Positions 1 through 64,000 of a stretch of DNA of 64,000 nucleotides are shown here, piece after piece; the first letter of the stretch is position 1; every line of letters starts with the position of its first letter. The notes below the pieces were generated by a model. That model saw only the letters and a program-made list of their open reading frames with translations. It ran no database searches and had not been told where the DNA came from. The position numbers and the translations under genes were made by a program. The DNA lies in the NCBI GenBank assembly GCA_024653485.1, contig JANLFY010000003.1:176686-240685 (forward strand), given 5' to 3'. This stretch comes from Bacillota bacterium (GTDB lineage: Bacteria > Bacillota > SHA-98 > UBA4971).

Positions 1-1549
1 GACCCATGAAAATCATCCTGGCGACCCAGAAGAAGATGATGTCGTACGCCGTGACAAGCACCGAGGTTGGATAGAGGTGCCGAAGTTCAGGTGTAGCCTC
101 CGGCCATCCCATGGTCGAGAACGGCCACAACGCCGACGAGAACCACGTGTCGAGCACGTCGGGGTCCTGCTCGAGCGAAGTGCTGCCGCATTTCGGGCAC
201 CTCGTGAGGTCTTCCGCGGAGGCGCTGGCCTCGCCGCACTCTCCGCAGTACCACACGGGGATCCTGTGCCCCCACCAAAGCTGCCTCGAGATGCACCAGT
301 CATGGACGTTCTCCATCCAGTTGAGATAGACCTTTGCGAAGCGTTCCGGGACGAACCTCAACCGACCGTCCCTGACCGCCTCGAGCGCCGGACCAGCAAG
401 AGGCTTCATCTTCACGAACCACTGCCGCGATATCATCGGCTCGACCACGGAGTTGCACCTCTGACAATGGCCCACCGCATAGTCGTGCGGCTCTACCTTT
501 TCGAGGAGTCCCAGGCAAGCTAGTTCCTCGACCACTTTGCCGCGGCAGTCGTACCTATCGAGCCCCTCGTACTTGCCGGCCTCTTTCGTCATCCGTCCGT
601 CTTCACCTATGACTTTCACGGCGGGAAGACCGTGTCTCAAGCCTATCTCGAAATCGTTCGGGTCATGGGCCGGCGTGACTTTCACCGCGCCCGTTCCGAA
701 CTCAGGATCCGCGTGGTCGTCAGCGATGATCGGAATCTCGCGCCCCATTATCGGGAGCACGACCTTGGCGCCGATGAGCCGCGCGTACCTGGGGTCGCGG
801 GGGTTCACCGCGACAGCCGTGTCCCCGAGCATCGTCTCAGGGCGAGTAGTGGCTACAGTGACATGGCCGTCCCCTCCCGATGGTTTCGTCAGGGGATACT
901 TGATGTAGTACAGGGTCCCTTTGCTGTCCTCGTGTTCGACCTCGAGATCGGAGAGGGACGTGCGGCACCTCGGGCACCAGTTGATGATGTACGTGCCTCT
1001 GTATATGAGCCCCTTCTCGTACAGCCGTACGAACACCTGGCGGACGGCGCGCGACAGCCCCTCGTCCATGGTGAACCTTTCGCGCTCCCAATCACACGAC
1101 GCGCCAAGCCTCTGGAGCTGGCTTCGAATGGTGCCGCCGTACTTCTCTTTCCATTGCCACACTCTGCGAACGAACTCTTCCCTTCCGAGGTCGTGGCGTG
1201 AGAGCCCCTCTTTAGCCAAAGCGGCCTCCACCTTCACCTGGGTGGCGATACCCGCGTGGTCGGTGCCGGGGATCCATACAGTGTTGTCTCCCATCATCCG
1301 GTGCCAGCGCACCAGGATGTCCTGAAGCGTGTTGTCAAGGGCGTGCCCGATGTGGAGAGATCCCGTGACGTTGGGAGGAGGGATCACGATGCAAAACGGT
1401 TTCCGCGACGGATCAACCTCCTGATGAAAGTACCCGCGGCGCAACCACTCCGCGTAGATCTCCTGTTCCATGTCGAGGGGATCGTATCTCGGCGCAAGCC
1501 TCCCTGCGTCCGCTGTGGTGGGGTCCGGTTTGCTCTGAGCCCTTGCCAT
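1..1549 (-). CDS. valS: Valyl-tRNA synthetase, N-terminal part (runs off window)
   Basis: Class I aminoacyl-tRNA synthetase that charges tRNA-Val with valine. About 516 N-terminal residues are present; the C-terminal catalytic KMSKS part and anticodon domain lie beyond base 1. Visible signs are the HIGH motif ([10 protein letters not shown], residues 61-70), the CP1 editing region ([13 protein letters not shown]) and several zinc-type Cys pairs (WCPRC, GHCQRC, CGECG...CPKCG). ATG at 1549 is used; an in-frame extension reaches a TTG near 1608 with GAGGAGG just after it, so the exact start is uncertain. It lies downstream of a valine T-box leader and its own promoter, so it is probably transcribed separately from ispG and the glycosyltransferase. 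Confidence 0.96.
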
Positions 1550-1807
1550 TCCGCCCGCAGCGACCCCGTCGTCGTCACCGTTCCGTCGATCTAGGTCCTC
1601 CTCGGCAACGGCCAATGACTGAAGCCGCCGCTTCCTCCTTTCCTTGCCTTTCGCTCGTCATACCACGTCCGACTGAACTGCCCGCTGCCTACGGCCCGCC
1701 GGTTCACCGGCCTCGACCAGAGCCCTCGTCAGACCGGCTCCCGTGGGGGTCCCCGTGAGGAACAACCCCGCGCGCTCCGCGACGCCTCACGACGCCTCTA
1801 GACAACG

Positions 1808-2158
1808 CGAGCCCCTTTCGCCTCCACAAGGGCGAAAGGGGCAACTTCCGCGGTACCACCTTGCTTCCCGCACCCTCCATTAGCCTCGGCAACCACGGTC
1901 GCACTCACCTATGGCCGCAGGCAAGGAACATGCGGGCTCTCAATAGCTCTAACGGGCTGTCCGTCGAGGCTCATATGCGCCTGGCCCTTTGGCTCGCGAG
2001 CCAGGATCACCTGGCAAGCTCCACTAAGAGCCGTGAGGCAGCCGCGATCAGACCTCGATGCTCCGGAGCGACGTTCGAGCGGTCACATCCCAGGAAGCCT
2101 TGCAGCCGATGAGCCTCCCTCTCTATGGGCGGTCCCGCCCTACTCCTCTCCATCAACG
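1808..2158 (-). promoter_or_regulatory. T-box riboswitch leader, valine-specific
   Basis: Tandem structural marks of a T-box: a Stem I start (GATGGAGAGGAGTAG) at 2141-2155, a GAGAGGGAGGC...GGCTGCAAGGC distal Stem I segment, and the antiterminator bulge sequence GGTGGTACCGCGG at 1860-1848. The candidate specifier is GUC (2072-2070) in the context GAACGTCGCTCC, which decodes valine and agrees with the downstream valS. Uncharged tRNA-Val binding should favour the antiterminator and allow valS transcription. The family and mechanism are established knowledge; the specifier assignment is read from alignment by eye. Confidence 0.93.
1811..1842 (-). terminator. T-box attenuator hairpin
   Basis: GCCCCTTTCGCC and GGCGAAAGGGGC form a perfect 12-bp stem with an 8-base loop, placed directly after the T-box antiterminator sequence. 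The following tract (TCGCGTTGTCT on the minus strand) is only moderately U-rich, which is weak for an intrinsic terminator, but its position is exactly that expected of the T-box terminator conformer. Confidence 0.8.
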
Positions 2159-2188
2159 CGCGTCTCTTGTGTTATCTTGTGTGTCTGT

Positions 2189-2217
2189 ATCATACAACTC
2201 GCGCCGTGCTTCGTCAA
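2189..2217 (-). promoter_or_regulatory. Sigma-A type promoter of the T-box/valS transcript
   Basis: TTGACG at 2217-2212, a 17-base spacer and TATGAT at 2194-2189. Start of transcription is expected near 2182, about 25 bases before the T-box Stem I. Confidence 0.8.
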
Positions 2218-2288
2218 GGCCCGGCGATCACTGCCTTGCGCCATCTCTCCGCGCCCACGCTGCGCATGTCACAGTGATCCTTGGACAA

Positions 2289-2945
2289 TCACCCCTTCAT
2301 ATGGCTCACGATCTCCCAATACATCCGCAGGCGCGCCCTGAAGCCCTCCAGTCTGCCGCGCTTCTCTTCTTTCATCACTTGCGACACACCGCGCAATGTT
2401 ACGCGCTTGACCTTCGCTCCCAGCGAAGCAAGATGCCTGTTCAGAAGCACCTCCACACCGAATCGGGCATCCTCCATCCGAAGCTCGCGAATGAGTGCCG
2501 CTTTCACGGCTCGCTGGCCGGAGAGTCCCGGAGTCAGCCTCTGCGCGAGGGTCGTGCACCTCCGGCCGCCCGCGAACACGCCTAACGTGGCGTCAGCCTC
2601 GCCGCAAACGACCGGGCGAACGAGCTCATCGACGTGTTCCGCCGTGAGCCCCGTGAGATCCGCGTCTATGAACGCCACGATCTCGGCGTCCGTCGTGGCG
2701 AGGCCGGCCTTCATGGCCGCACCCTTCCCCATGTTCGCGTCCAGCTCGACCACGCGGACCCCAAGCGAAAGAGCCGCCTCGGCGGTGCCGTCCGTTGACC
2801 CGTCGCTGACGACTATGACCTCCGATACCAACCTGGCTTTCTGCACTGCGGATATGACTCGGCCGAGGCGGGCAGCCTCGTTATAGGCGGGCACTATCAC
2901 CGCGACCCTTGTCGGGACGCACGTCGCGCGACGTCCGTCGTCCAT
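2289..2945 (-). CDS. Family 2 glycosyltransferase
   Basis: 218 residues, a single GT-A (GT2) domain. Visible motifs: VIVPAYNEAARL (residues 17-28), VSDGSTDGT (47-54), NMGKG (71-75) and the metal/nucleotide-sugar binding DAD within FIDADLTG (92-99). It probably transfers a sugar from a nucleotide-sugar to a lipid or glycan; the acceptor cannot be read from sequence. No membrane segment is evident. ATG lies two bases after the ispG stop with GGGAGGG upstream, so it is the last gene of the rpsB-ispG run. It resembles short GT2 proteins of the DPM/GpgS kind, but no closer assignment is justified. Confidence 0.85.
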   Translation of the reverse strand: MDDGRRATCVPTRVAVIVPAYNEAARLGRVISAVQKARLVSEVIVVSDGSTDGTAEAALSLGVRVVELDANMGKGAAMKAGLATTDAEIVAFIDADLTGLTAEHVDELVRPVVCGEADATLGVFAGGRRCTTLAQRLTPGLSGQRAVKAALIRELRMEDARFGVEVLLNRHLASLGAKVKRVTLRGVSQVMKEEKRGRLEGFRARLRMYWEIVSHMKG

Positions 2946-2947
2946 CT

Positions 2948-4036
2948 CTAGCCACGCCCTCCCGCTTCTCCGGAATTCAGCCGCGCTGCCTCTCTTATCT
3001 CTCGCACCAACCTGGGCACGATCTCCTCCTTCGGAACCCTTCCGGCGGGCCTACCGTGCGTGAAAAGCAGGGCCGCGCTCACGCCAAGCGCCACTCCTAT
3101 GTCCGCGTCGCGCGCCTCACCGGGGCCGTTGACCTCGCAGCCCATGACCGCCACTTTGAGAGGAGCGTCTATCCCTGAGACCGCCCGCTCCACCTCACGG
3201 ACGATGCCAAAGAGATCGCCTCGGCACCGACCGCATGTCGGGCAGGACACGAGTTCCACGCCGAACCGCCTCACACCGATTGAGGAGAGGATGTCCCTCG
3301 CGACTCGCACCTCGTCTTCGGGATCCGCAGTGAGCGACACCCGTATGGTATCGCCGATCCCTTCCAGCAGCAACGCACCAATGGCGATGGCGCTCTTCAC
3401 GGTGCCGGTCCGAGGGCCGCCCGCCTCGGTGAGGCCCACATGAAGCGGGTAATCCGTCTCTTGCGAAACACGCTCGTACGCTCGGATCGTCGTGATCACG
3501 TCTGATGCCTTTATCGATATGACGATGTCCGCGAAGCCCTCGTCCTCAAGCAAGCGGCAGCTCCTCCTCGCGCTCTCCACCAGCGCCTCCTCGCAAGGTC
3601 CCCCGTACTTCGTGAGCAGGTCCTTCTCCAGAGACCCGGCGTTTACGCCGACTCTTATAGGCACCCCCCTCTCCTTCGCCGCCCGGGCCACCTCTCGCAC
3701 TCTCGATACGTCCCCTATGTTGCCCGGGTTTATGCGAAGCTTGTCCGCTCCCGCCTCCACCGCGGCAAGGGCGAGTCTATAGTCGAAGTGGACGTCAGCG
3801 ACCAAAGGCAGGGGCGACCGCCGCTTTATTTCGGCGAACGCCGCTGCAGCAGCGGGGTCGGGAATGGCGCACCGCGCTATCTCGCAACCGGCTTGCGCGA
3901 GCCTCTCCAGCTGGCTCACAGTGCCAGCCACGTCACGCGTATCGGTCTTCGTCATGGACTGAACCACCACAGGTGCGCTCCCGCCGATCGGAACGCCCCC
4001 GACCATGACCGTCCGGGTCCTACGCCTGTTGATCAT
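2948..4036 (-). CDS. ispG: (E)-4-hydroxy-3-methylbut-2-enyl-diphosphate synthase
   Basis: IspG (GcpE) makes HMBPP from MEcPP in the MEP isoprenoid pathway with a 4Fe-4S cluster and reduced ferredoxin or flavodoxin. 362 residues, the short bacterial form: an N-terminal TIM barrel (PVVVQSMTKTDTRDV at residues 22-36; NPGNIG at 103-108) and a C-terminal cluster domain with the ligands C265/C268 (CPTCGRC) and C300 in GCEVNGPGEA, where E301 is also visible. It follows rseP by about 160 bases; this gap holds an exact tandem 12-base duplication. dxr, the second MEP enzyme, is two genes upstream, and a small ferredoxin gene is in the same gene run. Confidence 0.96.
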   Translation of the reverse strand: MINRRRTRTVMVGGVPIGGSAPVVVQSMTKTDTRDVAGTVSQLERLAQAGCEIARCAIPDPAAAAAFAEIKRRSPLPLVADVHFDYRLALAAVEAGADKLRINPGNIGDVSRVREVARAAKERGVPIRVGVNAGSLEKDLLTKYGGPCEEALVESARRSCRLLEDEGFADIVISIKASDVITTIRAYERVSQETDYPLHVGLTEAGGPRTGTVKSAIAIGALLLEGIGDTIRVSLTADPEDEVRVARDILSSIGVRRFGVELVSCPTCGRCRGDLFGIVREVERAVSGIDAPLKVAVMGCEVNGPGEARDADIGVALGVSAALLFTHGRPAGRVPKEEIVPRLVREIREAARLNSGEAGGRG

Positions 4037-4196
4037 CTGTCACTACGCTCCCTGCCGCCACAAAGTGCCGCCCGCTCCTCTTGCCCATGATCTTGCCCAT
4101 GATCGCCCGATAACTGCCGGTGACGTTACGACAAGTCTCGAGAGTCGGCGACGAAGCCGTACCGACCTCCCGCAGAGCCCGCAGAGAAAGGGAGGG

Positions 4197-5255
4197 CTAC
4201 CCCAGCAGTCCCCCCAACCGAGCTATGTCGGAAAACGTCGCGAACGCGATGAGGAGCGCGAGGATGGCGATCCCAACCATCCGAGCGAAGGCCTCCTGCT
4301 CTTCATTGAGAGGGCGTCTCCGCAAAGCCTCTATGCTCAGCAAGACGATCCATCCACCGTCCAGGACAGGGATGGGCAGAAGGTTGAGCAGCCCCAAATT
4401 GACATTGAGGAGCGCCGCAAGATAGAGAAGGTTCACCATACCCAGACGCGCCGTCTGGCCGACGGTCTGGGCAATACCGATGGGCCCCGCCACCTCCGGC
4501 CTCACCTTGCCCGTCACCATCCGCCCGAGCGTGACCAGGAGATTCCTCGCAACGTCCACCGTGAACGTCGCGCCTGTGCCAAGCGCCCTCAACACCCCGG
4601 AGCGTTGCCATGGTTCGGACAGCAACACCCCTATCACGCCGCGGCCGGTCTCCGGGTCCCGCACCGGCGTCACCCGAAATGACTGCCTCGTTCCGTCGCG
4701 GTCGACCGTCACCGCAATGGCCCTCCCGGAACTCGCCGATATGGCCTCCCTCACCTCCGCCACCGTCTCGGTGGCGGCCCGTCCGACGGCAACCACTCTG
4801 TCCCCGGCCCGCAGCCCAGCGGCTTCGGCCGGCGTTCCGGGGTACACTTCCGATACGACCACCGTGGGGACCCCCGCCGCGACGAACACGACGCAGAAGA
4901 ACACGAACGCCATCACGAAGTTCATGAAGGGCCCCGCAAGGATCGTCGCTATCCTCCACGCGACGTGCTTCGCCCTGAAGCTGCGAGGGTCGCTCGAATC
5001 GACTGCGTCCCTAGGATCCTCCGGGCGGTCGAGGCCCGCAAACTTCACAAACGCTCCGAGGGGGAGCGCTCTGATGGAGTACACCGTCTCACCGCGCCTC
5101 CGGCGCCATACCCTGGGCCCAAAGCCCAGGGCAAACTCATATACCCTCACTCCAGCCGCCTTGCCCACCACGAAGTGTCCCAGCTCGTGTGAAAGGGCGA
5201 ACGTCGCGAAGACGAAGCCGAATGCCAAGACCGTGACAACAACGCTCTGAACCAC
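4197..5255 (-). CDS. rseP: RIP metalloprotease RseP (site-2 protease)
   Basis: Membrane-embedded zinc protease that cleaves transmembrane substrates such as anti-sigma factors. 352 residues: first membrane helix carries the zinc motif HELGH (23-27), a central PDZ domain follows (PGTPAEAAGLRAGDRVV), and the third catalytic ligand region is NLLPIPVLDGG near the C-terminus, with two to three C-terminal membrane helices. GTG start overlaps the dxr TAG stop by one base, and the ribosome binding site AGGAGG lies inside the dxr end. In B. subtilis the equivalent gene (rasP) occupies the same place after dxr and cdsA. Confidence 0.95.
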   Translation of the reverse strand: MVQSVVVTVLAFGFVFATFALSHELGHFVVGKAAGVRVYEFALGFGPRVWRRRRGETVYSIRALPLGAFVKFAGLDRPEDPRDAVDSSDPRSFRAKHVAWRIATILAGPFMNFVMAFVFFCVVFVAAGVPTVVVSEVYPGTPAEAAGLRAGDRVVAVGRAATETVAEVREAISASSGRAIAVTVDRDGTRQSFRVTPVRDPETGRGVIGVLLSEPWQRSGVLRALGTGATFTVDVARNLLVTLGRMVTGKVRPEVAGPIGIAQTVGQTARLGMVNLLYLAALLNVNLGLLNLLPIPVLDGGWIVLLSIEALRRRPLNEEQEAFARMVGIAILALLIAFATFSDIARLGGLLG

Positions 5256-6436
5256 TAACGGGTCCTCCTCATTTCGATGTCCGCCGCTCGCCGGGCGACA
5301 TGCTCCCTCGCCCAGCCGTCCGCCTCGAGGACGTCGGACGGTGTCAGTGGATCCACCGGGTCGTGGCTCGCCATGGCGTCTTCGGTCAGTGCGGCAATGT
5401 CAGGCAAACGGATCCTGCCCTCGAGGAACATCTTGACCGCCTCCTCGTTCGCCGCACTCAGGACACATGGCGTCGTCCCCCCTGCCCGAAGCGCCTCATA
5501 GCCCAGGCGCAGCGCCGGGAACCTGACCAAGTCGGGGGGCTCGAAAGTCAGAGCTCCGAGGCGGGACACGTCGAGAGCCTTCACGGGTGCCGCCACTCGC
5601 GACGGGTACGTGAGGGCATATTGGATCGGAATCCTCATGTCGGTCGGTCCGAGCTGGGCAATGATGGAACCGTCAACGAGCTCCACCATGGAATGGATGA
5701 CGCTCTGAGGGTGAACCACGACGTCTATCCGATCGGGATCGACATCGAAGAGCCACCTGGCCTCGATTACCTCTAGAGCTTTGTTCATGAGGGTGGCGGA
5801 GTCTATGGTTATCTTGGCGCCCATGCACCATGTAGGGTGACGCAGCGCCTGCTCCGGCCGTACCTTTTCCAGGTCGCTCGCGTCCAGTGTGCGCAGGGGA
5901 CCGCCCGAGGCAGTGAGGACGAGCCTCTTCACCTCCGACTTGTCGCGCCCGGCCAAACACTGGAACAACGCCGAGTGCTCGCTGTCCACCGGGATCACGG
6001 TGGCCCCGCGTCTCGAGGCCTCTTCCATGACGAGTCTTCCCGCCGCCACGAGCGTCTCCTTGTTCGCGAGGGCTACGGTCTTGCCCAGGCAGATCGCTGC
6101 GTAAGTGGGTAAGAAGCCTGCTATCCCTACTGCTGCCGACAGCACCACATCAGCGTCGGGATGCGCCGCAACGCGCTCCGCTGCGCTGGAGCCCGACACG
6201 ACTTCAACGCGAGGCTGCAAGTCGCTGATCCGCCCGCGCAGTTCCCGCGCGGCGACCTCGTCCGCAACCCCTACGATCGACGGCGCCCACCGCCTTATCT
6301 GCGCCTCCAACACATCGATATTCCGCCCGGCTGCGAGGCCGACCACCCTGACGCTGTCGCCAAGCCAGCCAGCCACCTCGAGAGCCTGAGTGCCGATGGA
6401 TCCGGTGGAACCCAGGACCGCGATACCTCTGCGCAA
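5255..6436 (-). CDS. dxr: 1-deoxy-D-xylulose 5-phosphate reductoisomerase
   Basis: Converts DXP to MEP with NADPH, the committed step of the MEP pathway. 393 residues. The nucleotide-binding GSTGSIG is at 9-15; NKETLV, VDSEHSALFQCL, TASGGPL and the loop CMGAKITIDSATLMNKALE mark the catalytic domain with the metal-binding Asp/Glu residues. One-base overlap with rseP; a gap of about 115 bases separates it from the ytvI-like gene upstream. Length and motif order are normal for the family. Confidence 0.97.
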   Translation of the reverse strand: MRRGIAVLGSTGSIGTQALEVAGWLGDSVRVVGLAAGRNIDVLEAQIRRWAPSIVGVADEVAARELRGRISDLQPRVEVVSGSSAAERVAAHPDADVVLSAAVGIAGFLPTYAAICLGKTVALANKETLVAAGRLVMEEASRRGATVIPVDSEHSALFQCLAGRDKSEVKRLVLTASGGPLRTLDASDLEKVRPEQALRHPTWCMGAKITIDSATLMNKALEVIEARWLFDVDPDRIDVVVHPQSVIHSMVELVDGSIIAQLGPTDMRIPIQYALTYPSRVAAPVKALDVSRLGALTFEPPDLVRFPALRLGYEALRAGGTTPCVLSAANEEAVKMFLEGRIRLPDIAALTEDAMASHDPVDPLTPSDVLEADGWAREHVARRAADIEMRRTR

Positions 6437-6551
6437 TTAGGCCACTCCCCTCGCGCGTCCGCCAGGAGCATGCGCTTGCGGCCAGCCATTGCTCGGCGTC
6501 ACGCAGCACCACGGAGTCCTCTTGCTGTGTTCGCCCCACCGCCGTATCGTA

Positions 6552-7598
6552 TCATTCCCTCGGCGTGACAGGGAGCAATCCTCCGCGCGCAATGGCCCTG
6601 ATCATTATCACGAAGACAGGGCCTATCACTATCCCGCCCGCCCCGAAGAGCCGCATCCCCACATACACGGCGACGAGGATCGCCAGGGGATGCACTCCGA
6701 CGTTGGCCCCGACCACTCTGGGCTCTGCTCCCTTTCTCAGCACGAACTGAACAGCCATCAATGCTCCGATGACCACCGCCTCGAAGAGCTGCTTCTTCAG
6801 CGCGTAGTAAACGATCATCGGCACGTATAGAGTACCCGGTCCTACCACGGGGATGAGGTCGAGGATGCCGCACACGATCCCTAGGACCCACGCGTACCCG
6901 ACGCCGGCAACGGCGAACCCGATCACGCTCACTACCGTCGTGATGAGAATCAGGATCAGTTGCGCTCTGATGAACCCCAACACAGCAGAGACCATTTCCG
7001 CCCTCATCGCTTTTGCCCTCTCCCTCCACTTGGGGGGAGCAAGGGTCACGACGAACTCGGATATCTCCTTCTTGTCACGGCTCATGAAGAACGCCGCGAA
7101 AAAGCTTATGAAAAGAACGAGCCCTACGCCCGGCAAGGCCGTTACCATCCCGGTGACCTTCGCGAGGATGCTTTCGATGGCGAGGTACAGCCTGTACTGG
7201 TTGTTCCTTATCGCGTCGATGACAGGCGCTGGAAGTTCACGGTAGACCCTCTCCACGTCTCGCACGATTCTGGAGAGCATTTCCTCAAAGCTGATGTTGA
7301 GCATAGGCAAGGCACGTGAAAGCGCCTGTATCTCCAGGTATATCCTGGATACTCCCACGACGACTCCGAGTCCTACGACGATCAAGAGCAGACACAGCAC
7401 GATGAGAACCGCTCCGCCCCTCGACAACCTGGTCCGCCTCACGAGGAACTCGACCGGGGGATCTATCACGGCCGCAATGACGAATGCGATAATGAAGGGC
7501 ACGAAGTACGTCAACACGTACTTGACCACGAGGAAACAGCCGACAAGGACGGCAGCCCATGCCAGGAAATGCTTCCACGTCGCCGAAAGTCGCTGCAA
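6552..7598 (-). CDS. ytvI: AI-2E/YtvI-family membrane permease
   Basis: About 348 residues with eight predicted hydrophobic segments, starting with HFLAWAAVLVGCFLVVKYV and ending in the ALAILVAVYVGMRLFG/IVIGPVFVIMIRA pair; the motif DLIPVVGPGTLYVP is characteristic of the AI-2E family, and the whole resembles sporulation protein YtvI. Substrate unknown. TTG at 7598 is chosen because GAGGTGG precedes it by about six bases; an in-frame ATG at 7724 would add 42 low-complexity residues and overlap cdsA. Its position between cdsA and dxr differs from B. subtilis, where ytvI is elsewhere. Confidence 0.8.
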   Translation of the reverse strand: MQRLSATWKHFLAWAAVLVGCFLVVKYVLTYFVPFIIAFVIAAVIDPPVEFLVRRTRLSRGGAVLIVLCLLLIVVGLGVVVGVSRIYLEIQALSRALPMLNISFEEMLSRIVRDVERVYRELPAPVIDAIRNNQYRLYLAIESILAKVTGMVTALPGVGLVLFISFFAAFFMSRDKKEISEFVVTLAPPKWRERAKAMRAEMVSAVLGFIRAQLILILITTVVSVIGFAVAGVGYAWVLGIVCGILDLIPVVGPGTLYVPMIVYYALKKQLFEAVVIGALMAVQFVLRKGAEPRVVGANVGVHPLAILVAVYVGMRLFGAGGIVIGPVFVIMIRAIARGGLLPVTPRE

Positions 7599-7716
7599 TC
7601 CAGACCACCTCGTGTCTAGTGCATTGCCACAGGATGGGGCCGGACTTGCCCCACGTCCCGGTGATCCTCTGCGAGGAACTGCGAGGAACGCCCGTGGCAC
7701 ATTCAGGATCGCGGTT

Positions 7717-8532
7717 TCAGGCAAGGAACAGGATCGCGTAGTAGTACGCCACGGGAACGGCGAACAACAAGCTGTCGACCCTGTCGAGCACGCCGCCGTG
7801 TCCGGGGAGGAACATCCCGGAATCCTTGACGTTGGCGTTCCGCTTCATGGCGGACTCGGCCAGGTCGCCGGCCTGCCCCGCCACTCCGATCGCAAGAGAA
7901 GCGGCCACCGCGTGAGCAAGAGGAATGCCCGGCCACCAACCCAAGGCCGCTCCGACCAGTCTGGCTCCCACACCGACACAGAGACCGGCGACAAGGCCCG
8001 CCAATGCGCCTTCCACGCTCTTCTTCGGGCTTACCTCCGCCATGAGCTTGTGCCTACCCAGGGCAGTGCCGAGGAAATAGGCACCGATATCATTCGCCCA
8101 CACTGTGACCAGAAGCGTCACCACATGTCCCAGACCGGCGTCCTTGCCACCGAGCCCCCTCAGGAGCTGAAGCAGGCAGATGGTCCACCCCACGTAAGCG
8201 CCACCAAACACCGTGACAGCTGGGTTGGCGATGGCTGATTCCCTGCCGAGCTTGAGCGTTTGAAAGACCAGGCTCACTAGGGTCATGCTCGCCAGGATGG
8301 CGCCTACCGCGGAGCTCGAGCCGGCGTACCCCGAGACGGCAAACGATACGACGCCCAATACTCCAATGATCGGGGTCGGCCGCAGCCCCGCTCCCTTTGC
8401 CAGGCTGTAGAATTCCAGAACAGCCCCGACTCCAACGCACGCGACAACTACAGCAAGATATGGCCCTCCCACCGCGACGACAGCCAGCGTAACCGGGGCC
8501 GCAACGAGCGCGCTCACGACCCTGTCCCGCAC
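7717..8532 (-). CDS. cdsA: Phosphatidate cytidylyltransferase (CDP-diacylglycerol synthase)
   Basis: Integral membrane enzyme making CDP-diacylglycerol from phosphatidate and CTP for phospholipid synthesis. About 271 residues with seven to eight membrane helices and the full C-terminal CdsA signature: SPKKSVEGALAG followed by GDLAESAMKR and KDSGMFLPGHGGVLDRVDSL, with the metal-binding Asp residues. GTG at 8532 is preferred: AAGGAGG lies eight bases upstream, and VRDRVVSALVAAP matches usual CdsA N-termini; the TTG at 8592 that overlaps uppS is the alternative. Lies directly behind uppS, as in most Bacillota. Confidence 0.95.
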   Translation of the reverse strand: MRDRVVSALVAAPVTLAVVAVGGPYLAVVVACVGVGAVLEFYSLAKGAGLRPTPIIGVLGVVSFAVSGYAGSSSAVGAILASMTLVSLVFQTLKLGRESAIANPAVTVFGGAYVGWTICLLQLLRGLGGKDAGLGHVVTLLVTVWANDIGAYFLGTALGRHKLMAEVSPKKSVEGALAGLVAGLCVGVGARLVGAALGWWPGIPLAHAVAASLAIGVAGQAGDLAESAMKRNANVKDSGMFLPGHGGVLDRVDSLLFAVPVAYYYAILFLA

Positions 8533-8588
8533 CTTCCGGACCTCCTTCCCACAGTGCCCGATCCGGCATGCTCCGGAAGAGAGCAAGA

Positions 8589-9413
8589 TCAAATCCCGCC
8601 GAATCTTCGGACTCTCCTTCGGTACTCCTGAAGCGCCCGCTCCAGCTCGCGGCGGGTGAAATCAGGCCACAACACCGGGGTAACGTACAGCTCGGTGTAC
8701 GCAATCTGCCACAGTAGGAAATTGGATATCCTCATCTCCCCGCCAGTCCGGATGAGGAGATCTGGATCTGGAACCCCCGCCGTGTACAGGCGGGCCGCCA
8801 GAACGCCAGCATCCATGTCTTGCGGTCCCAGCTCTCCCTTGACCACCGCCTCGGCCACCTGTCTGGCCGCTCTCACTATTTCGTCGCGACCGCCGTAGTT
8901 GATGGCAAGATTGACCAGGATACCCCGATTCCCCGCGGTGGCCTTCTCCACACGGTTCACGGCTTCAAGTACAGCATGAGGTAGGCCATCCCGAGCGCCG
9001 ATCACGCGAATCCGCGCTCCGAAGTCGACGAGAGGGTTCAGCCTCTTGTCGAACATCTCCACGAGCAAATCCATTAGACCGTTCACTTCATCGGAAGGGC
9101 GCCTCCAGTTCTCCGTCGAGAAGACGTACAGCGTCACCACTTCGATGCCCATCTCTGAAGCGGCCCTCACTATGTCCTCAGCACGGTCGGCACCGACTCG
9201 GTGTCCCGCAAGCCGTGGGAGACCTCGTCTCGTAGCCCACCTGCCGTTGCCGTCCATGATTATCGCCACATGGCGCGGCAATCTCTTCTCGTCCACGGGC
9301 GGCTGTTCGCCTGATTCCCTGGGCGCCTCCGGTGACCATGACCTCCCCATCGCCCTCGCGAGAAGCCACACGGGCCCCGCGAGCGTCGCCAACCCCTTCG
9401 GGAGTCGCGCCAC
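8589..9413 (-). CDS. uppS: Isoprenyl transferase (undecaprenyl diphosphate synthase)
   Basis: Cis-prenyltransferase that condenses IPP onto FPP to give the C55 lipid carrier of cell-wall synthesis. About 274 residues. The substrate motif HVAIIMDGNGRWA contains the catalytic Asp; LAGHRVGAD, LYVFSTENWRRP, NYGGRDEIVRA and the C-terminal LLIRTGGEMRISNFLLWQ with YTELYVTPVLWPDF are all present. GTG at 9413 follows GGAGG by seven bases (ATG at 9428 overlaps that site). It uses precursors made by dxr and ispG two to four genes downstream. Confidence 0.96.
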   Translation of the reverse strand: MARLPKGLATLAGPVWLLARAMGRSWSPEAPRESGEQPPVDEKRLPRHVAIIMDGNGRWATRRGLPRLAGHRVGADRAEDIVRAASEMGIEVVTLYVFSTENWRRPSDEVNGLMDLLVEMFDKRLNPLVDFGARIRVIGARDGLPHAVLEAVNRVEKATAGNRGILVNLAINYGGRDEIVRAARQVAEAVVKGELGPQDMDAGVLAARLYTAGVPDPDLLIRTGGEMRISNFLLWQIAYTELYVTPVLWPDFTRRELERALQEYRRRVRRFGGI

Positions 9414-9489
9414 AAGCTTTCCTCCCATTCAAAAGCTCAAGGGGAGCGCGCGACCTTGCGGCGACCCCCCTTGACCATGCACTCAGCCC

Positions 9490-9663
9490 CTATTCCTCTT
9501 CCACTATCGCGCCCGAGGAGCATTCCTCAGCACACATGCCGCAGTCGGTGCAGACCTCGGGGTCAATCACAAACTTGTCCTCTCCCTCGCTGATCGCCTC
9601 AAAGGGGCACACTTCCGCGCACGAACCGCACTTGGTGCAGTCGTCAGTGATCACGTGAGGCAT
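9490..9663 (-). CDS. Small 2x[4Fe-4S] ferredoxin
   Basis: 57-residue electron carrier. Two CxxCxxCxxxCP-type motifs are visible: CTKCGSCAEVCPF near residue 8 and CTDCGMCAEECSSGA near residue 38, where the usual Pro after the last Cys is replaced by Ser. ATG at 9663 has GGGAGGTG six bases upstream; an upstream GTG (9672) overlaps that site and is less likely. It sits between frr and uppS, a place where B. subtilis has no gene. Since the same run encodes IspG, an Fe-S enzyme needing reduced ferredoxin, this could be its donor; that is inference. Confidence 0.92.
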   Translation of the reverse strand: MPHVITDDCTKCGSCAEVCPFEAISEGEDKFVIDPEVCTDCGMCAEECSSGAIVEEE

Positions 9664-9678
9664 CACGGCCACCTCCCT

Positions 9679-11696
<2,018 letters not shown>

Positions 11697-11717
11697 AAGC
11701 GCTACCTCCCCGCAACT

Positions 11718-12584
11718 CTACCGATCCGTGTCATCGTCACGCACCGTAGCGTGATCATCGTTGTCGACTTCTGCGACCTCGATGTCCAAAGGCATCTCGA
11801 CGACGTCCGTCGCGGCGTCGACGTACTCCCCTTCGAGCTCGTGCTCGCGGATCTCTCCAGTCATCGACTCCTCTTGGGCCTGGACTGCCAGGGTAGCGTC
11901 ACGCCCCTCGAGACCCTCTATCACCGCGTCGGCCATCTTGCCGCAGATGAGTTTCACCGCTCGAATGGCGTCGTCGTTTCCGGGGATCACGTAGTCCACT
12001 TCGTCCGGATCGCAGTTCGTGTCCACGATCCCCACTATGGGTATACCAAGCTTTCGGGCTTCCTGCACTGCTATTCTCTCCTTACGCGGATCGACCACGA
12101 AAACCGCACCTGGCAGCCGCGACATCTCGCGAATGCCGCCCAGGAATCGCTCCAGCTTCTCTTTCTCCTTCACGAGCTGCATGACTTCCTTCTTGGGAAG
12201 CACGTCGAACGATCCGTCGGCCTGCATGCTCTCCAGCAACCGAAGACGCTCGATTCGCTTGCGAATGGTCCGGAAGTTCGTGAGCATCCCGCCAAGCCAG
12301 CGTTCGTTCACGTGGAACATGCCGCACCGCTCGGCCTCTTCTTTGATGGTGTTGCGGGCCTGCTTCTTCGTCCCGACGAAGAGGATCGTCCCGCCCTCCT
12401 GGACCACGCGCTTCACGAACTCATATGCCTCATCGATCTTCCTCACTGTCTTTTGGAGGTCTATGATGTATATGCCGTTGCGCTCGGTGAAAATGAAGGG
12501 CTTCATCTTGGGGTTCCAGCGTCTGGTCTGGTGACCGAAATGAACCCCGGCTTCGAGCAACTGCTTCATGGTGACTACTGCCAC
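11718..12584 (-). CDS. rpsB: 30S ribosomal protein S2
   Basis: Small-subunit protein S2. About 288 residues: [20 protein letters not shown] at the start, [18 protein letters not shown] and [14 protein letters not shown] are classic S2 segments. The core ends near residue 235; an acidic tail of some 50 residues (rich in Asp, Glu and Val) follows. GTG at 12584 is used because GGAGGTG precedes it by six bases and [13 protein letters not shown] is the common Bacillota N-terminus. First gene of the rpsB-tsf-pyrH-frr run. Confidence 0.96.
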
Positions 12585-12699
12585 GATCTCACCTCCTCCC
12601 CCACCGGTTGTTCCTCCGCCCCGTTCATCCCCCGGCAAGACCCGCGCAAACAGGCACCGTTACCGGGATCCTGGGACGTGCGTGCTCACACCAAGTCGT

Positions 12700-12728
12700 A
12701 GTATACCACACGCTCACACCCATATCAA
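12700..12728 (-). promoter_or_regulatory. Sigma-A type promoter of rpsB
   Basis: TTGATA at 12728-12723, a 17-base spacer and TATACT at 12705-12700, giving a leader of about 110 bases before rpsB. It starts the largest uninterrupted housekeeping run on the left side of the window and is divergent from the gerA operon. Confidence 0.8.
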
Positions 12729-12836
12729 CGAAACCACGCCACGAATTTCGAGCGCCTGAATACACGCCCGCCCCTAGGGAATACCTAACGTACGAACACG
12801 AAGCCAGCTTTCCCCGTCCAGTGGAGGTCTTCTAGC

Positions 12837-15026
12837 TTGGGCTTCCTTCGCAGCGTTCTAAGTGAAATCGCGTCCTTGCTTTCCTTTGAGAGTCCCGCCA
12901 GGGAAGAGGCGTTCGTCCTCGATACACAGCAGAAGATCCCCGGACTGACTTCGGACGTCCCCGAGACAGGCGCCCAGCCTGCACCTTCTCGAGGGCAACC
13001 GGGCGACGGACAAGCAGAGGCTCAAGAAGATCTGTCCGGTACAAGCCGGCCCGTGGGGGCCGAGCGCCCGCGGTCCGGATCACACGGTGTCCGCAGAGCG
13101 GTGCCGCCAGGCGTGGCCGGACTCGGGGAAGCCCTGCCGCGCACACCGTACGGCTTCGTCCGCCCGAAGAAGATGTCCACGATCAAGGTGGGTGACGGGC
13201 ACGCACCGCGCCCGCAGGCCAGCCCCGGTCCTGGCTCCTCGCCGGATGAGTTTGCGGACGAGATCTCCCCGCAGCGAAGGAGCGGCCAGCCCGCTCCTCA
13301 GCCCGGTGGGCGGCCTGCCGGCGACGCAGGCTCCACGACGGCGCAGGGCGACCGGACGAGAGAAGCCCAAGGGCAACGGGAGGACGAAGTGAAGCCCCTG
13401 GCTGAAAGCTTGCAGGCGAACCTGGACGCTCTCAAGCAGGTCCTCCATTATGGTCTGAACTCGGACGTGGTCGTGAGGGAGTTCGACATACCCACCACTC
13501 CTCCCACGAAGGCCGCGATCGTCTTCATGGAGGGTCTTGCGAGCAAGGACATAATCAACCTCGCCATACTTCAGCCGCTCATGCTCATCTCCCATCTCGA
13601 CAGGGATCTACGGGCCGCGGACGTCCTCGAGATCGTGGAGCGCCGGCTTCTCCCCGGGAACCAAGTGACGCGCAAGGACAACCTCCGAGGAATCATCGAA
13701 GCCGTCATAGCGGGGACGACGTGCCTCCTCATTGAAGGTTGCCGCACAGCGCTTGAGATTGAGACCAAGTCGTGGGAGCACCGTGGCGTGAGCCAGCCCA
13801 CAGCCGAGATGGTGGTCCACGGTCCGCAGGAAGCGTTCAACGAGATCCTGAAGAACAACGTCGCCCTGGTACGGAGACGCATGAGGACCCCCGATCTCGT
13901 GAGCGAGATCATCAAGGTAGGAACGCTCTCCCGTGTGGACTGCGCCGTCCTGTACGTGGAAGGCCTCACCAACCCCAAGCTCGTGGCTGAGGTGAAGAGA
14001 CGGATCAACGGGATCTCAGCAGACCAGATCCAGGACACAGGCGTCCTCGAGCAATTCATCGAGGACAGGCCGTTCGTGATGGCGCCTCAGACCTTGTCCA
14101 CTGAGCGACCGGACAGAATGGCTGCATATCTCTCGGAAGGACACGTGGGGATTCTGCTAGACGGAAGTCCCTTCGGCTTGGTGGTCCCCGCTACGTTCTG
14201 GTCCCTGCTTCATGCGGCGGAGGATCACTTCTTGCGGTGGCCGTTCGGCACGTTCCTGCGCTTGGTGCGCGTGGTGGCGCTGGGGACGGCCGTGCTCCTC
14301 CCAGCGGTGTACGTTGCAGCGACGAACTTCCACCCCGAGATGATTCCCACAGACCTCCTTCTGGCCATCGCGGCTACCCGCGAGAAGGTGCCCTTCCCCA
14401 CGGTGCTGGAGGTGCTCATCATGGAGGTGTCCCTGGAGTTGATCCGGGAGGCCGGGATTCGAGTTCCAGGGGTCATCGGCCCTACTTTAGGCATAGTTGG
14501 AGCACTCATACTTGGCCAAGCCGCGGTGGCCGCCTCGATAGTCAGCCCGATCCTCGTAATCATCGTCGCCCTCACCGCGCTCGGATCGTTCGCCATACCC
14601 AACTTCAACATGGCCTTCGCCGCGCGGATCGCTCGGTTCGTGTACATCGGGTTGGCGGCGGCGCTTGGCTTCTACGGAATCGCGGTCGGCGTCTTCGTCC
14701 ACATGTTGATCTACGTGAATGTCAGGTCGTTCGGCGTGCCCTTCATGTCGCCCGTCGCTCCGTTTGCACAGGGGAGCGGGGACCTCATCCTGCGCTATCC
14801 GTCGTGGAGCATGGAACTGCGCCCCAGATTCCTTCAAACCCAGCATAGAGAGAGACAACCCGAGGTGAGCCGGAAGTGGACTCAGTCAGCAGGAGTCGAC
14901 GCTCCATCGACGATCGGTTCCGCAACAGCACCGTCCTCCGAAACCGCCGGTGGGAGCGACACAGGTGAGAGCGCAGGCGGAGACAGCGGGCCGCAGCGGA
15001 AGAAGGGAGGTGGGGCACGTGCTTGA
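12837..15026 (+). CDS. gerAA: GerA-family spore germination protein, subunit A
   Basis: A subunit of a nutrient germinant receptor in the spore inner membrane. 729 residues, far longer than the usual 480-550. Residues 1 to about 185 are low-complexity and rich in Pro, Gly, Arg and Ser; the GerA domain starts near ANLDALKQVLHYGLNSDVVVREF, and includes VFMEGLASKDIINLAILQPL, DCAVLYVEGLTNPKLVAEV and the SEGHVGILLDGSPFGLVVPATFW segment, followed by about five membrane helices and the motif REAGIRVPGVIGPTLGIVGA. A further disordered tail of about 65 residues ends the protein. TTG start at 12837, GGAGG nine bases upstream. First gene of a plus-strand operon. Confidence 0.9.
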   Translation: MGFLRSVLSEIASLLSFESPAREEAFVLDTQQKIPGLTSDVPETGAQPAPSRGQPGDGQAEAQEDLSGTSRPVGAERPRSGSHGVRRAVPPGVAGLGEALPRTPYGFVRPKKMSTIKVGDGHAPRPQASPGPGSSPDEFADEISPQRRSGQPAPQPGGRPAGDAGSTTAQGDRTREAQGQREDEVKPLAESLQANLDALKQVLHYGLNSDVVVREFDIPTTPPTKAAIVFMEGLASKDIINLAILQPLMLISHLDRDLRAADVLEIVERRLLPGNQVTRKDNLRGIIEAVIAGTTCLLIEGCRTALEIETKSWEHRGVSQPTAEMVVHGPQEAFNEILKNNVALVRRRMRTPDLVSEIIKVGTLSRVDCAVLYVEGLTNPKLVAEVKRRINGISADQIQDTGVLEQFIEDRPFVMAPQTLSTERPDRMAAYLSEGHVGILLDGSPFGLVVPATFWSLLHAAEDHFLRWPFGTFLRLVRVVALGTAVLLPAVYVAATNFHPEMIPTDLLLAIAATREKVPFPTVLEVLIMEVSLELIREAGIRVPGVIGPTLGIVGALILGQAAVAASIVSPILVIIVALTALGSFAIPNFNMAFAARIARFVYIGLAAALGFYGIAVGVFVHMLIYVNVRSFGVPFMSPVAPFAQGSGDLILRYPSWSMELRPRFLQTQHRERQPEVSRKWTQSAGVDAPSTIGSATAPSSETAGGSDTGESAGGDSGPQRKKGGGARA

Positions 15027-16134
15027 GGAGGGAAGGATAGGTACGGGCGAGGCGGTCGCGGCAACCCTCTATTTCCTCTCTTCAAAGCTGTTCATCTCCT
15101 TTCCGCAGCAAATGGCCACGGTCGGCCTGACGGCCGCCTGGATCGTGCCCATGATCAGCTTCGCCGGCGCGGCAGTGGGTTTCCTCATCGTTACCGCGCT
15201 CTTGAGACGCTACCCCCGTATGGGCATAGTGGAGATAGGCGAGGAGTTGGCGGGCCCTGTGCTCGGCAGCTTGGCCGCCTTGGGATACTTCGCGTTCTTT
15301 TTCGTCGCGACCGTCGTCATCATGCGCGAGTTCTCGGAGACAGTCGGGACCGCCCTCCTCCCTCGCACGCCTTTAGCAGTGATAACGCTCATATTCGCGC
15401 TCGTCACCATAGCCGCGACCTACCTGGGCGTGGAGGCGCTCACGAGGGCCGCTCTCCTCGCCGCACCACTGATCGTGGTGACCCTCGTCTTCTTGAACGT
15501 CCTGCTGGTGCCCCAGGCCAACTTCGACGCGATGTTCCCTTTCTTCGGCCCCGGCCTCGACAAGCTCGTCTACCACGGGATCATCCACTCGGCGGTCGGG
15601 GGCGAGGTCCTGTTCCTGGCGGTCATAGCTCCTCAGCTCCGGGAGTGGTCCCATGCCCGCGCGATAGGCCTCGCTGCGCTGGCGATCACAGCATTGTTCA
15701 CGAGCGTGTCGGTGCTCACATTTGTCACGGTCTTTCCTTACCCGCTCTGCGTGCACATACCGTACCCCGGCTACGAGACTTCCACCCTCATCTACGTAGG
15801 GCGGTTCTTCCAAAGGGTGGAGGTGGCTTTCGTGTTCCTCTGGGTCATAAGCGGATGCATTGAGCTCGCGCTGGGCACGTATACCTCGGCGATCATCCTC
15901 GCCCGAACGCTCAAACTGCCCCTGTACCGTCCGCTCCTTCCGGCACTGGGGGTCATCGGCTATTCACTCGCCTTCGTGCCGCCCGACGTGCCCACCGCGA
16001 CCAGGCTTGACTTCGAGCTGGTCAGAACGTTCGGCGGGATCGCGGTGTTCGTCGTCCCGGCTGTGCTGCTTCTCGCCGCCCAAGTGAAGCAAGTCCGCAA
16101 GGCTGAAGGGGGCAGGCGAAAGGATGGCGCTTGA
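15019..16134 (+). CDS. gerAB: Spore germination permease, subunit B
   Basis: B subunit of the germinant receptor, an APC-superfamily transporter-like protein (GerAB/Endospore germination permease). About 371 residues with ten hydrophobic segments; in the first one SSKLFISFPQQMATVGLTAA and near the C-terminus the GYSLAFVPPDV region are typical. GTG at 15019 overlaps the end of subunit A by eight bases and has GGGAGGTG six bases upstream; an ATG at 14950 in the same frame is embedded in the previous gene and is less likely. Works together with subunits A and C to sense germinants. Confidence 0.9.
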   Translation: MLEEGRIGTGEAVAATLYFLSSKLFISFPQQMATVGLTAAWIVPMISFAGAAVGFLIVTALLRRYPRMGIVEIGEELAGPVLGSLAALGYFAFFFVATVVIMREFSETVGTALLPRTPLAVITLIFALVTIAATYLGVEALTRAALLAAPLIVVTLVFLNVLLVPQANFDAMFPFFGPGLDKLVYHGIIHSAVGGEVLFLAVIAPQLREWSHARAIGLAALAITALFTSVSVLTFVTVFPYPLCVHIPYPGYETSTLIYVGRFFQRVEVAFVFLWVISGCIELALGTYTSAIILARTLKLPLYRPLLPALGVIGYSLAFVPPDVPTATRLDFELVRTFGGIAVFVVPAVLLLAAQVKQVRKAEGGRRKDGA

Positions 16135-17539
16135 GGTAAGGGAGGAAGGTCGGGGGCCAAGACTGGTCCGTGCCTCGTTGCTCCTCTCCATTCTCGTCGT
16201 GATGGCGTTATCGTCGTCCGGGTGTTGGGACAGGACGGAGGTGGACGACGTGGCGTTCATCATGGCGATCGGCCTGGACGACGCCCCGGACGACCAGGTG
16301 TACGCTACCTTTCACATAGCCGTCCCGAGGGCCGTGGCCGGCGCGGGAGGGGTGGGCGGAGGCTCGGGCGGAGGAGGGGCGGGTCAGCAGTCAAGCCTCA
16401 TCACCACGCTCATGGGCAGGTCCGTGTTGAGCCTCCTCAACTTGTTGAGCACGCACGTAGATAGACGCCCGTCCTTCGTCCACGGAAAGATGGTGGTCGT
16501 CGGAGAGAAGCTGGCAAAGCGAGGCATAGCCCCATACATCGGCGAAATCCTCAGGTTTCGCGAGACGCGGAGGACGATGTTCCTCGCGGTTGTCCGCGGG
16601 ACGGCCAAGGAGTTCATCGAGAAGAACCGCCCGGTGCTCGAGCAGAACCCCGCCAAGAACCTCGAGCTCCTCGCGCTTGCCAACAAACAGGCCGGGTTCA
16701 TTCCTCCGTCGCAGGTCCACAGGTTCCTGGTGGAGATGCAGTCGCTTGGGGAAGCGCCCGTCACTATCCTCGCGGGAATGAAGGAACAGGCCGTCGGGGG
16801 CAGGACCGAGCAATCTCGCGAAGACACCCCGGACGATTCGAGCGGGTCATCCGGCAACGCGTCACAGACAGACGAGGGCAACGAGCAGCCCAAGATGCCA
16901 CTGATACAGGCGATCTCTCACCGCAGCGACTCTGACTACGTCGCGGGGCAGTCCCCCTCTGTCGGCGGAAACCCCATAGAGTTCCTGGGCGGAGCCGTGT
17001 TCAGGGGGGATCGCATGGTCGGAGAGATAACGGGGCAGGACGTGAGAGCCATGCTCATGCTCCGGGGCACATTCAAGAGAGGCGTTCTCGACGTCGAGGA
17101 CCCATTCGTGAAGGGCAAGTACGTATCGTGCGGCGTTCGCCTGGCTCGTCCTACGGAGATCAGAGTCACCAGGGAAGGCGGTAGGTTCCACGTCAAGGTG
17201 AAGGTCTTGCTCGAAGGGGAGCTCATCGGAACCCAAAGTCTTGTCGACTACTCCGACCCCAAGAACCTCCACACCCTTGAAAGACGTGTCGCCGACGACC
17301 TCACGAGGAGTTGTCAGCACCTAGTGAAAGAGGCGCAGGAAACGCTGCGCGCGGACATCTTCGCGTTCGGGAACAAAGCCAGACACCTCGTGAAGACTTG
17401 GGAAGAGTGGGAGGCCCTTGATTGGCCAGAGAAGTTCCCGGAAGCTGTGGTGGATATCGACTTCAGGCTCGCTCTCCGCCGGACGGGGTTGCTTTTCAAG
17501 CCTCCTCTGCCGAGCACTGAAAGAAAGCGTTCGTCCTAG
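16124..17539 (+). CDS. gerAC: Ger(x)C-family germination lipoprotein, subunit C
   Basis: C subunit of the germinant receptor, anchored in the membrane as a lipoprotein. 471 residues. N-terminal signal (LLLSILVVMALSSSG) with the lipobox cysteine at about residue 34 (SSGCWDRTEVDD, the normal GerC start). Domain 1 contains HIAVPRA and the HGKMVVVGEKLA segment; the C-terminal domain contains EFLGGAVFRGDRMVGEI. Two insertions are odd: a glycine-rich stretch of about 18 residues near residue 75-92 and an acidic/Ser-rich linker near residues 225-255. ATG overlaps subunit B by 11 bases. Confidence 0.92.
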   Translation: MALEVREEGRGPRLVRASLLLSILVVMALSSSGCWDRTEVDDVAFIMAIGLDDAPDDQVYATFHIAVPRAVAGAGGVGGGSGGGGAGQQSSLITTLMGRSVLSLLNLLSTHVDRRPSFVHGKMVVVGEKLAKRGIAPYIGEILRFRETRRTMFLAVVRGTAKEFIEKNRPVLEQNPAKNLELLALANKQAGFIPPSQVHRFLVEMQSLGEAPVTILAGMKEQAVGGRTEQSREDTPDDSSGSSGNASQTDEGNEQPKMPLIQAISHRSDSDYVAGQSPSVGGNPIEFLGGAVFRGDRMVGEITGQDVRAMLMLRGTFKRGVLDVEDPFVKGKYVSCGVRLARPTEIRVTREGGRFHVKVKVLLEGELIGTQSLVDYSDPKNLHTLERRVADDLTRSCQHLVKEAQETLRADIFAFGNKARHLVKTWEEWEALDWPEKFPEAVVDIDFRLALRRTGLLFKPPLPSTERKRSS

Positions 17540-17583
17540 CAGACGGACAGCGTTCATCTGAGGAGAGGCGATAGAGAGGTGAC

Positions 17584-17766
17584 GTGCTGGTGCGCGCTAG
17601 CTTGCTATTCACAAACATGTCGGTCCCGATTGTGGTGGCATTGTACACCCTGAGCTTCGGGCTGTGGCTTTGGCGGCGCAAGAACGTTCGAGGGGCCGTC
17701 GGGGTTTTCCTCCTCGCGGCGTGCTGCTTGGCTGTGCCGTTGTTCCTTCTCATGGTCCGCGGGTAG
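17584..17766 (+). CDS. Small two-helix membrane protein, last gene of the germination operon
   Basis: 60 residues, GTG start with GAGAGGTG immediately upstream. Two hydrophobic segments, NMSVPIVVALYTLSFGLWLW and GAVGVFLLAACCLAVPLFLLMV, joined by a basic turn (RRKNVRG). Not recognised as a named family; some germinant receptor operons carry a small membrane D subunit, and this is a candidate by position and size. Its TAG stop is inside the 12-bp terminator stem that ends the operon. Confidence 0.6.
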   Translation: MLVRASLLFTNMSVPIVVALYTLSFGLWLWRRKNVRGAVGVFLLAACCLAVPLFLLMVRG

Positions 17767-17789
17767 CCTCCTTGGCAGAGGCTACCCGC
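17759..17789. terminator. Terminator hairpin between the germination operon and codY
   Basis: GCGGGTAGCCTC and GAGGCTACCCGC form a perfect 12-bp stem around a 7-base loop. It overlaps the stop codon of the 60-residue gene and separates two convergent transcripts (germination operon, plus; codY, minus). No U-tract on either side, so it may need Rho or NusA/NusG help or act as an mRNA 3' stabiliser. Confidence 0.7.
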
Positions 17790-17819
17790 CGCACCCGGCT
17801 CACTCTTCGCGTCGATGCG

Positions 17820-18605
17820 TCACCTTGCCCGCAGTCTCTCCAATTCGTCGAACAACTTGTCGTTGAGCACCCTGATGTAAGTCCCTTTCATGCCTAGTGA
17901 GCGGGATTCGATGACCCCGGCGCTCTCGAACTTGCGCAGCGCGTTCACGATCACAGATCTGGTGATGCCTACTTTGTCCGCGATCTTGCTCGCCACGAGC
18001 AGCCCCTCTTCCCCTCCAAGCTCCCTGAAGATGTGCTCCACCGCCTCCTGCTCGGAGAAGGACAGTGTGTCCAAAGCCATCTGCACTGATGCTTTCTTCC
18101 TGGCCTCTTCCTCGACCTGACCGGTCTTCGAACGGAGGATCTCCATTCCGAACACGGTCGCGGCGTACTCGGCGAGCACTAGGTCGTCGTCGGAGAACTC
18201 CCTCTCGAACCTCGCCAGCACGAGCGTCCCCATCCTGTCTCCCCCAGCGTATATGGGGACGACCGTCAGCAGTTCCTCGGCAAACCCGCACTTCGCGTTG
18301 GAACGGAGGAAACACTTGCCACGTTCATTGCGGATGTTCTCAGACGTCTCGATTATCCTAAGGAGCCAATCCGCCGAGTCCTTGGGAAACGTGCAGCCGT
18401 TCCCGACGCACCCGGCCGCCACGTCGCAGTCAAACCCCTCCACGAACCCGTATCCTAGAAGCCTCCCTCGGCGCCCGACCACGAACACGTTAGCGGAAAT
18501 CTCCTCGCAGAGCACTCTGGCTAGATCGTTGAAATCGCTGGGAAAACCCGTGGACTCCTGTATGAATCGACTGATCCTTCGCGTCTTCTCCAGTAACTCG
18601 CTCAT
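17820..18605 (-). CDS. codY: GTP-sensing global regulator CodY
   Basis: DNA-binding repressor/activator responding to GTP and branched-chain amino acids; controls stationary-phase and metabolic genes in Bacillota. 261 residues: N-terminal GAF ligand-binding domain (start MSELLEKTRRISRFIQ; PFNDLARVLC-like region; NERGKCF) and C-terminal winged helix-turn-helix (ASKIADKVGITRSVIVNALRKFESAGVIESRSLGMKGTYIRV), which matches the family almost without change. ATG with GGAGGAG upstream. Last gene of the topA-trmFO-xerC-hslVU-codY run, the same order as in B. subtilis. Confidence 0.97.
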   Translation of the reverse strand: MSELLEKTRRISRFIQESTGFPSDFNDLARVLCEEISANVFVVGRRGRLLGYGFVEGFDCDVAAGCVGNGCTFPKDSADWLLRIIETSENIRNERGKCFLRSNAKCGFAEELLTVVPIYAGGDRMGTLVLARFEREFSDDDLVLAEYAATVFGMEILRSKTGQVEEEARKKASVQMALDTLSFSEQEAVEHIFRELGGEEGLLVASKIADKVGITRSVIVNALRKFESAGVIESRSLGMKGTYIRVLNDKLFDELERLRAR

Positions 18606-18862
18606 TGACGTCTCCTCCTCATGTTGCTGCCGGGGTCTTCCCCCATGTTTCAGCGGTTCGCTGTAGGAATCCTAGCACTCGCGTTCACCCGGCTTGTCCC
18701 ACCCCGCGCTCGGGTCGAGGCCCCGTGCCGGGAGAATCGCTCCGCGGGACTCCGGCCACCCGTGTCCGTGTCGAGGGCCGGGAAAAGCCGGGAGAGGGAC
18801 GGCCCCGGCAGTCCCGGGCCTCATGCGGCTGGAGACCCGCGCGACGGCGCAGCAGGCGCTGC

Positions 18863-20254
18863 TCACAAGATGAAGCGGCTGAGGTCTCTATCTCCGACTA
18901 TGTCTTGCAGTCTTCCGCGAACGTATTCCCGGTCAATCCGCACCCTCCCCTTCGCCATGTCCGGCGCATCGAAGGAGATGTCATCGAGCAGCCGCTCGAT
19001 GATCGTGTGGAGCCTCCTCGCGCCGATGTTCTCCGTCTCCTGGTTGACTGTATCAGCGATGGCAGCGATCTCGTCGATGGCCTCGGGCAGGAACTCCAGC
19101 TCGATCCCTTCCGTGGCAAGCAGGGCCTTGTACTGCTTCACCAGGGCGTTCTCGGGCTCGAGAAGGATGCGCTTGAAGTCCTCCCTTGTAAGGCTGTCGA
19201 GCTCCACTCTTATCGGAAAACGCCCTTGCAGCTCGGGGATGAGGTCTGAAGGCTTTGCCACGTGAAAGGCCCCTGCCGCGATGAACAATATGTGATCCGT
19301 TCGCACCGGGCCGTGCTTGGTCATCACGGTAGATCCCTCGACAATGGGCAGAATGTCCCGCTGAACGCCCTCGCGCGATACGTCCGGCCCCACGCCGCGC
19401 TCCCTGCCTGCTATCTTGTCGATTTCGTCTATGAACACTATCCCGGACTGCTCGGCGCGCCTGACGGCCTCCTGCTCGACCTCCTCCATGTCCACGAGCT
19501 TCTGCGCCTCTTCCTGCGCTATGATCTTGCGCGCCTCCCTGACAGGCACCTTTCGGCGTCGCTGGCGCCTCGGGAGAAGCCCCCCGAAGAGGTCCTGCAT
19601 GTTGATGCCCATCTCCTCCACACCAGCGCCGCTGAAGACTTCGAGCATAGGCGGGGTTTGGTCCTCGACAGTGACCTCGATCATCATGTCCTCGAGCTCC
19701 CCCGCGGCAAGCTTCGCCCTGAGTTCGTCTCGCCTAGCCTTCGCCTCCGCCTGCCTCGACTGAAACGATTCATCGTCCCGGATGAGCCCCAGCCCTCCCA
19801 TGAGGGCGCTCAGCGGGTTCCTCTCCGACTCACGGCTGGGGATGGGCGCCATTATATCGAGAAGCCTCTCGTCTACCACCGCTTCCGCCCGGTGATATAC
19901 CTGCACTGTTTTCTCCGCCTTCACCATCCTCACCGACGTCTCCACGAGGTCCCTGATGATGGAGTCCACATCCCTGCCCACGTAACCGACCTCCGTGAAC
20001 TTCGTGGCTTCCACCTTGATGAACGGGGCATTCACCAATCTCGCGAGCCGTCTCGCGATCTCCGTCTTGCCCACTCCAGTGGGGCCTATCATGAGGATGT
20101 TCTTCGGCACGACTTCGTCACGTAATGGCGCGGGCAGCTTGAGCCTGCGATACCTGTTGCGCAAAGCTATGGCCACCGCGCGTTTGGCTCTCGCCTGGCC
20201 GACTATGTACTTGTCGAGCTCCTCGACGATGGCTCGGGGTGTCAGGTCCTCCAC
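18863..20254 (-). CDS. hslU: ATP-dependent protease ATPase subunit HslU (ClpY)
   Basis: AAA+ unfoldase of the HslUV protease. 463 residues: [22 protein letters not shown] at the N-terminus, Walker [15 protein letters not shown] near residue 55, [16 protein letters not shown], the inserted I domain (residues about 110-230), Walker [10 protein letters not shown], and a C-terminal sensor region ending in the tail that inserts into HslV (SRFIL). GTG start with GGGAGG upstream. Directly downstream of hslV. Confidence 0.97.
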
Positions 20255-20276
20255 CCTCGCGCCTCCCTTCGCAATC

Positions 20277-20804
20277 TCATATCTCCTCGAACGTGATCTC
20301 CTCGTTCGTATATATGCAGATCGATGAGGCTATCTTGAGAGACTCCACCACGATGTCCCGACACGAAAGGTCCGTGTGGCGCAGGAGCGCCCTTGCGGCG
20401 GCCAAGGCATACGGGCCTCCCGATCCGACGGCAGCGACGCCGTCGTCGGGTTCGATGACGTCTCCACTTCCTGACACCACTAGCAGGTGTGAAGCATCCG
20501 CGACGACTAAGAGGGCTTCCAGCTTGCGCAGAGCCCTATCGAGCCTCCATTCCTTTGCAAGCTCTACGGCTGCCCTGGGAAGGTTGCCCCGGAACTCCTC
20601 CAGCTTACCCTCGAACTTCTCGAAAAGCGCGAAGGCGTCAGCGGCCGCGCCAGCGAAACCAGCAAGGACCTTCCCATCGTGTATCCTTCTTACCTTCTTC
20701 GCTCTATGTTTCATCACGGTGTTAGCGAATGTCACCTGGCCGTCACCTGCGACGGCCACGTGACCGTCCTTCTTCACGGCGACCACTGTCGTGGCGTGAA
20801 ACAC
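20277..20804 (-). CDS. hslV: ATP-dependent protease subunit HslV (ClpQ)
   Basis: Proteasome-like peptidase that forms a two-ring chamber capped by HslU. 175 residues. The protein starts [10 protein letters not shown]; processing before Thr5 (or Thr6) would expose the N-terminal Thr nucleophile, unlike B. subtilis CodW, which uses Ser. [28 protein letters not shown] and [17 protein letters not shown] are the typical segments. GTG start after AAGGAGG. Coupled with hslU 22 bases downstream. Confidence 0.97.
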
Positions 20805-20822
20805 ATGGCTCCCTCCTTCTGG

Positions 20823-21758
20823 TCAGGCTCGGGGGTGAGCCTTGTCGTAGACGAGCCTCAGCTTCTCTCTGCTCACATGGGTATAGATCTGCGTGGTCGA
20901 AATGCTCACATGGCCGAGCAGCTCCTGCACGGCTCGAAGGTCCGCACCGTGGTCAAGGAGATGGGTGGCAAAGGAGTGCCTGATTGCGTGAGGGCTCACC
21001 TTCTTGTCTATACTGACCTGCCTTATGTACTTGTCGAGCATGAGCTGAACGGCTCTGGTCGAAAGCCTCCGCCCTCCGCGATTCAAGAAGAGCGCCTCCT
21101 CGCCAGCTGCCTCTTCACGACGACCGCCCGCGAGAACAGGCCTGCCCTTCGCGATGTACTCTCTCAGCGCGTCTGCCGCACGCTCGCCGATTGGCACCAC
21201 GCGCTCCCTCCCGCCTTTCCCGAAGGCTCTTGCGAACCCGTGCGACAAGTCCACGTCAGCCATGTCAAGACCCACGAGTTCGCTCACACGCAGTCCCGCG
21301 GCGTACAGCGTCTCCAGGACGGCCCTGTCCCGAAGCCCGATCGGCGTATCCGATGCGGGAGCCTCCACGAGGCTGGTCACGTTCTCTTCGTGGAGAAAGC
21401 GCGGCAACATCCTGCCCAGCTTCGGCGCGCTCACACCCCGAGCTGGGTTCGTGCGGCAGAGCCCTTGCCTGCAAAGGTATGTGAAGAACGACCTTACGGC
21501 CGCAAGGCGGCGTGCGATGGTGCGTCTCGAGTACCGGGCCTTCTGCAGGTTCGCAAGGTACGCGCGGACCTCAAGGTGGCTTACTTCGGAAAGGTCCTTC
21601 CTCTCCTTGAGAGCCTCGTCGAGGAAGTCTATGAAACACCGCAGGTCATGGGAATAAGCTTCGAGCGTATGGGGCGACACGCCCTTTTCAAGCGCGAGGT
21701 GCGCGAGAAACCCGTCGACTTGCGAGGCCAGCAAAGGCGCAGCCCCCTTCCGGCTCAT
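20823..21758 (-). CDS. xerC: Tyrosine recombinase XerC-type (CodV)
   Basis: Site-specific recombinase that resolves chromosome dimers at dif together with a XerD partner. 311 residues: N-terminal SAM-like core-binding domain (ALEKGVSPHTLEAYSHDLRCFIDFL), then the catalytic domain with Arg in TLYAAGLRVSELVGL, Lys in GKGGRERVVPIG, HAIRHSFATHLLDHG, LLGHVSISTTQIYTHV with the nucleophile Tyr. Lies between trmFO and hslV exactly like codV of B. subtilis; no mobile-element context, so a housekeeping role is likely. Confidence 0.94.
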   Translation of the reverse strand: MSRKGAAPLLASQVDGFLAHLALEKGVSPHTLEAYSHDLRCFIDFLDEALKERKDLSEVSHLEVRAYLANLQKARYSRRTIARRLAAVRSFFTYLCRQGLCRTNPARGVSAPKLGRMLPRFLHEENVTSLVEAPASDTPIGLRDRAVLETLYAAGLRVSELVGLDMADVDLSHGFARAFGKGGRERVVPIGERAADALREYIAKGRPVLAGGRREEAAGEEALFLNRGGRRLSTRAVQLMLDKYIRQVSIDKKVSPHAIRHSFATHLLDHGADLRAVQELLGHVSISTTQIYTHVSREKLRLVYDKAHPRA

Positions 21759-21898
21759 GTCATGTCTCTAGCCGCTTGCCTCCCCGCAGATCAGGCAGCC
21801 CCCTGTGGACGAAGTAACGGAGCCGGCGATGAGGCGCACGGCCGCGGCCCTGCTGAGAAGCCCTCTTGGCGCCCATCTAGCCTCAAATTCTACCATAG

Positions 21899-23251
21899 TT
21901 ATAATATTTGTTCAACCCCACTCCGCAGAGTTTTCTCGAAATCTTTCGCGGCATTCAGGGCTCGAGTCGAAATCGCCCGCCTTGCCGCCCTTCCCCGCCC
22001 TCCTCCCGAGGCGCGCGGCATGATGCCGAAATTCGCGTTCATCGGCTGGAAGCCTCCAGCGTGAGGCGAGGTGATATACTGACACAGGCTGCCGTGGACC
22101 GTTTCCCTCGGGAACACCACGGGAGCCAGCCCGAGAGCTAGTCTCGACGCGTTTACCCCCGCCACTAGCCCCGAAGCCGCAGACTCCAGGTATCCCTCCA
22201 CGCCGGTCAGCTGCCCAGCGAAAAAGAGCGTGTCACGCAAGCGACACTGCATGGTCGGTCGGAGGAGTTCGGGCGAGTTCACGTAAGTGTTCCTGTGCAT
22301 CACCCCAAGCCTAACGAAATGCGCGCGCTCCAAGCCTGGAATCATCCGAAAGACACGTCGCTGTTCGTCCCAGGCAAGCCGCGTCTGAAAGCCCACCATG
22401 TTGAGGAGCGTCCCCTCTTCGTCCTCCCGCCTGAGCTGCACCACTGCGTACGGCCTCTCGCCGGTCCGCGGGTCGACCAAACCGACGGGACGCAGAGGTC
22501 CGTAGACGAGTGCCTCCTTGCCCCTCCGAGCCAGAACCTCCACAGGCATACACGACTCGAAGACCTTCGTGTCCTCGAAGCCGTGGACCGGAGCGCACCT
22601 CGCGGAAACGAGCGCTTCGTGGAAGCGCTCGTACTCCTCTTTCGTCATCGGGCAGTTGAGATAGTCCTTCCCCCCGCGACCGTAACGCGCCGCCCAGAAG
22701 GCCTTCGACATGTCGCAGGACTCGGCGGTCACTATCGGGGCCACCGCATCGTAGAAGTACAGATGCTCCGTCCCCGCAAGCCCCGCTATGGCCGCAGCCA
22801 TGTCATCGGAAGTGAGGGGACCCGTCGCTATCACCGTCGGGACATCTTCGGGGATCCCCCTCATCTCCCTCCTCACCAACTTCATGTTCGGGCACCTTTC
22901 AACGTACGCGGTCACCAGGCGGGCAAACCGCCGCCTGTCGCACGCCAACGCGGACCCCGCTGGTATCCTCGAGCATTCCGCGCACCTCATGATGATCGAC
23001 CCAAAGATCCTCATCTCCTCTTTGAGGACCCCTGCGGCGTTCAAGAGGCTGTCCGAGCCGAGAGAATTCGAGCAGACGAGCTCACCAAGGTCTCCTGTGG
23101 CGTGGGCTGGGGTCATCAACGACGGGCGCATCTCGAAAAGGACCACTCGCAGTCCTCTCCTGGCCACCTGCCAAGCTGCCTCGCTTCCGGCAAGACCTCC
23201 TCCCACCACTATCACGTCCGCTCCATCGATGTCGACCGCGGTCGTTTGCAT
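21899..23251 (-). CDS. trmFO: Methylenetetrahydrofolate-tRNA-(uracil-5-)-methyltransferase
   Basis: Folate- and FAD-dependent enzyme that makes m5U54 in the T-loop of tRNA. About 450 residues. FAD-binding DVIVVGGGLAGSEAAWQVARRG near the N-terminus, then MRPSLMTPAH, LVCSNSLGSDSLLNAAGVLKEEMR, the conserved CAECSRIPAGSALACDR-type Cys motif and ATGPLTSDDMA. ATG at 23251 is preferred; a GTG at 23266 is in frame. Situated between topA and xerC, the common Bacillota position of trmFO (gid). Confidence 0.96.
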   Translation of the reverse strand: MQTTAVDIDGADVIVVGGGLAGSEAAWQVARRGLRVVLFEMRPSLMTPAHATGDLGELVCSNSLGSDSLLNAAGVLKEEMRIFGSIIMRCAECSRIPAGSALACDRRRFARLVTAYVERCPNMKLVRREMRGIPEDVPTVIATGPLTSDDMAAAIAGLAGTEHLYFYDAVAPIVTAESCDMSKAFWAARYGRGGKDYLNCPMTKEEYERFHEALVSARCAPVHGFEDTKVFESCMPVEVLARRGKEALVYGPLRPVGLVDPRTGERPYAVVQLRREDEEGTLLNMVGFQTRLAWDEQRRVFRMIPGLERAHFVRLGVMHRNTYVNSPELLRPTMQCRLRDTLFFAGQLTGVEGYLESAASGLVAGVNASRLALGLAPVVFPRETVHGSLCQYITSPHAGGFQPMNANFGIMPRASGGGRGRAARRAISTRALNAAKDFEKTLRSGVEQIL

Positions 23252-23308
23252 AGCTGAACTCACCACGCAGCAAAGTCAGGGTCTGCAGTCGCTGCACTCA
23301 GAGGATGC

Positions 23309-25414
23309 TCACGCGTTGGCTCCCGCGCCGCCAGGCTCCGCCTTTCCCTCTTCACGATAGTCGCAGGTCTCTCTCACGCAAGCCCGCACCCCGCCCCCTC
23401 TCCCGCGCTTCACAAGGAATGCGCCGCACTTGGGACAGGTGACCTTCAGCGGAGTGTACCACGTGGTGAACCGGCAGTCCGGGTACCTACTGCAGCCATA
23501 GAACTTCCGGCCCTTCTTCGTCCTGCGCTCCACCACCTCCGCGCCACACTCGGGGCAGGCCACTCCCGTAGAGCGCACGATCTTCTTCGTGAAGGTACAA
23601 TCGGGATACCCCTGGCAACCGAGGAACGTTCCAAACCTCCCATGTTTCACCACGAGCGGGCGCCCACACTCGGGGCACTTCTCGTCGGTAACCTCGTCGG
23701 GGATCTTCACTCGCCCCATGGTTTCCTCTGCCGCCGTCACGACCTTCTGGAAGGGGACGTAGAATTCGTCGACCACCCTCACCCAGTCGAGCTCGCCCTC
23801 TGCGATCCTGTCGAGCTTGCTTTCCACGTCGGCAGTGAACGCCACGTCCACCACTTGCGGGTATACCTGCTTCAGAACGTCTACGACGACGAACCCAAGC
23901 TGAGTTGGATGAAATCTCCTGTCCTCCAGAACGACGTACCCACGCCTCAGGATCGTGTCGATGATGGGTGCGTACGTACTCGGCCTTCCTATGCCGTTTT
24001 CCTCCAACGCCTTGACGAGCGTGGCCTCAGTGTAGCGCGGCGGCGGCTCCGTGAAATGCTGGGCGTGCTCCAACTTCACAAGGGCAAGTTCCTCACCCTC
24101 GCGCACCTCTGGAAGGCTCTGTTCCTCCCCCTTCTCAGTGTCGGAGGCCTCCTGATACACCATGGCGAAGCCGGGGAACTTCACCCTGGAACCCGTGGCT
24201 CTGAAGGTGTATCCCCTCGCCCGGACATCCACGCTCATGGCGTCGAGCACGGCCGATTCCATCTGGCTCGCCACGAACCTCTCCCATATCAACCTGTACA
24301 GTCTGTACTGGTCACGAGTGAGGTATTGCTTCACGTGGTCCGGCAGCCTCTCCACGTTTGTGGGGCGTATCGCTTCATGCGCGTCCTGGCTCGTCGTCTT
24401 CGCGCGGTAGCGCCTCGGGTGCCCCGGGGCGTACTCCCGCCCGTATGTCTTTACGATGAACGCCCTCGCGGCTTGTTCCGCTTCAGCGGCCACCCGCACT
24501 GAGTCCGTGCGGATGTACGTCACCAACCCCACGCTTCCCTCGTCGCCGAGCGGTAAGCCCTCGTATAGCTGCTGGGCCACCATCATCGTCTTCTTCGACC
24601 CGAAGCCGAGCCTCCGCGAAGCCTCCTGCTGCATGGTGCTCGTGGTGAATGGGGGCGAGGGGTTTCTCCGGCGCTCCTTTCTAGAAACTTGCTCGACTAG
24701 GTACGTTGCACCTTCGAGCTCCTTCAGAATGGATCCGGCTTCGCCTTCGTTTCTGATCTCGACTTTCTTTCCGCCCCGTAGCACGAGCTTGGCGGGGAAC
24801 TCCCGCCCTCCCTCACCTGATAGGAGGTGAGCGGTTATGGACCAGTACTCCTCCCTGACATGCGCTTGTATTTCCCTCTCCCTGTCGCAGACCAGCCGTA
24901 CCGCCACAGACTGGACTCTTCCGGCGGACAACCCTCTACGGACCTTCTTCCACAGAAGCGGGCTCAGTCCGTAACCGACAAGCCTATCGAGCACGCGTCT
25001 AGCCTGCTGCGCGTTCACACGGGCCATGTCGATGGGCCTTGGGCTGCCCAAGGCGGCTCTCACGGCCGTCCGGGTTATCTCATTGAACTCGATCCGGCAA
25101 GGGCTCCCCGGGTCGATCCCCAGCACCTGTGTGAGGTGCCACGATATCGCCTCACCTTCACGGTCTGGGTCGGTCGCGAGCAGCACCCCGTCCACCGATG
25201 CCACCGCTCCCTTGAGCTCTCGGATGATATCACCCCTGTCTTTGATGAGCACGTAATGAGGGGCGTACCCACCTTTCAGGTCCACTCCGAGCTTGCTCTT
25301 GGGAAGATCGCGCACATGCCCCTTGGAAGCTTTCACCGTGAACCCGGAGCCGAGGAACTTGCCGATGGTCTTCGCCTTTGCAGGCGATTCCACTATCACG
25401 AGGGATTTCGACAT
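23309..25414 (-). CDS. topA: DNA topoisomerase I
   Basis: Type IA topoisomerase relaxing negative supercoils. 701 residues: TOPRIM domain (LVIVESPAKAKTIGKFLG; ATDPDREGEAISWHL), the active-site Tyr in VTYIRTDSVRV, and a C-terminal run of three Cys4 zinc ribbons (CPECGRP, CPECGAEV, CPKCGAF starts). The last finger ends in a short Gly/Ala tail. ATG at 25414 has GAGGAG seven bases upstream; the frame is open back to 25537 but the extra 41 residues are Arg/Ser-rich and not family-like. Confidence 0.97.
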   Translation of the reverse strand: MSKSLVIVESPAKAKTIGKFLGSGFTVKASKGHVRDLPKSKLGVDLKGGYAPHYVLIKDRGDIIRELKGAVASVDGVLLATDPDREGEAISWHLTQVLGIDPGSPCRIEFNEITRTAVRAALGSPRPIDMARVNAQQARRVLDRLVGYGLSPLLWKKVRRGLSAGRVQSVAVRLVCDREREIQAHVREEYWSITAHLLSGEGGREFPAKLVLRGGKKVEIRNEGEAGSILKELEGATYLVEQVSRKERRRNPSPPFTTSTMQQEASRRLGFGSKKTMMVAQQLYEGLPLGDEGSVGLVTYIRTDSVRVAAEAEQAARAFIVKTYGREYAPGHPRRYRAKTTSQDAHEAIRPTNVERLPDHVKQYLTRDQYRLYRLIWERFVASQMESAVLDAMSVDVRARGYTFRATGSRVKFPGFAMVYQEASDTEKGEEQSLPEVREGEELALVKLEHAQHFTEPPPRYTEATLVKALEENGIGRPSTYAPIIDTILRRGYVVLEDRRFHPTQLGFVVVDVLKQVYPQVVDVAFTADVESKLDRIAEGELDWVRVVDEFYVPFQKVVTAAEETMGRVKIPDEVTDEKCPECGRPLVVKHGRFGTFLGCQGYPDCTFTKKIVRSTGVACPECGAEVVERRTKKGRKFYGCSRYPDCRFTTWYTPLKVTCPKCGAFLVKRGRGGGVRACVRETCDYREEGKAEPGGAGANA

Positions 25415-25446
25415 TCCGACACTCCTCACCCATTCTGTGCTTTCGC

Positions 25447-25809
25447 TCAGTGAAGCAGCCGAGGCCGAGGTCCTGCGTCTTGCTCCTCGTCCTCCTCCCC
25501 AGCATCGTCGTCCCCGTCGCGCCCGCTGGCTTTCCAAAGGATGATGGCTGCCCTATCTCTGTCCGCTATCACGCTGGATAGCACCAGCGCCAACTCCTTC
25601 GCGTCGACCTCGCCGGACTCGAGGGTCGCAATGAGGAGGAGAGCCTCTTCGAGCTCATCGGCTCTGACGAGGTCGGCTTCCTGTAGGAAAGCAAGAAGGC
25701 CCCAAGCGTCGACGGTTAGCTTCTGTCGTTCATGTGCGTTTAATACCCTTCGCGGAGCGGCCGCAAGTCGGCGCCTTCCGCGCGTCTGGTCGCGTTTGCT
25801 GCAGGCCAC
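25447..25809 (-). CDS. Smg/DUF494-like protein
   Basis: About 120 residues. The segment HERQKLTVDAWGLLAFLQEADLV and what follows (ELEEALLLIATLE...VDAKELALVLSSVI) resemble the C-terminal half of Smg/DUF494 proteins, which sit between dprA and topA in many bacteria. The N-terminal half usual for the family is absent, replaced by a basic stretch (RDQTRGRRRLAAAPRR), and the C-terminus is an acidic tail. GTG at 25809 has GAAGGTGATAGG upstream. Function of the family is not firmly known; its conserved link to dprA/topA suggests DNA metabolism. Confidence 0.7.
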   Translation of the reverse strand: MACSKRDQTRGRRRLAAAPRRVLNAHERQKLTVDAWGLLAFLQEADLVRADELEEALLLIATLESGEVDAKELALVLSSVIADRDRAAIILWKASGRDGDDDAGEEDEEQDAGPRPRLLH

Positions 25810-25822
25810 CCTATCACCTTCC

Positions 25823-26938
25823 TCACGAGCGTCGCGCGTAGCCGTCGAGAGAACGCTCAACAATCCCGCGAAGCTCCAGCGACCCGAGAGCGACTGCAAC
25901 GTCTTGGGGGGCCAGCCCCGTCTCGTATACTATATCATCGGCGGACACCGGAGAGAATCCCATCACCGCAAGGACTCTTCTCTCCCGAGCTGACAGACTC
26001 GACTCACCTTCCATGGTGCCCCTGTGATCCCCGCGAGGCACCTCGATCCCGAGCTCGTCGAGGACGTCCGCGATTCCCTCCACGAGCCTCGCCCCTTCCT
26101 TGATGAGGCGGTGAGTCCCCCGTGAGAGTGGGCTTTCGATGTCGCCCGGAACAGCAAAGACCTCGCGTCCCTGGTCAGCCGCAAACTCCGCCGTGATGAG
26201 CGAGCCGCTCGTTTCCCCCGCTTCCACTACAACCACACCCAGGGAGAGCCCGCTGATGATCCTATTGCGAGCTGGAAAGTTGCGAGCGAGGGGGCGGGTG
26301 CCAAGAGAGCGTTCGCTCACGAGCGCCCCGTTTCCTGCAATCTCCTGCGCGAGTTTCACGTTCTCCGGAGGGTACACCACGTCTATGCCGCACCCCAGGA
26401 CTGCGATGGTGCGCCCACCGCGCTCCAGGGCGGCATGATGGGCGACCGAGTCGATGCCCCTCGCCATTCCCGATACCACAGTGAGGCCGGCCGCTGCGGC
26501 TTCGGACGAGAGAAGACGCGCTGCCCTACGGCCATAATGACTGCCCCGTCTCGACCCTACGATCGCAAGAGAGAACGCGTCCGACGGAAGGAGCGTCCCC
26601 TTGACGTAGAGCACGGGAGGAGGATGGTTGATGGTGTGCAGGCGTTCAGGATACCCAGGGTCAGAGGAGGTCACTATCTTCACGCCGAGCTTGGACGCGG
26701 TGCGAAGCTCCTCCCGCAAGAGCTTCCCGTCGCGGACTGCCGCTATCTTCCGAGCTGTCACGGGGCCGATGCCTTCCACGGTGCGAAGCTGGGCTTCGCT
26801 CGCGAGGAGGGCCTCCCGGGCAGAGCCGAATCTCTCGATGAGGCTTGCAAGCCTCTCCCCACCTATCGTGTCCACCAAGTTGAGAGCGATCACACACTCT
26901 CTCTCGTCCATGTGTTCCCAACCCATTACCGCGGCCAC
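25823..26938 (-). CDS. dprA: DNA-processing protein DprA (Smf)
   Basis: Loads RecA on incoming single-stranded DNA during transformation. 371 residues: N-terminal HhH/SAM-like region (VEGIGPVTARKIAAV), Rossmann-type core with SLAIVGSRRGSHYGRRAARLL, VSGMARGIDSVAHHAAL, TIAVLGCGIDVVYPPEN, RNRIISGLSLGVVVVEA and GTHRLIKEGARLVEG, and a C-terminal winged helix (DDIVYETGLAPQDVAVALGSLELRGIVER). No clear ribosome binding site precedes the first ATG, so the start may be a few codons later. Upstream neighbour is comM. Confidence 0.95.
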   Translation of the reverse strand: MAAVMGWEHMDERECVIALNLVDTIGGERLASLIERFGSAREALLASEAQLRTVEGIGPVTARKIAAVRDGKLLREELRTASKLGVKIVTSSDPGYPERLHTINHPPPVLYVKGTLLPSDAFSLAIVGSRRGSHYGRRAARLLSSEAAAAGLTVVSGMARGIDSVAHHAALERGGRTIAVLGCGIDVVYPPENVKLAQEIAGNGALVSERSLGTRPLARNFPARNRIISGLSLGVVVVEAGETSGSLITAEFAADQGREVFAVPGDIESPLSRGTHRLIKEGARLVEGIADVLDELGIEVPRGDHRGTMEGESSLSARERRVLAVMGFSPVSADDIVYETGLAPQDVAVALGSLELRGIVERSLDGYARRS

Positions 26939-27058
26939 GAGCAGCCGCGTTCATCCTGTCGCACTTGCGGACCGCCCGACGACCGGGCGCGCTCGGGCGG
27001 GCGAGCCGCACAGCCCCAGGCCGCCCGCACGTTGCCGCCTGGGAAGCGCTCAAACGCG

Positions 27059-28582
27059 CTAACGGGCTGCGAATGACCTGTAGCTCACGGCCTCGCCCAC
27101 GTGGCGCACGAGCAACTCGTCGTTTCCGTCGAGATCTGCTATGGTTCTGGCCACCTTCAGCACCCTGGCGTAGGCGCGCGCCGACAGACCCAGCTTGGCA
27201 CAGGCAGAGTACAACATGATCCTCGCGTCCTTTGACATGCGACAGTGCTCGCGGATCTCCGCGGGTTTCATCTCCGCGTTGGTGCGAATCGAGAGCCCTT
27301 CGAACCTCTTTTCCTGGACCTCCCTGGCCGTGACCACTCTCCTCCTGATCTCTTCGGAGGTCTCCGACACTGGACCCCTCTCGACGTCTTCCATGTTCAC
27401 CCTCCCCACGTGCAGATGGATGTCTATTCTGTCGAGCAGAGGCCCCGAGAGCCCGGCTAGGTACCTTTTCACCATGGCAGGGGTGCAGGTGCACCCGGTG
27501 GACCCGTAACCCCGCCCGCATGGGCACGGGTTCATGGCTCCTACGAGGATGAACCGAGCGGGAAAAGTCGCAACCCCGCCCGACCGCGATATTGTGACAA
27601 GGCCGTCTTCGAGGGGTTGCCTGAGAGCCTCCAGGGCACGTCCGGAAAACTCCGGCATCTCGTCCAGAAAAAGCACACCCCGGTGAGCGAGGGAGACCTC
27701 CCCCGGCTTGGGCACGCGGCCTCCTCCGATGAGGCCGGCCAGCGATATGCTGTGGTGGGGATCCCTGAAAGGCCGTTCCGATACGATGCTCGCGCCCGCC
27801 GGAAGGCGGCCCGCCGCGCTGTAGACCCTCGTCACCTCCAGGGTTTCGTCCCACGACAATGGCGGCAGGATGGAAGGCAGGCGCCTTGCGAGCATGGTCT
27901 TGCCCGCGCCCGGAGGCCCCACCATGAGCACGTTGTGCCCTCCTGCCGCAGCCACTTCGAGAGCACGCCTTGCGTGATCCTGTCCCAGAACATCACCAAA
28001 GTCGGGGACTCTTTCCCCGTTACCCTTGCCCGGAACGCAACGTCTCGTGGAAGGGGTCTTCCCAACGCTGATGGCCCCGGAAAGGTGACCGACCGCCTCG
28101 CGAAGCGTGCTCACCCCGTACACGTCGAGGCCGTCAACGAGCGCTGCCTCCCCGGCGTTCTCGCGTGCCACCACCATCTTCGAGAACCCTGCTGCTTTGG
28201 CGGCGAGAGCAATGGGGAGGACGCCCCACGTGCCCCGGACGTGGCCGTCCAGTGACAGCTCACCGACAAGCACCTGGCCCTCCGCCGCAGGCGCCGGGAC
28301 CTCCCCGGTCGCGGTCAGAATGCCTACTGCCATTGCCAGGTCGAAACAAGCTCCCTCCTTCCGGACCATGGCCGGCGCGAGGTTGACCGTGATCCGCCGA
28401 AGGGGGAACTCGAACCCGGAGTTCCTGAGGGCTGCCCTCACTCGCTCCCGGGACTCCCGTGTGGCGGCGTCCGGCAGTCCCACCACTTCGAACGAAGGAA
28501 GGCCTGCCGACACGTCTACCTCCACGTGGACCGGGTACCCGTCCACCCCGAGAACCGCGCCGCTCGGCACCTTCGCCAGCAA
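27059..28582 (-). CDS. comM: YifB/ComM-family Mg-chelatase-like AAA+ ATPase
   Basis: About 507 residues: N-terminal Lon-like fold domain (VLGVDGYPVHVEVDVSAGLP; GLPDAATRESRERVRAALRN), central AAA+ module with Walker A GPPGAGKTMLARRLPSILP, Walker B LFLDEMPEF and the conserved GAMNPCPCG segment, and a C-terminal helical domain (ALNLARTIADLDG-like). ComM is a branch-migration helicase helping recombination during transformation in Gram-negatives; adjacency with dprA supports a DNA uptake/recombination role here. TTG at 28582 is chosen for its GGAGGTG six bases upstream and the usual MLAKV start. Confidence 0.93.
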   Translation of the reverse strand: MLAKVPSGAVLGVDGYPVHVEVDVSAGLPSFEVVGLPDAATRESRERVRAALRNSGFEFPLRRITVNLAPAMVRKEGACFDLAMAVGILTATGEVPAPAAEGQVLVGELSLDGHVRGTWGVLPIALAAKAAGFSKMVVARENAGEAALVDGLDVYGVSTLREAVGHLSGAISVGKTPSTRRCVPGKGNGERVPDFGDVLGQDHARRALEVAAAGGHNVLMVGPPGAGKTMLARRLPSILPPLSWDETLEVTRVYSAAGRLPAGASIVSERPFRDPHHSISLAGLIGGGRVPKPGEVSLAHRGVLFLDEMPEFSGRALEALRQPLEDGLVTISRSGGVATFPARFILVGAMNPCPCGRGYGSTGCTCTPAMVKRYLAGLSGPLLDRIDIHLHVGRVNMEDVERGPVSETSEEIRRRVVTAREVQEKRFEGLSIRTNAEMKPAEIREHCRMSKDARIMLYSACAKLGLSARAYARVLKVARTIADLDGNDELLVRHVGEAVSYRSFAAR

Positions 28583-28587
28583 AGACC

Positions 28588-28989
28588 TCACCTCCTGCAG
28601 TCGAAGGCGCCCTTTATGAGAGAGATGGCCGGCGGACCCACGGGGCGGATGTCCACCGCGACCACGTCGAACCTGCACTCGGCTCCGGCCATTCCGCGTT
28701 CGACGACATACGCGAGAGCCGTCCTCACCAGACGTCTACGCTTGCCCGCGGTCACCTGCTCGACGGCCCAGCCAAACCTACCAGACCTCCGCGTCTTGAC
28801 CTCCACGAACACCACCGTGTCCCCATCGCGCGCCACGACGTCGATCTCCCCCGTCTTCCGGCGAAAGTTGCGTTCCAGGACGACGAATCCCACTGATTCA
28901 AGGTAATTTGCCGCAAGCTCCTCGCCCAAGACGCCCAGGCTGCCGCCAGATGCGCCCACAAGTCCCACTTCCCTGGCATGTACTGACAT
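28588..28989 (-). CDS. yraN: UPF0102 (YraN) nuclease-like protein
   Basis: About 133 residues with a restriction-endonuclease-like fold: LGEELAANYLESVGFVVLERNFR, the catalytic-type GEIDVVARDGDTVVFVEVKTR (Asp, Glu-x-Lys) and a C-terminal FDVVAVD strand. Function is unproven in the family; adjacency with rnhB and comM is common. ATG at 28989 is used; no good ribosome binding site is visible there, and ATG at 29031 is an alternative that would add 14 residues. Confidence 0.85.
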   Translation of the reverse strand: MSVHAREVGLVGASGGSLGVLGEELAANYLESVGFVVLERNFRRKTGEIDVVARDGDTVVFVEVKTRRSGRFGWAVEQVTAGKRRRLVRTALAYVVERGMAGAECRFDVVAVDIRPVGPPAISLIKGAFDCRR

Positions 28990-29054
28990 AGATGTCTTTT
29001 CGCTACGGGGCTGGATATTCCTGCCACTCATCGGCGGCAGATTGGCAAATTGTG

Positions 29055-29720
29055 TCACACCCCGAGATCCCGGGCGAAGCTGGATTGATGACAGAGGATG
29101 CGTCTGAGGAACGTTTTTCTGTGCAGTGGACACGGGCCATGCTCGAGTATGGCCGCAACGTGCTCCCGCGTGCAGTACCCCTTGTGAGACCCGATGCGGT
29201 ACTGCGGGTACTGCGCGTCCCATACCTCACACATTCTATCTCTCGTGACCTTGGCGACTATGGACGCGGCTGCGATGGCCTGCGAGAGCGCGTCCCCGTG
29301 AACGATGGCGATTTGAGGAACGGGCACGCCCACCTCTTCAGCGTCCACTAGAAGGTAGTCGGGGACGATTCCGAGGCTCTCCACCGCCTTCTTCATAGCG
29401 AGCCTCGCCGCCTGCCTGATATTGATGCGGTCGACGGTCTCCGCGTCCACCGCACCGGTTCCCACGGCGACGGCCGTCTGCAGTATCGCGTCGTAAAGCT
29501 CCTCCCGCCTCTTGGGCGAGAGGGTCTTGGAATCGCGCACCCCCGGGAGCAGAGTCCCAGGCCGGAAGACTACCGCCGCGGCGACGACCGACGCGAGGAG
29601 AGCTCCGCGGCCGGCTTCATCTATCCCCGCAACGGCCACATAACCTCGATTCCACAGGCGTCGCTCGAACTCCAACAGGTCCACGCCGGAACCTTGTCTC
29701 GCTGCGGAAACGTCGGTCAC
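29055..29720 (-). CDS. rnhB: Ribonuclease HII
   Basis: Removes RNA from RNA-DNA hybrids and single ribonucleotides in DNA. 221 residues. The first catalytic pair is in AGIDEAGRG (residues 31-39), with the junction-sensing GRG intact; other carboxylates are in LLVDAEE and the SIVAKVTRDRMCEVW region; HKGYCTREH matches the conserved HKGY. The motif after GRG is ALLASVV rather than the usual PLAGPVV, which is unusual. GTG start overlaps the rbgA stop by four bases. Confidence 0.93.
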   Translation of the reverse strand: MTDVSAARQGSGVDLLEFERRLWNRGYVAVAGIDEAGRGALLASVVAAAVVFRPGTLLPGVRDSKTLSPKRREELYDAILQTAVAVGTGAVDAETVDRINIRQAARLAMKKAVESLGIVPDYLLVDAEEVGVPVPQIAIVHGDALSQAIAAASIVAKVTRDRMCEVWDAQYPQYRIGSHKGYCTREHVAAILEHGPCPLHRKTFLRRILCHQSSFARDLGV

Positions 29721-30583
29721 GCGTAGTCACCTTCCCCGGGAGCCGGGTCCAGCGTAACCCTTCCGAACAGCCCTTTCCGAAAGTCAGACAGAACGGCGGC
29801 GGCCGCGCGAGCCGTATCGACCACGCCGCCCGGCCCCAGGCATCCACGTTTCCTGCCCGCCAACTCAAGCAAGTCGCGCCCCCCCATGGCAAGTGCATCG
29901 TGTGATCTCAGACGAGAAGCAAGGCCGTCGGGCGACGACTCCCTGAGCACCTCCAGCAACCGCTCGGCGACGTCCACGAGATCGAAGCTCTCATCGCTCA
30001 CGGCCCCAGTCGCGGCGAGCTTGAACATGGCGCCCGGGTCGTCCGCCCGCGGCCAGAGGACTCCCGGGGTATCGAGCAGCTCTATCCCTCTGCCGACGGC
30101 TATCCACTGGTTGCCACGGGTGATCCCCGGCCTCGCCCCCGTCCTGGCGGACTTGCGCCCCGCTATCCTGTTCACCAGCGACGACTTCCCTACGTTGGGA
30201 ATGCCGATGACCATCGCCCTGACGGCCCGCATCCTTCTCCCCCTGGCAGCCAGTCTCAGCATTATCTGGCCTGCCACGGAGGAACAAGCGGCCACCACCG
30301 CTTCGATGCCCTCTCCGGTCTCGGCGTTGACCGCATAGCAAAATGGCTCGCGCGAGCGCAGCGTCGCGAGCCACCTTCCGGTCTCGACCGGATCTGCGAG
30401 GTCCTCCTTGGCGAGAACGACCACCCTTGCTCTATCCCCGACGATCCACTCAATCTCCGGGTTCCGGCTGGTACGAGGGATCCTCGCATCCAGGACCTCT
30501 ATGACTACGTCGATTCCTGCCAGACTTCGCTTGATAGCCTGCCTTGCCTTGGCCATGTGGCCGGGAAACCACGAGAACGTCAT
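29717..30583 (-). CDS. rbgA: Ribosome biogenesis GTPase RbgA (YlqF)
   Basis: Circularly permuted GTPase needed for late 50S assembly. 288 residues: N-terminal WFPGHMAKARQAIKRSL, DVVIEVLDARIPRTSRNPEI, the G4 position VVVLAKEDLADP (residues 54-63), G1 GIPNVGKSSLVNRI, ARTGARPGITRGNQWIAVG (G2 region) and LLDTPGVLWP (G3), then a C-terminal helical domain. The usual G4 Asn (NKxD) is Ala here (AKED). ATG at 30583 shares ATGA with the lepB stop; upstream in-frame codons to 30649 lie within lepB. Confidence 0.93.
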   Translation of the reverse strand: MTFSWFPGHMAKARQAIKRSLAGIDVVIEVLDARIPRTSRNPEIEWIVGDRARVVVLAKEDLADPVETGRWLATLRSREPFCYAVNAETGEGIEAVVAACSSVAGQIMLRLAARGRRMRAVRAMVIGIPNVGKSSLVNRIAGRKSARTGARPGITRGNQWIAVGRGIELLDTPGVLWPRADDPGAMFKLAATGAVSDESFDLVDVAERLLEVLRESSPDGLASRLRSHDALAMGGRDLLELAGRKRGCLGPGGVVDTARAAAAVLSDFRKGLFGRVTLDPAPGEGDYA

Positions 30584-31485
30584 TCCGCGACAACTCCAGC
30601 CCCCAGCTTCGGTGTCCGTAAGAGCCCGATCTCCCCCGGAGGCCACCACGCCACGAAGGCCTTGCCCACGATATTCCGCCGCGGGACGAACCCCACGTCG
30701 GGAAAACGCGAGTCATCGCTGTTGTTCCGGTTGTCTCCCAGGACGAAGTAGTGTCCGGCAGGCACGACCTCTGGACCGAAGGTCCCGAAGGTGAGGTCCA
30801 TAGTGTAATCTTCCTCGAGGACCTCTCCGTTCAAAATGACGTGTCCATCCCTCACCTCGACCATGTCGCCGGGGACCCCTATGACACGCTTGATGAACTT
30901 ACGCCTGGGATTGGCAGGGTACCTGAATACGACGACGTCGCCTCTCTGCGGCTCCTTGAACCGGTACACGAGTTTGTTCACGAGGAGCCTCTCGCGGTTG
31001 TGCAGGTTCGGCTCCATGCTAGAGCCCTCGACCACGAAGGACTGGGCGATGAAGGTGATGATGAACGCCGCCAGGACTATGGCGATTGCAAACGCCTGCA
31101 CGTACTCGACGATCTCGGCTCTGAGCGCCGGTGATATGGCGAGTCTTGACACAGGGGCCACCGGCCCCGAAGGCGACTGGCACGGACTTGCTTCGGAACA
31201 CACCCCTGCGTCGGGTGCGCCCGAACCACAGTCCTCTCCCTCAGCTTCCCCGGCAGATCCGGTCGCCCCTGCAACGGCGCCCTCTCCGCCTGAAGCGGGG
31301 CATGCGTCTTCAGCCGGCGAAACCCTGCCCGCGGGGTCCTCGATCCTCTCGCGGTCTCCCTGGGCGCGCGCAGCCTCGTTATCCGCGCCGCTCATTGCCC
31401 CATCCTCGCCCTGGCCGCCTCGGCCCGGTTCCGCCGCTCGCATCGTCGGAGCGCCGGCCGCCCCGGTCTCGCGCGGATCCTCCAT
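30580..31485 (-). CDS. lepB: Type I signal peptidase
   Basis: Membrane serine protease that removes Sec/Tat signal peptides. Catalytic domain is complete: one membrane helix (FAIAIVLAAFIITFIAQSF), Ser in VEGSSMEPNLHN, Lys in RKFIKRVIGVPGD, and GDNRNNSDDSR. About 110 residues of Pro/Gly/Ala/Glu-rich disordered sequence precede the helix, which is unusual for the family. Start uncertain: ATG at 31485 (nine bases after the rplS stop) gives 301 residues; ATG at 31395 with GAGGATGG upstream is an alternative. In B. subtilis the rplS-rbgA interval lacks a signal peptidase. Confidence 0.9.
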   Translation of the reverse strand: MEDPRETGAAGAPTMRAAEPGRGGQGEDGAMSGADNEAARAQGDRERIEDPAGRVSPAEDACPASGGEGAVAGATGSAGEAEGEDCGSGAPDAGVCSEASPCQSPSGPVAPVSRLAISPALRAEIVEYVQAFAIAIVLAAFIITFIAQSFVVEGSSMEPNLHNRERLLVNKLVYRFKEPQRGDVVVFRYPANPRRKFIKRVIGVPGDMVEVRDGHVILNGEVLEEDYTMDLTFGTFGPEVVPAGHYFVLGDNRNNSDDSRFPDVGFVPRRNIVGKAFVAWWPPGEIGLLRTPKLGAGVVAE

Positions 31486-31493
31486 CCCAAAAG

Positions 31494-31841
31494 TCACGTC
31501 CTGTCCGCCTCTTTCACCCTTGCGGCCTTGCCCACACGCTGCCTGAGATAATAGAGCTTGGCGCGCCTGACCTTGCCCTCGCGAACCTTCTCGATCTTGC
31601 TGACCCGCGGCGAGTGCAGCGGGAAAGTCCGCTCGACCCCTATGCCCGCAGATACCTTGCGAACGGTGAAGGTCTCGCGGATCCCGGAGCCCTTTCGGGC
31701 GATTACCACTCCTTCGAAGACCTGGATTCTCTCTCTGCCGCCCTCGACGACTTTCACGTGCACCTTCACGGTGTCGCCCGGCTTGAATTGCGGTATGTCT
31801 TCGCGCATCTGGTCGCGCTCCAGGATGTCGATGATGTTCAT
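31494..31841 (-). CDS. rplS: 50S ribosomal protein L19
   Basis: 115 residues, ordinary length. Typical sequence: [57 protein letters not shown] and [13 protein letters not shown] at 31841 follows GGAGGGAGGCTCCC, where the purine-rich site is partly self-complementary (GGGAGGCTCCC) and could form a small hairpin that masks it. Located between trmD and lepB. Confidence 0.97.
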
Positions 31842-31910
31842 TGTCAGGGAGCCTCCCTCCAGGCTGGAAGGGTCGCACGTCCTCAGCCTGCGTTCGTTCA
31901 ACGAATGTGA

Positions 31911-32693
31911 TTATACCACACCGCCGGAGCCCGGTTCAACACCGGCCCTCCGCGGCTCGGTGGCCCTGTCGCGCTCTATCTCCTGCAGCAGCCGCAGGTC
32001 CTCCGGTGTCAAGCCGGCCTTGCGAAGCAGGTCCGGCCGCCTCTCCAGGGTCCTAGCCAGAGCCTGCCTCCGCCGCCAGATCCTCACCTTCTCATGATCC
32101 CCCGAGACGAGGACCTCCGGCACGGTCATGCCCCGGAACTCCCTCGGTCGGGTGTACTGAGGATAGTCCAGCAGCCCGCTTGTGAACGACTCGGCCGCCA
32201 CCGACTCCTCCTCGAGCACCCCGGGAACGAGCCTTGTGAGGGCGTCGATGACCACCATCGCGGGTAGCTCGCCCCCAGTCAACACATAGTCCCCGATGGA
32301 GATCTCCTCGTCAACCAGGGCCTCTCTCACCCGTTCATCCACGCCCTCGTAGTGCCCGCAGATGACGACTAGGTGAGGCTCTCTGGCAAGCCGCACCGCC
32401 ATCTCCTGAGTGAAGACAGCCCCTTGAGGGCTCATCAGGATGACCCTGCCTGCCCCCGCTTCCCCGCCCGTCACGTGTTCAACTGCGGCGAAGATGGGCT
32501 CTGGTTTCATCACCATGCCCGCCCCTCCGCCAAACGGGTAATCATCCGCCACCCTGTGCTTGTCCTGGGCGAAGTCGCGGATGTCGTGGATATGGACCTC
32601 CACGAGCCCGCGCTCCCTCGCCCGCGCGACGATGCTCTCGGACAGTGGCCCGGAGAACATCCCCGGGAACAGGGTGAGCACGTCGATCCTCAA
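31911..32693 (-). CDS. trmD: tRNA (guanine-N1)-methyltransferase
   Basis: Methylates G37 of tRNAs to prevent frameshifting. 260 residues with the SPOUT trefoil-knot features: [13 protein letters not shown] at the start, [53 protein letters not shown] and [14 protein letters not shown]. An extended C-terminal tail of about 25 residues (Arg/Glu and Gly-rich) is present. Part of rimM-trmD-rplS. Confidence 0.97.
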
Positions 32694-32703
32694 TGCCAGC
32701 CAC

Positions 32704-33228
32704 CTACTCCAGGCCCGGGATGAGCTCGATGGTCATCTCGCCCCGCTCGAGATCGATGCTCTTCACTATCTCACGCACCGCCGGCACGAGGATGGTCCTG
32801 CCTCGGCGAGAGCGTGGTGCGAGGACCTCCACCTCATAGACATCATTGGCCACGCCACGCAAGACGCGGGCCACCCTCCCGAGTCGACGACCTTCAGTCG
32901 TGACAACGTCGAGGCCTTCTATCTCGTAGAAGTAGTACCGTCCCGGTTCGAGCGGCACCACTTCTGCCCTCGGGACCTCGAGGATCGCGCCGCGCAGCTT
33001 CTCCGCCTCGTCCACGGAGTCCACGCCTCGGAACTTTATGACCACGAAGCCCCGATGCTGCCGAGAGCCCTCCACATCCAGAACCGCGATGGCCTCGCCC
33101 TTGCGGACGCGCAGTCGAAGAGGCGGCCTGAACCGGTTGGGGAAATCGGTTAACGGCAGCGCTCTGACCTCTCCGCGGATCCCTTGAGGCGCGGTCACCT
33201 GTCCAACGGCAATGTACTCGCTGGTCAT
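32704..33228 (-). CDS. rimM: Ribosome maturation factor RimM
   Basis: 16S/30S maturation factor binding S19. About 174 residues: N-terminal barrel ([29 protein letters not shown]) and C-terminal PRC barrel ([49 protein letters not shown]). ATG at 33228 is chosen; a TTG at 33240 lies too close to GGAG to be convincing. Between khpA and trmD in the usual order. Confidence 0.96.
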
Positions 33229-33274
33229 CTTGGGCGACAAGTCTCCTGAAGAATCCGTGGGCGCAACGATCTCA

Positions 33275-33505
33275 TCACACGATCTCCAACGTGACCCTCT
33301 TCCCCTGCCTTGCCCCCACGGACCTCACGATCGTCCTCAGGGCTTTCGCCGTTCTGCCGGACCTCCCGATGAGCTTGCCCTTCTCCTCCGGATCGCAGGA
33401 CACCTCGTACACGGTGTACTCGTTGGCGCTCTGGACGTCCTCCACCCTCACCGCGTTCGCGTTGTCCACCAGGCTCTTCACCATGAACTCGACGAGCCCT
33501 TTCAT
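33275..33505 (-). CDS. khpA: KH-domain RNA-binding protein KhpA (YlqC)
   Basis: 76 residues forming a single minimal KH domain: DPEEKGKLIGRSGRTAKALRTIVRSVG with the GxxG loop as GRSG. KhpA pairs with KhpB in Gram-positive bacteria and binds many RNAs. ATGA overlap with the rpsP stop indicates coupling. No separate ylqD gene follows, unlike B. subtilis. Confidence 0.93.
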   Translation of the reverse strand: MKGLVEFMVKSLVDNANAVRVEDVQSANEYTVYEVSCDPEEKGKLIGRSGRTAKALRTIVRSVGARQGKRVTLEIV

Positions 33506-33783
33506 ACGGCCTTCCCCTCACCGGCCGCCGGTGCCCCCAACCCGGGAACGCCGGCCCTCGCGAGCAACGCCTTCACCGAGTCTGTCGGAAGAGCGCCTCT
33601 CTTCAGCCACTCACCGGCTTTCTCCACATCCACCTCGAGCGTCTCTGGGTTCGTCCGGGGGTTGTAATGCCCAAGGATCTCGATGAACCGCCCGTCCCGC
33701 GGATACCGGGTGTCGGCGACGACGATCCTGTAAGAAGCCTGTTTCTTTGCCCCGGTCCTGGCAAGCCTTATCCTTACCGCCAA
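33502..33783 (-). CDS. rpsP: 30S ribosomal protein S16
   Basis: About 93 residues. LAVRIRLARTGAKKQASYRIVVADTR, RDGRFIEILGHYNP and ALPTDSVKALLARAG are family-typical. TTG at 33783 is favoured because GGGAGGTG is six bases upstream; the GTG at 33792 is part of this ribosome binding site. Thirty-seven bases after ffh. Confidence 0.95.
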   Translation of the reverse strand: MAVRIRLARTGAKKQASYRIVVADTRYPRDGRFIEILGHYNPRTNPETLEVDVEKAGEWLKRGALPTDSVKALLARAGVPGLGAPAAGEGKAV

Positions 33784-33820
33784 GTGTGTCACCTCCCGTC
33801 CTCCGGCCGTCCGGAGTAGC

Positions 33821-35167
33821 CTATTTCACAAACGGGAATGCGCCTTTTCGCATAGCGCGACGGGCAGCTTTCTCGGCGCCCCCGAATTGCCTAAGCATGT
33901 CTCTCACCTGCTCGAACTGGCGAAGAACGCTGTTGACATCCTGGATACGCGTCCCGCTCCCCCGCGCGATCCTCTTCCGGCGGCTGCCGTCGATGATCGT
34001 GGGGTTCCTCCGCTCCTCTGGTGTCATTGAATTGACTATCGCTTCAACTCGCTTGAGCTGCCCTTCATCGACCTTGACCTCGGCGGCCCCGCGAATCCGG
34101 CCGAACCCGGGCAGCATCGACAGTATCTCGTCAAGAGGGCCTATCTTCTTCATCTGCCGCAGTTGGTCCGCGAAATCTTCGAGGGTAAACTCGTTGCTCT
34201 TGATTTTCTCCGCGAGCTTGCGAGCCTGCTCCTCGTCGTACGCAGCTTCCGCCCTCTCGATGAGGCTGAGGACATCACCCATGCCCAAGATGCGCGAGGC
34301 CATCCTGTCAGGGTGAAACGGCTCCAAAGCATCCATCTTCTCCCCGACGCCCACGAACTTGACGGGCTGACCGGTGACGGCACGGGCCGACAGGGCCGCG
34401 CCTCCTCGCGCGTCGCCGTCCAGTTTGGTCAGGATCATTCCAGAGAGGCCGAGCCGCTCGTTGAACACACGCGCCACATTGACTGCGTCCTGACCTGTCA
34501 TGGCGTCGACCACGAGGAGAACCTCTGCCGGGTTCAACTGGGCCTTCATTTGGGCTAGTTCGTCCATCAGCTCATCGTCAACGTGGAGCCGTCCGGCAGT
34601 GTCGACTATCACGACATCGCGACCGAGCCCCGCGGCGCGCTCCATTCCCTGCTTTGCCACGCGCACCGCGTCATCTCCCTCGTGCGTCGCGACCACATCC
34701 ACCCCGACTCTCTCTCCGAGCACCTGCAGCTGGCGGATGGCAGCCGGGCGCTTGGTGTCGGCAGCCACCAGGAGAGGGTGTTTGCCATGTCGCTTGAGCA
34801 AGTGAGCGAGTTTGGCCGCCGTAGTGGTCTTGCCTGACCCCTGGAGGCCAACTAGCATTATAACAGTCGGCGGCTTCGAGCTGTATTGAAGCCTGCTCTC
34901 CTGCCCTCCCATCAAAGCGGTCAGTTCAGCATTTACTATCTTGATGACCTGCTGTCCGGGGCTGAGGCTGGCCATCACCTCTTGCCCGCACGCCCGCCCC
35001 CTAACTCGCGCAATGAAGTCGCGGACGACCTTGAAGTTCACGTCTGCCTCGAGAAGGGCTATGCGCACCTCGCGCAGGGCCTCGTCCACGTCGCGCTCGC
35101 TGAGCTTGCCCTTGCCGCGCAGTCTGCGGAACGTCTCTTGGAGCCGCGCCGTCAGGTTTTCGAACAC
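33821..35167 (-). CDS. ffh: Signal recognition particle protein Ffh (SRP54)
   Basis: GTPase that binds signal sequences and SRP RNA for membrane targeting. 448 residues: N domain, G domain with [46 protein letters not shown] and GVGEKMDALEPFHPDR, then the methionine-rich M domain (QLRQMKKIGPLDEILSMLPG; GSGTRIQDVNSVLRQFEQVRDML). It has its own strong promoter. The small partner gene ylxM often found between ftsY and ffh is missing. Confidence 0.97.
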   Translation of the reverse strand: MFENLTARLQETFRRLRGKGKLSERDVDEALREVRIALLEADVNFKVVRDFIARVRGRACGQEVMASLSPGQQVIKIVNAELTALMGGQESRLQYSSKPPTVIMLVGLQGSGKTTTAAKLAHLLKRHGKHPLLVAADTKRPAAIRQLQVLGERVGVDVVATHEGDDAVRVAKQGMERAAGLGRDVVIVDTAGRLHVDDELMDELAQMKAQLNPAEVLLVVDAMTGQDAVNVARVFNERLGLSGMILTKLDGDARGGAALSARAVTGQPVKFVGVGEKMDALEPFHPDRMASRILGMGDVLSLIERAEAAYDEEQARKLAEKIKSNEFTLEDFADQLRQMKKIGPLDEILSMLPGFGRIRGAAEVKVDEGQLKRVEAIVNSMTPEERRNPTIIDGSRRKRIARGSGTRIQDVNSVLRQFEQVRDMLRQFGGAEKAARRAMRKGAFPFVK

Positions 35168-35198
35168 GAGACCCCACCTCCTCTCAACTCACGCAAGT

Positions 35199-35227
35199 AG
35201 TATACACTGCGCCATTCATGGAGTCAA
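35199..35227 (-). promoter_or_regulatory. Sigma-A type promoter of the ffh gene run
   Basis: TTGACT at 35227-35222, a 17-base spacer and TATACT at 35204-35199, about 25 bases before the expected transcript leader of ffh. It probably drives a very long cotranscript (ffh to at least rplS, possibly to codY), as gaps downstream are short. Confidence 0.8.
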
Positions 35228-35350
35228 TTCGGGGCCCGGGCGTCCACGCGCTTCAGGGCTCCTGTGACTCGCCCGCGCCCGGGACACGAGTGGGCTCGCC
35301 CGCGCCTCCGACGCCGGCCGACCGCCCCCGCAAGCCCCATCTGCCAAGAC

Positions 35351-35377
35351 GCCGGCTGGGCAGGCCGCCCAGCCGGC
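35351..35377 (-). terminator. Terminator hairpin after ftsY
   Basis: GCCGGCTGGGC and GCCCAGCCGGC form a perfect 11-bp GC stem with a 5-base loop, ten bases after the ftsY stop. On the minus strand it is followed by GTCTTGG, a poor U-tract. It divides the smc-ftsY transcript from the ffh promoter. Confidence 0.7.
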
Positions 35378-35387
35378 CTCCCCACCC

Positions 35388-36446
35388 TCACCTGGCGAAG
35401 AGAGCCTCCGTGAACTCCTCGGGATCGAAATCGCGCAGGTCATCGGGCTCTTCGCCGATCCCCACCAACTTGACCGGGATGTCCAGTTCTTCGCAAATGG
35501 CCAGCACCACGCCACCTTTGGCCGTACCGTCCAGCTTCGTGAGGGCGATACCGGTCACCTCGACCGCGTCCTTGAACGTCCGGGCTTGGGCGACTGCGTT
35601 CTGTCCGGAAGTCGCGTCGAGCACGAGGAGCACCTCGTGAGGGGCGCCGGGTATCTCTCTCTCCACCACCCTTCTCACCTTCTTGAGCTCCTCCATGAGG
35701 TTGACGCGGGTGTGCAACCGGCCCGCGGTGTCGAGGATCACATAGTCTGCCCGGCGTGCCTTCGCCGCCTGGCACGCATCGTAAGCCACGGCACCTGGAT
35801 CTCCGCCTTCTTCGTGGCGGATGACGTCCGCTCCGGACCTCTCACCCCATATCCGCAGCTGCTCAATGGCGGCAGCCCTGAAAGTGTCGGACGCGCCCAG
35901 CACCACCTTCGACCCTTCCTTGCGGAACCTGTAGCCCAGCTTGCCCACGGTGGTAGTCTTCCCAGTTCCGTTCACTCCGACCACCATGATGACGGTCGTT
36001 CCTGACGGCGCTTTCGCGAGGGGCTCCCGTGCCCCAAGCGTCTCAAGGATCTCGGCTTTCAGATGCTCCATGAGGTCCCCTGCGCCAAGGCCCGACCTCC
36101 CCGCGGCGATCCTCGCCCGCAAGCCGGACAGGAGCCTCGTCGTGGCCTTCACCCCGACGTCCGCTTGAAGGAGAATGGCCTCGAGCTCTTCGAAGAACTC
36201 CTCATCAACTGCGGGTTTCCTGCCAAGGAGCGCCTCGACCCTCTCCACGAGACCGCCCCTCGTGCGGGCAAGACGCTCTCTAAGCCGGGCGACCACGCCT
36301 TTCGGTTCGCCCGGGCAAGCCCTCGGGGCCTCCCCACCATGCTCGGGGGCGTCGAGAGGTGGTCGCGAAACTTCGTCAAGCACCGCCTGATCCTTGCCCA
36401 ACAGCTTTCTCACGAACCGTCCCATTCCAGAGCCAGTGCCACTCAT
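35388..36446 (-). CDS. ftsY: SRP receptor FtsY
   Basis: Membrane-associated GTPase receptor for Ffh. About 352 residues: a short acidic/variable A region, then the N domain ([26 protein letters not shown]) and G domain with [64 protein letters not shown] and [20 protein letters not shown] at 36446 is used; the frame is open to 36533. Follows smc by about 90 bases as in B. subtilis. Confidence 0.96.
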
Positions 36447-36539
36447 GTCGGAATCCTCACACCTTCCAGCGGTATCACGGTGAATCGGTCGCAGGCGGAG
36501 CGCGGGACTTGAACTACCCGGGTCACGCCACACGCGCCT

Positions 36540-39500
36540 TCACGCGGTTTCCTGTTGCCTGCCGTCGATATCAACGCCGTCCATCCTCACGGAGATGAGC
36601 TTCGACACGCCGGACTCCTCCATCGTCACGCCATAGAGGGCATCCGCCGCCTCCATCGTGCCCTTCCTGTGTGTCACGACCACGAACTGGCTCTTCAGAG
36701 CCGCATTCCTCAAGACATCGGTAAACCTTCCCACGTTGGCTTCGTCGAGAGCGGCATCTACCTCGTCGAGCACGCAGAACGGACTCGGTCGCACCTCGAG
36801 CAAGGCGAACACGAGCGCAGTGGCCGCAAGCGCCCGCTCCCCGGCTGAGAGAAGGCTCAGGCTCTGCAACTTCTTGCCAGGCGGCTCGGCGACTATCTCT
36901 ATTCCCGGGTCGGGCGCGTCATCGTCTGCCATCACGAGATCCGCTCTACCCCCGCCGAAGAGGCGTTCAAACTTCCTCCCGAACTCAGCCCGAATGGCCC
37001 CGAGCGTTTCTCGGAACCGCTTCTCGCTCTCGCCGTCCGAGCGCTCCATGACTTCCGCGAGGAACGCCCTCGCCCGCGCGACATCGTCGAGCCCGGAAGC
37101 CAGGTCTCCGTGGCGTTTCCTGAGCGCCTCGTACACATCGATGACGCCCTGATCGACCGGTCCAAGCGCTTCGATCTGCAGCCGGAGCGACCTCGCCCGC
37201 GCCGACGCCTCCTCCTTGTCGGACACTTCGCCCGCTCGCGCCCTCGCCTCGTCCACAGTCAAGTGGTAATTGCGTGCGAGTTCGTCCAAGACTCTATTCA
37301 CCCTCTCGACAAGCCCGGCTTCTTCGGCGGCAAGCGACGCTCTCGTCCTTTGGAGATCTTCGACTTCCCCTTGACACATCCGAAGTCTCGACTCCCTCTG
37401 GGCGAGACGCCGGACCATCTCCCGCCTCGCCTCCTTCGCCGAATCAAGAGCCCTGTCGACCTCGGCTTTCTCACGACCGAGTGACTCAAGCGCCGCGCGC
37501 GCGGACGCTATCTCCTCGCAAGCGGACTTGGACGTTCTCTCCACACGAGCCAGCTCTGCCTCCCTCGCTTCAACGTCAACCGCGATTTCCCTCGCCCGTG
37601 CGTCCAGCGCCCTCACCTGCTCGCGAAGCCCCGCTGCTTCCTGGGTCAGGGAAGCCACTCTCACTCGCAAGGCCGTCATTTCCTTGCCGATGTCCTCGCG
37701 TCTTCTCACTGTCTCCTGAAGGTCCGCTGTGAGCCTGGCTTGCGCCTCCGCCAGTTCCTGAGCGGCAGCCTCGAGGTGCGCGCGTTTCGCTTCAAGCCGC
37801 TCCCGAACTTCTCCTCTGTGGCGGTCATCCTGGCCGCCCGTCCCGAGCTCCTCCTGCAGCAGCCTCGCCTTCGAACGAGCTCTTTCCATTTCCCGGAGCG
37901 CCCGGGAGTGCACGGCCTCGGACCTCGCGATCTCCAGCTCGAGCTTCTGCCCTGCGACTCTCGCCTCTTCGACCGCCCTCTCGAGACGCGAGACCTCGTC
38001 CTGCGCCTTGGCAACGGCCAGCTCCGCTCGGTCACTTGCCCCCGCAAGCGATCCCAGCAGCGCCTCAAGCTCCTCGAGACGCTGCCTTGACGCGAGCGGC
38101 GTCTCACGCTGCTTTCCGCGCGCACCACTGCCCCCCGAGATCGCCCCTCCCGGCAACACGAGGTCGCCCTCAAGGGTCACCACTTTCAGCCGTGTGCCCG
38201 TGGCGCGCGCCACCTGCACCGCAGCGTCAAGATCCCGCGCGACGATGGTCCGCCCGAGGAGATGCTCCACGGCCTTTCTCACTCGTTCCTCGCACTGCAC
38301 AAGGGTCGATGCTCTCCCGATGACCCCATCCATCGAGAGCGCAGCCATTTCCGCTCTCGCCAGCTCCCCCGGCCTTATGAGGTCAAGGGGCAGGAAGGTG
38401 GCTCTCCCGAGCCCTCTTTCCTTTAGGTACCGCACAGCGGCTCTGGCATGGACGTCTCCTTCCACGATGACGTCGGAAAGGGCTTGTCCGAGGGCAGACT
38501 CGATTGCCTGCTCGTACTCGGGCGCCACCCTTATGCAGTCCGCGACGGCCCCGACTACGCCCGGTAGATCGCCTCGCCGCGCCGCAACGAGCACAGCTCG
38601 GGCACCGTGCGGATACCAATCGCCCGCGGATGCCGCTCTCCTCAATGCTTCCACCTGAAGGGACAGCTCCCGGACGCGCGTCCGGGTCTCCTGGCTCTCA
38701 GCCGTGAGACGCTTGAGCCTCTCCCGAGCCGCGCCGAGCTCGCGCTCGGCATCTGCCCTCTCGCGAGAGACGAGCCGAACCTTGGCGCCAAGCTCCTCCG
38801 ACCTCGCAGCCTCCTGGGCGGCCAGCGTCTCAGCCTCTCGGACCTCGGCGAGCGCCGCTTCGAGCTCTCTCCTCGACCGCTCCTCTTGCCTTGCCCGGGC
38901 AGAGTCCTCCAAAGCCATCTTGGCAAGCTCGTTCTTCACGTCCGCAGTGGCCGAGAGCACTTCTATGACATCCGCCTTTACCTTCTCCAACGCCTGTTCC
39001 GAAAGCCTCTGCGTATCGGCCAGGCCGCGTTCCTCCGTCTGTAGGGAGTCGAGGTGGTGAGAGACCTCCTCGAGCTCCGATGATATCTCGGCAAGCCTAG
39101 CCGACTTCGACTCGCTCTCACGGGCGCACGCCGCCAGGACCTGCCTATCCTTCTCCATGCTCTCTACAAGAGCCTGAACTTGCGCCGACTGTACCGTCTC
39201 CCGCTCGCGGGCCAGGGAGATCCTCCCCTCGGCTCTCTCGATCTCCGCAGCGAGCGCAGCCGCCCGCTCTTGCAGCCTGTCGCGCTCATCCTCCAGCGCT
39301 GAGAGCGCCTCCCTCTCACGGGAGATCTCATCCGACAGCGACTCCCTGAGACAACCTTCCTCGCCCAACTTCTCATCGATTTGAGAAGCCGCTCTAGTGA
39401 TCTCCGCTCTTCTCGCTTCCAGGGCGTCAAACTCCTTGAGGGCGAGAGCCAACTCGAGGTTGGCCAGCTCTTGGCAGCACTCCTGAAATCTCCTCGCCTC

Positions 39501-40130
39501 GTCGGCCTTAGCCTCGAGCGGTTCCATCTGCCTGGCAAGCTCGCCCAACACGTCTCTCACGCGGGTCGCGCAAAGATCGGCCGTGGCGAGCCGCCTTGCC
39601 GCATCCGCCCTGCGCGCCTTGTACTTGTGAATGCCCGCAGCCTCTTCGAAGAACGCTCTGCGCTCGTCCGAACCAGCACCAAGGATGGCATCGATCTTCC
39701 CTTGCTCGATTATAGAGTACCCTTCCTTGGCGGCACCCGTATCCATGAACAGCGTTTGAATGTCTTTCAAGCGGCACGGGATCCCGCAAATGGAGAAGTC
39801 GCTCTCGCCGGAGCGGTAGACACGTCTCGTCACCGCGACCTCCACAAAGTCCAAGGGAAGCGAGCCGTCGGAGTTGTCGAAGACGAGCGTGACCTCGGCG
39901 AACCCCAGCGGCTTCCTCGCGCCCGACCCGGCGAAGATGACGTCCTCCATCCTCGTTCCCCTGAGAACACGCGCGCTTTGCTCCCCGAGAACCCACCTGA
40001 CCGCGTCCGCGAGGTTGCTCTTGCCGCTTCCGTTGGGTCCCACTATAGCAGTCACGCCTGGCGAGAATTCGAGTTCCGTCTTGTCTGCGAAGGACTTGAA
40101 CCCGTAAAGCTCCATCCGTTTGAGGTACAA
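36540..40130 (-). CDS. smc: Chromosome segregation protein SMC
   Basis: Condensin ATPase that organises and segregates chromosomes with ScpAB. About 1196 residues: N-terminal head with Walker A VGPNGSGKSNLADAVRWVLGEQ, two long coiled coils (about residues 165-490 and 650-1010), a hinge (GVVGAVADCIRVAPEYEQAIESALG region), and the C-terminal head with the signature LLSAGERALAAT and Walker B FCVLDEVDAALDEAN. The signature has Ala instead of the usual second Gly (LSGGER). TTG at 40130 (GGAGG seven bases upstream) gives LYLKRMELYGFKSF, the family start. Confidence 0.96.
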   Translation of the reverse strand: MYLKRMELYGFKSFADKTELEFSPGVTAIVGPNGSGKSNLADAVRWVLGEQSARVLRGTRMEDVIFAGSGARKPLGFAEVTLVFDNSDGSLPLDFVEVAVTRRVYRSGESDFSICGIPCRLKDIQTLFMDTGAAKEGYSIIEQGKIDAILGAGSDERRAFFEEAAGIHKYKARRADAARRLATADLCATRVRDVLGELARQMEPLEAKADEARRFQECCQELANLELALALKEFDALEARRAEITRAASQIDEKLGEEGCLRESLSDEISREREALSALEDERDRLQERAAALAAEIERAEGRISLARERETVQSAQVQALVESMEKDRQVLAACARESESKSARLAEISSELEEVSHHLDSLQTEERGLADTQRLSEQALEKVKADVIEVLSATADVKNELAKMALEDSARARQEERSRRELEAALAEVREAETLAAQEAARSEELGAKVRLVSRERADAERELGAARERLKRLTAESQETRTRVRELSLQVEALRRAASAGDWYPHGARAVLVAARRGDLPGVVGAVADCIRVAPEYEQAIESALGQALSDVIVEGDVHARAAVRYLKERGLGRATFLPLDLIRPGELARAEMAALSMDGVIGRASTLVQCEERVRKAVEHLLGRTIVARDLDAAVQVARATGTRLKVVTLEGDLVLPGGAISGGSGARGKQRETPLASRQRLEELEALLGSLAGASDRAELAVAKAQDEVSRLERAVEEARVAGQKLELEIARSEAVHSRALREMERARSKARLLQEELGTGGQDDRHRGEVRERLEAKRAHLEAAAQELAEAQARLTADLQETVRRREDIGKEMTALRVRVASLTQEAAGLREQVRALDARAREIAVDVEAREAELARVERTSKSACEEIASARAALESLGREKAEVDRALDSAKEARREMVRRLAQRESRLRMCQGEVEDLQRTRASLAAEEAGLVERVNRVLDELARNYHLTVDEARARAGEVSDKEEASARARSLRLQIEALGPVDQGVIDVYEALRKRHGDLASGLDDVARARAFLAEVMERSDGESEKRFRETLGAIRAEFGRKFERLFGGGRADLVMADDDAPDPGIEIVAEPPGKKLQSLSLLSAGERALAATALVFALLEVRPSPFCVLDEVDAALDEANVGRFTDVLRNAALKSQFVVVTHRKGTMEAADALYGVTMEESGVSKLISVRMDGVDIDGRQQETA

Positions 40131-40274
40131 AGCGAATCCTCCCTGGGCGTGCGCCTGCGCCCGGACGCGCCGCCCTACGCGAGTGCTACGCTCACAGGCG
40201 AAGGGCCGACCCGAATCGACACGCATCGCCCCGGATTGCACTGGTATTGTATCACAGCCCTAACCAAAAGAGAA

Positions 40275-41000
40275 TCATCCAGGGAAGAGCGATGCCTGGC
40301 GCCCTGACATGCATCCCACGTGGACCTCCATGCAGAGGTCTCGCCTTCTGCGGGCCTTTGAGGGAATCTCCGGGTGAACGAGAGATCCGTACCTGTGCAA
40401 CAGCCGCCGGAGCTTGGCCTTCACGCGAGTGCGAGCGTTGTCCACAGACTTGGGATCGAGTCCCATGGCCCTCCCGATCTCCCCAGTCGTGTACCCGCGG
40501 AGCAGGAGCGCGGTAACGGCGTACTCGAGCATCGAGAGATGACTCCGCAGCACCTGTTCCACACGGGCGCTCGCCCACTCGTTTTCGACAACTGCCTCGG
40601 GATCCACGTAGTCGCCGGCGAGGAGGTCCAGCACCATCCTGGTCTCCTCCTTGTCCACGTACGAGTACAGCGATATGGCCTGGTTGAGGGCTTTCTGCTT
40701 GCTGCTGGTGTGACGCCGAAGGCTGTTGTATATCTTCCTGATGATACAGAGGTACGCGAAGGAGCTGAACTTCACTCCTGGTTTGCCCGGGTCGTACTGG
40801 CGAATGGCATCCAGCAAGCCCACCAGCCCGTCCTGAATCAAATCCTCGAACTCCGACACGGGCAGACTCGGGGCCGTGGTCCGCACGATGTGCCTGACCA
40901 TGGGGACGTATTTCCTTATGAGTTCGTCCCGCGCCCCCTCCTGCCCTGACCTCGACCGCATCAACAACTCCATGTCGAGCTCCTGGTTGGTGTCGGACAT
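40275..41000 (-). CDS. sigH: Sporulation-type sigma factor, SigH-like
   Basis: About 241 residues of a sigma-70 family factor: region 2 (EFEDLIQDGLVGLLDAIRQYDP; FSSFAYLCIIRKIYNSLRR) and region 4 (EYAVTALLLRGYTTGEIGRAMGL, KSVDNARTRVKAKLRRLL), with a middle part DPEAVVENEWASARVEQVL. The KSVDNARTRVKAKL helix and DPEAVVENE resemble B. subtilis SigH. It has about 35 additional C-terminal residues. ATG at 41000 (GAGGGGGAT upstream). SigH proper normally sits near secE/nusG, so this could be the true SigH displaced or a paralogue; which one cannot be settled here. Between smc and spoVS. Confidence 0.8.
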   Translation of the reverse strand: MSDTNQELDMELLMRSRSGQEGARDELIRKYVPMVRHIVRTTAPSLPVSEFEDLIQDGLVGLLDAIRQYDPGKPGVKFSSFAYLCIIRKIYNSLRRHTSSKQKALNQAISLYSYVDKEETRMVLDLLAGDYVDPEAVVENEWASARVEQVLRSHLSMLEYAVTALLLRGYTTGEIGRAMGLDPKSVDNARTRVKAKLRRLLHRYGSLVHPEIPSKARRRRDLCMEVHVGCMSGRQASLFPG

Positions 41001-41221
41001 GACCCATCCCCCTCGACAGGCCGCCTCTGCATCCGCTAGATATATACTTCCGACGAGAGGGGAATATGATCTCTCGGATGGACAGGGCTCGCGACCGGAT
41101 TGGCCAAGTCGTGGGCGTGCGTGACGCAAGGGCCTTCGGGGTTCACGTCAAGCGGAGTCGACGACAAAGAGCCGAAGGGGCGTCAAGTCGGGGGGCCGCT
41201 GCTCCACGAGAAAGAGGAGGT
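41001..41221. other. Gap upstream of the sigma factor gene
   Basis: No gene seen. A TATATA/TATATC sequence near 41037-41046 on the minus strand could be a -10 element for the sigma factor gene but has no convincing -35 partner. The rest of the gap up to spoVS holds the spoVS terminator. Confidence 0.4.
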
Positions 41222-41266
41222 AAGAAAGCAGCCCGCATCTGCGGCCCTGCCGCATGTGCGGACTGC
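41222..41266 (-). terminator. Intrinsic terminator after spoVS
   Basis: On the minus strand GCAGTCCGCA pairs with TGCGGGCTGC (ten pairs, one G-T), and inside it TGCGGC pairs with GCCGCA around an AGG loop; the two stems are separated by a CA/GA internal loop. TTTCTTACC follows directly. This reads as a two-tier rho-independent terminator separating spoVS from the sigma factor gene. Read as DNA it looks like two copies of CCGCATNTGCGG, but the RNA fold explains both. Confidence 0.75.
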
Positions 41267-41333
41267 GTGACATCTACGGTGCGTGCGATAGGAGAGTAAT
41301 CACCATACCGAAACAGGAGGCGCACTTCTATGG

Positions 41334-41594
41334 TCACCTAGGCTCGACTATGAACTTTATCGCGGTCCTCTCCTCCCCATCGATCTGGATCTCGGCGAAA
41401 GCAGGGATGGTCACGAGGTCGATCCCATTAGGCGCAACAAATCCTCGCGTGATGGCGATTGCCTTGACAGCCTGGTTGACAGCTCCCGCCCCGACCGCCT
41501 GGACTTCCGCGGATCCCCTTTCTCGGAGCACCGCGGCAAGGGCGCCTGCCACCGACTTGGGCTTTGATTGCGCTGATACCTTAAGTACCTCCAC
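41334..41594 (-). CDS. spoVS: Stage V sporulation protein S
   Basis: 86 residues, the normal SpoVS length and nearly consensus sequence: EVLKVSAQSKPKSVAGALAAVLRERG, VQAVGAGAVNQAVKAIAITRG, GIDLVTIPAFAEIQIDGEERTAIKFIVEPR. SpoVS is an Alba-like small protein required for normal septation and coat assembly in B. subtilis; molecular role unsettled. GTG at 41594 has GGGAGGTAG five bases upstream. About 100 bases after an unknown gene. Confidence 0.96.
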   Translation of the reverse strand: MEVLKVSAQSKPKSVAGALAAVLRERGSAEVQAVGAGAVNQAVKAIAITRGFVAPNGIDLVTIPAFAEIQIDGEERTAIKFIVEPR

Positions 41595-41693
41595 GCCTTC
41601 TACCTCCCGTTCCCAGGTTTTGGACCATGCGCTTCTTGCCATATGTATATTCAACGTCACACTGGAAGATCCTTCGCATGGCGTCACTCGTGG

Positions 41694-42539
41694 CTATTTC
41701 GGTATTATGGGCCGAACACGCGGCCTTCTTGTTTCGTAGGGTCGGGGCAGGAAAGGCGGGGGTTCACCCTTGGCCTCCCTGATCACCTCGCTCTTCCATA
41801 CGAGGAGTCTTCTGTTGATCGCATCCATTGTCGCACGCGCGACGGCGTCGGTCTCGTAGGTTCGCACCGGTGCTGTCCCAATGAGCCGCTCCTCGCCCTG
41901 CGTTCCGATGGCACTTACGGACACGAGCGCGACGTCCTGGTCGAGCATCCTGAGGAGACGCACCTCGCCCACGGAGAGCATGCTCCTCGTCCGTAGGAAC
42001 GCCTCCACCGCCGCAATGGTCGCCTGCGCCACTACCTGATACTGGCCGTACTTCGTGGCTGGCCCCACCGCTGTGCCCGTGTACACCCTCCCCTGCAGGC
42101 CCAGCTCCACGACGGAATCGGCTGTGTGCTTGCCGAGATTGAGGTACACGCGGCCGATCTTGAGCCTGTGGCCCACGAGCGCCTCCAGCTCCATCTGTGG
42201 CATGTCCTTGAATACGCAGACACCGATGCGTCTGTGGTCTATCTTCAGTCCCCACTTTGCGTAGAGCACCGTCTCTATATCCCGTACCAGCTCCTGCGGC
42301 GAGCGCAGCTCGATCGACGTGCAATGCACCTCGGTAATCATGCGCTTGCCGTCCACGATGATCCTCACGGCGTTGAGCCCCGGGATTTGGGAAAGCACCT
42401 CGTTGACGTCCTCGATGTCAACGTCCTCCGGGACTATGTCATTGTACGGTACTTTGCGCCACTCGGGCCCCAACTCATGCCAGGCCAGTCGACGGCGCGG
42501 TATGCGCCTTTGTCGCGTATCCTCACGGGTTGCGACCAC
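41694..42539 (-). CDS. Uncharacterised protein with internal repeat, between rnc and spoVS
   Basis: About 281 residues, soluble by appearance, family not recognised. N-terminal third: basic, then VDIEDVNEVLSQIPGLNAVRIIVDGKRMITEVHCTSIELRSPQELVRDIETVLYAKWG, resembling an alpha-beta ACT-like unit. C-terminal half has two related alpha-beta units: one with GTAVGPATKYGQYQVVAQATIAAVEAFL, one with GTAPVRTYETDAVARATMDAINRRL; the shared pattern is GTA...VA-AT--A-----L. Ends with a basic Pro/Arg tail. GTG at 42539 (AAGGAGG eight bases upstream) lies just after the rnc stop. Placement beside spoVS and a sigma factor suggests a sporulation link; this is inference. Confidence 0.75.
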   Translation of the reverse strand: MVATREDTRQRRIPRRRLAWHELGPEWRKVPYNDIVPEDVDIEDVNEVLSQIPGLNAVRIIVDGKRMITEVHCTSIELRSPQELVRDIETVLYAKWGLKIDHRRIGVCVFKDMPQMELEALVGHRLKIGRVYLNLGKHTADSVVELGLQGRVYTGTAVGPATKYGQYQVVAQATIAAVEAFLRTRSMLSVGEVRLLRMLDQDVALVSVSAIGTQGEERLIGTAPVRTYETDAVARATMDAINRRLLVWKSEVIREAKGEPPPFLPRPYETRRPRVRPIIPK

Positions 42540-42553
42540 TCGCCATTCCTCCT

Positions 42554-43342
42554 TCAACCCTCAACGCGGGCGCCCCCAGCACCAGGCAGGAGACCCAGTC
42601 TAGCGAGGGCGTCGGCCGCTGCGGCTTGTTCCGCGGCTTTTTTCGACTTGCCGCTTCCGAACCCCACCGAGCTGCCCGCGAGCCTTGCCACGACCGTGAA
42701 CGTTTTGTCATGGTCCGGGCCCGCCTCGCGCACGACCTCGTATTCCGGGATAGATTTCTCCCTTTTCTGAAAGAACTCCTGCAGGATGGCCTTGTAATTT
42801 CTCGTCTCCTCGGCGTCCGCGCCTGCGTCCGGTCGAGGGCCGGGACGAAGTTCCCTCACCGCGAGCCGCTTTGCGGCCTCCAAGCCCTGGTCGAGAAAGA
42901 CCGCGCCCAAGATGGACTCGAACGCGTCAGCCAGCACCGAAGGCAGGCGCCGCCCACCGGAGGCCTCAAGGCTTCGGCCGACCCGCAGGAAGTCCGCTAT
43001 TCCGAGCCGGCCCGCCGCCTCAGCGAGCGCTTTCTCGCTCACGGCCCGGCCCAGAATCGTCGAGAGTTCGCCCTCTGGAGCCTCCGGGCACGTAACGTAA
43101 AGATGCCAGGCAGTCACCAGCTTGAGCACGGCATCACCGAGGAACTCCAGGCGCTCGTTTCCCGCGAGGGGGCCGCCACCCTCGAACGAGCTGTGGGTCA
43201 CGGCCTGCAGCAGCAAGTTCGGATCGTTGAAGCGAACACCGATGATCTCCTGAAGCCTCGTGAGCCCGGGGATTTCCATGCCGTCCCTCGCAGCCGCGGT
43301 CAAGTGCCTCGTTCTGGCGTAGTCCGCTCGACCTTCATCCAT
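42554..43342 (-). CDS. rnc: Ribonuclease III
   Basis: Double-strand RNA endonuclease for rRNA precursors and mRNA. About 262 residues: catalytic domain with the signature NERLEFLGDAVL, the second carboxylate site in ADAFESILGAVFLDQG, then a dsRNA-binding domain (NYKAILQEFFQKR; PDHDKTFTVVARLAG; GSGKSKKAAEQAAAADAL). ATG at 43342 lies ten bases after GGAGGGG; the open frame continues to 43432 with Glu/Gly-rich codons. Order acpP/fabF-rnc-smc is conserved, but three genes are inserted before smc here. Confidence 0.95.
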   Translation of the reverse strand: MDEGRADYARTRHLTAAARDGMEIPGLTRLQEIIGVRFNDPNLLLQAVTHSSFEGGGPLAGNERLEFLGDAVLKLVTAWHLYVTCPEAPEGELSTILGRAVSEKALAEAAGRLGIADFLRVGRSLEASGGRRLPSVLADAFESILGAVFLDQGLEAAKRLAVRELRPGPRPDAGADAEETRNYKAILQEFFQKREKSIPEYEVVREAGPDHDKTFTVVARLAGSSVGFGSGKSKKAAEQAAAADALARLGLLPGAGGARVEG

Positions 43343-43722
43343 AGCCGTGCGCCCCTCCTTATGCACAGAGGGGAGGCCGGATCGTCTCCAGCCTCCCCCG
43401 TTCTCCTGTTCGTCCTCTCTTTGTCCTCTCATTGCGTCCTCTTGACAGGCACTCTCGATAGGCCCACAGGTGGCAGCAACCCTCCCCGCCGCTCCCGCCT
43501 GATGTGCACCGTCTCATACGCCCAGTCCCGCCGCCTCCGCCTGCCTGCACTCCGCCTGCCTGCAACGGAGTGCGGCGCCTCGAGGTCCGCCCCATTCTCC
43601 ACGACGAGCAATGCGTCGGTGGGCGGTCGCGTCGTGTTAGCGGACTCACGCCGCCGGCTCAGCGACCCCGCAGCGCAGCGTTTTCCCGGCCGCGTGAACG
43701 AGTATGGCACTCCGTCGTTCTC
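43343..43722. other. 380-base gap between fabF and rnc
   Basis: No credible gene: short open frames here have no family features. An inverted repeat, GCACTCCG (43548-43555) and CGGAGTGC (43567-43574) with an 11-base loop, may be part of a terminator of the fab operon, but no U-tract follows. No good promoter for rnc was found. Confidence 0.5.
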
Positions 43723-44964
43723 TTACGCGTCGAACCTCTTCAAGACGAGTACCCCGTTGTGCCCTCCAAACCCAAAGGAGTTGCACATGGCCACGTCCAC
43801 CTGCCCCTTGCGCGCCACGTTTGGCACGTAGTCCAGATCGCACTCGGGGTCCGGGTCCTCGTAATTGATGGTAGCAGGGATCAACCCGGTGGAGATGGCG
43901 AACAGGCACGCGGCCGCGCCTACGCCCCCCGCCGCCCCGAGGAGGTGACCTGTCATCGACTTGGTCGAACTTATCGCCACCTTTGGCGCCAGGGGACCGA
44001 ACAACTCCTTTATGGCCATCGTCTCACACCTGTCGTTCAGGGGCGTCGAAGTGCCGTGGGCATTGATGTAGTCGACATCGGCCGGAGAGAGCCCCGCGTC
44101 GACAAGCGCCCTCTGCATCGCGAGCAGAGCACCCTTGCCCTCGGGGTCTGGCTCGACTATGTGGTGCGCATCATCGCTCGCGCCGTACCCGACCATCTCG
44201 GCATAAGGGTCCGCCCCACGCCTAAGCGCATGATCGAGCCGCTCCAGGACCAACACGACGCTGCCTTCTCCCATTACGAATCCGTCGCGTCCCCTGTCAA
44301 ACGGCCGACAGGCCTTCTCGGGCTCATCGTTCCGGCGAGACATGGCTCGCAACGCGCAGAACCCGGCAAACCCCGCGGGCGTGATCGCAGCTTCGGCGCC
44401 CCCTGCCAACACGACGTCTGCGTCACCCCTCTGAATCACCCGGAACGCTTCGCCGAGGGCGTTAGTGGCCGCCGCGCACGCGGTCGAAACGGTGATGTTG
44501 GGGCCTCTGGCGCCGGTGAATATCGCCACCTGCCCCGAAGCCATGTTCGGGATCATCATCGGGATGAAGAACGGACTCACTCTCCGAGGCCCCTCAGCCT
44601 GCAGCGCCCCTACTTGCTCCTCGAGCACCTCCAGGCCGCCGATGCCGCATCCCATCACAACGCCGACGCGGTCCCGGTTGGAGCCGTCGACGGTGAGCCC
44701 GGCATCGGTCAGAGCCAATCGCGCAGCCGCCACGGCAAACTGCGTGAACCTGGCCAGTCGGTGAGCCTCGCGCTCCGTCATGTAATCGGTGGCGACGAAG
44801 TCGCGCACCTCGCCTGCCATCTGCGTCCTGAAAGGAGAAGGGTCGAACCTCGTCACCCTTCCGATACCGTTCCGTGACGTCCTCAGGCCATCGAAAAACG
44901 CTTCACGGCCTATCCCGATGGGGGTGACCACGCCCAGGCCCGTCACCACCACTCGCTCAGTCAT
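43723..44964 (-). CDS. fabF: Beta-ketoacyl-ACP synthase II
   Basis: Condensing enzyme for fatty-acid chain elongation. About 413 residues: RVVVTGLGVVTPIG, active-site Cys in TVSTACAAATNAL (about residue 163), His in NAHGTSTPLNDRCE and His in STKSMTGHLLGAAGG. ATG at 44964 behind GGGGTGAGGG. Last gene of the fapR-controlled operon; ACP gene is immediately upstream. Confidence 0.97.
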   Translation of the reverse strand: MTERVVVTGLGVVTPIGIGREAFFDGLRTSRNGIGRVTRFDPSPFRTQMAGEVRDFVATDYMTEREAHRLARFTQFAVAAARLALTDAGLTVDGSNRDRVGVVMGCGIGGLEVLEEQVGALQAEGPRRVSPFFIPMMIPNMASGQVAIFTGARGPNITVSTACAAATNALGEAFRVIQRGDADVVLAGGAEAAITPAGFAGFCALRAMSRRNDEPEKACRPFDRGRDGFVMGEGSVVLVLERLDHALRRGADPYAEMVGYGASDDAHHIVEPDPEGKGALLAMQRALVDAGLSPADVDYINAHGTSTPLNDRCETMAIKELFGPLAPKVAISSTKSMTGHLLGAAGGVGAAACLFAISTGLIPATINYEDPDPECDLDYVPNVARKGQVDVAMCNSFGFGGHNGVLVLKRFDA

Positions 44965-45026
44965 TCCCTCACCCCACACAAAGCTCCCCCGGCACCCTTC
45001 TCAAGCGTGCAGGCCGATCTCTGGAC

Positions 45027-45290
45027 TTACTCCTCGTCGCCAACCCTCTCCAGAATGAACTCGACGATGTCCTGAACCGTCGTGTCTTCCGCGATCTCCA
45101 CGTCAAGGGTCCCGAGGTCGAATTCCCGGTCAAGTTCATCGCCGATGCTCATCCTCGTGGCAGAGTCGGCGTACAGGTCGTTCATCGTGGCGTCCCACGT
45201 CACCAACGATTCGTCGACCTTCGCCTCGCGAACGATGATCCTTTTGACCTTCTCGAAAATCGCCTCCGCTTTCGGACTCACCTCACCCAT
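45027..45290 (-). CDS. acpP: Acyl carrier protein, atypical
   Basis: 87 residues, acidic four-helix carrier to which growing acyl chains are bound. The phosphopantetheine Ser is in DLYADSATRMSIGDELDREFDL; the standard sequence there is GADSLDxVELVMELEDEF, so only D-S of DSLD remains and the conserved acidic/hydrophobic face of helix II (D-x-x-E-L) is altered. The rest (KVKRIIVREAKVDESLV; TVQDIVEFILERVG) looks like ACP. ATG at 45290 is preceded by GGAGGTG. It is in the operon position of acpP, between fabG and fabF, so it is probably the main ACP unless another is encoded elsewhere. Confidence 0.85.
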   Translation of the reverse strand: MGEVSPKAEAIFEKVKRIIVREAKVDESLVTWDATMNDLYADSATRMSIGDELDREFDLGTLDVEIAEDTTVQDIVEFILERVGDEE

Positions 45291-45343
45291 TTCCTTCACC
45301 TCCATTGATCCTGCTCTTGGCGGCCGGAGAGCCGCTCGCCACA

Positions 45344-46087
45344 TCACATCGCCATGCCTCCGTCCACGCAGAGGACCTGGCCGGTTATGTAGCCCGCTTC
45401 GTCCGACGCCAGGAAGACGCACGCGGCTGCCACTTCCTCAGCCGTGCCCGGGCGGCCCAGCGGCACGCCGGCAAGCAGCCTCGCCTTCACGTCGTCCTTC
45501 AGAGAGGCAGCCATGCCGACGTCTATGAGCCCGGGCGCGATGGCGTTCACCGTCACACCTCTCATGGCCAGTTCGCGGGCTGCGGCCTTCGTGAGGCCTA
45601 TTACGCCCGCCTTGGCCGCGGAGTAGTTGGCCTGCCCGGCGTTCCCCGTGACACCGGCCACAGACGAGATGTTTATTATCCTCCCGTGGCGCTGCCTAAA
45701 CATCCTCTTCCCCACGGCTCGGGTGAAATTGAACACTCCGGAGAGGTTTACGCGCATCACTTCCTCCCACTCGGCGTCGGTCATCCTGATGAGAAAGTTG
45801 TCCCGCCGTATCCCGGCATTGTTGACGAGGATGTCTATGCGGGAGAACCGCTCGCAGATGCGCTCGCAGGCCAGTTCCACATCGTCGGATGACGACACGT
45901 CACACGCGAGGGCAATGGCCTGCCTGCCCATCTCCTCGATCTTCCGGGCGAGATCCTCGGCGGCGGCAAGATTGCGCCCGGCCACCACTGCTACCGAGGC
46001 TCCTTCGCGTGCCATCGCCTCCACACAAGCCCGTCCTATCCCACCAGACGCTCCCGTCACAACGGCGACTTTGCCCGCCAGCCTCAT
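45344..46087 (-). CDS. fabG: 3-oxoacyl-ACP reductase
   Basis: NADPH-dependent reductase of fatty-acid elongation, SDR family. 247 residues: cofactor motif VVTGASGGIGRACVEAM, DILVNNAGIRRDNFL, catalytic Ser in IINISSVAGVTGN, Tyr-x-x-x-Lys in ANYSAAKAGVIGLTKAAA, VNAIAPGLI and a C-terminal YITGQVLCVDGGMAM. ATG at 46087 overlaps the fabD stop region (TAATATG). Normal in every key residue. Confidence 0.96.
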   Translation of the reverse strand: MRLAGKVAVVTGASGGIGRACVEAMAREGASVAVVAGRNLAAAEDLARKIEEMGRQAIALACDVSSSDDVELACERICERFSRIDILVNNAGIRRDNFLIRMTDAEWEEVMRVNLSGVFNFTRAVGKRMFRQRHGRIINISSVAGVTGNAGQANYSAAKAGVIGLTKAAARELAMRGVTVNAIAPGLIDVGMAASLKDDVKARLLAGVPLGRPGTAEEVAAACVFLASDEAGYITGQVLCVDGGMAM

Positions 46088-46088
46088 A

Positions 46089-47036
46089 TTACCGGACCCC
46101 CTTGATGAATTCAAGCGCATCTTCCATAGGGGCCGACGCCTCCGCCGCCACAGCTTGTGCCTCCGGCACGATGCGCCTGACCAGGCCCGTGAGCGTCTTT
46201 CCCGGACCGGCCTCCACGAATGCCCGCGCCCCTGTCTCCCACATGTACCTGACAGACTCCTCCCAGAGGACGGGAGAGGACATCTGTTTCACAAGCATCT
46301 CCCGCAACTCGTCCGCGTCGCACGACGCCCGTCCGGTCACGTTGCACACAACAGGCACGGCCGGCGTTCCCAAGTCCACACCCCTGAGTTCGGCCTCGAA
46401 CGCCGAAGAAGCGCTGGTCATCAGCTTCGAATGAAACGGCCCGCTCACCCTGAGCGGGATGACGCGCCGCGCCCCTGCGCGGGAACACAACTCGCCGGCC
46501 ACCCTCACCGCGCCTGTTTCGCCGGAGATAACCACCTGATCCGGCGCGTTGAAATTCGCCGCGTTCACGTCGCCCGCGCCCGAATTGCGGGCATCTTCAC
46601 AACAGCGCACGACGTCAATGCGCCCCAGGCCGACGATGGCGGCCATCGCCCCCACGCCCGGCGGCACGGCGGCCTGCATCAACTCTCCGCGCCTCCTCAC
46701 GAGCCGGACTGCCTGGCTGAACCCAAGACAACCGGCCGCGACGAGCGCCGAGTACTCTCCGAGACTGTGGCCGGCGACGATGCTCGGCTGCATCCCCATG
46801 GATTCCAGCACCCTGAAGACGGCCACGCTCACCGTGAGCACAGCGGGTTGGGTGTTCTGAGTGAGGGCGAGATCCTCAGCGGATCCCTGAAAGCACAGTT
46901 CGGACAGGCGGAAACCAAGAGCATCGTCTGCCTCCTCGAACACCTGCCTAGCCTCGGCGTACCGTGATGCCAGCTCCTTACCCATTCCCACGTATTGTGC
47001 GCCCTGCCCGGGAAACACGAGGGCTATCCTATTCAC
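46089..47036 (-). CDS. fabD: Malonyl-CoA:ACP transacylase
   Basis: Transfers malonyl from CoA to ACP. About 315 residues: IALVFPGQGAQYVGMG at the start, nucleophile in IVAGHSLGEYSALVAAG, RGELMQAAVPPGVGAMAAI, the HSKLMTSA segment with the second catalytic His, and a C-terminal ETGARAFVEAGPGKTLTGLVRRI. GTG at 47036 overlaps the fabH 3' end and has GGGTGAG upstream; a second GTG nine bases earlier is possible. Confidence 0.96.
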   Translation of the reverse strand: MNRIALVFPGQGAQYVGMGKELASRYAEARQVFEEADDALGFRLSELCFQGSAEDLALTQNTQPAVLTVSVAVFRVLESMGMQPSIVAGHSLGEYSALVAAGCLGFSQAVRLVRRRGELMQAAVPPGVGAMAAIVGLGRIDVVRCCEDARNSGAGDVNAANFNAPDQVVISGETGAVRVAGELCSRAGARRVIPLRVSGPFHSKLMTSASSAFEAELRGVDLGTPAVPVVCNVTGRASCDADELREMLVKQMSSPVLWEESVRYMWETGARAFVEAGPGKTLTGLVRRIVPEAQAVAAEASAPMEDALEFIKGVR

Positions 47037-48048
47037 CGAACTCACCCTTGCACCAGCGGAGGATGGCAGCCCCCCAAGTGAGGCCCGCCCCGAAGGCGAC
47101 CAACAGGACGCGGGCGCCCTGCTTGAGCTTGCCACTCCTTGACGCTTCGTCCAACGCTATCGGAATGGAGGCTGCGGACGTGTTCCCAAACCTCGCCACG
47201 TTGGAGTACACTTTCTCGGGAGTCCCAAGTCGCTCCGCCGCGAGATCGAGGAGCCTCTGGTTCGCCTGGTGAGGGATGACCAAGTCCACGTCGTCCTCAG
47301 TAAGCCCTGCCTTGGCGATCACTTCTCGGGTCGCGTCCACCATCACCCTCACGGCGAACCTATAAACCTGGTTGCCCTGCATGTGAATGTAGTGAAGGCC
47401 TTCCTCCAGCGTATCCCGGGACGCCGGGTGGGCCGACCCCCCTCCTGGGAGCGTGAGCAGGTCGCCCCGCGTGCCGTCCGCGCCAAGCGTACAGGCGATG
47501 ACCCCGTCGCTGCGCTCGAGCGGCCTCACGAGGACCGCCCCCGCGCCGTCGCCGAAGAGCACACACGTGTTACGATCTTTCCAGTTCACGATCCTCGAGA
47601 GGGTCTCGGCGCCAATGACCAAGACGTTGTCATAAGTCCCCGCCGCCACCAGGCTGTGGGCGACTGAGAGTGCGTATACGAACCCAGTGCAGCCCGCCCC
47701 GATGTCGAACGCCGCCGCCTGAGAGGCGCCGATCTTGCCCTGAACGACGCACGCGCACGACGGGAACGGCATGTCCGGGGTCACGGTGGCGACTATCACG
47801 AGATCTACGTCCTTGGCTGGCACCCCGGCGTCCTCGAGCGCAAGTCTGGCGGCCCGCGCCGCGAGGTCCGAGGTGACCTCGCCATCGCTCGCGATGCGTC
47901 TCTCTCTGATCCCCGTGCGCTCAACTATCCAGGCGTCGCTTGTGTCTACCATCTTCTCGAGATGGAAGTTGGTCAGGACTGTCTCTGGCACTGCGGCGCC
48001 TGTTCCCGCGATGCCGGCCCCGCGGACGGTCTTCGCGCTAGCTTCCAA
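47029..48048 (-). CDS. fabH: Beta-ketoacyl-ACP synthase III
   Basis: Starts fatty-acid synthesis by condensing acyl-CoA with malonyl-ACP. 339 residues: GTGAAVPETVLTN, SDAWIVERTGIRERR, catalytic Cys in FDIGAGCTGFVYALSVA, His in VIPHQANQRLLDL and Asn in FGNTSAASIPIAL. TTG start with GGAGGAAACGAAG upstream, overlapping plsX by 11 bases. Complete catalytic triad, so a functional initiator enzyme. Confidence 0.96.
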   Translation of the reverse strand: MEASAKTVRGAGIAGTGAAVPETVLTNFHLEKMVDTSDAWIVERTGIRERRIASDGEVTSDLAARAARLALEDAGVPAKDVDLVIVATVTPDMPFPSCACVVQGKIGASQAAAFDIGAGCTGFVYALSVAHSLVAAGTYDNVLVIGAETLSRIVNWKDRNTCVLFGDGAGAVLVRPLERSDGVIACTLGADGTRGDLLTLPGGGSAHPASRDTLEEGLHYIHMQGNQVYRFAVRVMVDATREVIAKAGLTEDDVDLVIPHQANQRLLDLAAERLGTPEKVYSNVARFGNTSAASIPIALDEASRSGKLKQGARVLLVAFGAGLTWGAAILRWCKGEFGE

Positions 48049-49063
48049 CTTCGTTTCCTCCTTCGTATCCCCCGGCCGAGACCATTTCCGCTATGGAATT
48101 CACTACTCCCCCGTCGCACGCCGACTTCGCGGCGCGAATTGCGTTCGCAATCGCCTTCGCCTTCGAGCGTCCGTGTGCTATCACGGTCACGCCGTTCACG
48201 CCCAACAGCAGGGCTCCCCCATACTCCGAGTAGTCCATGCGCTTGGCGAGGGACTTGAGAGCAGGCCTTGCCAGCAAGGCTCCGATCTTGTACACCACGC
48301 TCTTGTTGATGGAGGCCTTCAACATGCTTACGATGGCCTCGCCCACGCCTTCCGCCAGCTTGAGGGCGACGTTCCCCGTGAACCCGTCGGTCACCACCAC
48401 ATCCGCCCTGCCAAATGGGATGTCCTTGCCCTCGATGTTGCCGACGAAGCCAAGGTCCGCTTTGGAGAGGAGCGCGTGAGCGGCGACCACGAGTTCCGTG
48501 CCTTTGGTCTCCTCTTCACCATTGCTCAGGAGAGCGACTCTTGGCCTCGGTATCCCCATGACGCTCTTGGCGTACGCCGCGCCCATCTGGGCGAAGGTCA
48601 AGATATGATGGGGCCTGCACTCAGAGTTGGCCCCCGCGTCGATGAGGAGGCAGTACCCAACCGTGGTAGGAAACACCGTGGCTATCGCAGGCCTATCCAC
48701 ACCCCGTATCCGCTTCTGTCTCATGATGGCGGACACCATGGCCGCTCCCGTGTTGCCCGCTGACACCATAGCTGAAGCCTCGCCCCTCCCGACGAGGTCC
48801 GCAGCGACCAGCACCGATGCATCGCGGGTTTTCCGGAGCGCCTCGACGGGATGGTGCTCGTCCATGGAGATCACACCGCCCGCATGGACCACCGAAATCG
48901 AAGACCCTTTCGCGCCTCCGAGCGCCGCCAGTCTCCTCTCAATGGCCTCTCTGTCGCCGACGAGCACGACGTCCACGTCAAGCTCTTTCGAGGCCAGCAC
49001 GGCGCCGGCCACCGTCTCATCCGGGGCGAAGTCGCCTCCCATCGCGTCAAGGGCGATCCTCAT
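48038..49063 (-). CDS. plsX: Phosphate acyltransferase
   Basis: Converts acyl-ACP to acyl-phosphate for phospholipid synthesis by PlsY/PlsC. About 341 residues: MRIALDAMGGDFAPDETVAGA, GDREAIERRLA, SAGNTGAAMVSAIMRQKRIRGVDRPAIATVFPT (NTGA motif), LLSNGEEETKGTELV, GNIEGKDIPFG and VVTDGFTGNVALKLAEGV. ATG at 49063 overlaps the end of fapR. Fatty acids activated by the FakA/DegV pair elsewhere in the window enter the same acyl-phosphate pool. Confidence 0.96.
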   Translation of the reverse strand: MRIALDAMGGDFAPDETVAGAVLASKELDVDVVLVGDREAIERRLAALGGAKGSSISVVHAGGVISMDEHHPVEALRKTRDASVLVAADLVGRGEASAMVSAGNTGAAMVSAIMRQKRIRGVDRPAIATVFPTTVGYCLLIDAGANSECRPHHILTFAQMGAAYAKSVMGIPRPRVALLSNGEEETKGTELVVAAHALLSKADLGFVGNIEGKDIPFGRADVVVTDGFTGNVALKLAEGVGEAIVSMLKASINKSVVYKIGALLARPALKSLAKRMDYSEYGGALLLGVNGVTVIAHGRSKAKAIANAIRAAKSACDGGVVNSIAEMVSAGGYEGGNEVGS

Positions 49064-49721
49064 CCAACTTACCCCCCTCACAACTTCCCTTGGTCGTGCC
49101 CTCCCCAGGCGAGGAATCCAGCGCAAACACAACGAACTCGCCTCTGAACACGTCCTCGTCAGCGACTCTCGAGACCACGTTCACGTGGTACCTCCGACCC
49201 ACCCTTTCCGTGACTCGAGCTTTCGCCACTAGCCTATCACCGGCCCTGACAGGTCGCAGGAACCTTACGTTCGCGGTGCCCGTCAGGGCGACTTCCGCGT
49301 CCACGAGCGCGACAGCGAGCGAGTTGGCCTGTGCGAAGATATGGTGTCCCCTTACGACGCCCGTCCGCCTGAAAGCCATGTCGGCCGTTGGCTCGAGGAT
49401 CGAAACGCCCTCTTGCCCCAGCACCACGTGCACAAGGTCCCCTATGACCTCCCCCGTCATCACCGACCGCACGTTCTTTGTGGCTTCCTCCGCCACTCTT
49501 CTCGTGCGTTCACGCGATTCGGGGATCCCCAGTTCCAGTCTGTCGAGACGGATCGTCTGCACGCTGACGCCCAGTTTCTTCGCAAGCTCCCTGTCGGTAA
49601 CGAAGGGATCCCCCTCGAGCATCGCTCGAAGGCGCTCATGACGCTCGGACTTGGATGGTTTCGCGCCCAATGGGCTATCGCTCCTTGAAGAGGGGCCATC
49701 CTGCGCGGAAGGAGCGACCAT
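49047..49721 (-). CDS. fapR: Fatty-acid biosynthesis transcriptional repressor FapR
   Basis: Malonyl-CoA-responsive repressor of fab genes in Bacillota. 224 residues: N-terminal helix-turn-helix (FVTDRELAKKLGVSVQTIRLDRLELGIPE) and a C-terminal hot-dog ligand domain (GVVRGHHIFAQANSLAVALVDAEVALTG; FLRPVRAGDRLVAKARV). A 17-bp operator of FapR type lies at its own promoter, so it is autoregulated and controls the whole downstream operon. First ATG at 49721 has GGAGGGG rather far upstream. Confidence 0.95.
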   Translation of the reverse strand: MVAPSAQDGPSSRSDSPLGAKPSKSERHERLRAMLEGDPFVTDRELAKKLGVSVQTIRLDRLELGIPESRERTRRVAEEATKNVRSVMTGEVIGDLVHVVLGQEGVSILEPTADMAFRRTGVVRGHHIFAQANSLAVALVDAEVALTGTANVRFLRPVRAGDRLVAKARVTERVGRRYHVNVVSRVADEDVFRGEFVVFALDSSPGEGTTKGSCEGGKLDEDRP

Positions 49722-49764
49722 CGATCAGATCGCCACCCCTCCTGGAATCCCGTTGAGACCACGT

Positions 49765-49783
49765 ATTAGTATCTGCTACTAAT
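49765..49783. promoter_or_regulatory. FapR operator
   Basis: ATTAGTAGCAGATACTAAT on the minus strand: TTAGTA and TACTAA half-sites around a five-base centre, the shape of the known FapR palindrome. It lies two bases downstream of the -10 box, covering the predicted start site. Loss of FapR binding when malonyl-CoA is high would release the operon. Site match is visible; the regulation is known for this family. Confidence 0.9.
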
Positions 49784-49785
49784 TC

Positions 49786-49814
49786 AGTATACACTGCCTC
49801 CCCAACGTTTGCAA
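49786..49814 (-). promoter_or_regulatory. Promoter of the fapR-fab operon
   Basis: TTGCAA at 49814-49809, 17-base spacer, TATACT at 49791-49786. The FapR operator follows immediately. The leader to fapR is about 60 bases. Confidence 0.75.
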
Positions 49815-50092
49815 GCCCGAGCCGCCGACTTTGGGGACGTTCACAGACCAAGAGTTCGGAAAGCGACAGAGAGCATGGACGAGGCCTGCGCAGGACCTCG
49901 CACCGTTGCGCACCGTAGCCATGGAGACGAGCGGTCTACCAAAAAAGCAAGCCCGATGGGCGAGCATTCTCACCGAAGCCCGCCTCGGGCAACTTGCCAC
50001 GACCAATTTCAAGAGGGAAAAACCTCGACGTGGAGAAGTCGGGTCCCGACCGAACCTCCCGCAAGACCGCGAAAACCCGGACAGTGAAGGGT
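49815..50092. other. Gap between rpmF and the fapR promoter
   Basis: About 280 bases without a credible gene. Holds a 13-base perfect palindrome GTCGGGTCCCGAC at 50038-50050 of unknown meaning. No clear terminator for rpmF was found. Confidence 0.4.
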
Positions 50093-50296
50093 CTACGCTT
50101 CCTTTCTCTTCCTCTTTTCCTCTTCGACCTCCACGACCTCACGCCCATCGTAGTATCCGCATTCAGGGCATACCCGGTGAGGCATTCTCACGGCGTGGCA
50201 TTTCGGACACTTCGCGAACGCCGGCGGATCGATCTTCCATGTCGCGCGGCGTTTCCTAGTCCTGGATTTCCCGAACTTGCCCTTTGGGTTGGCCAT
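50093..50296 (-). CDS. rpmF: 50S ribosomal protein L32, zinc-binding form
   Basis: 67 residues. Starts MANPKGKFGKSRTRKRRATWKI and carries CPKCHAVRMPHRVCPECG, a Cys4 zinc ribbon (C+ form), then an acidic/basic tail. ATG with GGAGTGGAATAGAG upstream. Behind yceD (ylbN), the usual pair; they share the promoter near 50950. Confidence 0.96.
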   Translation of the reverse strand: MANPKGKFGKSRTRKRRATWKIDPPAFAKCPKCHAVRMPHRVCPECGYYDGREVVEVEEEKRKRKEA

Positions 50297-50362
50297 CTCT
50301 ATTCCACTCCTGTCAGGAAAGGTTTGAGACCGTCTATTGCCGGCATGAGTCTTAGTTGAGCC

Positions 50363-50911
50363 TCAGTTGCGTGTCGACCTGCGAAGATCGAGGTCCGCCA
50401 AGGCTGCCAAACGAACGTCGTAAGACCTTGCAGTGCAATCGCACGGACCGTCGTTGAGGTTCTTCCCGCACGACGGGCACAGTCCCTTGCACTCGTCGCC
50501 GCAAACAAGCTTGATGGGTATCGCGAGCGCAAGGCTCTCTCTCACTCCAGGCCCGATATCGACGAGATCGCCTCGATACTCACACACGTCGTTCGTCCGA
50601 CCGTCATCCTCGGAAGAACGAGCCGGGTGTCCATCATCGCGCCCCCTGACGCACCGTTGCTCGAAATCAGACACCACCTCGAGCTCGAACGGAGCTAGAC
50701 ACCTGTCACACGTGACCGCGAGCCTGGCTCTTGCCTTGCCCTGGACCCACAGGACGCCGTGCCCGGTATTGGTGACTCTCGCTTTCACCTCAACAGGAGC
50801 TCGGACCCCTACTTCCCTGCCTGCCGCGGCCAAGCTTCCGATGGGCTCTCGCAGCTCCACGTCGATGCTGGCGCCCTTCGTGTCCTTTATCGTCGACACA
50901 TCGATCCACAC
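50363..50911 (-). CDS. yceD: DUF177 protein YceD (YlbN)
   Basis: About 182 residues. DUF177 proteins occur next to rpmF almost everywhere and are linked to 23S rRNA or L32 accumulation; exact role is not proven. The zinc-type Cys pairs CDRC (in LAVTCDRCLAPFELEV) and CKGLCPSCGKNLNDGPCDC are visible. GTG at 50911 is taken, with GGAGG about ten bases upstream. A perfect sigma-A promoter 30 bases upstream supports this as the first gene. Confidence 0.92.
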   Translation of the reverse strand: MWIDVSTIKDTKGASIDVELREPIGSLAAAGREVGVRAPVEVKARVTNTGHGVLWVQGKARARLAVTCDRCLAPFELEVVSDFEQRCVRGRDDGHPARSSEDDGRTNDVCEYRGDLVDIGPGVRESLALAIPIKLVCGDECKGLCPSCGKNLNDGPCDCTARSYDVRLAALADLDLRRSTRN

Positions 50912-50940
50912 AACGAGCAAGCCTCCGCACAACAACACAA

Positions 50941-50969
50941 ATTATAAGCCAGGGCGTCCCTGGCGTCAA
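50941..50969 (-). promoter_or_regulatory. Consensus promoter of yceD-rpmF with palindromic spacer
   Basis: TTGACG at 50969-50964, a 17-base spacer and a perfect TATAAT at 50946-50941. The spacer contains CCAGGGACGCCCTGG, two 6-base arms around ACG, which could be a protein-binding site between -35 and -10. Confidence 0.85.
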
Positions 50970-50992
50970 GAAAAAGCCACAGACTGCGGCGA

Positions 50993-51880
50993 TCACCCGC
51001 CCGCGGCAGCCTGCCGCACGCACGCCTGGTGAGCGGGATCCTCCTTGCCGGAGCCGTGCAGCTTGCTTCCGAGGAAGTGGATGCAGAAGTGCCCTGGGAA
51101 CCCGTTGTCTCCGACCGTCTCACCACCATGCGGCATCCCGTTCATGGAGGCCGCGATCCGCCTCCCGGCCACCTCCACCACAATGGGACGTCGGTCCCAG
51201 CTCCACCTGCCTCCGAATGCTCTCTTCATGATCGCAGTGTCCTCGGCACTGGCCGGTTCCGCGTCGGCATGAAGATGTCCGCCCCTCCGCCTCACACGAA
51301 ACGCAAGCCCCGTGCGGACGTCTATCACCGTAGCATCCGACCGGAAAACGCCTTTCACCTCGTCCCAGTGGAGGATCTCAACGGGCCCGCGCCCGCCCCT
51401 CGACGGAGAGTCCTCCACGTTGGGAATTCGAAGCTCCTGGCCGACCGCGATTCTGGAGGGATCGCGAATGTCGTTGGTGCGCACAAGATCCTGCACGTCG
51501 ACGCCGAACCTTTCGGCAATGGCCCATAGGCTGTCGCCCTGGGTCACTCTGTAGGTCCTCACGCGCCCCTCACCGAGCTTGGCCTCAAACCGGTCCCAGG
51601 TGGACGCGCCCACCACGCCGTCCACTTGCAGCCCCTGCTCGCGTTGGAAGTCCTCCACCGCGCGCTGTGTGACCTCGCCGAACACCCCGTCACACTCGCC
51701 GCTGTAGATGCCGAGAGCCGCGAGTCCCTCCTGCAACAGAACGACGTCCTCCCCCGTCATGCCCCGTCTGAGCACGCGGGAATGCGCGCTCACCGTCGAA
51801 GGGCATGTACACACAAAGAGGACGATGAGGATGACTGCAACCACACGCACGCGTCCACGTCCCAGCGTAACCTCACTCAA
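50993..51880 (-). CDS. Exported PG-binding/LysM protein with unrecognised C-terminal domain
   Basis: About 295 residues. N-terminal signal peptide (VRVVAVILIVLFVCTCPSTVSA), a peptidoglycan-binding domain 1 (VLRRGMTGEDVVLLQEGLAALGIYSG and so on, ending STWDRF), a LysM domain (YRVTQGDSLWAIAERFGVDVQDLVRTNDI), and a C-terminal domain of about 120 residues (VIDVRTGLAFRVRRRGGHLHADAEP; GDNGFPGHFCIHFLGSKLHG) with conserved-looking His, Asp and Cys, reminiscent of, but not matching, L,D-transpeptidase HxxxxxxxCIR. TTG at 51880 has AGGAGG eight bases upstream. It stands where B. subtilis has ylbM (tmcAL). Probably acts on cell wall or spore cortex. Confidence 0.8.
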   Translation of the reverse strand: MSEVTLGRGRVRVVAVILIVLFVCTCPSTVSAHSRVLRRGMTGEDVVLLQEGLAALGIYSGECDGVFGEVTQRAVEDFQREQGLQVDGVVGASTWDRFEAKLGEGRVRTYRVTQGDSLWAIAERFGVDVQDLVRTNDIRDPSRIAVGQELRIPNVEDSPSRGGRGPVEILHWDEVKGVFRSDATVIDVRTGLAFRVRRRGGHLHADAEPASAEDTAIMKRAFGGRWSWDRRPIVVEVAGRRIAASMNGMPHGGETVGDNGFPGHFCIHFLGSKLHGSGKEDPAHQACVRQAAAGG

Positions 51881-52075
51881 CGCATTCGCCTCCTGACGCC
51901 CGCTTCTCCGCGCCGCCCGGCGAACCGGGGCACAGCCATGACTAGCCGACGGTTTCAGAGAGCTCACCCGCCGCGCTGGTTGCAGCCGCTTCACTCGCCT
52001 CGAGTCAGATCGCCTCGCCGGCTTCCGCAAGCGTGCAATACACCGCCCGACCCCGGGGACTCCTACCAAATCCTA

Positions 52076-53098
52076 TTATTCTCCGGAAGCGCCATTTCCC
52101 CTCCCTGCAATCTCCTCCAACGCCCTCAAAGCGTCGTCGACGTCGTCCACCGCGATCACCTCGAGACTCGTGGCGGCCGTCTTAGCCTCCTCGAGGTTCT
52201 CGAAGGGCACCAGGAAGTACTGCGCGCCCGCACGCATAGCGGCGGCGACTTTCTGTTTCACCCCGCCCACAGGTCCCACCACACCGGCGAGATCAATGGT
52301 ACCTGTGCCCGCGATCACATGGCCGCTCGTGAGATCTCGCGGGTCAAGTTGGTCGAGGATCTCAAGGGCGAACATGAGGCCTGCGGATGACCCCTTTATG
52401 TCACGAGGGTTGATGGTGATCGCCAAAGGTAGATCCTGAGTGATGCTGGCGCTGACCAATATCCCCACTGCCGCCCGCGCCCGGTTCTCGGGGTGTGGGA
52501 CCGTTCGTATCGTGAGCTCTTCTACCTGCCCATCTCTTCTCACGGTGAGGTCTACCGGCGTTCCCGGCTTGCGCGCGCCTATCCTCCTTACGGCTTCGTC
52601 TGCGGTCTTCACGGGCCTGCCGTCGACGGCCAAAATGACGTCCCCTTCTCTGAGCAAGCCTTCCGACGGACTTTCCCTCAATACTTCTTCCACCCTCACC
52701 GCGGTTTCCACGACCACCTCGATTCCCAGCTTTCGAAGGGCGACCGCTCCCGCGATCACCTCGCTTTCCCTCATCAAGCTCTCCATTATCTTGAGGTACT
52801 TGCGGCTGTCGAGGCCAGGTGGAATCTCGCGGCTGCGAGGCACCAGGTCCACGACGGGGGACACTGCGGCGTTCACGAGAGACAGGAGACCCGCCGGACC
52901 GCTGGTGACAGCTGTGAGCAGGAATGCGCCCTTCGCGTCCCGGCTCCCCCCTTCCACCTTGACCATCTCCGACAACTTCTCCGCAGGTCCCGGAGAGACG
53001 ACCACATAGGTCCGGGCCAGATGAAGGTGAGCTCCCCATCCGACCAAGAGGGCACCCGCGAGTGCGACTGCGACCGAGGCCCGCCTCCCGCTCACCAA
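52076..53098 (-). CDS. ylbL: PDZ/Lon-type membrane serine protease YlbL
   Basis: 340 residues. N-terminal membrane helix (VAVALAGALLVGWGAHLHL), a PDZ domain in the middle (PSEGLLREGDVILAVDGRPVKTADE) and a C-terminal Lon-like proteolytic domain with Ser in DIKGSSAGLMFALEILDQL and Lys in GPVGGVKQKVAAA. B. subtilis YlbL takes part in DNA-damage checkpoint recovery by degrading a division inhibitor. Start overlaps the ylbK end. Confidence 0.93.
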   Translation of the reverse strand: MVSGRRASVAVALAGALLVGWGAHLHLARTYVVVSPGPAEKLSEMVKVEGGSRDAKGAFLLTAVTSGPAGLLSLVNAAVSPVVDLVPRSREIPPGLDSRKYLKIMESLMRESEVIAGAVALRKLGIEVVVETAVRVEEVLRESPSEGLLREGDVILAVDGRPVKTADEAVRRIGARKPGTPVDLTVRRDGQVEELTIRTVPHPENRARAAVGILVSASITQDLPLAITINPRDIKGSSAGLMFALEILDQLDPRDLTSGHVIAGTGTIDLAGVVGPVGGVKQKVAAAMRAGAQYFLVPFENLEEAKTAATSLEVIAVDDVDDALRALEEIAGRGNGASGE

Positions 53099-53910
53099 GC
53101 CGCCACCTCCTCCAACACCCTCGCTATCCTCGGCAGGGCGGCGCGGGCCGCAGCTCTGCCTCGATCGATGATCTCTGCCGCAAGGTCCAGCCGCGTGGGA
53201 CCGATGTCGGTCAGGTCTGGGGCTATCACTACGTCAGCGTCGATTATCCTCTGACGGAGTATGGTGAGCTCCATCAGCTCGATCGCCGTAGTTATCACCT
53301 CGAACACGCTGTGTACCGGCTCCTTCCTGTGACGGTCGGGAGCCCCGCCCGCGTTGCCGCCGGCGGATACCGCGATGACCAGATCCGCCCCCATCTCCCG
53401 CGCGTGCCGCGCCGGGACTCTATCCAGGACCGCTCCGTCTACTAGGAGACGGCCCCCGACCCTTACCGGCGCCACGATCCCGGGCACGGCGATGCTCGCC
53501 CGGATGGCGAGCGCGACCTCACCCTCTCTCAAGAGCAACTCCTCACCAGTCTCTATGTCCACGGCAGTAGCCGCGAAAGGCATGGAGAGGTCGTCAAAGG
53601 ACCGGCCGCCTGTTAGAACCCTCAGGAATTCAAGAATCCTCTCTCCAGCGATCAGGCCCATCCTTGGGAAGCAGAAGTCCACGAGGTGATCCCACTTGAT
53701 ATGCATCGCAAGCCGCTCCATCATCGCGAGGTCCCTGCACGCGGCATAGATCCCGCCGACAAGGGCGCCCGCGCTCGACCCGACTATCATGTCGACGGGG
53801 ACTCCGGACGCCTCCAAGACCTGCAGCACGCCTATGTGGGCGAGACCCCTCGCCGACCCAGCCCCAAGGGCGAGGCCTACCTTCGGGCGCGGACCTCGAG
53901 CGGACGTCAT
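53092..53910 (-). CDS. ylbK: Patatin-like phospholipase YlbK
   Basis: About 272 residues of the patatin/RssA family: glycine-rich GLALGAGSARGLAHIGVLQ oxyanion segment, nucleophile elbow IVGSSAGALVGG, and the catalytic Asp in LLVDGAVLDRVPA. Substrate unknown, likely a lipid acyl ester. ATG at 53910 with AGGAGTGG upstream; the open frame goes back to 54021. Overlaps ylbL by seven bases. Confidence 0.93.
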   Translation of the reverse strand: MTSARGPRPKVGLALGAGSARGLAHIGVLQVLEASGVPVDMIVGSSAGALVGGIYAACRDLAMMERLAMHIKWDHLVDFCFPRMGLIAGERILEFLRVLTGGRSFDDLSMPFAATAVDIETGEELLLREGEVALAIRASIAVPGIVAPVRVGGRLLVDGAVLDRVPARHAREMGADLVIAVSAGGNAGGAPDRHRKEPVHSVFEVITTAIELMELTILRQRIIDADVVIAPDLTDIGPTRLDLAAEIIDRGRAAARAALPRIARVLEEVAAW

Positions 53911-54215
53911 CCCACCACTCCTCAGAATAGCTCTATTGGCTTTGCGAACTCGATATGCCTTGGGTCTTCGCGCTCCAGCGCACTTCGCCCGCGGCGCGCT
54001 GCGCTTCACCAGCAGCTTCACGAGCAGGGTGCAGCTCTGTGAGTCTTCTTTCTCGTGCGCTGAGGGGCAGCGCTTGCTTGTGGCATTCCACCCAGTGGCT
54101 AATTAGCATAACACCCCCCCACTCCTAATATACATCTACGGACAACCGGGGAAGGACCCGGCACCTCCCACGGGACGGGGTCAGGCTGCCGGGACACCAA
54201 GGAGGCGGGCACGCG
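53911..54215. other. Divergent control region ylbK / ylbJ
   Basis: About 305 bases without a gene. Contains the perfect palindrome GCTAATTAGC (54098-54107), a C7 tract, and a sequence TATACAT (54129-54135) preceded 17 bases earlier by GCATA, a weak resemblance to SigE-type promoters expected for ylbJ. No firm promoter can be assigned. Confidence 0.4.
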
Positions 54216-55493
54216 ATGGGCGGTCGGGCCACCACAAGGCGAGCGACGTACTTGACAGCGGCATGTGCCGCCGTCGTCACCATCGCGATAATCATCCACC
54301 CTGACGTGGCGTTTGAGGCCTCAGTGGAGGGTCTGCGACTATGGTGGGAAGTCGTCTTCCCGGCGCTGCTCCCCTTCTTCATCGCCTCGGAAGCGCTCAT
54401 GGCTCTGGGAGTGGTCCATTTCCTCGGAGTGCTCCTCGAACCCCTCATGAGGCCGATGTTCGATGTCCCAGGAGTGGGCGCGTTCGCGTTCGCCATGGGT
54501 CTTACGGGAGGCTATCCGATCGGGGCACGCATTACAGCCAACCTCCGCAAGCAGGACCTGTGCAACCGGATAGAAGGGGAAAGGCTGGTGAGCTTCACGA
54601 ATACCGCTGATCCCCTCTTCATGGCTGGTGCGGTGGCTGTAGGTATGTTCGGGGTGCCCTCCCTTGCTCCAACAATCTGTGGAGCTCACTACATCTCAGC
54701 CGTGATCGTAGGAGTGCTGCTCAGACTCCACGGAGGACCCCAGATGCGCCGTGGGGCGCTGGACGGACGCAAGGAGAACATATTCTCGCGGGCTTTCAAT
54801 GAACTGTATCGAGCGCGGGAAGCAGACGGGAGAACCCTGGGGCAGCTTCTCGGGGACACCGTGAGAGACTCGGTGAACAGCATGCTCCTGGTTGGCGGGT
54901 TCATAATCATGTTCTCGGTGATAATCCGAGTTCTCACCGTGGCCAGGATGACGGAGCTCCTCGCAGTCCCGCTCACGGTCGTGTTGAGCCCACTCGGCCT
55001 CGACCCGGCTCTAGTGCCAGCCCTGGTGAGTGGCTTCTTCGAGATAACCCTCGGCTCGGAATTGGCAAGCAAGGCCGCGGCGCCCCTCATTCAGCGCTTG
55101 GTGGCGGCGAACGCCATAATAGCTTGGTCCGGACTGTCGGTCTTCGCTCAGGTTACCACGATGTGCAGCGGCACGGACATCCGGATGGCCCCGTACGTCG
55201 CTGCTCGCGTTCTGCAGGCGGCCATCAGCGCGGCTGTCACCATCCTGCTGATGAGCCCCGTTGGCCGCACTCTCGCCCAACTGGTCGTCCCAGCCTTCGT
55301 CGCTCAGGCGCCCGGCGGACGAGTGTCTTTCGTCACGCACATCGGCGTGTCGTTCTCCGCCTTCGCCCGACTTCTGGGCCTCATGATCGTGGTCTCTCTC
55401 GTGATTTGGTCGCTCCGACGCATACGCGTCGTCACTCTGCGGGTGAAGAGCAGGACTACCCCTTCCTCTTCAGTTCCTCGACGCCGCGTCTGA
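54216..55493 (+). CDS. ylbJ: Sporulation integral membrane protein YlbJ
   Basis: 425 residues, about nine to ten membrane segments, nucleoside-recognition (Gate) domain type. Characteristic regions: LWWEVVFPALLPFFIASEAL, MGLTGGYPIGARITANLRK, FTNTADPLFMAGAVAVGMFG and SGFFEITLGSELASK. Needed for heat-resistant spores in B. subtilis. ATG at 54216; the upstream sequence GGAGGCGGG is present. Its 3' end overlaps that of the coiled-coil gene on the opposite strand by 38 bases. Confidence 0.93.
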   Translation: MGGRATTRRATYLTAACAAVVTIAIIIHPDVAFEASVEGLRLWWEVVFPALLPFFIASEALMALGVVHFLGVLLEPLMRPMFDVPGVGAFAFAMGLTGGYPIGARITANLRKQDLCNRIEGERLVSFTNTADPLFMAGAVAVGMFGVPSLAPTICGAHYISAVIVGVLLRLHGGPQMRRGALDGRKENIFSRAFNELYRAREADGRTLGQLLGDTVRDSVNSMLLVGGFIIMFSVIIRVLTVARMTELLAVPLTVVLSPLGLDPALVPALVSGFFEITLGSELASKAAAPLIQRLVAANAIIAWSGLSVFAQVTTMCSGTDIRMAPYVAARVLQAAISAAVTILLMSPVGRTLAQLVVPAFVAQAPGGRVSFVTHIGVSFSAFARLLGLMIVVSLVIWSLRRIRVVTLRVKSRTTPSSSVPRRRV

Positions 55494-55914
55494 CCACCTT
55501 CAGAGTCTTCTGGAGGCTCTCTTCCATCTTCAGGAGGGTCTGGGCAGCGTATTCATCGGCCCCACTCCTTATCTCGCTCGCCTGGGCCCTCGCCTCTGCT
55601 ATTATCCTCGCCGCCTCGGCCTCCGCTGCCTTGACCACTTCCTCCTGGGAAACCAGCGCCCCAAGATGTTCCTTGGCCGACGCCCTCAACCTTTCCGCCT
55701 CGGCTGCGGCTTCGGTGAGGATGCGGTCCTTCTCCGCCAGCACCGCCTCCGCGTGCTTCACTTCCTCCGGCAACGCGATGCGTATCTGGTCCAGTAGCTC
55801 CAGCATCTCATACCTGTCCGCCAACACCCTGTTGAGGAGCGGCACCCGTCGAGCCGTCTCAATCGTTTCCTCCAGCCTGTCCAGAAGATCCACGATCTTG
55901 GTCTTACCCACCAC
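55456..55914 (-). CDS. Coiled-coil protein beside coaD
   Basis: 152 residues, nearly all helical and charged: KTKIVDLLDRLEETIETARR, EAVLAEKDRILTEAAAEAERL, VVKAAEAEAARIIAEARAQAS, ESLQKTLKVVRRGVEELKRK. The pattern resembles the coiled coil of ATP synthase b subunits or DivIVA tails, and homologues are often labelled ATPase, but no nucleotide-binding motif is present. Function unknown; position next to coaD and ylbJ is shared with other Bacillota. GTG start with GGGGGAGCA upstream. Confidence 0.75.
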   Translation of the reverse strand: MVGKTKIVDLLDRLEETIETARRVPLLNRVLADRYEMLELLDQIRIALPEEVKHAEAVLAEKDRILTEAAAEAERLRASAKEHLGALVSQEEVVKAAEAEAARIIAEARAQASEIRSGADEYAAQTLLKMEESLQKTLKVVRRGVEELKRKG

Positions 55915-55937
55915 TGCTCCCCCTCGTCACGCCCGCC

Positions 55938-56438
55938 TCACGTGGCGGGACGGAACTTGTCGGCGAGGCGGCGCGCCACTTGATCTGGCACGAAACCCCT
56001 CACGCACCCGCCGAAGCGGGCTACTTCCTTCACCATGCTCGAACTCAGGAAAGCATGCTCATTGGACGTCATCATGAAGACGGTCTCGATGCCTCCCCCG
56101 ATCTTGCGGTTCACGGAGGCCATCTGAAACTCGTATTCGAAGTCAGACAGCGCGCGCAGGCCGCGAACTATCACGCGCGCGCCGTGCTGCCGGGCGAACT
56201 CCACTAAGAGCCCGGAGAAATGTGCTATCTCCACGTTCGGCAGATGCCCGAGGGTCTCCCGCAGCATCTCGGTGCGCTCATCCACACTGAAGAGCGCGTC
56301 CTTGGCCGGGTTGTTCAACACCGCCACCACTACCTTGCCAAACACCCTCGATGCGCGCTCCGCGACGTCGATGTGACCGTTGGTCACCGGATCAAAACTG
56401 CCCGGGTACACCGCTGTGACTACTTGCATCACCCCCAT
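55938..56438 (-). CDS. coaD: Phosphopantetheine adenylyltransferase
   Basis: Makes dephospho-CoA from 4'-phosphopantetheine and ATP. About 166 residues: [22 protein letters not shown] with the nucleotidyltransferase TxGH motif, [39 protein letters not shown] and [16 protein letters not shown] at 56438 (AGGGCG upstream) or at 56429 are both possible. Overlaps the rsmD 3' end. Confidence 0.96.
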
Positions 56439-56988
56439 CGTTCGCCCTGTAAAACGACACGAGCGTGTCACCGAATCTTTCCTGCCTTACCAATTTTACA
56501 TTCGCGCAGAGATATGGCATCTCCTGCCTACGTTCGTGCCGCGCCACTACAACACCGTCCTGCTTGACCACACCGTGTTTCGCTATGAGCTCGAGGGTCA
56601 TGGGAGCAAGGCCGTGACCATATGGAGGATCGAGAAAGACGATGTCGAAGGGTTCCTCCCTCCCCGCCAGCACGCGCACGGCCCACCTCACGTCGGCGTG
56701 GATCACCCTGGCCGGTCCCGCAAGGCAAGTCTCCTCCAGGTTCCGACGGATTACACCCACCATTCTCCGGTCACACTCGACGAAGACGACGAACGCCGCG
56801 CCCCGGCTAAGCGCCTCGATACCGACCGACCCCGTCCCGGCAAAGAGATCCAGACATCTCGCACCAGTTACGCTAGGTGCGAGGATGTCAAATATGGATT
56901 TCTTCACACTGTCCGTCATCGGGCGCGTTCTCATCCCGGGCGCACCGAGAAGCCGCTTCCCTCTTGCCTTTCCCGCTATCACGCGCAT
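56392..56988 (-). CDS. rsmD: 16S rRNA (guanine-966-N2)-methyltransferase
   Basis: About 198 residues: [36 protein letters not shown] site [19 protein letters not shown], and catalytic [15 protein letters not shown] at 56988 has no ribosome binding site, but a TATACT box sits seven bases upstream, so a leaderless transcript is possible. Pair rsmD-coaD is conserved (ylbH-ylbI). Confidence 0.94.
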
Positions 56989-56995
56989 CTCTGAT

Positions 56996-57020
56996 AGTAT
57001 ACCCCGTAGTAGAAAACATG
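56996..57020 (-). promoter_or_regulatory. Possible promoter of rsmD
   Basis: TATACT at 57001-56996 on the minus strand; the best upstream partner is TTGTGC with a 19-base spacer, which is weak. If used, the transcript would begin at or within a base or two of the rsmD ATG. Confidence 0.35.
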
Positions 57021-57093
57021 GCACAAATTACCATGCAAAAACCTGAATAAGCCGTCGGATGGCGCGCAAACTAGCATCGAAAGAAGAGCCGAG

Positions 57094-57117
57094 GAAAACG
57101 GCACCCAGACGGTGCCG
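57094..57117 (-). terminator. Intrinsic terminator after degV
   Basis: CGGCACC and GGTGCCG form a 7-bp stem with a GTCTG loop, followed on the minus strand by TTTTCC. It lies between degV and rsmD in a 320-base gap that contains no credible gene. A second stem, GACGGTC-GCAA-GACCGTC at 57175-57192, is also in this gap. Confidence 0.7.
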
Positions 57118-57313
57118 GGGTTCCAAAACCCTCCCCCATAAGCTCTTCCTCCGGTTTCTCCTCTCCCACGGGATGACGGTCGCAAGACCGTCGTCTTATT
57201 TCTGCCGTTGTTTTCTTCTATCATCGGCCTCGCAGCGACATCGGCATAGAAAGGCCCGGACGGGTTCACGGTCCCCCCCGGGCCGAGGAGATCGCACAGC
57301 GTGCGCCTCGCAT

Positions 57314-57348
57314 CTAGGTGCGATCCGAGCGCTGGCCGCCGCACCTAG
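57314..57348. repeat. Inverted repeat over the degV stop codon
   Basis: CTAGGTGCG (57314-57322) and CGCACCTAG (57340-57348) are perfectly complementary with a 17-base GC-rich interval. The second arm covers the degV stop codon, as the hairpin at 17759 does for another gene. No U-tract. Confidence 0.6.
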
Positions 57349-58196
57349 CTTGCGGGATGAAACGCGACAGCGATGGTGCCTGGCCCGGCGTGCGAACCGA
57401 TCACGGATCCAATCGTCGTGACTATCGTCTCCTCACAGGCAAGCTCCTTCTCTACCGCGTCTTTCACTACCGAAGCTTCATCGGGTGACGCGGCGTGAAC
57501 GACCGCCACTCTCAGTCTCTTGTCGGCAGGCGCATGCTTTCCCACCGCATCGACCAGTCTCGCCAGGATCTTCTGCCTTGAGCCACGCACCTTCTCGTAG
57601 GGTGCCACCTCTCCGTCTTGCATCCAAAGAAGCGGACGTATCGACAGCAACGTGCCGAGGAACGCAGTGGCCTTCCCTATCCGCCCGTTCTTCTCAAGGT
57701 ACTCGAGGGTATCCACCGTGAAGAAGACCTTCGTGATCCCGATGAGCTCCTCAACCCTCGCCACGATCTCTCCCATTCCCGCGCCGGCCGCGGCCATCCT
57801 TGCCGCCTCCAAGACCAGAAGGCCCGTGGCGGCAGACGCAAGTCGTCCGTCGATCACGCGGACCGGTGCCCCTTTCAACTCTCCTGCGGCGATGACCGCG
57901 GACTGATACGTCCCTGACAGCTTGCTCGAAAGATGGATGGACACGACTCCGTCCGACCTCGAGACGAGCTGCTCGTACACGACAGCGAAGTCGCGCGGCG
58001 ATGGTTGGGAGGTTCTCGGGAGGACACTGGTCGAGGCCAGTTTGGCGTAGAACTCCTCGCTCGAGAGGTCCACACCGTCGCGGTAGACCTCGTCCCCGAA
58101 GTGCACGAAAAGCGGCACGACCGTGATCCCTAACTCCCTGTACAGGTGCGGCGGAAGATCGGCGGTGGAGTCCGTCACTACCGCAATCTTGGCCAC
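57345..58196 (-). CDS. DegV-family fatty-acid-binding protein (FakB-like)
   Basis: 283 residues. DegV/FakB proteins bind a fatty acid and present its carboxylate to the kinase FakA. Typical motifs: VVTDSTADLPP near the N-terminus, SQPSPRDFAVVYEQL, VVSIHLSSKLSGTYQSA, VRVIDGRLASAATGLLVLEAA, LEYLEKNGRIGKATAFLGTLLSIRPLL. GTG with GGAGGAGG upstream. It follows fakA by about 150 bases, which supports a FakB function for this one. Confidence 0.93.
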   Translation of the reverse strand: MAKIAVVTDSTADLPPHLYRELGITVVPLFVHFGDEVYRDGVDLSSEEFYAKLASTSVLPRTSQPSPRDFAVVYEQLVSRSDGVVSIHLSSKLSGTYQSAVIAAGELKGAPVRVIDGRLASAATGLLVLEAARMAAAGAGMGEIVARVEELIGITKVFFTVDTLEYLEKNGRIGKATAFLGTLLSIRPLLWMQDGEVAPYEKVRGSRQKILARLVDAVGKHAPADKRLRVAVVHAASPDEASVVKDAVEKELACEETIVTTIGSVIGSHAGPGTIAVAFHPAS

Positions 58197-58347
58197 AGGC
58201 CTCCTCCTCCTTCTTGCTGCATACGAGACGCGACCCGAAAGCCAGCACGAGTCCCGGATCTACCGCGCGAGCCCCACCATGTCTCGACGACGCCCGGTCA
58301 GCCCGAAGCCCGTGAAGCAATCCCATGATCCAGCCCCGAGTGTCCCT

Positions 58348-60093
58348 CTACTCGGCGGACATGATGTAGTAGTACAGCGGCTGCCCGCCGTAGTGCACCT
58401 CTACCTCGCAGTGGGGATAGATGTCGGAAAGCCGCTCCCCAAGCGCCTGTGCTTCGGTGGCGCTCACGTCCTGCCCGTAATAGAGCGTGAGCAGAGAGCT
58501 CTCCTCCGTCACCATCTGGCTCGCGAGGCTCATTGCCACCTCATCGCGGTCCTTCCCCGCCGCGCAGATGTCCCCATCCTTGATTCCAATGACGTCGTTC
58601 TGGTCTATCGAAAACCCGTTCACGCTCGAACTGCGCACCGCGTACGTCACTTCGCCGGTGCTCACATGGCTCAGAGCCTCGTTCATTGCTCGCGCATTCG
58701 CGGCGATGTCGGACGCGGCGTTGAAAGCGACCAGTGCTGCAACTCCTTGGGGGATGGTCTTCGTTGGGACGACGGAAATCGCCTTGTCCTCCACAAACTC
58801 CCTGACCCTGTCAGCAGTGAGGATCACGTTGCTGTTGTTAGGAAGGATGATCACGCTCTTGGCGTTGACTCGTCGGGCAGCGTTGGCGAGCTCTTCGATG
58901 GAAGGATTCATGGTCTGTCCACCCTCGACCACGACGTCGGCGCCCAGGCTCCGGAGGATGGTCGCCAGCCCCTCGCCCACAGCGACTGCGACTATCCCCA
59001 CGGGCTTCTCGACCGCCTCGGGTCGGGGTCTCGCTTCAGCGGGCACGCTCACCCCGGCCCGCGCCGCGCGCGTCTCAAGCAGACCGCCGTTCCGCTGTCC
59101 GCCGACCCCGACCGGACGCCCGGGAGGGCCCATCGCCTCGAACTCATCATGTTGGTCAGCCATGTTGTTTATCTGAATCTCGTGAAGGTCCCCGAGGCGC
59201 AGGCAGTACTCAAGGACGCGACCGGGATGGTTCGTGTGCACGTGGACCTTGGCGACGTCGCTCGTTCCCACCACGAGCAGACAATCCCCGGCGTCGGCCA
59301 ACTCCTGCCGGATGCGGTCGAGGGGCAGAGACCTCCCCTTGAGGAGGAACTCTGTACAGTAGCGGAACCTGAGGCTCTCTTTGACCGTCGCCTCTGACTG
59401 CGCCTGCCGCGCAGCCTGACTGGACCCCGTTGCGCGGGCGACCTGAAGCAGGGGCTCCTGACGGCCCGCAGTCATTTCCCCCCGGAGGGCTTTCACCGCG
59501 CCCTCCCAGAAGAACACCAACCCCTGCCCCCCGGCGTCGACCACGCCGGCCTCTCTCAACGTCGGGAGCAGTTCCGGCGTCCGCTCAAGCGCGGCGCGCG
59601 CGTCCTCGAGCACCTTCTCCGCAAGCGCCAGCACGTCGAGGCCTGCCCGTACGCCTTGCGTCGCGGAACGGGCTGCCTCCCGCGCCACGGTCAACATGGT
59701 CCCCTCGACAGGCTTCATGACGGCCTTGTAGGCCATGGCAGCCGCGCTCTGCAGAGCCTGCGCGAGGTCCTGAGCCCGAAGTTGAGCCTTGCCCTCGACC
59801 CCTTTCGCGAAACCCCTGAGAAGCTGCGAGAGTATCACGCCCGAGTTGCCCCGCGCCCCCATCAGGGAGCCCATGGCTGCAGCGTCCGCCACCTCCGAGA
59901 GCGTCGTCCCGCCCGCCTTCTCCGCCTCGCGCACGGCGGACAGCAAGGTAAGGTGCATATTCGTCCCAGTGTCGCCGTCGGGAACCGGGAACACATTGAG
60001 AGAGTTCACGAATTCCTTGTTCGCCCCAAGCCATTCGGTGCCGGCCGCGATCGCGCGCGCAAGATCACCAGCATCTAGCAAATCACGCCCCAA
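58348..60093 (-). CDS. fakA: Fatty-acid kinase FakA (DAK2 domain, YloV)
   Basis: ATP-dependent kinase that phosphorylates fatty acids held by FakB, feeding PlsX/PlsY. About 581 residues: N-terminal DhaL/DAK2 domain (LNVFPVPDGDTGTNMHLTL with metal-binding Asp residues; GARGNSGVILSQLLRGF; EGTMLTVAREAA), a middle domain (RYCTEFLLKGRSLPLDRIR; GDCLLVVGTSDVAKVHVHTNHPG), a Pro/Arg-rich linker near residue 310-345 and a C-terminal DegV-like domain (IILPNNSNVILTADRV). TTG at 60093 has AGGAGGT seven bases upstream and avoids overlap; ATG-type start at 60141 overlaps asp23. Confidence 0.94.
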   Translation of the reverse strand: MGRDLLDAGDLARAIAAGTEWLGANKEFVNSLNVFPVPDGDTGTNMHLTLLSAVREAEKAGGTTLSEVADAAAMGSLMGARGNSGVILSQLLRGFAKGVEGKAQLRAQDLAQALQSAAAMAYKAVMKPVEGTMLTVAREAARSATQGVRAGLDVLALAEKVLEDARAALERTPELLPTLREAGVVDAGGQGLVFFWEGAVKALRGEMTAGRQEPLLQVARATGSSQAARQAQSEATVKESLRFRYCTEFLLKGRSLPLDRIRQELADAGDCLLVVGTSDVAKVHVHTNHPGRVLEYCLRLGDLHEIQINNMADQHDEFEAMGPPGRPVGVGGQRNGGLLETRAARAGVSVPAEARPRPEAVEKPVGIVAVAVGEGLATILRSLGADVVVEGGQTMNPSIEELANAARRVNAKSVIILPNNSNVILTADRVREFVEDKAISVVPTKTIPQGVAALVAFNAASDIAANARAMNEALSHVSTGEVTYAVRSSSVNGFSIDQNDVIGIKDGDICAAGKDRDEVAMSLASQMVTEESSLLTLYYGQDVSATEAQALGERLSDIYPHCEVEVHYGGQPLYYYIMSAE

Positions 60094-60115
60094 CGCGCCA
60101 ACCTCCTGTTGCCGG

Positions 60116-60493
60116 TCACGTGCGCTTATCCTGTCGGACATGCGTCACCCTCACACCCTGAACAGTGATGTTCACTCTCGCCACCTTGAGGCCGGTCATG
60201 CTTTCAACCACGTAGCGAACCTTGTCCATGACGTTCTGAGCGACCTCGGTGATCTTCGTGCCGTACTCGACGATGATGTACAGGTCTATGACGACCTCAT
60301 CGCCGGCCAGCTTCACCTCGACGCCGCGGCTCAGGTTCTCGACGCCGAGGAGCTCCGCGATCCCGTCCTGGATGTTCCGTGAGGCCATTCCGACCAGGCC
60401 ATAGCACTCAGTCGCGGCCATGCCCGCGACGAGCGCGATCACCTCGTCTGAGATGGTTATCTGGCCAAGCTCGGTGCTGACGTCTCTGCCCAT
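60116..60493 (-). CDS. yloU: Asp23/Gls24-family protein (YloU)
   Basis: 125 residues. GQITISDEVIALVAGMAATECYGLVGMAS at the N-terminus and VVIDLYIIVEYGTKITEVAQNVMDKVRYVVESMTGLKVARVNITVQGVRV are the Asp23 signature. Proteins of this family are linked to envelope stress and, next to fakA, to lipid metabolism; no enzymatic role known. Classic order rpmB-yloU-yloV, here with rpmB divergent. Confidence 0.94.
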   Translation of the reverse strand: MGRDVSTELGQITISDEVIALVAGMAATECYGLVGMASRNIQDGIAELLGVENLSRGVEVKLAGDEVVIDLYIIVEYGTKITEVAQNVMDKVRYVVESMTGLKVARVNITVQGVRVTHVRQDKRT

Positions 60494-60844
60494 GAACCGC
60501 CATACCCCCTGCCGTGCCCCACGAAACGGAGCCCAGGTAAGAAAGCCAGCCGCTTCTACATTCTCCGCACCAGGTGAAATTCCTTTTCGCTATCCTATGC
60601 ACGTCGACGCCGTGTTTAGAATGCCCTCATTCCTGAGGAGCCTCTGCGCTCGAATACGACCGCGCCAAAGTCACGGATCCAGACCCACCGCACGAACCCT
60701 TCGAGCCCCGCCTTCCAGCGATGCCCCGAAAGCCGCGGCGCGCACCGGCGGCCTCAGCCCTCGCTGTGGCGTAACCTATCTCGGCATCGGCTCACGCCAG
60801 CCCCAGCGCGCGGGCGGGGGACAAACCCGGCTTCCCCGTGCCGC
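60494..60844. other. Gap between yloU and rpmB promoters
   Basis: About 350 bases without a credible gene. If the minus-strand promoter near 60864-60892 is real, this is a long untranslated leader of yloU-fakA. I see no known riboswitch motif in it. Confidence 0.4.
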
Positions 60845-60873
60845 TTGCGCAGCCTGCGTCGCTATGATACAAT
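60845..60873 (+). promoter_or_regulatory. Promoter of rpmB
   Basis: TTGCGC at 60845-60850, 17-base spacer, TACAAT at 60868-60873; leader of about 32 bases to the rpmB start with AAGGAGGTG. A minus-strand box pair overlaps it. Confidence 0.7.
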
Positions 60874-60892
60874 ACACGTCGGGTCTTTGCAA
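60864..60892 (-). promoter_or_regulatory. Possible minus-strand promoter for yloU-fakA-degV
   Basis: TTGCAA at 60892-60887, 17-base spacer, TATCAT at 60869-60864. Its -10 overlaps the -10 of the rpmB promoter, so the two could not be occupied at once. The leader to yloU would be about 365 bases. Confidence 0.35.
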
Positions 60893-60911
60893 GACAAGGA
60901 GGTGCTCGTTC

Positions 60912-61103
60912 GTGTCGTACCGGTGCGAGATCTGCGGCAAGAGCCCGCATGTTGGCAGACAGGTGAGCCACTCGGACATCAAGACTCCTCGCAAGTGGCT
61001 GCCGAACGTCCGTCGCGTGAAAGCCCTCGTCAACGGCGCCCCGAAGCGCATCTATGTGTGCACTAGGTGCTTGCGCTCCGGAAAAGTGGAGCGCGCCCAT
61101 TAG
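60912..61103 (+). CDS. rpmB: 50S ribosomal protein L28, zinc-binding form
   Basis: 63 residues: SYRCEICGKSPHVGRQVSHS, TPRKWLPNVRRV and YVCTRCLRSGKV. Two CxxC pairs make this the zinc (C+) paralogue. GTG at 60912 with AAGGAGGTG seven bases upstream. Long upstream in-frame codons are not part of it. Divergent from yloU-fakA. Confidence 0.95.
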   Translation: MSYRCEICGKSPHVGRQVSHSDIKTPRKWLPNVRRVKALVNGAPKRIYVCTRCLRSGKVERAH

Positions 61104-61460
61104 TCACCCTAGCCTCGTGTCCCACCTGAAGACTCATGGTGCTTCGGCAGAGCCCGTGCCCGGCGTCTCCCGGAACCCGATACCGCTCGATGGCTTGCTT
61201 GCCGCGCCATCCGGCCGGACGGGTTCTTGTCGTTTTCGCGTGCCACTTTGCGTGCCCGGAGCCCGGAGAAAGATCGGGAGGCATACCCGGGTAAGCACCC
61301 CGGGTAAGTACGCTGGCAGCGCGTGTCTCGGCCGGGCGCAGCCATACCTGGCCTCGGCGAGGCCTTCCTTGCGCCCATGCTCGGTGCACGGAGGGAGCCA
61401 GGGCGCTGTCGGGCGCCTGAGTCCGCGCGATAGGCGGCGTCACAAGCGCCCCACTTCGCT
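61104..61460. other. Gap between rpmB and the resA-like gene
   Basis: About 357 bases between two 3' ends, no credible gene. Holds GGCCTC-GGC-GAGGCC followed by TTCCTT at 61350-61370 (possible plus-strand terminator for rpmB, about 250 bases after its stop) and two copies of CCCGGGTAAG near 61287-61307. Confidence 0.4.
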
Positions 61461-61991
61461 TTAGAGCAGCGGTTTCACGATTTCCTCGAGCTCTGCGCGA
61501 CTCGTCATCCCCACGATCCGCGACCTGATTGTCCCAGACCTGTCCACGATGACGGTGGTCGGTATCGCCTCGACTTCATATGCGTTTGCGACGTCTCCTG
61601 AGAAGTCGCAGACGATGGGGAAATCCATCTGAGCGTCCTTTGCGAAATCTCTCACGTGGTCCTCTGGCTCTCGAAGGTTCACCGCCAGCACAACGACTCC
61701 CTTGTCTTTGAAATCATCGTGGAAGCCAACAAGGTCTGGAATCTCCTCCCTGCACGGCGGGCACCATGTGGCCCAGAAATTCACGACTGCCACGGCCTTG
61801 TCCCGGTAACTTGCGAGAGAGACTTCGGTTCCATCGAGAGCCCTGAGTGTGAAGTTGGGCGCGAGCCCACCCTCTCCCGTCGACGGCGAAGGCCCTATCC
61901 CCGTGCCCTGCGGCCGGTTGGTGACTACGTACCCGACGGTGCCAGTGATAAGGAGAATACCGATGAGCAGGAGCATTCTTTTCGTTCGCAA
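61461..61991 (-). CDS. TlpA/ResA-type thiol-disulfide oxidoreductase
   Basis: 176 residues. Signal-anchor (MLLLIGILLITGTVGYVV), then a thioredoxin-fold domain outside the membrane: APNFTLRALDGTEVSLASYRDKAVAVVNFWATWCPPCREEIPDL with the CPPC active site and EVEAIPTTVIVDRSG with the cis-Pro. ResA-like proteins reduce apocytochrome c or other exported thiols; no cytochrome genes are in the window. Monocistronic by appearance, from a promoter with an operator-like palindrome. Confidence 0.92.
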   Translation of the reverse strand: MRTKRMLLLIGILLITGTVGYVVTNRPQGTGIGPSPSTGEGGLAPNFTLRALDGTEVSLASYRDKAVAVVNFWATWCPPCREEIPDLVGFHDDFKDKGVVVLAVNLREPEDHVRDFAKDAQMDFPIVCDFSGDVANAYEVEAIPTTVIVDRSGTIRSRIVGMTSRAELEEIVKPLL

Positions 61992-62032
61992 TTGTCCCCC
62001 TCCCTTGAAAGTTTCTGAGGCGTCTCGGCTCC

Positions 62033-62061
62033 ATCATAATACCCCATAGGGTATATTGCAA
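62033..62061 (-). promoter_or_regulatory. Promoter of the resA-like gene with palindromic spacer
   Basis: TTGCAA at 62061-62056, 17-base spacer, TATGAT at 62038-62033. Within the spacer is ATACCC-CATA-GGGTAT (62039-62054, plus-strand reading), a perfect 6-base inverted repeat that fills the gap between -35 and -10. The sequence resembles CsoR/CstR-family operators (ATACCC...GGGTAT). Confidence 0.8.
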
Positions 62062-62171
62062 TGCGTTCTTCTAGCTCCGTGCCGCAACCGCACACCGGAC
62101 TCACCCTGTGCCCAGAGATGCAAAGAGCGCACGGAAACCCCGTGCGCTCCACACCGCCGAATCGGGGCGGG

Positions 62172-63110
62172 TCAAGGCTGGGGAATCGCGAGCCCTGGAA
62201 CCCCGTGATCGGAGACCTTGACATCCGGATAGGTGTCCTTGATGATCTCCGTTATCGTCCGGATGGACCTGATCTTCAGCCTCGCGAGGTCCGCGAGAGC
62301 GGCCTCGGACGCGCCCCACGGCGCGTACATTCCCACGCTCGTGCCGCTCTCCATCTTGAAATAGCACGGCGCGGCGACCCTGGCTATCTCAGGGGTCTCA
62401 TAGAACCTGTTCATGCCACCCCAGGTATCGAATATCTGAACGTGGACGTCCATGGGAATATCGATGACCTTCCTCATCGCGGCCAAGGCGGCAAGGGAGC
62501 TGTCAGCAATTGGGTTGAAGGTACCCGCCCCAAGGCCCTGCAACAGCCTTGCCCCTGCGGCGTTGGCATGACCGGCGAATATCGACACTTTGAACGTCAC
62601 GTCCTGAGGTAGATCGCCGTTCTTCTTCATCTCGTTCAGCACCATGAGAACGCCCTCATCCCACACCAGGAACCCGCGGAACCCTATGTCCACGGCACGC
62701 ATCACGTCGTACACGAAGTGCGCGACCATATCGCAGCCTCGCAGTCGCATGCCGCAGACGGCCCCTTCAGGGGTGGCGATCTGCCTCCCTGAATACCACG
62801 TCGGCCTCGGCCCGGGAGTGAGGATGACCTCGATCCTCTCGTCGTGGGCCACCCTTGCGAACTCAGCAAGCTCATCGCGAGTAGCCCAAGTCGCCCCCCG
62901 TACCACTGATATGGCTCTGTGGAACGGAACCCTTTGCTTCTTGGCCTCATCAACACAAGCTCTGAGGACCGCCGTGGTCTCGATACCCGAGACTTCCACG
63001 CGCCAGTGCGCCCCGTCGGGGAACCTCTTCGTCGAACTCGGCAGTTCTGCCAAGTCGCGGCCTGGAATGCCAGCCCGCTCCAGAGCTTCGCGCACGCTCC
63101 TCATATCCAA
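62172..63110 (-). CDS. Possible TIM-barrel protein of unknown function, beside panB
   Basis: About 312 residues, soluble. Alternating hydrophobic strands and helices: FRGFLVWDEGVLMVLNEM, FKVSIFAGHANAAGARLLQGLG, MDVHVQIFDTWGGMNRFYETPEIARV, CYFKMESGTSV. The overall look suggests a TIM barrel and is remotely like U32-peptidase or Ser/Thr-type lyase proteins, but I cannot name it. Conserved-looking clusters: TPGPRPTWYSGRQIATPEG, RGCDMVAHFVYDVMRAVD, GMYAPWGASE. TTG at 63110 with GGAGGTG seven bases upstream. Follows panB by about 75 bases; may be cotranscribed. Confidence 0.7.
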   Translation of the reverse strand: MDMRSVREALERAGIPGRDLAELPSSTKRFPDGAHWRVEVSGIETTAVLRACVDEAKKQRVPFHRAISVVRGATWATRDELAEFARVAHDERIEVILTPGPRPTWYSGRQIATPEGAVCGMRLRGCDMVAHFVYDVMRAVDIGFRGFLVWDEGVLMVLNEMKKNGDLPQDVTFKVSIFAGHANAAGARLLQGLGAGTFNPIADSSLAALAAMRKVIDIPMDVHVQIFDTWGGMNRFYETPEIARVAAPCYFKMESGTSVGMYAPWGASEAALADLARLKIRSIRTITEIIKDTYPDVKVSDHGVPGLAIPQP

Positions 63111-63184
63111 GTGGCAACACCTCCGTGCAGCACATGTCCCTCCGGACTCCTCCGCCCGCCTGAGCGTTCGCCGGCTGTCGGCTG

Positions 63185-64000
63185 TCACCGGTTGTCAAGG
63201 GACTTCAAGAACTCCGCAAGCTTGTCCGGCTCACCCTCTTTCATCTTGTACGTGTGCTTCTCCTCGGGGAACTTGAGCTCCCTCACATCGCGTACGTATT
63301 CGCTTATGGCGGCGGTGATGACCTCAGCCAGGTTGGCGTACTTCTTCACGAATTTGGGCGTGAACGCTTCGACGAGCCCCAACATGTCCCCGTTGATGAG
63401 GAGCTGGCCGTCGCACTGCAGCCCCGCGCCGATTCCCAGGACCGGTATGCTGAGCCGCTTCGTTATCGCCTCGCCCACCTCTGGTGGGATCGCCTCCAGA
63501 AGCAGGGCGAACGCTCCGGCCTCTTGAATCGCCATGGCATCCAGGACAAGCTCGCGGGCAGCCTCCGCGGTGCGCCCTTGCGCCTTGAACCCACCGAGCT
63601 GACCGGAGCTCTGAGGAGTAAGACCTATGTGCCCCATGACCGGAATGCCCGCGTCAACGATGGCCTTTATCTGGCTTATGACCCTCCTGCCGCCTTCCAG
63701 CTTTATGGCGTCCATCTGGGCTTCCTTGAGGAATCGGCCGGCGTTCTCGACGGCTTTCTCAACTGAAGACTGGTAAGACATAAAGGGCATGTCGCCGATG
63801 ACGAAGGTGTTTGGAGCACCCCTTCTCACGGCCCGGCTGTGGATGATCATTTCATCCATGGTGACAGGGATCGTCCCGGGAAGCCCGTACACTACCATAC
63901 CGAGAGAGTCCCCCACGAGGAGCATGTCGATGCCCGCCTTCTCGGCGAACGACGCAATGGGAAAGTCATACGCGGTAAGGAAAGTGATCTTCTCCCCTTT
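63185..64000 (-). CDS. panB: 3-methyl-2-oxobutanoate hydroxymethyltransferase (partial)
   Basis: First step of pantothenate synthesis from alpha-ketoisovalerate and methylene-THF. About 271 residues visible; the N-terminal few are beyond the right edge, where KGEKITFLTAYDFPIASF is the last part in the window. LLVGDSLGMVVYGLPGTIPVTMDEMI, GDMPFMSYQ, IPVMGHIGLTPQS, AFALLLEAIPPEVGEAITKRLSIPVLGIGAG and LQCDGQLLINGDMLGL are canonical. Its product leads to CoA, the pathway of coaD and of the ACP prosthetic group. Confidence 0.96.
   Translation of the reverse strand, partial: KGEKITFLTAYDFPIASFAEKAGIDMLLVGDSLGMVVYGLPGTIPVTMDEMIIHSRAVRRGAPNTFVIGDMPFMSYQSSVEKAVENAGRFLKEAQMDAIKLEGGRRVISQIKAIVDAGIPVMGHIGLTPQSSGQLGGFKAQGRTAEAARELVLDAMAIQEAGAFALLLEAIPPEVGEAITKRLSIPVLGIGAGLQCDGQLLINGDMLGLVEAFTPKFVKKYANLAEVITAAISEYVRDVRELKFPEEKHTYKMKEGEPDKLAEFLKSLDNR

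Follow-up and report, generated by a model that had tools for sequence, protein, structure and literature searches.

A two-domain Bacillota protein family with a predicted LeuA-type C-terminal repeat and a member encoded between rnc and spoVS

Results

FAM and its neighbours in the window

The window is the whole 64,000-nucleotide stretch of DNA that was analysed. On its minus strand, a gene at 41694-42539 encodes a 281-amino-acid-residue protein from a GTG start codon; FAM is used here as a working name for this gene and its family. The longest mechanically called ORF (41694-42557, minus strand, 287 residues) starts at TTG. The GTG at 42539 is the better start than the TTG at 42557, because a perfect Shine-Dalgarno sequence, AAGGAGG (42548-42554, minus strand), lies upstream of it at an 8-base spacer and overlaps the rnc stop codon (42554-42556). 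The first base of this element is the last base of that stop codon, and the FAM start is positioned for translational coupling to rnc. Comparison with four same-genus copies gave a dN/dS of ∼0.07-0.09, that is, strong purifying selection, with the minimum in the N-terminal domain. The window protein has extra N- and C-terminal tails which evolve faster than the rest. The ribosome-binding site and the low dN/dS, together with homologues in other genomes, therefore establish FAM as a true coding gene, and the 281-residue ORF of the first-pass annotation was confirmed.

All neighbours described here are on the minus strand. The fab cluster plsX-fabH-fabD-fabG-acpP-fabF precedes rnc, with fabF (43723-44979) at its downstream end. 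RNase III is encoded by rnc at 42554-43432 (TIGR02191, 207.6 bits, above cut-off). Downstream of FAM, spoVS (41334-41594; PF04232, 131.7 bits, E 7.9e-39) encodes 86 residues from a GTG at 41594, a start placed by the usual SpoVS N-terminus and the ORF lengths. Both genes had been named correctly in the first-pass annotation. It had also placed a SigH-type sigma factor nearby; the gene at 40275-41129 (sigX) is indeed SigH-like, but it is not SigH proper, since it scored 104-105 bits against TIGR02859, where the equivalog cut-off is 294.8. The genuine SigH is encoded elsewhere in the genome (contig C7, 376.8 bits). This SigH-like paralogue between spoVS and smc is kept at the same spot in several lineages. 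The conserved block continues with smc (36540-40241), which, like fabF, was assigned from the ORF list and the gene order kept in relatives. An Rfam scan of the window found no RNA families.

Distribution of the family

A Pfam scan of the window protein gave no match, and NCBIfam and PDB sequence searches returned chance-level matches only, in line with the earlier statement that no family was recognised. The members scanned have no dedicated Pfam or NCBIfam model, and a copy on a Natranaerobius plasmid is annotated just as "hypothetical protein" (NZ_CP144220.1). FAM was detected by tblastn in 22 of 41 relatives. Among 249 sampled Bacillota genomes, it was found in 103 with the single window protein as query and in 107 (∼43%) by profile search, counts in which incompleteness of metagenome-assembled genomes may mimic absence. 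No relatives were found in the viral contigs searched. Members are typically ∼215 residues long.

The C-terminal half

The C-terminal half contains two units, each predicted as beta-beta-beta-alpha and assigned to the LeuA type by profile-profile comparison, AlphaFold2 and a repeat test. Unit 1 is encoded at 41988-42167 and unit 2 at 41790-41978, both on the minus strand. The internal repeat claimed earlier proved real: the two units resemble each other in the window protein (shuffle p = 0.007) and across the family (profile-profile P = 2e-5), and their glycines G161 and G227 (numbered from the TTG) are 66 residues apart. The repeat is old and diverged, because it was significant (p < 0.05) within a single sequence for only 21 of 112 members.

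The commonest Pfam match in the family was LeuA_dimer (PF08502), present in 11 of 40 members at sub-threshold scores (best E 6e-4). No member was seen above the gathering score of 24.9 bits, with 16.1 bits where a score was given, and the window protein itself has no PF08502 match. In profile-profile comparison with hhalign, the FAM C-terminal half matched the LeuA C-termini of relatives at 94.1% (P 1.3e-7) over 115 columns spanning both units, whereas 20 other families each stayed below 1% and the reversed control gave 0.2%. An earlier, smaller profile had given 83.6%. The LeuA family was picked by scanning 24,736 Pfam models, and correcting conservatively for that choice gives ∼0.003. Judged from these profiles, the repeat corresponds to the pair of units in the allosteric domain of LeuA, with homology extending through both. 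In LeuA this domain accompanies a catalytic TIM barrel; FAM, at 281 residues, has no HMGL-like barrel domain, and its LeuA-type domain is fused instead to an unrelated N-terminal domain. The window's genome itself has no LeuA_dimer match, which may be an assembly gap, and five same-genus genomes have one each. SpoVS is related to FAM only as a genomic neighbour, since profile comparisons gave 0.9% and 0.3%.

Structure prediction was consistent with this assignment at low confidence. Both AlphaFold2 models of the C-terminal half, with mean pLDDT of 52 in the full-length model and 45 for the domain alone, predict the order bbba-bbba, which agrees with the topology reported for the regulatory domain of MtLeuA (PMC2704214). 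The low pLDDT is attributed to the input, since just close relatives were usable and only five such homologues went into the model. With the whole FAM model as Foldseek query, MtLeuA chains 3hpz and 1sr9 ranked 8 and 10 with weak E-values. With the poorly modelled C-terminal half alone, LeuA was absent among the matches listed and none of these was convincing.

Of the MtLeuA residues named for leucine binding or feedback (PMC2704214), G531, G533, L535, A536 and Y554 were compared. According to the hhalign alignment, FAM keeps only the glycine aligned with G531. G533 and the residues at 535-536 are lost, an acidic residue stands at the Tyr554 position, and FAM has an insertion of ∼8 residues at the first glycine loop. 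Because of these changes, FAM is unlikely to bind leucine in the manner of LeuA.

The N-terminal domain

The N-terminal domain (42204-42422, minus strand) is predicted as ferredoxin-like, alpha-beta-beta-alpha-beta, from the family alignment, column conservation, AlphaFold2 and VIA-align. Its pLDDT is ∼70-84 over most of its length. The family alignment contains a near-invariant motif, IxEIHVLAxxxRSPKQIVRDIES...IDHKKISVAQ, in which charged residues are highly conserved. The near-invariant positions E76, H78, R85, R92, D93, E95 and D107 (TTG numbering), comprising ExH, R and RDxE, suggest a functional surface.

In VIA-align, the nearest structures were the C-terminal domains of CDF/ZnT proteins (Z ∼6), exemplified by CzcD 6vd9_D (Z 6.0, 67 residues, rmsd 2.0), and Foldseek of the FAM model gave the same kind of match. 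CDF/ZnT proteins carry a transporter part and FAM does not. Sequence homology to ZT_dimer (PF16916) did not emerge from hhalign, which gave 27.9% where the reversed control reached 23.5%; what is left is a resemblance of fold. The first-pass annotation had described an ACT-like N-terminus. This holds in so far as the ferredoxin-like fold class is compatible with ACT, but no ACT family appeared among the Pfam matches of 40 FAM members at E up to 1.

Genomic settings

Most copies lie in one arrangement, setting A, in which the order is hpf, FAM, a MASE9-HD-GYP gene, DUF5317, secA and prfB (60 of 75 copies examined). Within these 60 copies, hpf is at most 1700 bases upstream of FAM in 38 and an HD-domain gene at most 520 bases downstream in 46; in 11 copies, secA directly follows FAM (≤300 bases) without an intervening HD gene. 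The order FAM-HD-DUF5317 is also found away from hpf and secA (L046, L103, L104, L106, L121, L127, L131, L132, L137 and L140), and a 51-kb Natranaerobius plasmid (L212, NZ_CP144220.1) carries FAM, HD-GYP and DUF5317 in the order of setting A. An Rfam scan of nine loci of the hpf/HD type found no riboswitch, the c-di-GMP riboswitch included.

The window's genome has a second FAM copy in setting A (L043:8123-9121, 332 residues) with an enlarged low-complexity linker between the domains, and same-genus copies of this type have similarly long open frames. Next to it, L043:6775-8070 encodes an uncharacterised protein of ∼430 residues (cluster c20), for which there was no convincing Pfam match and whose gene separates hpf from FAM in several genomes.

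Setting B is that of the window: fab cluster, rnc, FAM, spoVS, SigH-like sigma factor, smc and ftsY. Six family-level lineages share this order (the window genus, f2, f27, f90, f82 and f105). The first-pass annotation had proposed checking the conservation of the spoVS linkage, which these lineages keep within one FAM subfamily. Eight loci outside the window genus have the spoVS linkage, with gaps of 19-176 bases. A single origin of the setting-B subfamily was not rejected (p-AU 0.28).

Setting C is confined to a small clade with few genomes. FAM is located directly downstream of a Glu/Leu/Phe/Val dehydrogenase gene in G140, G169 and G023. It follows such a gene in the stretches L216:9546-11504, L091:4128-6083 and L214:12039-14333, and DUF3866 is next in two of these. 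In G241, FAM directly follows a vorB-led 2-oxoacid oxidoreductase operon that includes a Glu/Leu/Phe/Val dehydrogenase gene and a butyrate-kinase-like gene. Other genes close to FAM in this setting encode DUF3866 and NUDIX proteins, and some were identified by eye as apparent spoIIM, ald, spo0A or spoIIP. HD and spo neighbour genes are common in these genomes generally.

The spoVS promoter and the distribution of spore genes

A sigma-H-type promoter, GAAGGATCT-N11-GTTGAAT, is predicted between FAM and spoVS (41649-41675, minus strand) from its match to the consensus and its conserved place. The consensus, RNAGGAWWW / RNNGAATWW, was reported from B. thuringiensis for spoVS genes that depend on sigma-H (PMC8510167). 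Three such matches were found in the window against 0.56 expected. As a match in the window alone is thus not rare, the evidence lies in conservation at one place: matching elements are located upstream of spoVS in genus mates, class relatives, f2 and most FAM-less relatives. With its own predicted promoter downstream of FAM, spoVS is probably switched on separately, and therefore the two genes need not share regulation.

FAM was found in 100 of 211 genomes with SpoIVA and in 7 of 38 without it (Fisher p 0.001, a test which ignores shared descent). Four FAM-containing genomes without a SpoIVA match (G051, G207, G195 and G217) are at least 97% complete, and two of them, G051 and G207, have no SpoVS match either. 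In the sister-genus spore-formers G006-G010 and the class relatives G014 and G016, rnc-spoVS-sigX-smc is kept and FAM is absent between. The spoVS linkage is limited to one FAM subfamily and absent in most of the family. SpoVS is reported to be widespread beyond spore-formers (PMC3533761), and our controls agreed that it is not confined to them. Literature searches on LeuA-like sporulation proteins, DUF5317 and MASE9 found nothing useful.

Discussion

The sporulation-specific role suggested by the first-pass annotation was not borne out. For the family as a whole, the observation that this annotation itself had named as counter-evidence was made: FAM occurs in the near-complete genomes G051 and G207, where neither SpoIVA nor SpoVS was found. 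In addition, most copies are in the hpf/HD-GYP/secA setting, and the C-terminal half has a relative outside sporulation, the LeuA allosteric domain. Because the family is also found far from spoVS and in bacteria apparently without spore machinery, FAM is more likely to be a regulator that responds to small molecules than a protein dedicated to spores. That FAM nonetheless works with SpoVS and is inherited in an rnc-FAM-spoVS unit is unlikely. The linkage in six family-level lineages, the compatibility with one subfamily origin and the enrichment in SpoIVA genomes speak for it, but sister spore-formers and class relatives keep rnc and spoVS with no FAM between them, the conserved sigma-H-type promoter belongs to spoVS and lies downstream of FAM, and SpoVS itself is not confined to spore-formers.

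The neighbours in setting A allow two other readings. FAM could be a modulator specific to the adjacent MASE9-HD-GYP protein and hence to c-di-GMP signalling, in which case the spoVS-linked copy would have arisen by duplication and been relocated to the fab-rnc operon. The FAM-HD-DUF5317 order at ten loci away from hpf and secA, the joint presence of the three genes on the plasmid and the second, longer copy in the window's genome all agree with this. However, 11 copies have secA in place of an HD gene, no HD gene adjoins the spoVS-linked or dehydrogenase-linked copies in the stretches read, and a c-di-GMP riboswitch was found in none of the nine loci, so we consider such specificity to have some chance, though a fairly small one. 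More doubtful still is a part in ribosome or RNA metabolism, with FAM as an accessory to HPF or RNase III. Its proximity to hpf in setting A, the upstream rnc in most spoVS-linked copies and the RafH/HPF chains among structural matches to residues 170-266 would fit, but the FAM profile matched HPF at 0.3% only, the model of these residues is of low confidence, and a LeuA-type fold accounts for their b-a-b-b-b-a order.

By precedent, a LeuA-type domain is a ligand-binding dimerisation module. This precedent, together with the location of setting C beside genes for branched-chain amino and 2-oxo acids, makes a dimeric, ligand-responsive reading the most economical. We infer that FAM is a cytosolic two-domain regulator which dimerises, responds to a possibly branched-chain ligand and contacts a partner through its N-terminal domain, a proposal to which we give an even chance. 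As a guess at the ligand, leucine bound in the LeuA style would be less likely than a branched-chain compound, whether amino acid, 2-oxo acid or acyl derivative. Output would come from the ferredoxin-like domain, in which ExH, R and RDxE are near-invariant and which would touch the partner. Ligand binding would alter this domain and thereby adjust a neighbouring process. In setting A, this process may involve HPF/SecA-linked functions and the membrane MASE9-HD-GYP protein, which is the partner candidate most consistent with that setting, and in the window it may be tied to the fab-rnc-spoVS-smc block. A bolder extension, which we regard as improbable, is that the family consists of free-standing LeuA-fold sensors that report the availability of branched-chain amino acids, 2-oxo acids or acyl groups to several programmes in Bacillota, the hpf/HD-GYP copy to c-di-GMP turnover and ribosome hibernation and the fab-rnc-spoVS copy to branched-chain lipid synthesis or sporulation entry.

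These loci caution against equating a spoVS neighbourhood with spore function, as spoVS keeps its own sigma-H-type promoter with or without FAM. FAM is present in ∼43% of the Bacillota genomes sampled, yet its scanned members have no family model of their own. Recognising an allosteric domain of the LeuA type in a protein other than the biosynthetic enzyme gives a testable handle on a gene that is conserved next to hpf, secA, HD-GYP and spoVS.

Follow-up and report, generated by a model that had tools for sequence, protein, structure and literature searches.

At positions 45027-45290 of the window (the whole 64,000-nucleotide stretch of DNA analysed here), a fatty acid synthesis operon contains a gene for an acyl carrier protein (ACP) whose helix II departs from the familiar one. 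A sequence-only reading described the recognition helix as degenerate and left two possibilities: the protein is the primary ACP and its partner enzymes have co-adapted, or a second acpP exists elsewhere. Which of these holds is the question raised by the locus. We favour, with a probability of roughly 0.8, the view that this is the sole ACP of fatty acid synthesis in an uncultured Bacillota class, that its docking face has been re-coded, and that its partners have changed along with it. The features of the gene are as follows.

45027-45290, minus strand: acyl carrier protein with a class-specific docking face, 87 aa (PF00550, 29.9 bits; present in 17/17 class genomes)
45120-45164, minus strand: helix II, residues 43-57, from the predicted phosphopantetheine Ser43, with recognition residues replaced (AlphaFold2 helix 43-57; alignment)
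45219-45230, minus strand: helix I end, residues 21-24 (R-E-A-K; E. coli 13-16), class-specific (alignment)

The open reading frame begins with ATG and encodes 87 aa. Its score against the PF00550 (PP-binding) profile lies above the curated cut-off of 20.8 bits and makes it a carrier protein, and its gene, flanked by fabG and fabF, occupies the acpP place of the fab operon. Against the NCBIfam ACP profiles it stays below all cut-offs (TIGR00517, 32.3 versus 70.45; the best, NF002150, 44.4 versus 66). AcpP is also marked by its helix II motif DSL(D), alongside the acidic residues E41, E47 and E48; the alignment instead has A37, T38, S41, D47 and R48 in 17/17 class ACPs. Since both the equivalog cut-offs and the motif fail, we file the protein as a variant PF00550 carrier and not as a member of TIGR00517. 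An AlphaFold2 model (pLDDT 84) has three called helices, with helix III uncalled. The serine stands at the N-terminus of helix II: D42-S43 is found in 17/17 class ACPs, and the modelled helix 43-57 starts at Ser43. ACPs lead the list of Foldseek matches to the model, with weak E-values (best 0.011) and TM-scores over the query of 0.56-0.79 among the 50 matches listed; the best PDB sequence match is the T. maritima ACP 6lvt (34.3 bits). The protein resembles AcpP of E. coli, B. subtilis and T. maritima in size, operon place, probable carrier fold and the D-S opening helix II, whereas the helix II recognition residues, the helix I end and the helix III region are replaced. Most likely the variant works like AcpP, and the AcpS of the lineage itself would attach the phosphopantetheine to its Ser43.

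To describe the replacements, 17 class ACPs were aligned with E. coli AcpP (NC_000913, whose mature numbering is used below) and 32 outgroup ACPs of the phylum, and a position was called class-specific if at most 15% of the outgroup residues also occurred in the class. Helix II reads S-A-T-R-M-S-I-G-D-E-L-D-R-E-F in the class versus the usual S-L-D-x-V-E-L-V-M-A-L-E-E-E-F. The changes are L37>A, D38>T, T39>R, V40>M, E41>S and L42>I in its first half and V43>G/A, M44>D, A45>E, E47>D and E48>R in its second, so that positions 37-45, 47 and 48 are all class-specific. The earlier description of this gene, with the serine kept and the L-D and E-L of helix II replaced, is exact in motif and coordinates; what it missed is that the change extends to the helix I end (positions 13-16: E13>R/K, Q14>E, L15>A, G16>K/R) and to the region of helix III (E53>G, P55>L, E57>V, K61>E, I62>D, and also position 59). 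Positions 27, 28, 30 and 33, which precede the serine, are class-specific as well, as are a few others. D35, S36, L46, E49 and D56 are retained in most or all of the ACPs aligned. At 37 all 32 outgroup ACPs carry L or I, at 38 D, E or N, and at 39, where the class has Arg, most relatives have I, V or L. D44 alone is not unique to the class (3/32 outgroup ACPs). The net charge of D35-F50 is -3 in 17/17 class ACPs versus -4 to -7 in 32/32 outgroup ACPs. No intermediate forms were found among the class and outgroup sequences compared.

The word degenerate turned out to be wrong. The block DATMNDLYADSATRMSI[GA]DELDRE[FY] is present in 17/17 class genomes, and amino acid variation in the 25-residue block around the serine is limited to two positions, G/A and F/Y. 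Comparing each of the other 16 genomes with the window over these 25 codons gives 7-17 silent and 0-2 amino acid changes. Constancy in 17/17 genomes in the face of such silent divergence is evidence of purifying selection and excludes a sequencing error, so the idea that the gene is misread or decaying, in favour of which nothing was found, can practically be discarded. Among the genomes searched, the variant is also confined to the class. In a search of 398 phylum genomes, scores were 112-172 bits for the 16 class members drawn; the highest among the 382 others was 42 bits, and the variant was found in none of these 382. Scanning contigs with six exact peptide patterns, which divergent relatives could escape, gave 13 loci, all apparently from class genomes. 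A literature search returned no paper on a comparable class-wide ACP, which is weak evidence of novelty as subscription journals lay mostly outside its coverage.

A second possibility is that the protein serves another pathway and that the genuine acpP escaped the search or falls into a gap of the assembly. The scores under every NCBIfam ACP cut-off are compatible with this, as is the division of the source genome over 41 contigs. However, no second acpP scored over the PF00550 cut-off in that genome, which is 98.93% complete; its sub-threshold matches (12.0 and 8.8 bits) both fall within other long frames. The operon ACP is the single match over the cut-off in 15/17 class genomes, and a gap occurring in all 15 at once is improbable. 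Moreover, the gene sits in the place of acpP in an operon whose FabF and FabH have changed. We consider this alternative very improbable, and the second acpP suggested by the sequence-only reading was not found in the source genome or in 15/17 genomes of the class. The additional carriers of the remaining two genomes are of a divergent WDS[LIM] kind, one in G002 and two in G016. A second phosphopantetheinyl transferase (PPTase) is encoded no more than about 3.4 kb from the latter two and on one strand with them (L143, G016:C20:1000-20000, about 8100-11450). This PPTase has R17, V18 and F25, where 15/15 class AcpS rows have E/D, L and L, and together with the two carriers it is probably a separate carrier-PPTase pair of a secondary pathway. 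AcpS and FabZ were each found in 16/17 class genomes.

If the variant is the only ACP, the enzymes that bind it should be considered next to it. In the direction of transcription (leftwards) the gene order is fapR, plsX, fabH, fabD, fabG, acp, fabF, rnc, and all named operon neighbours of acp score over an NCBIfam cut-off.

49047-49721, minus strand: fapR, operon regulator by homology (NF003359, 248.9 bits)
48038-49063, minus strand: plsX, acyl-ACP:phosphate acyltransferase (TIGR00182, 350.3 bits)
47029-48048, minus strand: fabH, ketosynthase III with E256 and L253 (TIGR00747, 420.6 bits)
46089-47036, minus strand: fabD, no class-specific docking change seen (TIGR00128, 348 bits; 1/285 columns)
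45344-46087, minus strand: fabG, class-specific residues flanking R129 and R172 (TIGR01830, 316.8 bits)
43723-44964, minus strand: fabF, ketosynthase II, changed ACP contacts (TIGR03150, 611 bits; 5/12 of the contacts in the consulted part of the source class-specific)
36540-40241: smc, open reading frame beyond rnc, recognised by eye

FabF, FabG, FabD, FabH and PlsX of 17 class and 20 outgroup genomes (19 for PlsX) were aligned with their E. coli counterparts. The columns of FabF, FabH, FabG and FabD had been inspected before the contact lists were fixed. The FabH list joins positions from PMC8036411 with two others, 214 and 257; the 12 FabF contacts come wholly from PMC7138838, those of FabG from PMC7966745 and those of AcpS from PMC9338922 and PMC3447402, in each case from passages of the paper, and "listed" below refers to these lists. 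In FabF, 18/408 columns are class-specific, and they include 5/12 listed contacts versus 13/396 other columns (Fisher p 6e-5). The changed contacts are K65>R, R68>H/Y, A205>L and T270>V, and at R127 an Arg is fixed in the class and variable in others (PMC7138838 numbering). Beside the contacts, 16/17 class sequences have E, P or D at position 64, versus K or R in 19/20 of the outgroup, and 17/17 have E at position 271, versus 1/20. In a control clade, whose 10 genomes all have canonical ACPs, 0/12 listed FabF contacts and 9/396 other columns are clade-specific, and drawing 10 class genomes at random, six times over, still gives 5/12 each time. In FabH, 2/7 contacts on the list (213 and 256) are class-specific (p 0.03), as are columns 35, 211, 221, 248, 250 and 253 beside it. 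None of the four listed FabG contacts is changed; class-specific residues occur at 122, 124, 126 and 171, near R129 and R172. Taking FabF, FabH and FabG together, 7 class-specific columns fall on listed contacts versus 1.05 expected (reached in 3/5000 circular shifts), 19 versus 4.9 within 3 residues of them (1/5000) and 23 versus 7.0 within 5 residues (0/5000).

These counts bear on a further alternative, in which the ACP helix changed for reasons of its own (fold stability, the acyl pocket, or another partner such as LpxA) and the enzyme changes are incidental drift along a long stem. FabD, with 1/285 class-specific columns, shows nothing to match the ACP, and no rank test on divergence scores reached significance for FabF (p 0.10), FabH, FabG or AcpS; both findings agree with drift. 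The overall rates of class-specific columns are likewise not raised, being no higher than in RNase III (11/197; SMC has 9/326 and FapR 2/177); what sets the docking enzymes apart is where the changes are. It is this location that speaks against drift, the class-specific columns being clustered on or beside the listed contacts, and the clade with canonical ACPs having none of the 12 in FabF. The presence of lpxA and lpxC in the genome also fits a change for another partner, and in a Bacillota lineage with lipopolysaccharide genes LpxA would be another reader of the variant ACP. On balance we regard this explanation as unlikely, though not as remote as a missed acpP, and prefer the reading in which ACP and partners changed together.

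Several observations concern other enzymes that handle acyl-ACP. In the source genome lpxC, fabZ and lpxA are adjacent (L209, G000:C1:58000-77900, 8740-11041 and around), with neighbours that by eye resemble lpxI, lpxB, lptD and lptA. In PlsX (48038-49063), 15/322 columns are class-specific, and those at E. coli positions 82, 92 and 95 are among the ones losing bases kept by all or most others. A literature search found no list of PlsX-ACP contacts; judging by the alignment, the class-specific columns may mark its ACP site. FabZ differs at 4/133 columns, but some of its rows were badly extracted (one was lost from the alignment), and the comparison therefore supports no claim.

Some of the changes look like traded contacts. 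Residue R21 of the window ACP is equivalent to E. coli E13, a partner of bases in FabF and FabH in the portions of PMC7138838 and PMC8036411 consulted, and an E. coli docking model described in the latter pairs E13 (E14 in the paper) with FabH K256. The class has E at FabH 256 in 17/17 genomes, together with R (16 genomes) or K (one genome) at ACP 13; among the 20 outgroup genomes with both proteins, ACP 13 is E/D in 19 and FabH 256 is K/R in 17. Similarly, ACP L37>A is accompanied by FabH A253>L/I in 17/17 class genomes. Aligning the ACPs and AcpS of relatives, as the sequence-only reading had proposed, shows the ACP change to be class-wide, with a weaker signal in AcpS, where positions 17 and 18 have shifted. 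The AcpS comparison used 15/17 class and 26/30 outgroup rows, leaving out the G003 row (frame misread on extraction), the second PPTase of G016, and the outgroup rows L094, L096 and L111 (all Sfp-like by eye) and L110 (misread). Position 18 is Leu in 15/15 class rows versus 3/26 in the outgroup; according to the part of PMC9338922 consulted, the equivalents of ACP 37 and AcpS 18 touch in the L. plantarum AcpS-DltC1 complex (numbering transferred here). Position 17 is acidic in 15/15 versus 6/26, and might meet the new R39 of the ACP. B. subtilis AcpS R14 binds ACP D35/D38 in the consulted part of PMC3447402; R14 is retained in 15/15 class rows and D35 in 17/17 ACPs. R45, also a listed contact, differs in the class, but its loop aligns badly. 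One unrelated phylum member (L127, G029:C7:49500-68000) has I37, D44 and Q48 in its ACP and Y253 and D256 in its FabH, perhaps a second, milder docking shift; as its ACP retains E13 beside FabH D256, it is no clean second case.

The matching changes in ACP and enzymes suggest a partnership rewired together. In this view the entire docking face of the ACP (helix I end, helix II and helix III region) would have changed along the stem of the class, accompanied by those of FabF and FabH and, less clearly, of AcpS and FabG. An acid and a base would have been swapped at the pair ACP 13/FabH 256, the smaller side chain of L37>A would be offset by larger ones (FabH A253>L/I, AcpS 18 Leu), and the loss of ACP acids (E13, D38) would be matched by the loss of a FabF base (R68>H/Y). 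The idea of a primary ACP with co-adapted partners is to this extent supported: the changes at docking positions are clear in FabF and FabH, weaker in AcpS and FabG, and absent in FabD. Counted against it are the single FabD column, the rank tests and the four listed FabG contacts that are kept. The class is moreover one clade, so that its docking change amounts to a single unreplicated event. Also counted against it is that the searches identified no enoyl-ACP reductase: FabK gave no match over the cut-off in the 17 class genomes, no E. coli-like FabI was found in class genomes at 1e-20 in a search run without a positive control, and a FabV-type search gave no signal in class genomes, but none in control genomes either.

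Known systems offer partial parallels. In the part of PMC8036411 consulted, the residues of Acinetobacter baumannii FabH that match E. coli R36 and R249 are unconserved, a known instance of variation in docking codes; that case concerns one enzyme, whereas the class departs in its ACP and at least two enzymes at once. As far as the sources consulted describe them, DltC and Enterococcus AcpB share with the class ACP the carrier fold (here probable) and AcpS as modifying enzyme (here predicted). Both accompany a canonical AcpP, in contrast to the class ACP, which in 15/17 genomes is without another carrier over the cut-off.

It is tempting, at somewhat less than even odds, to go further and propose that ACP docking throughout the class follows a re-coded language: the hub and several of its enzymes would have exchanged their contacts along a single stem, making the set orthogonal to the canonical system. 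If the proposal is true, canonical AcpS, FabF or FabH would be poor partners for the class ACP, and the class enzymes for canonical ACPs. The docking face of an ACP must suit many enzymes, and its change is therefore expected to be hard; a clade in which hub and several readers changed together would make the evolution of a hub interface directly testable. The class may also offer a naturally orthogonal set of ACP and ketosynthases for engineering, and it illustrates that annotation cut-offs can overlook the only ACP of a genome.
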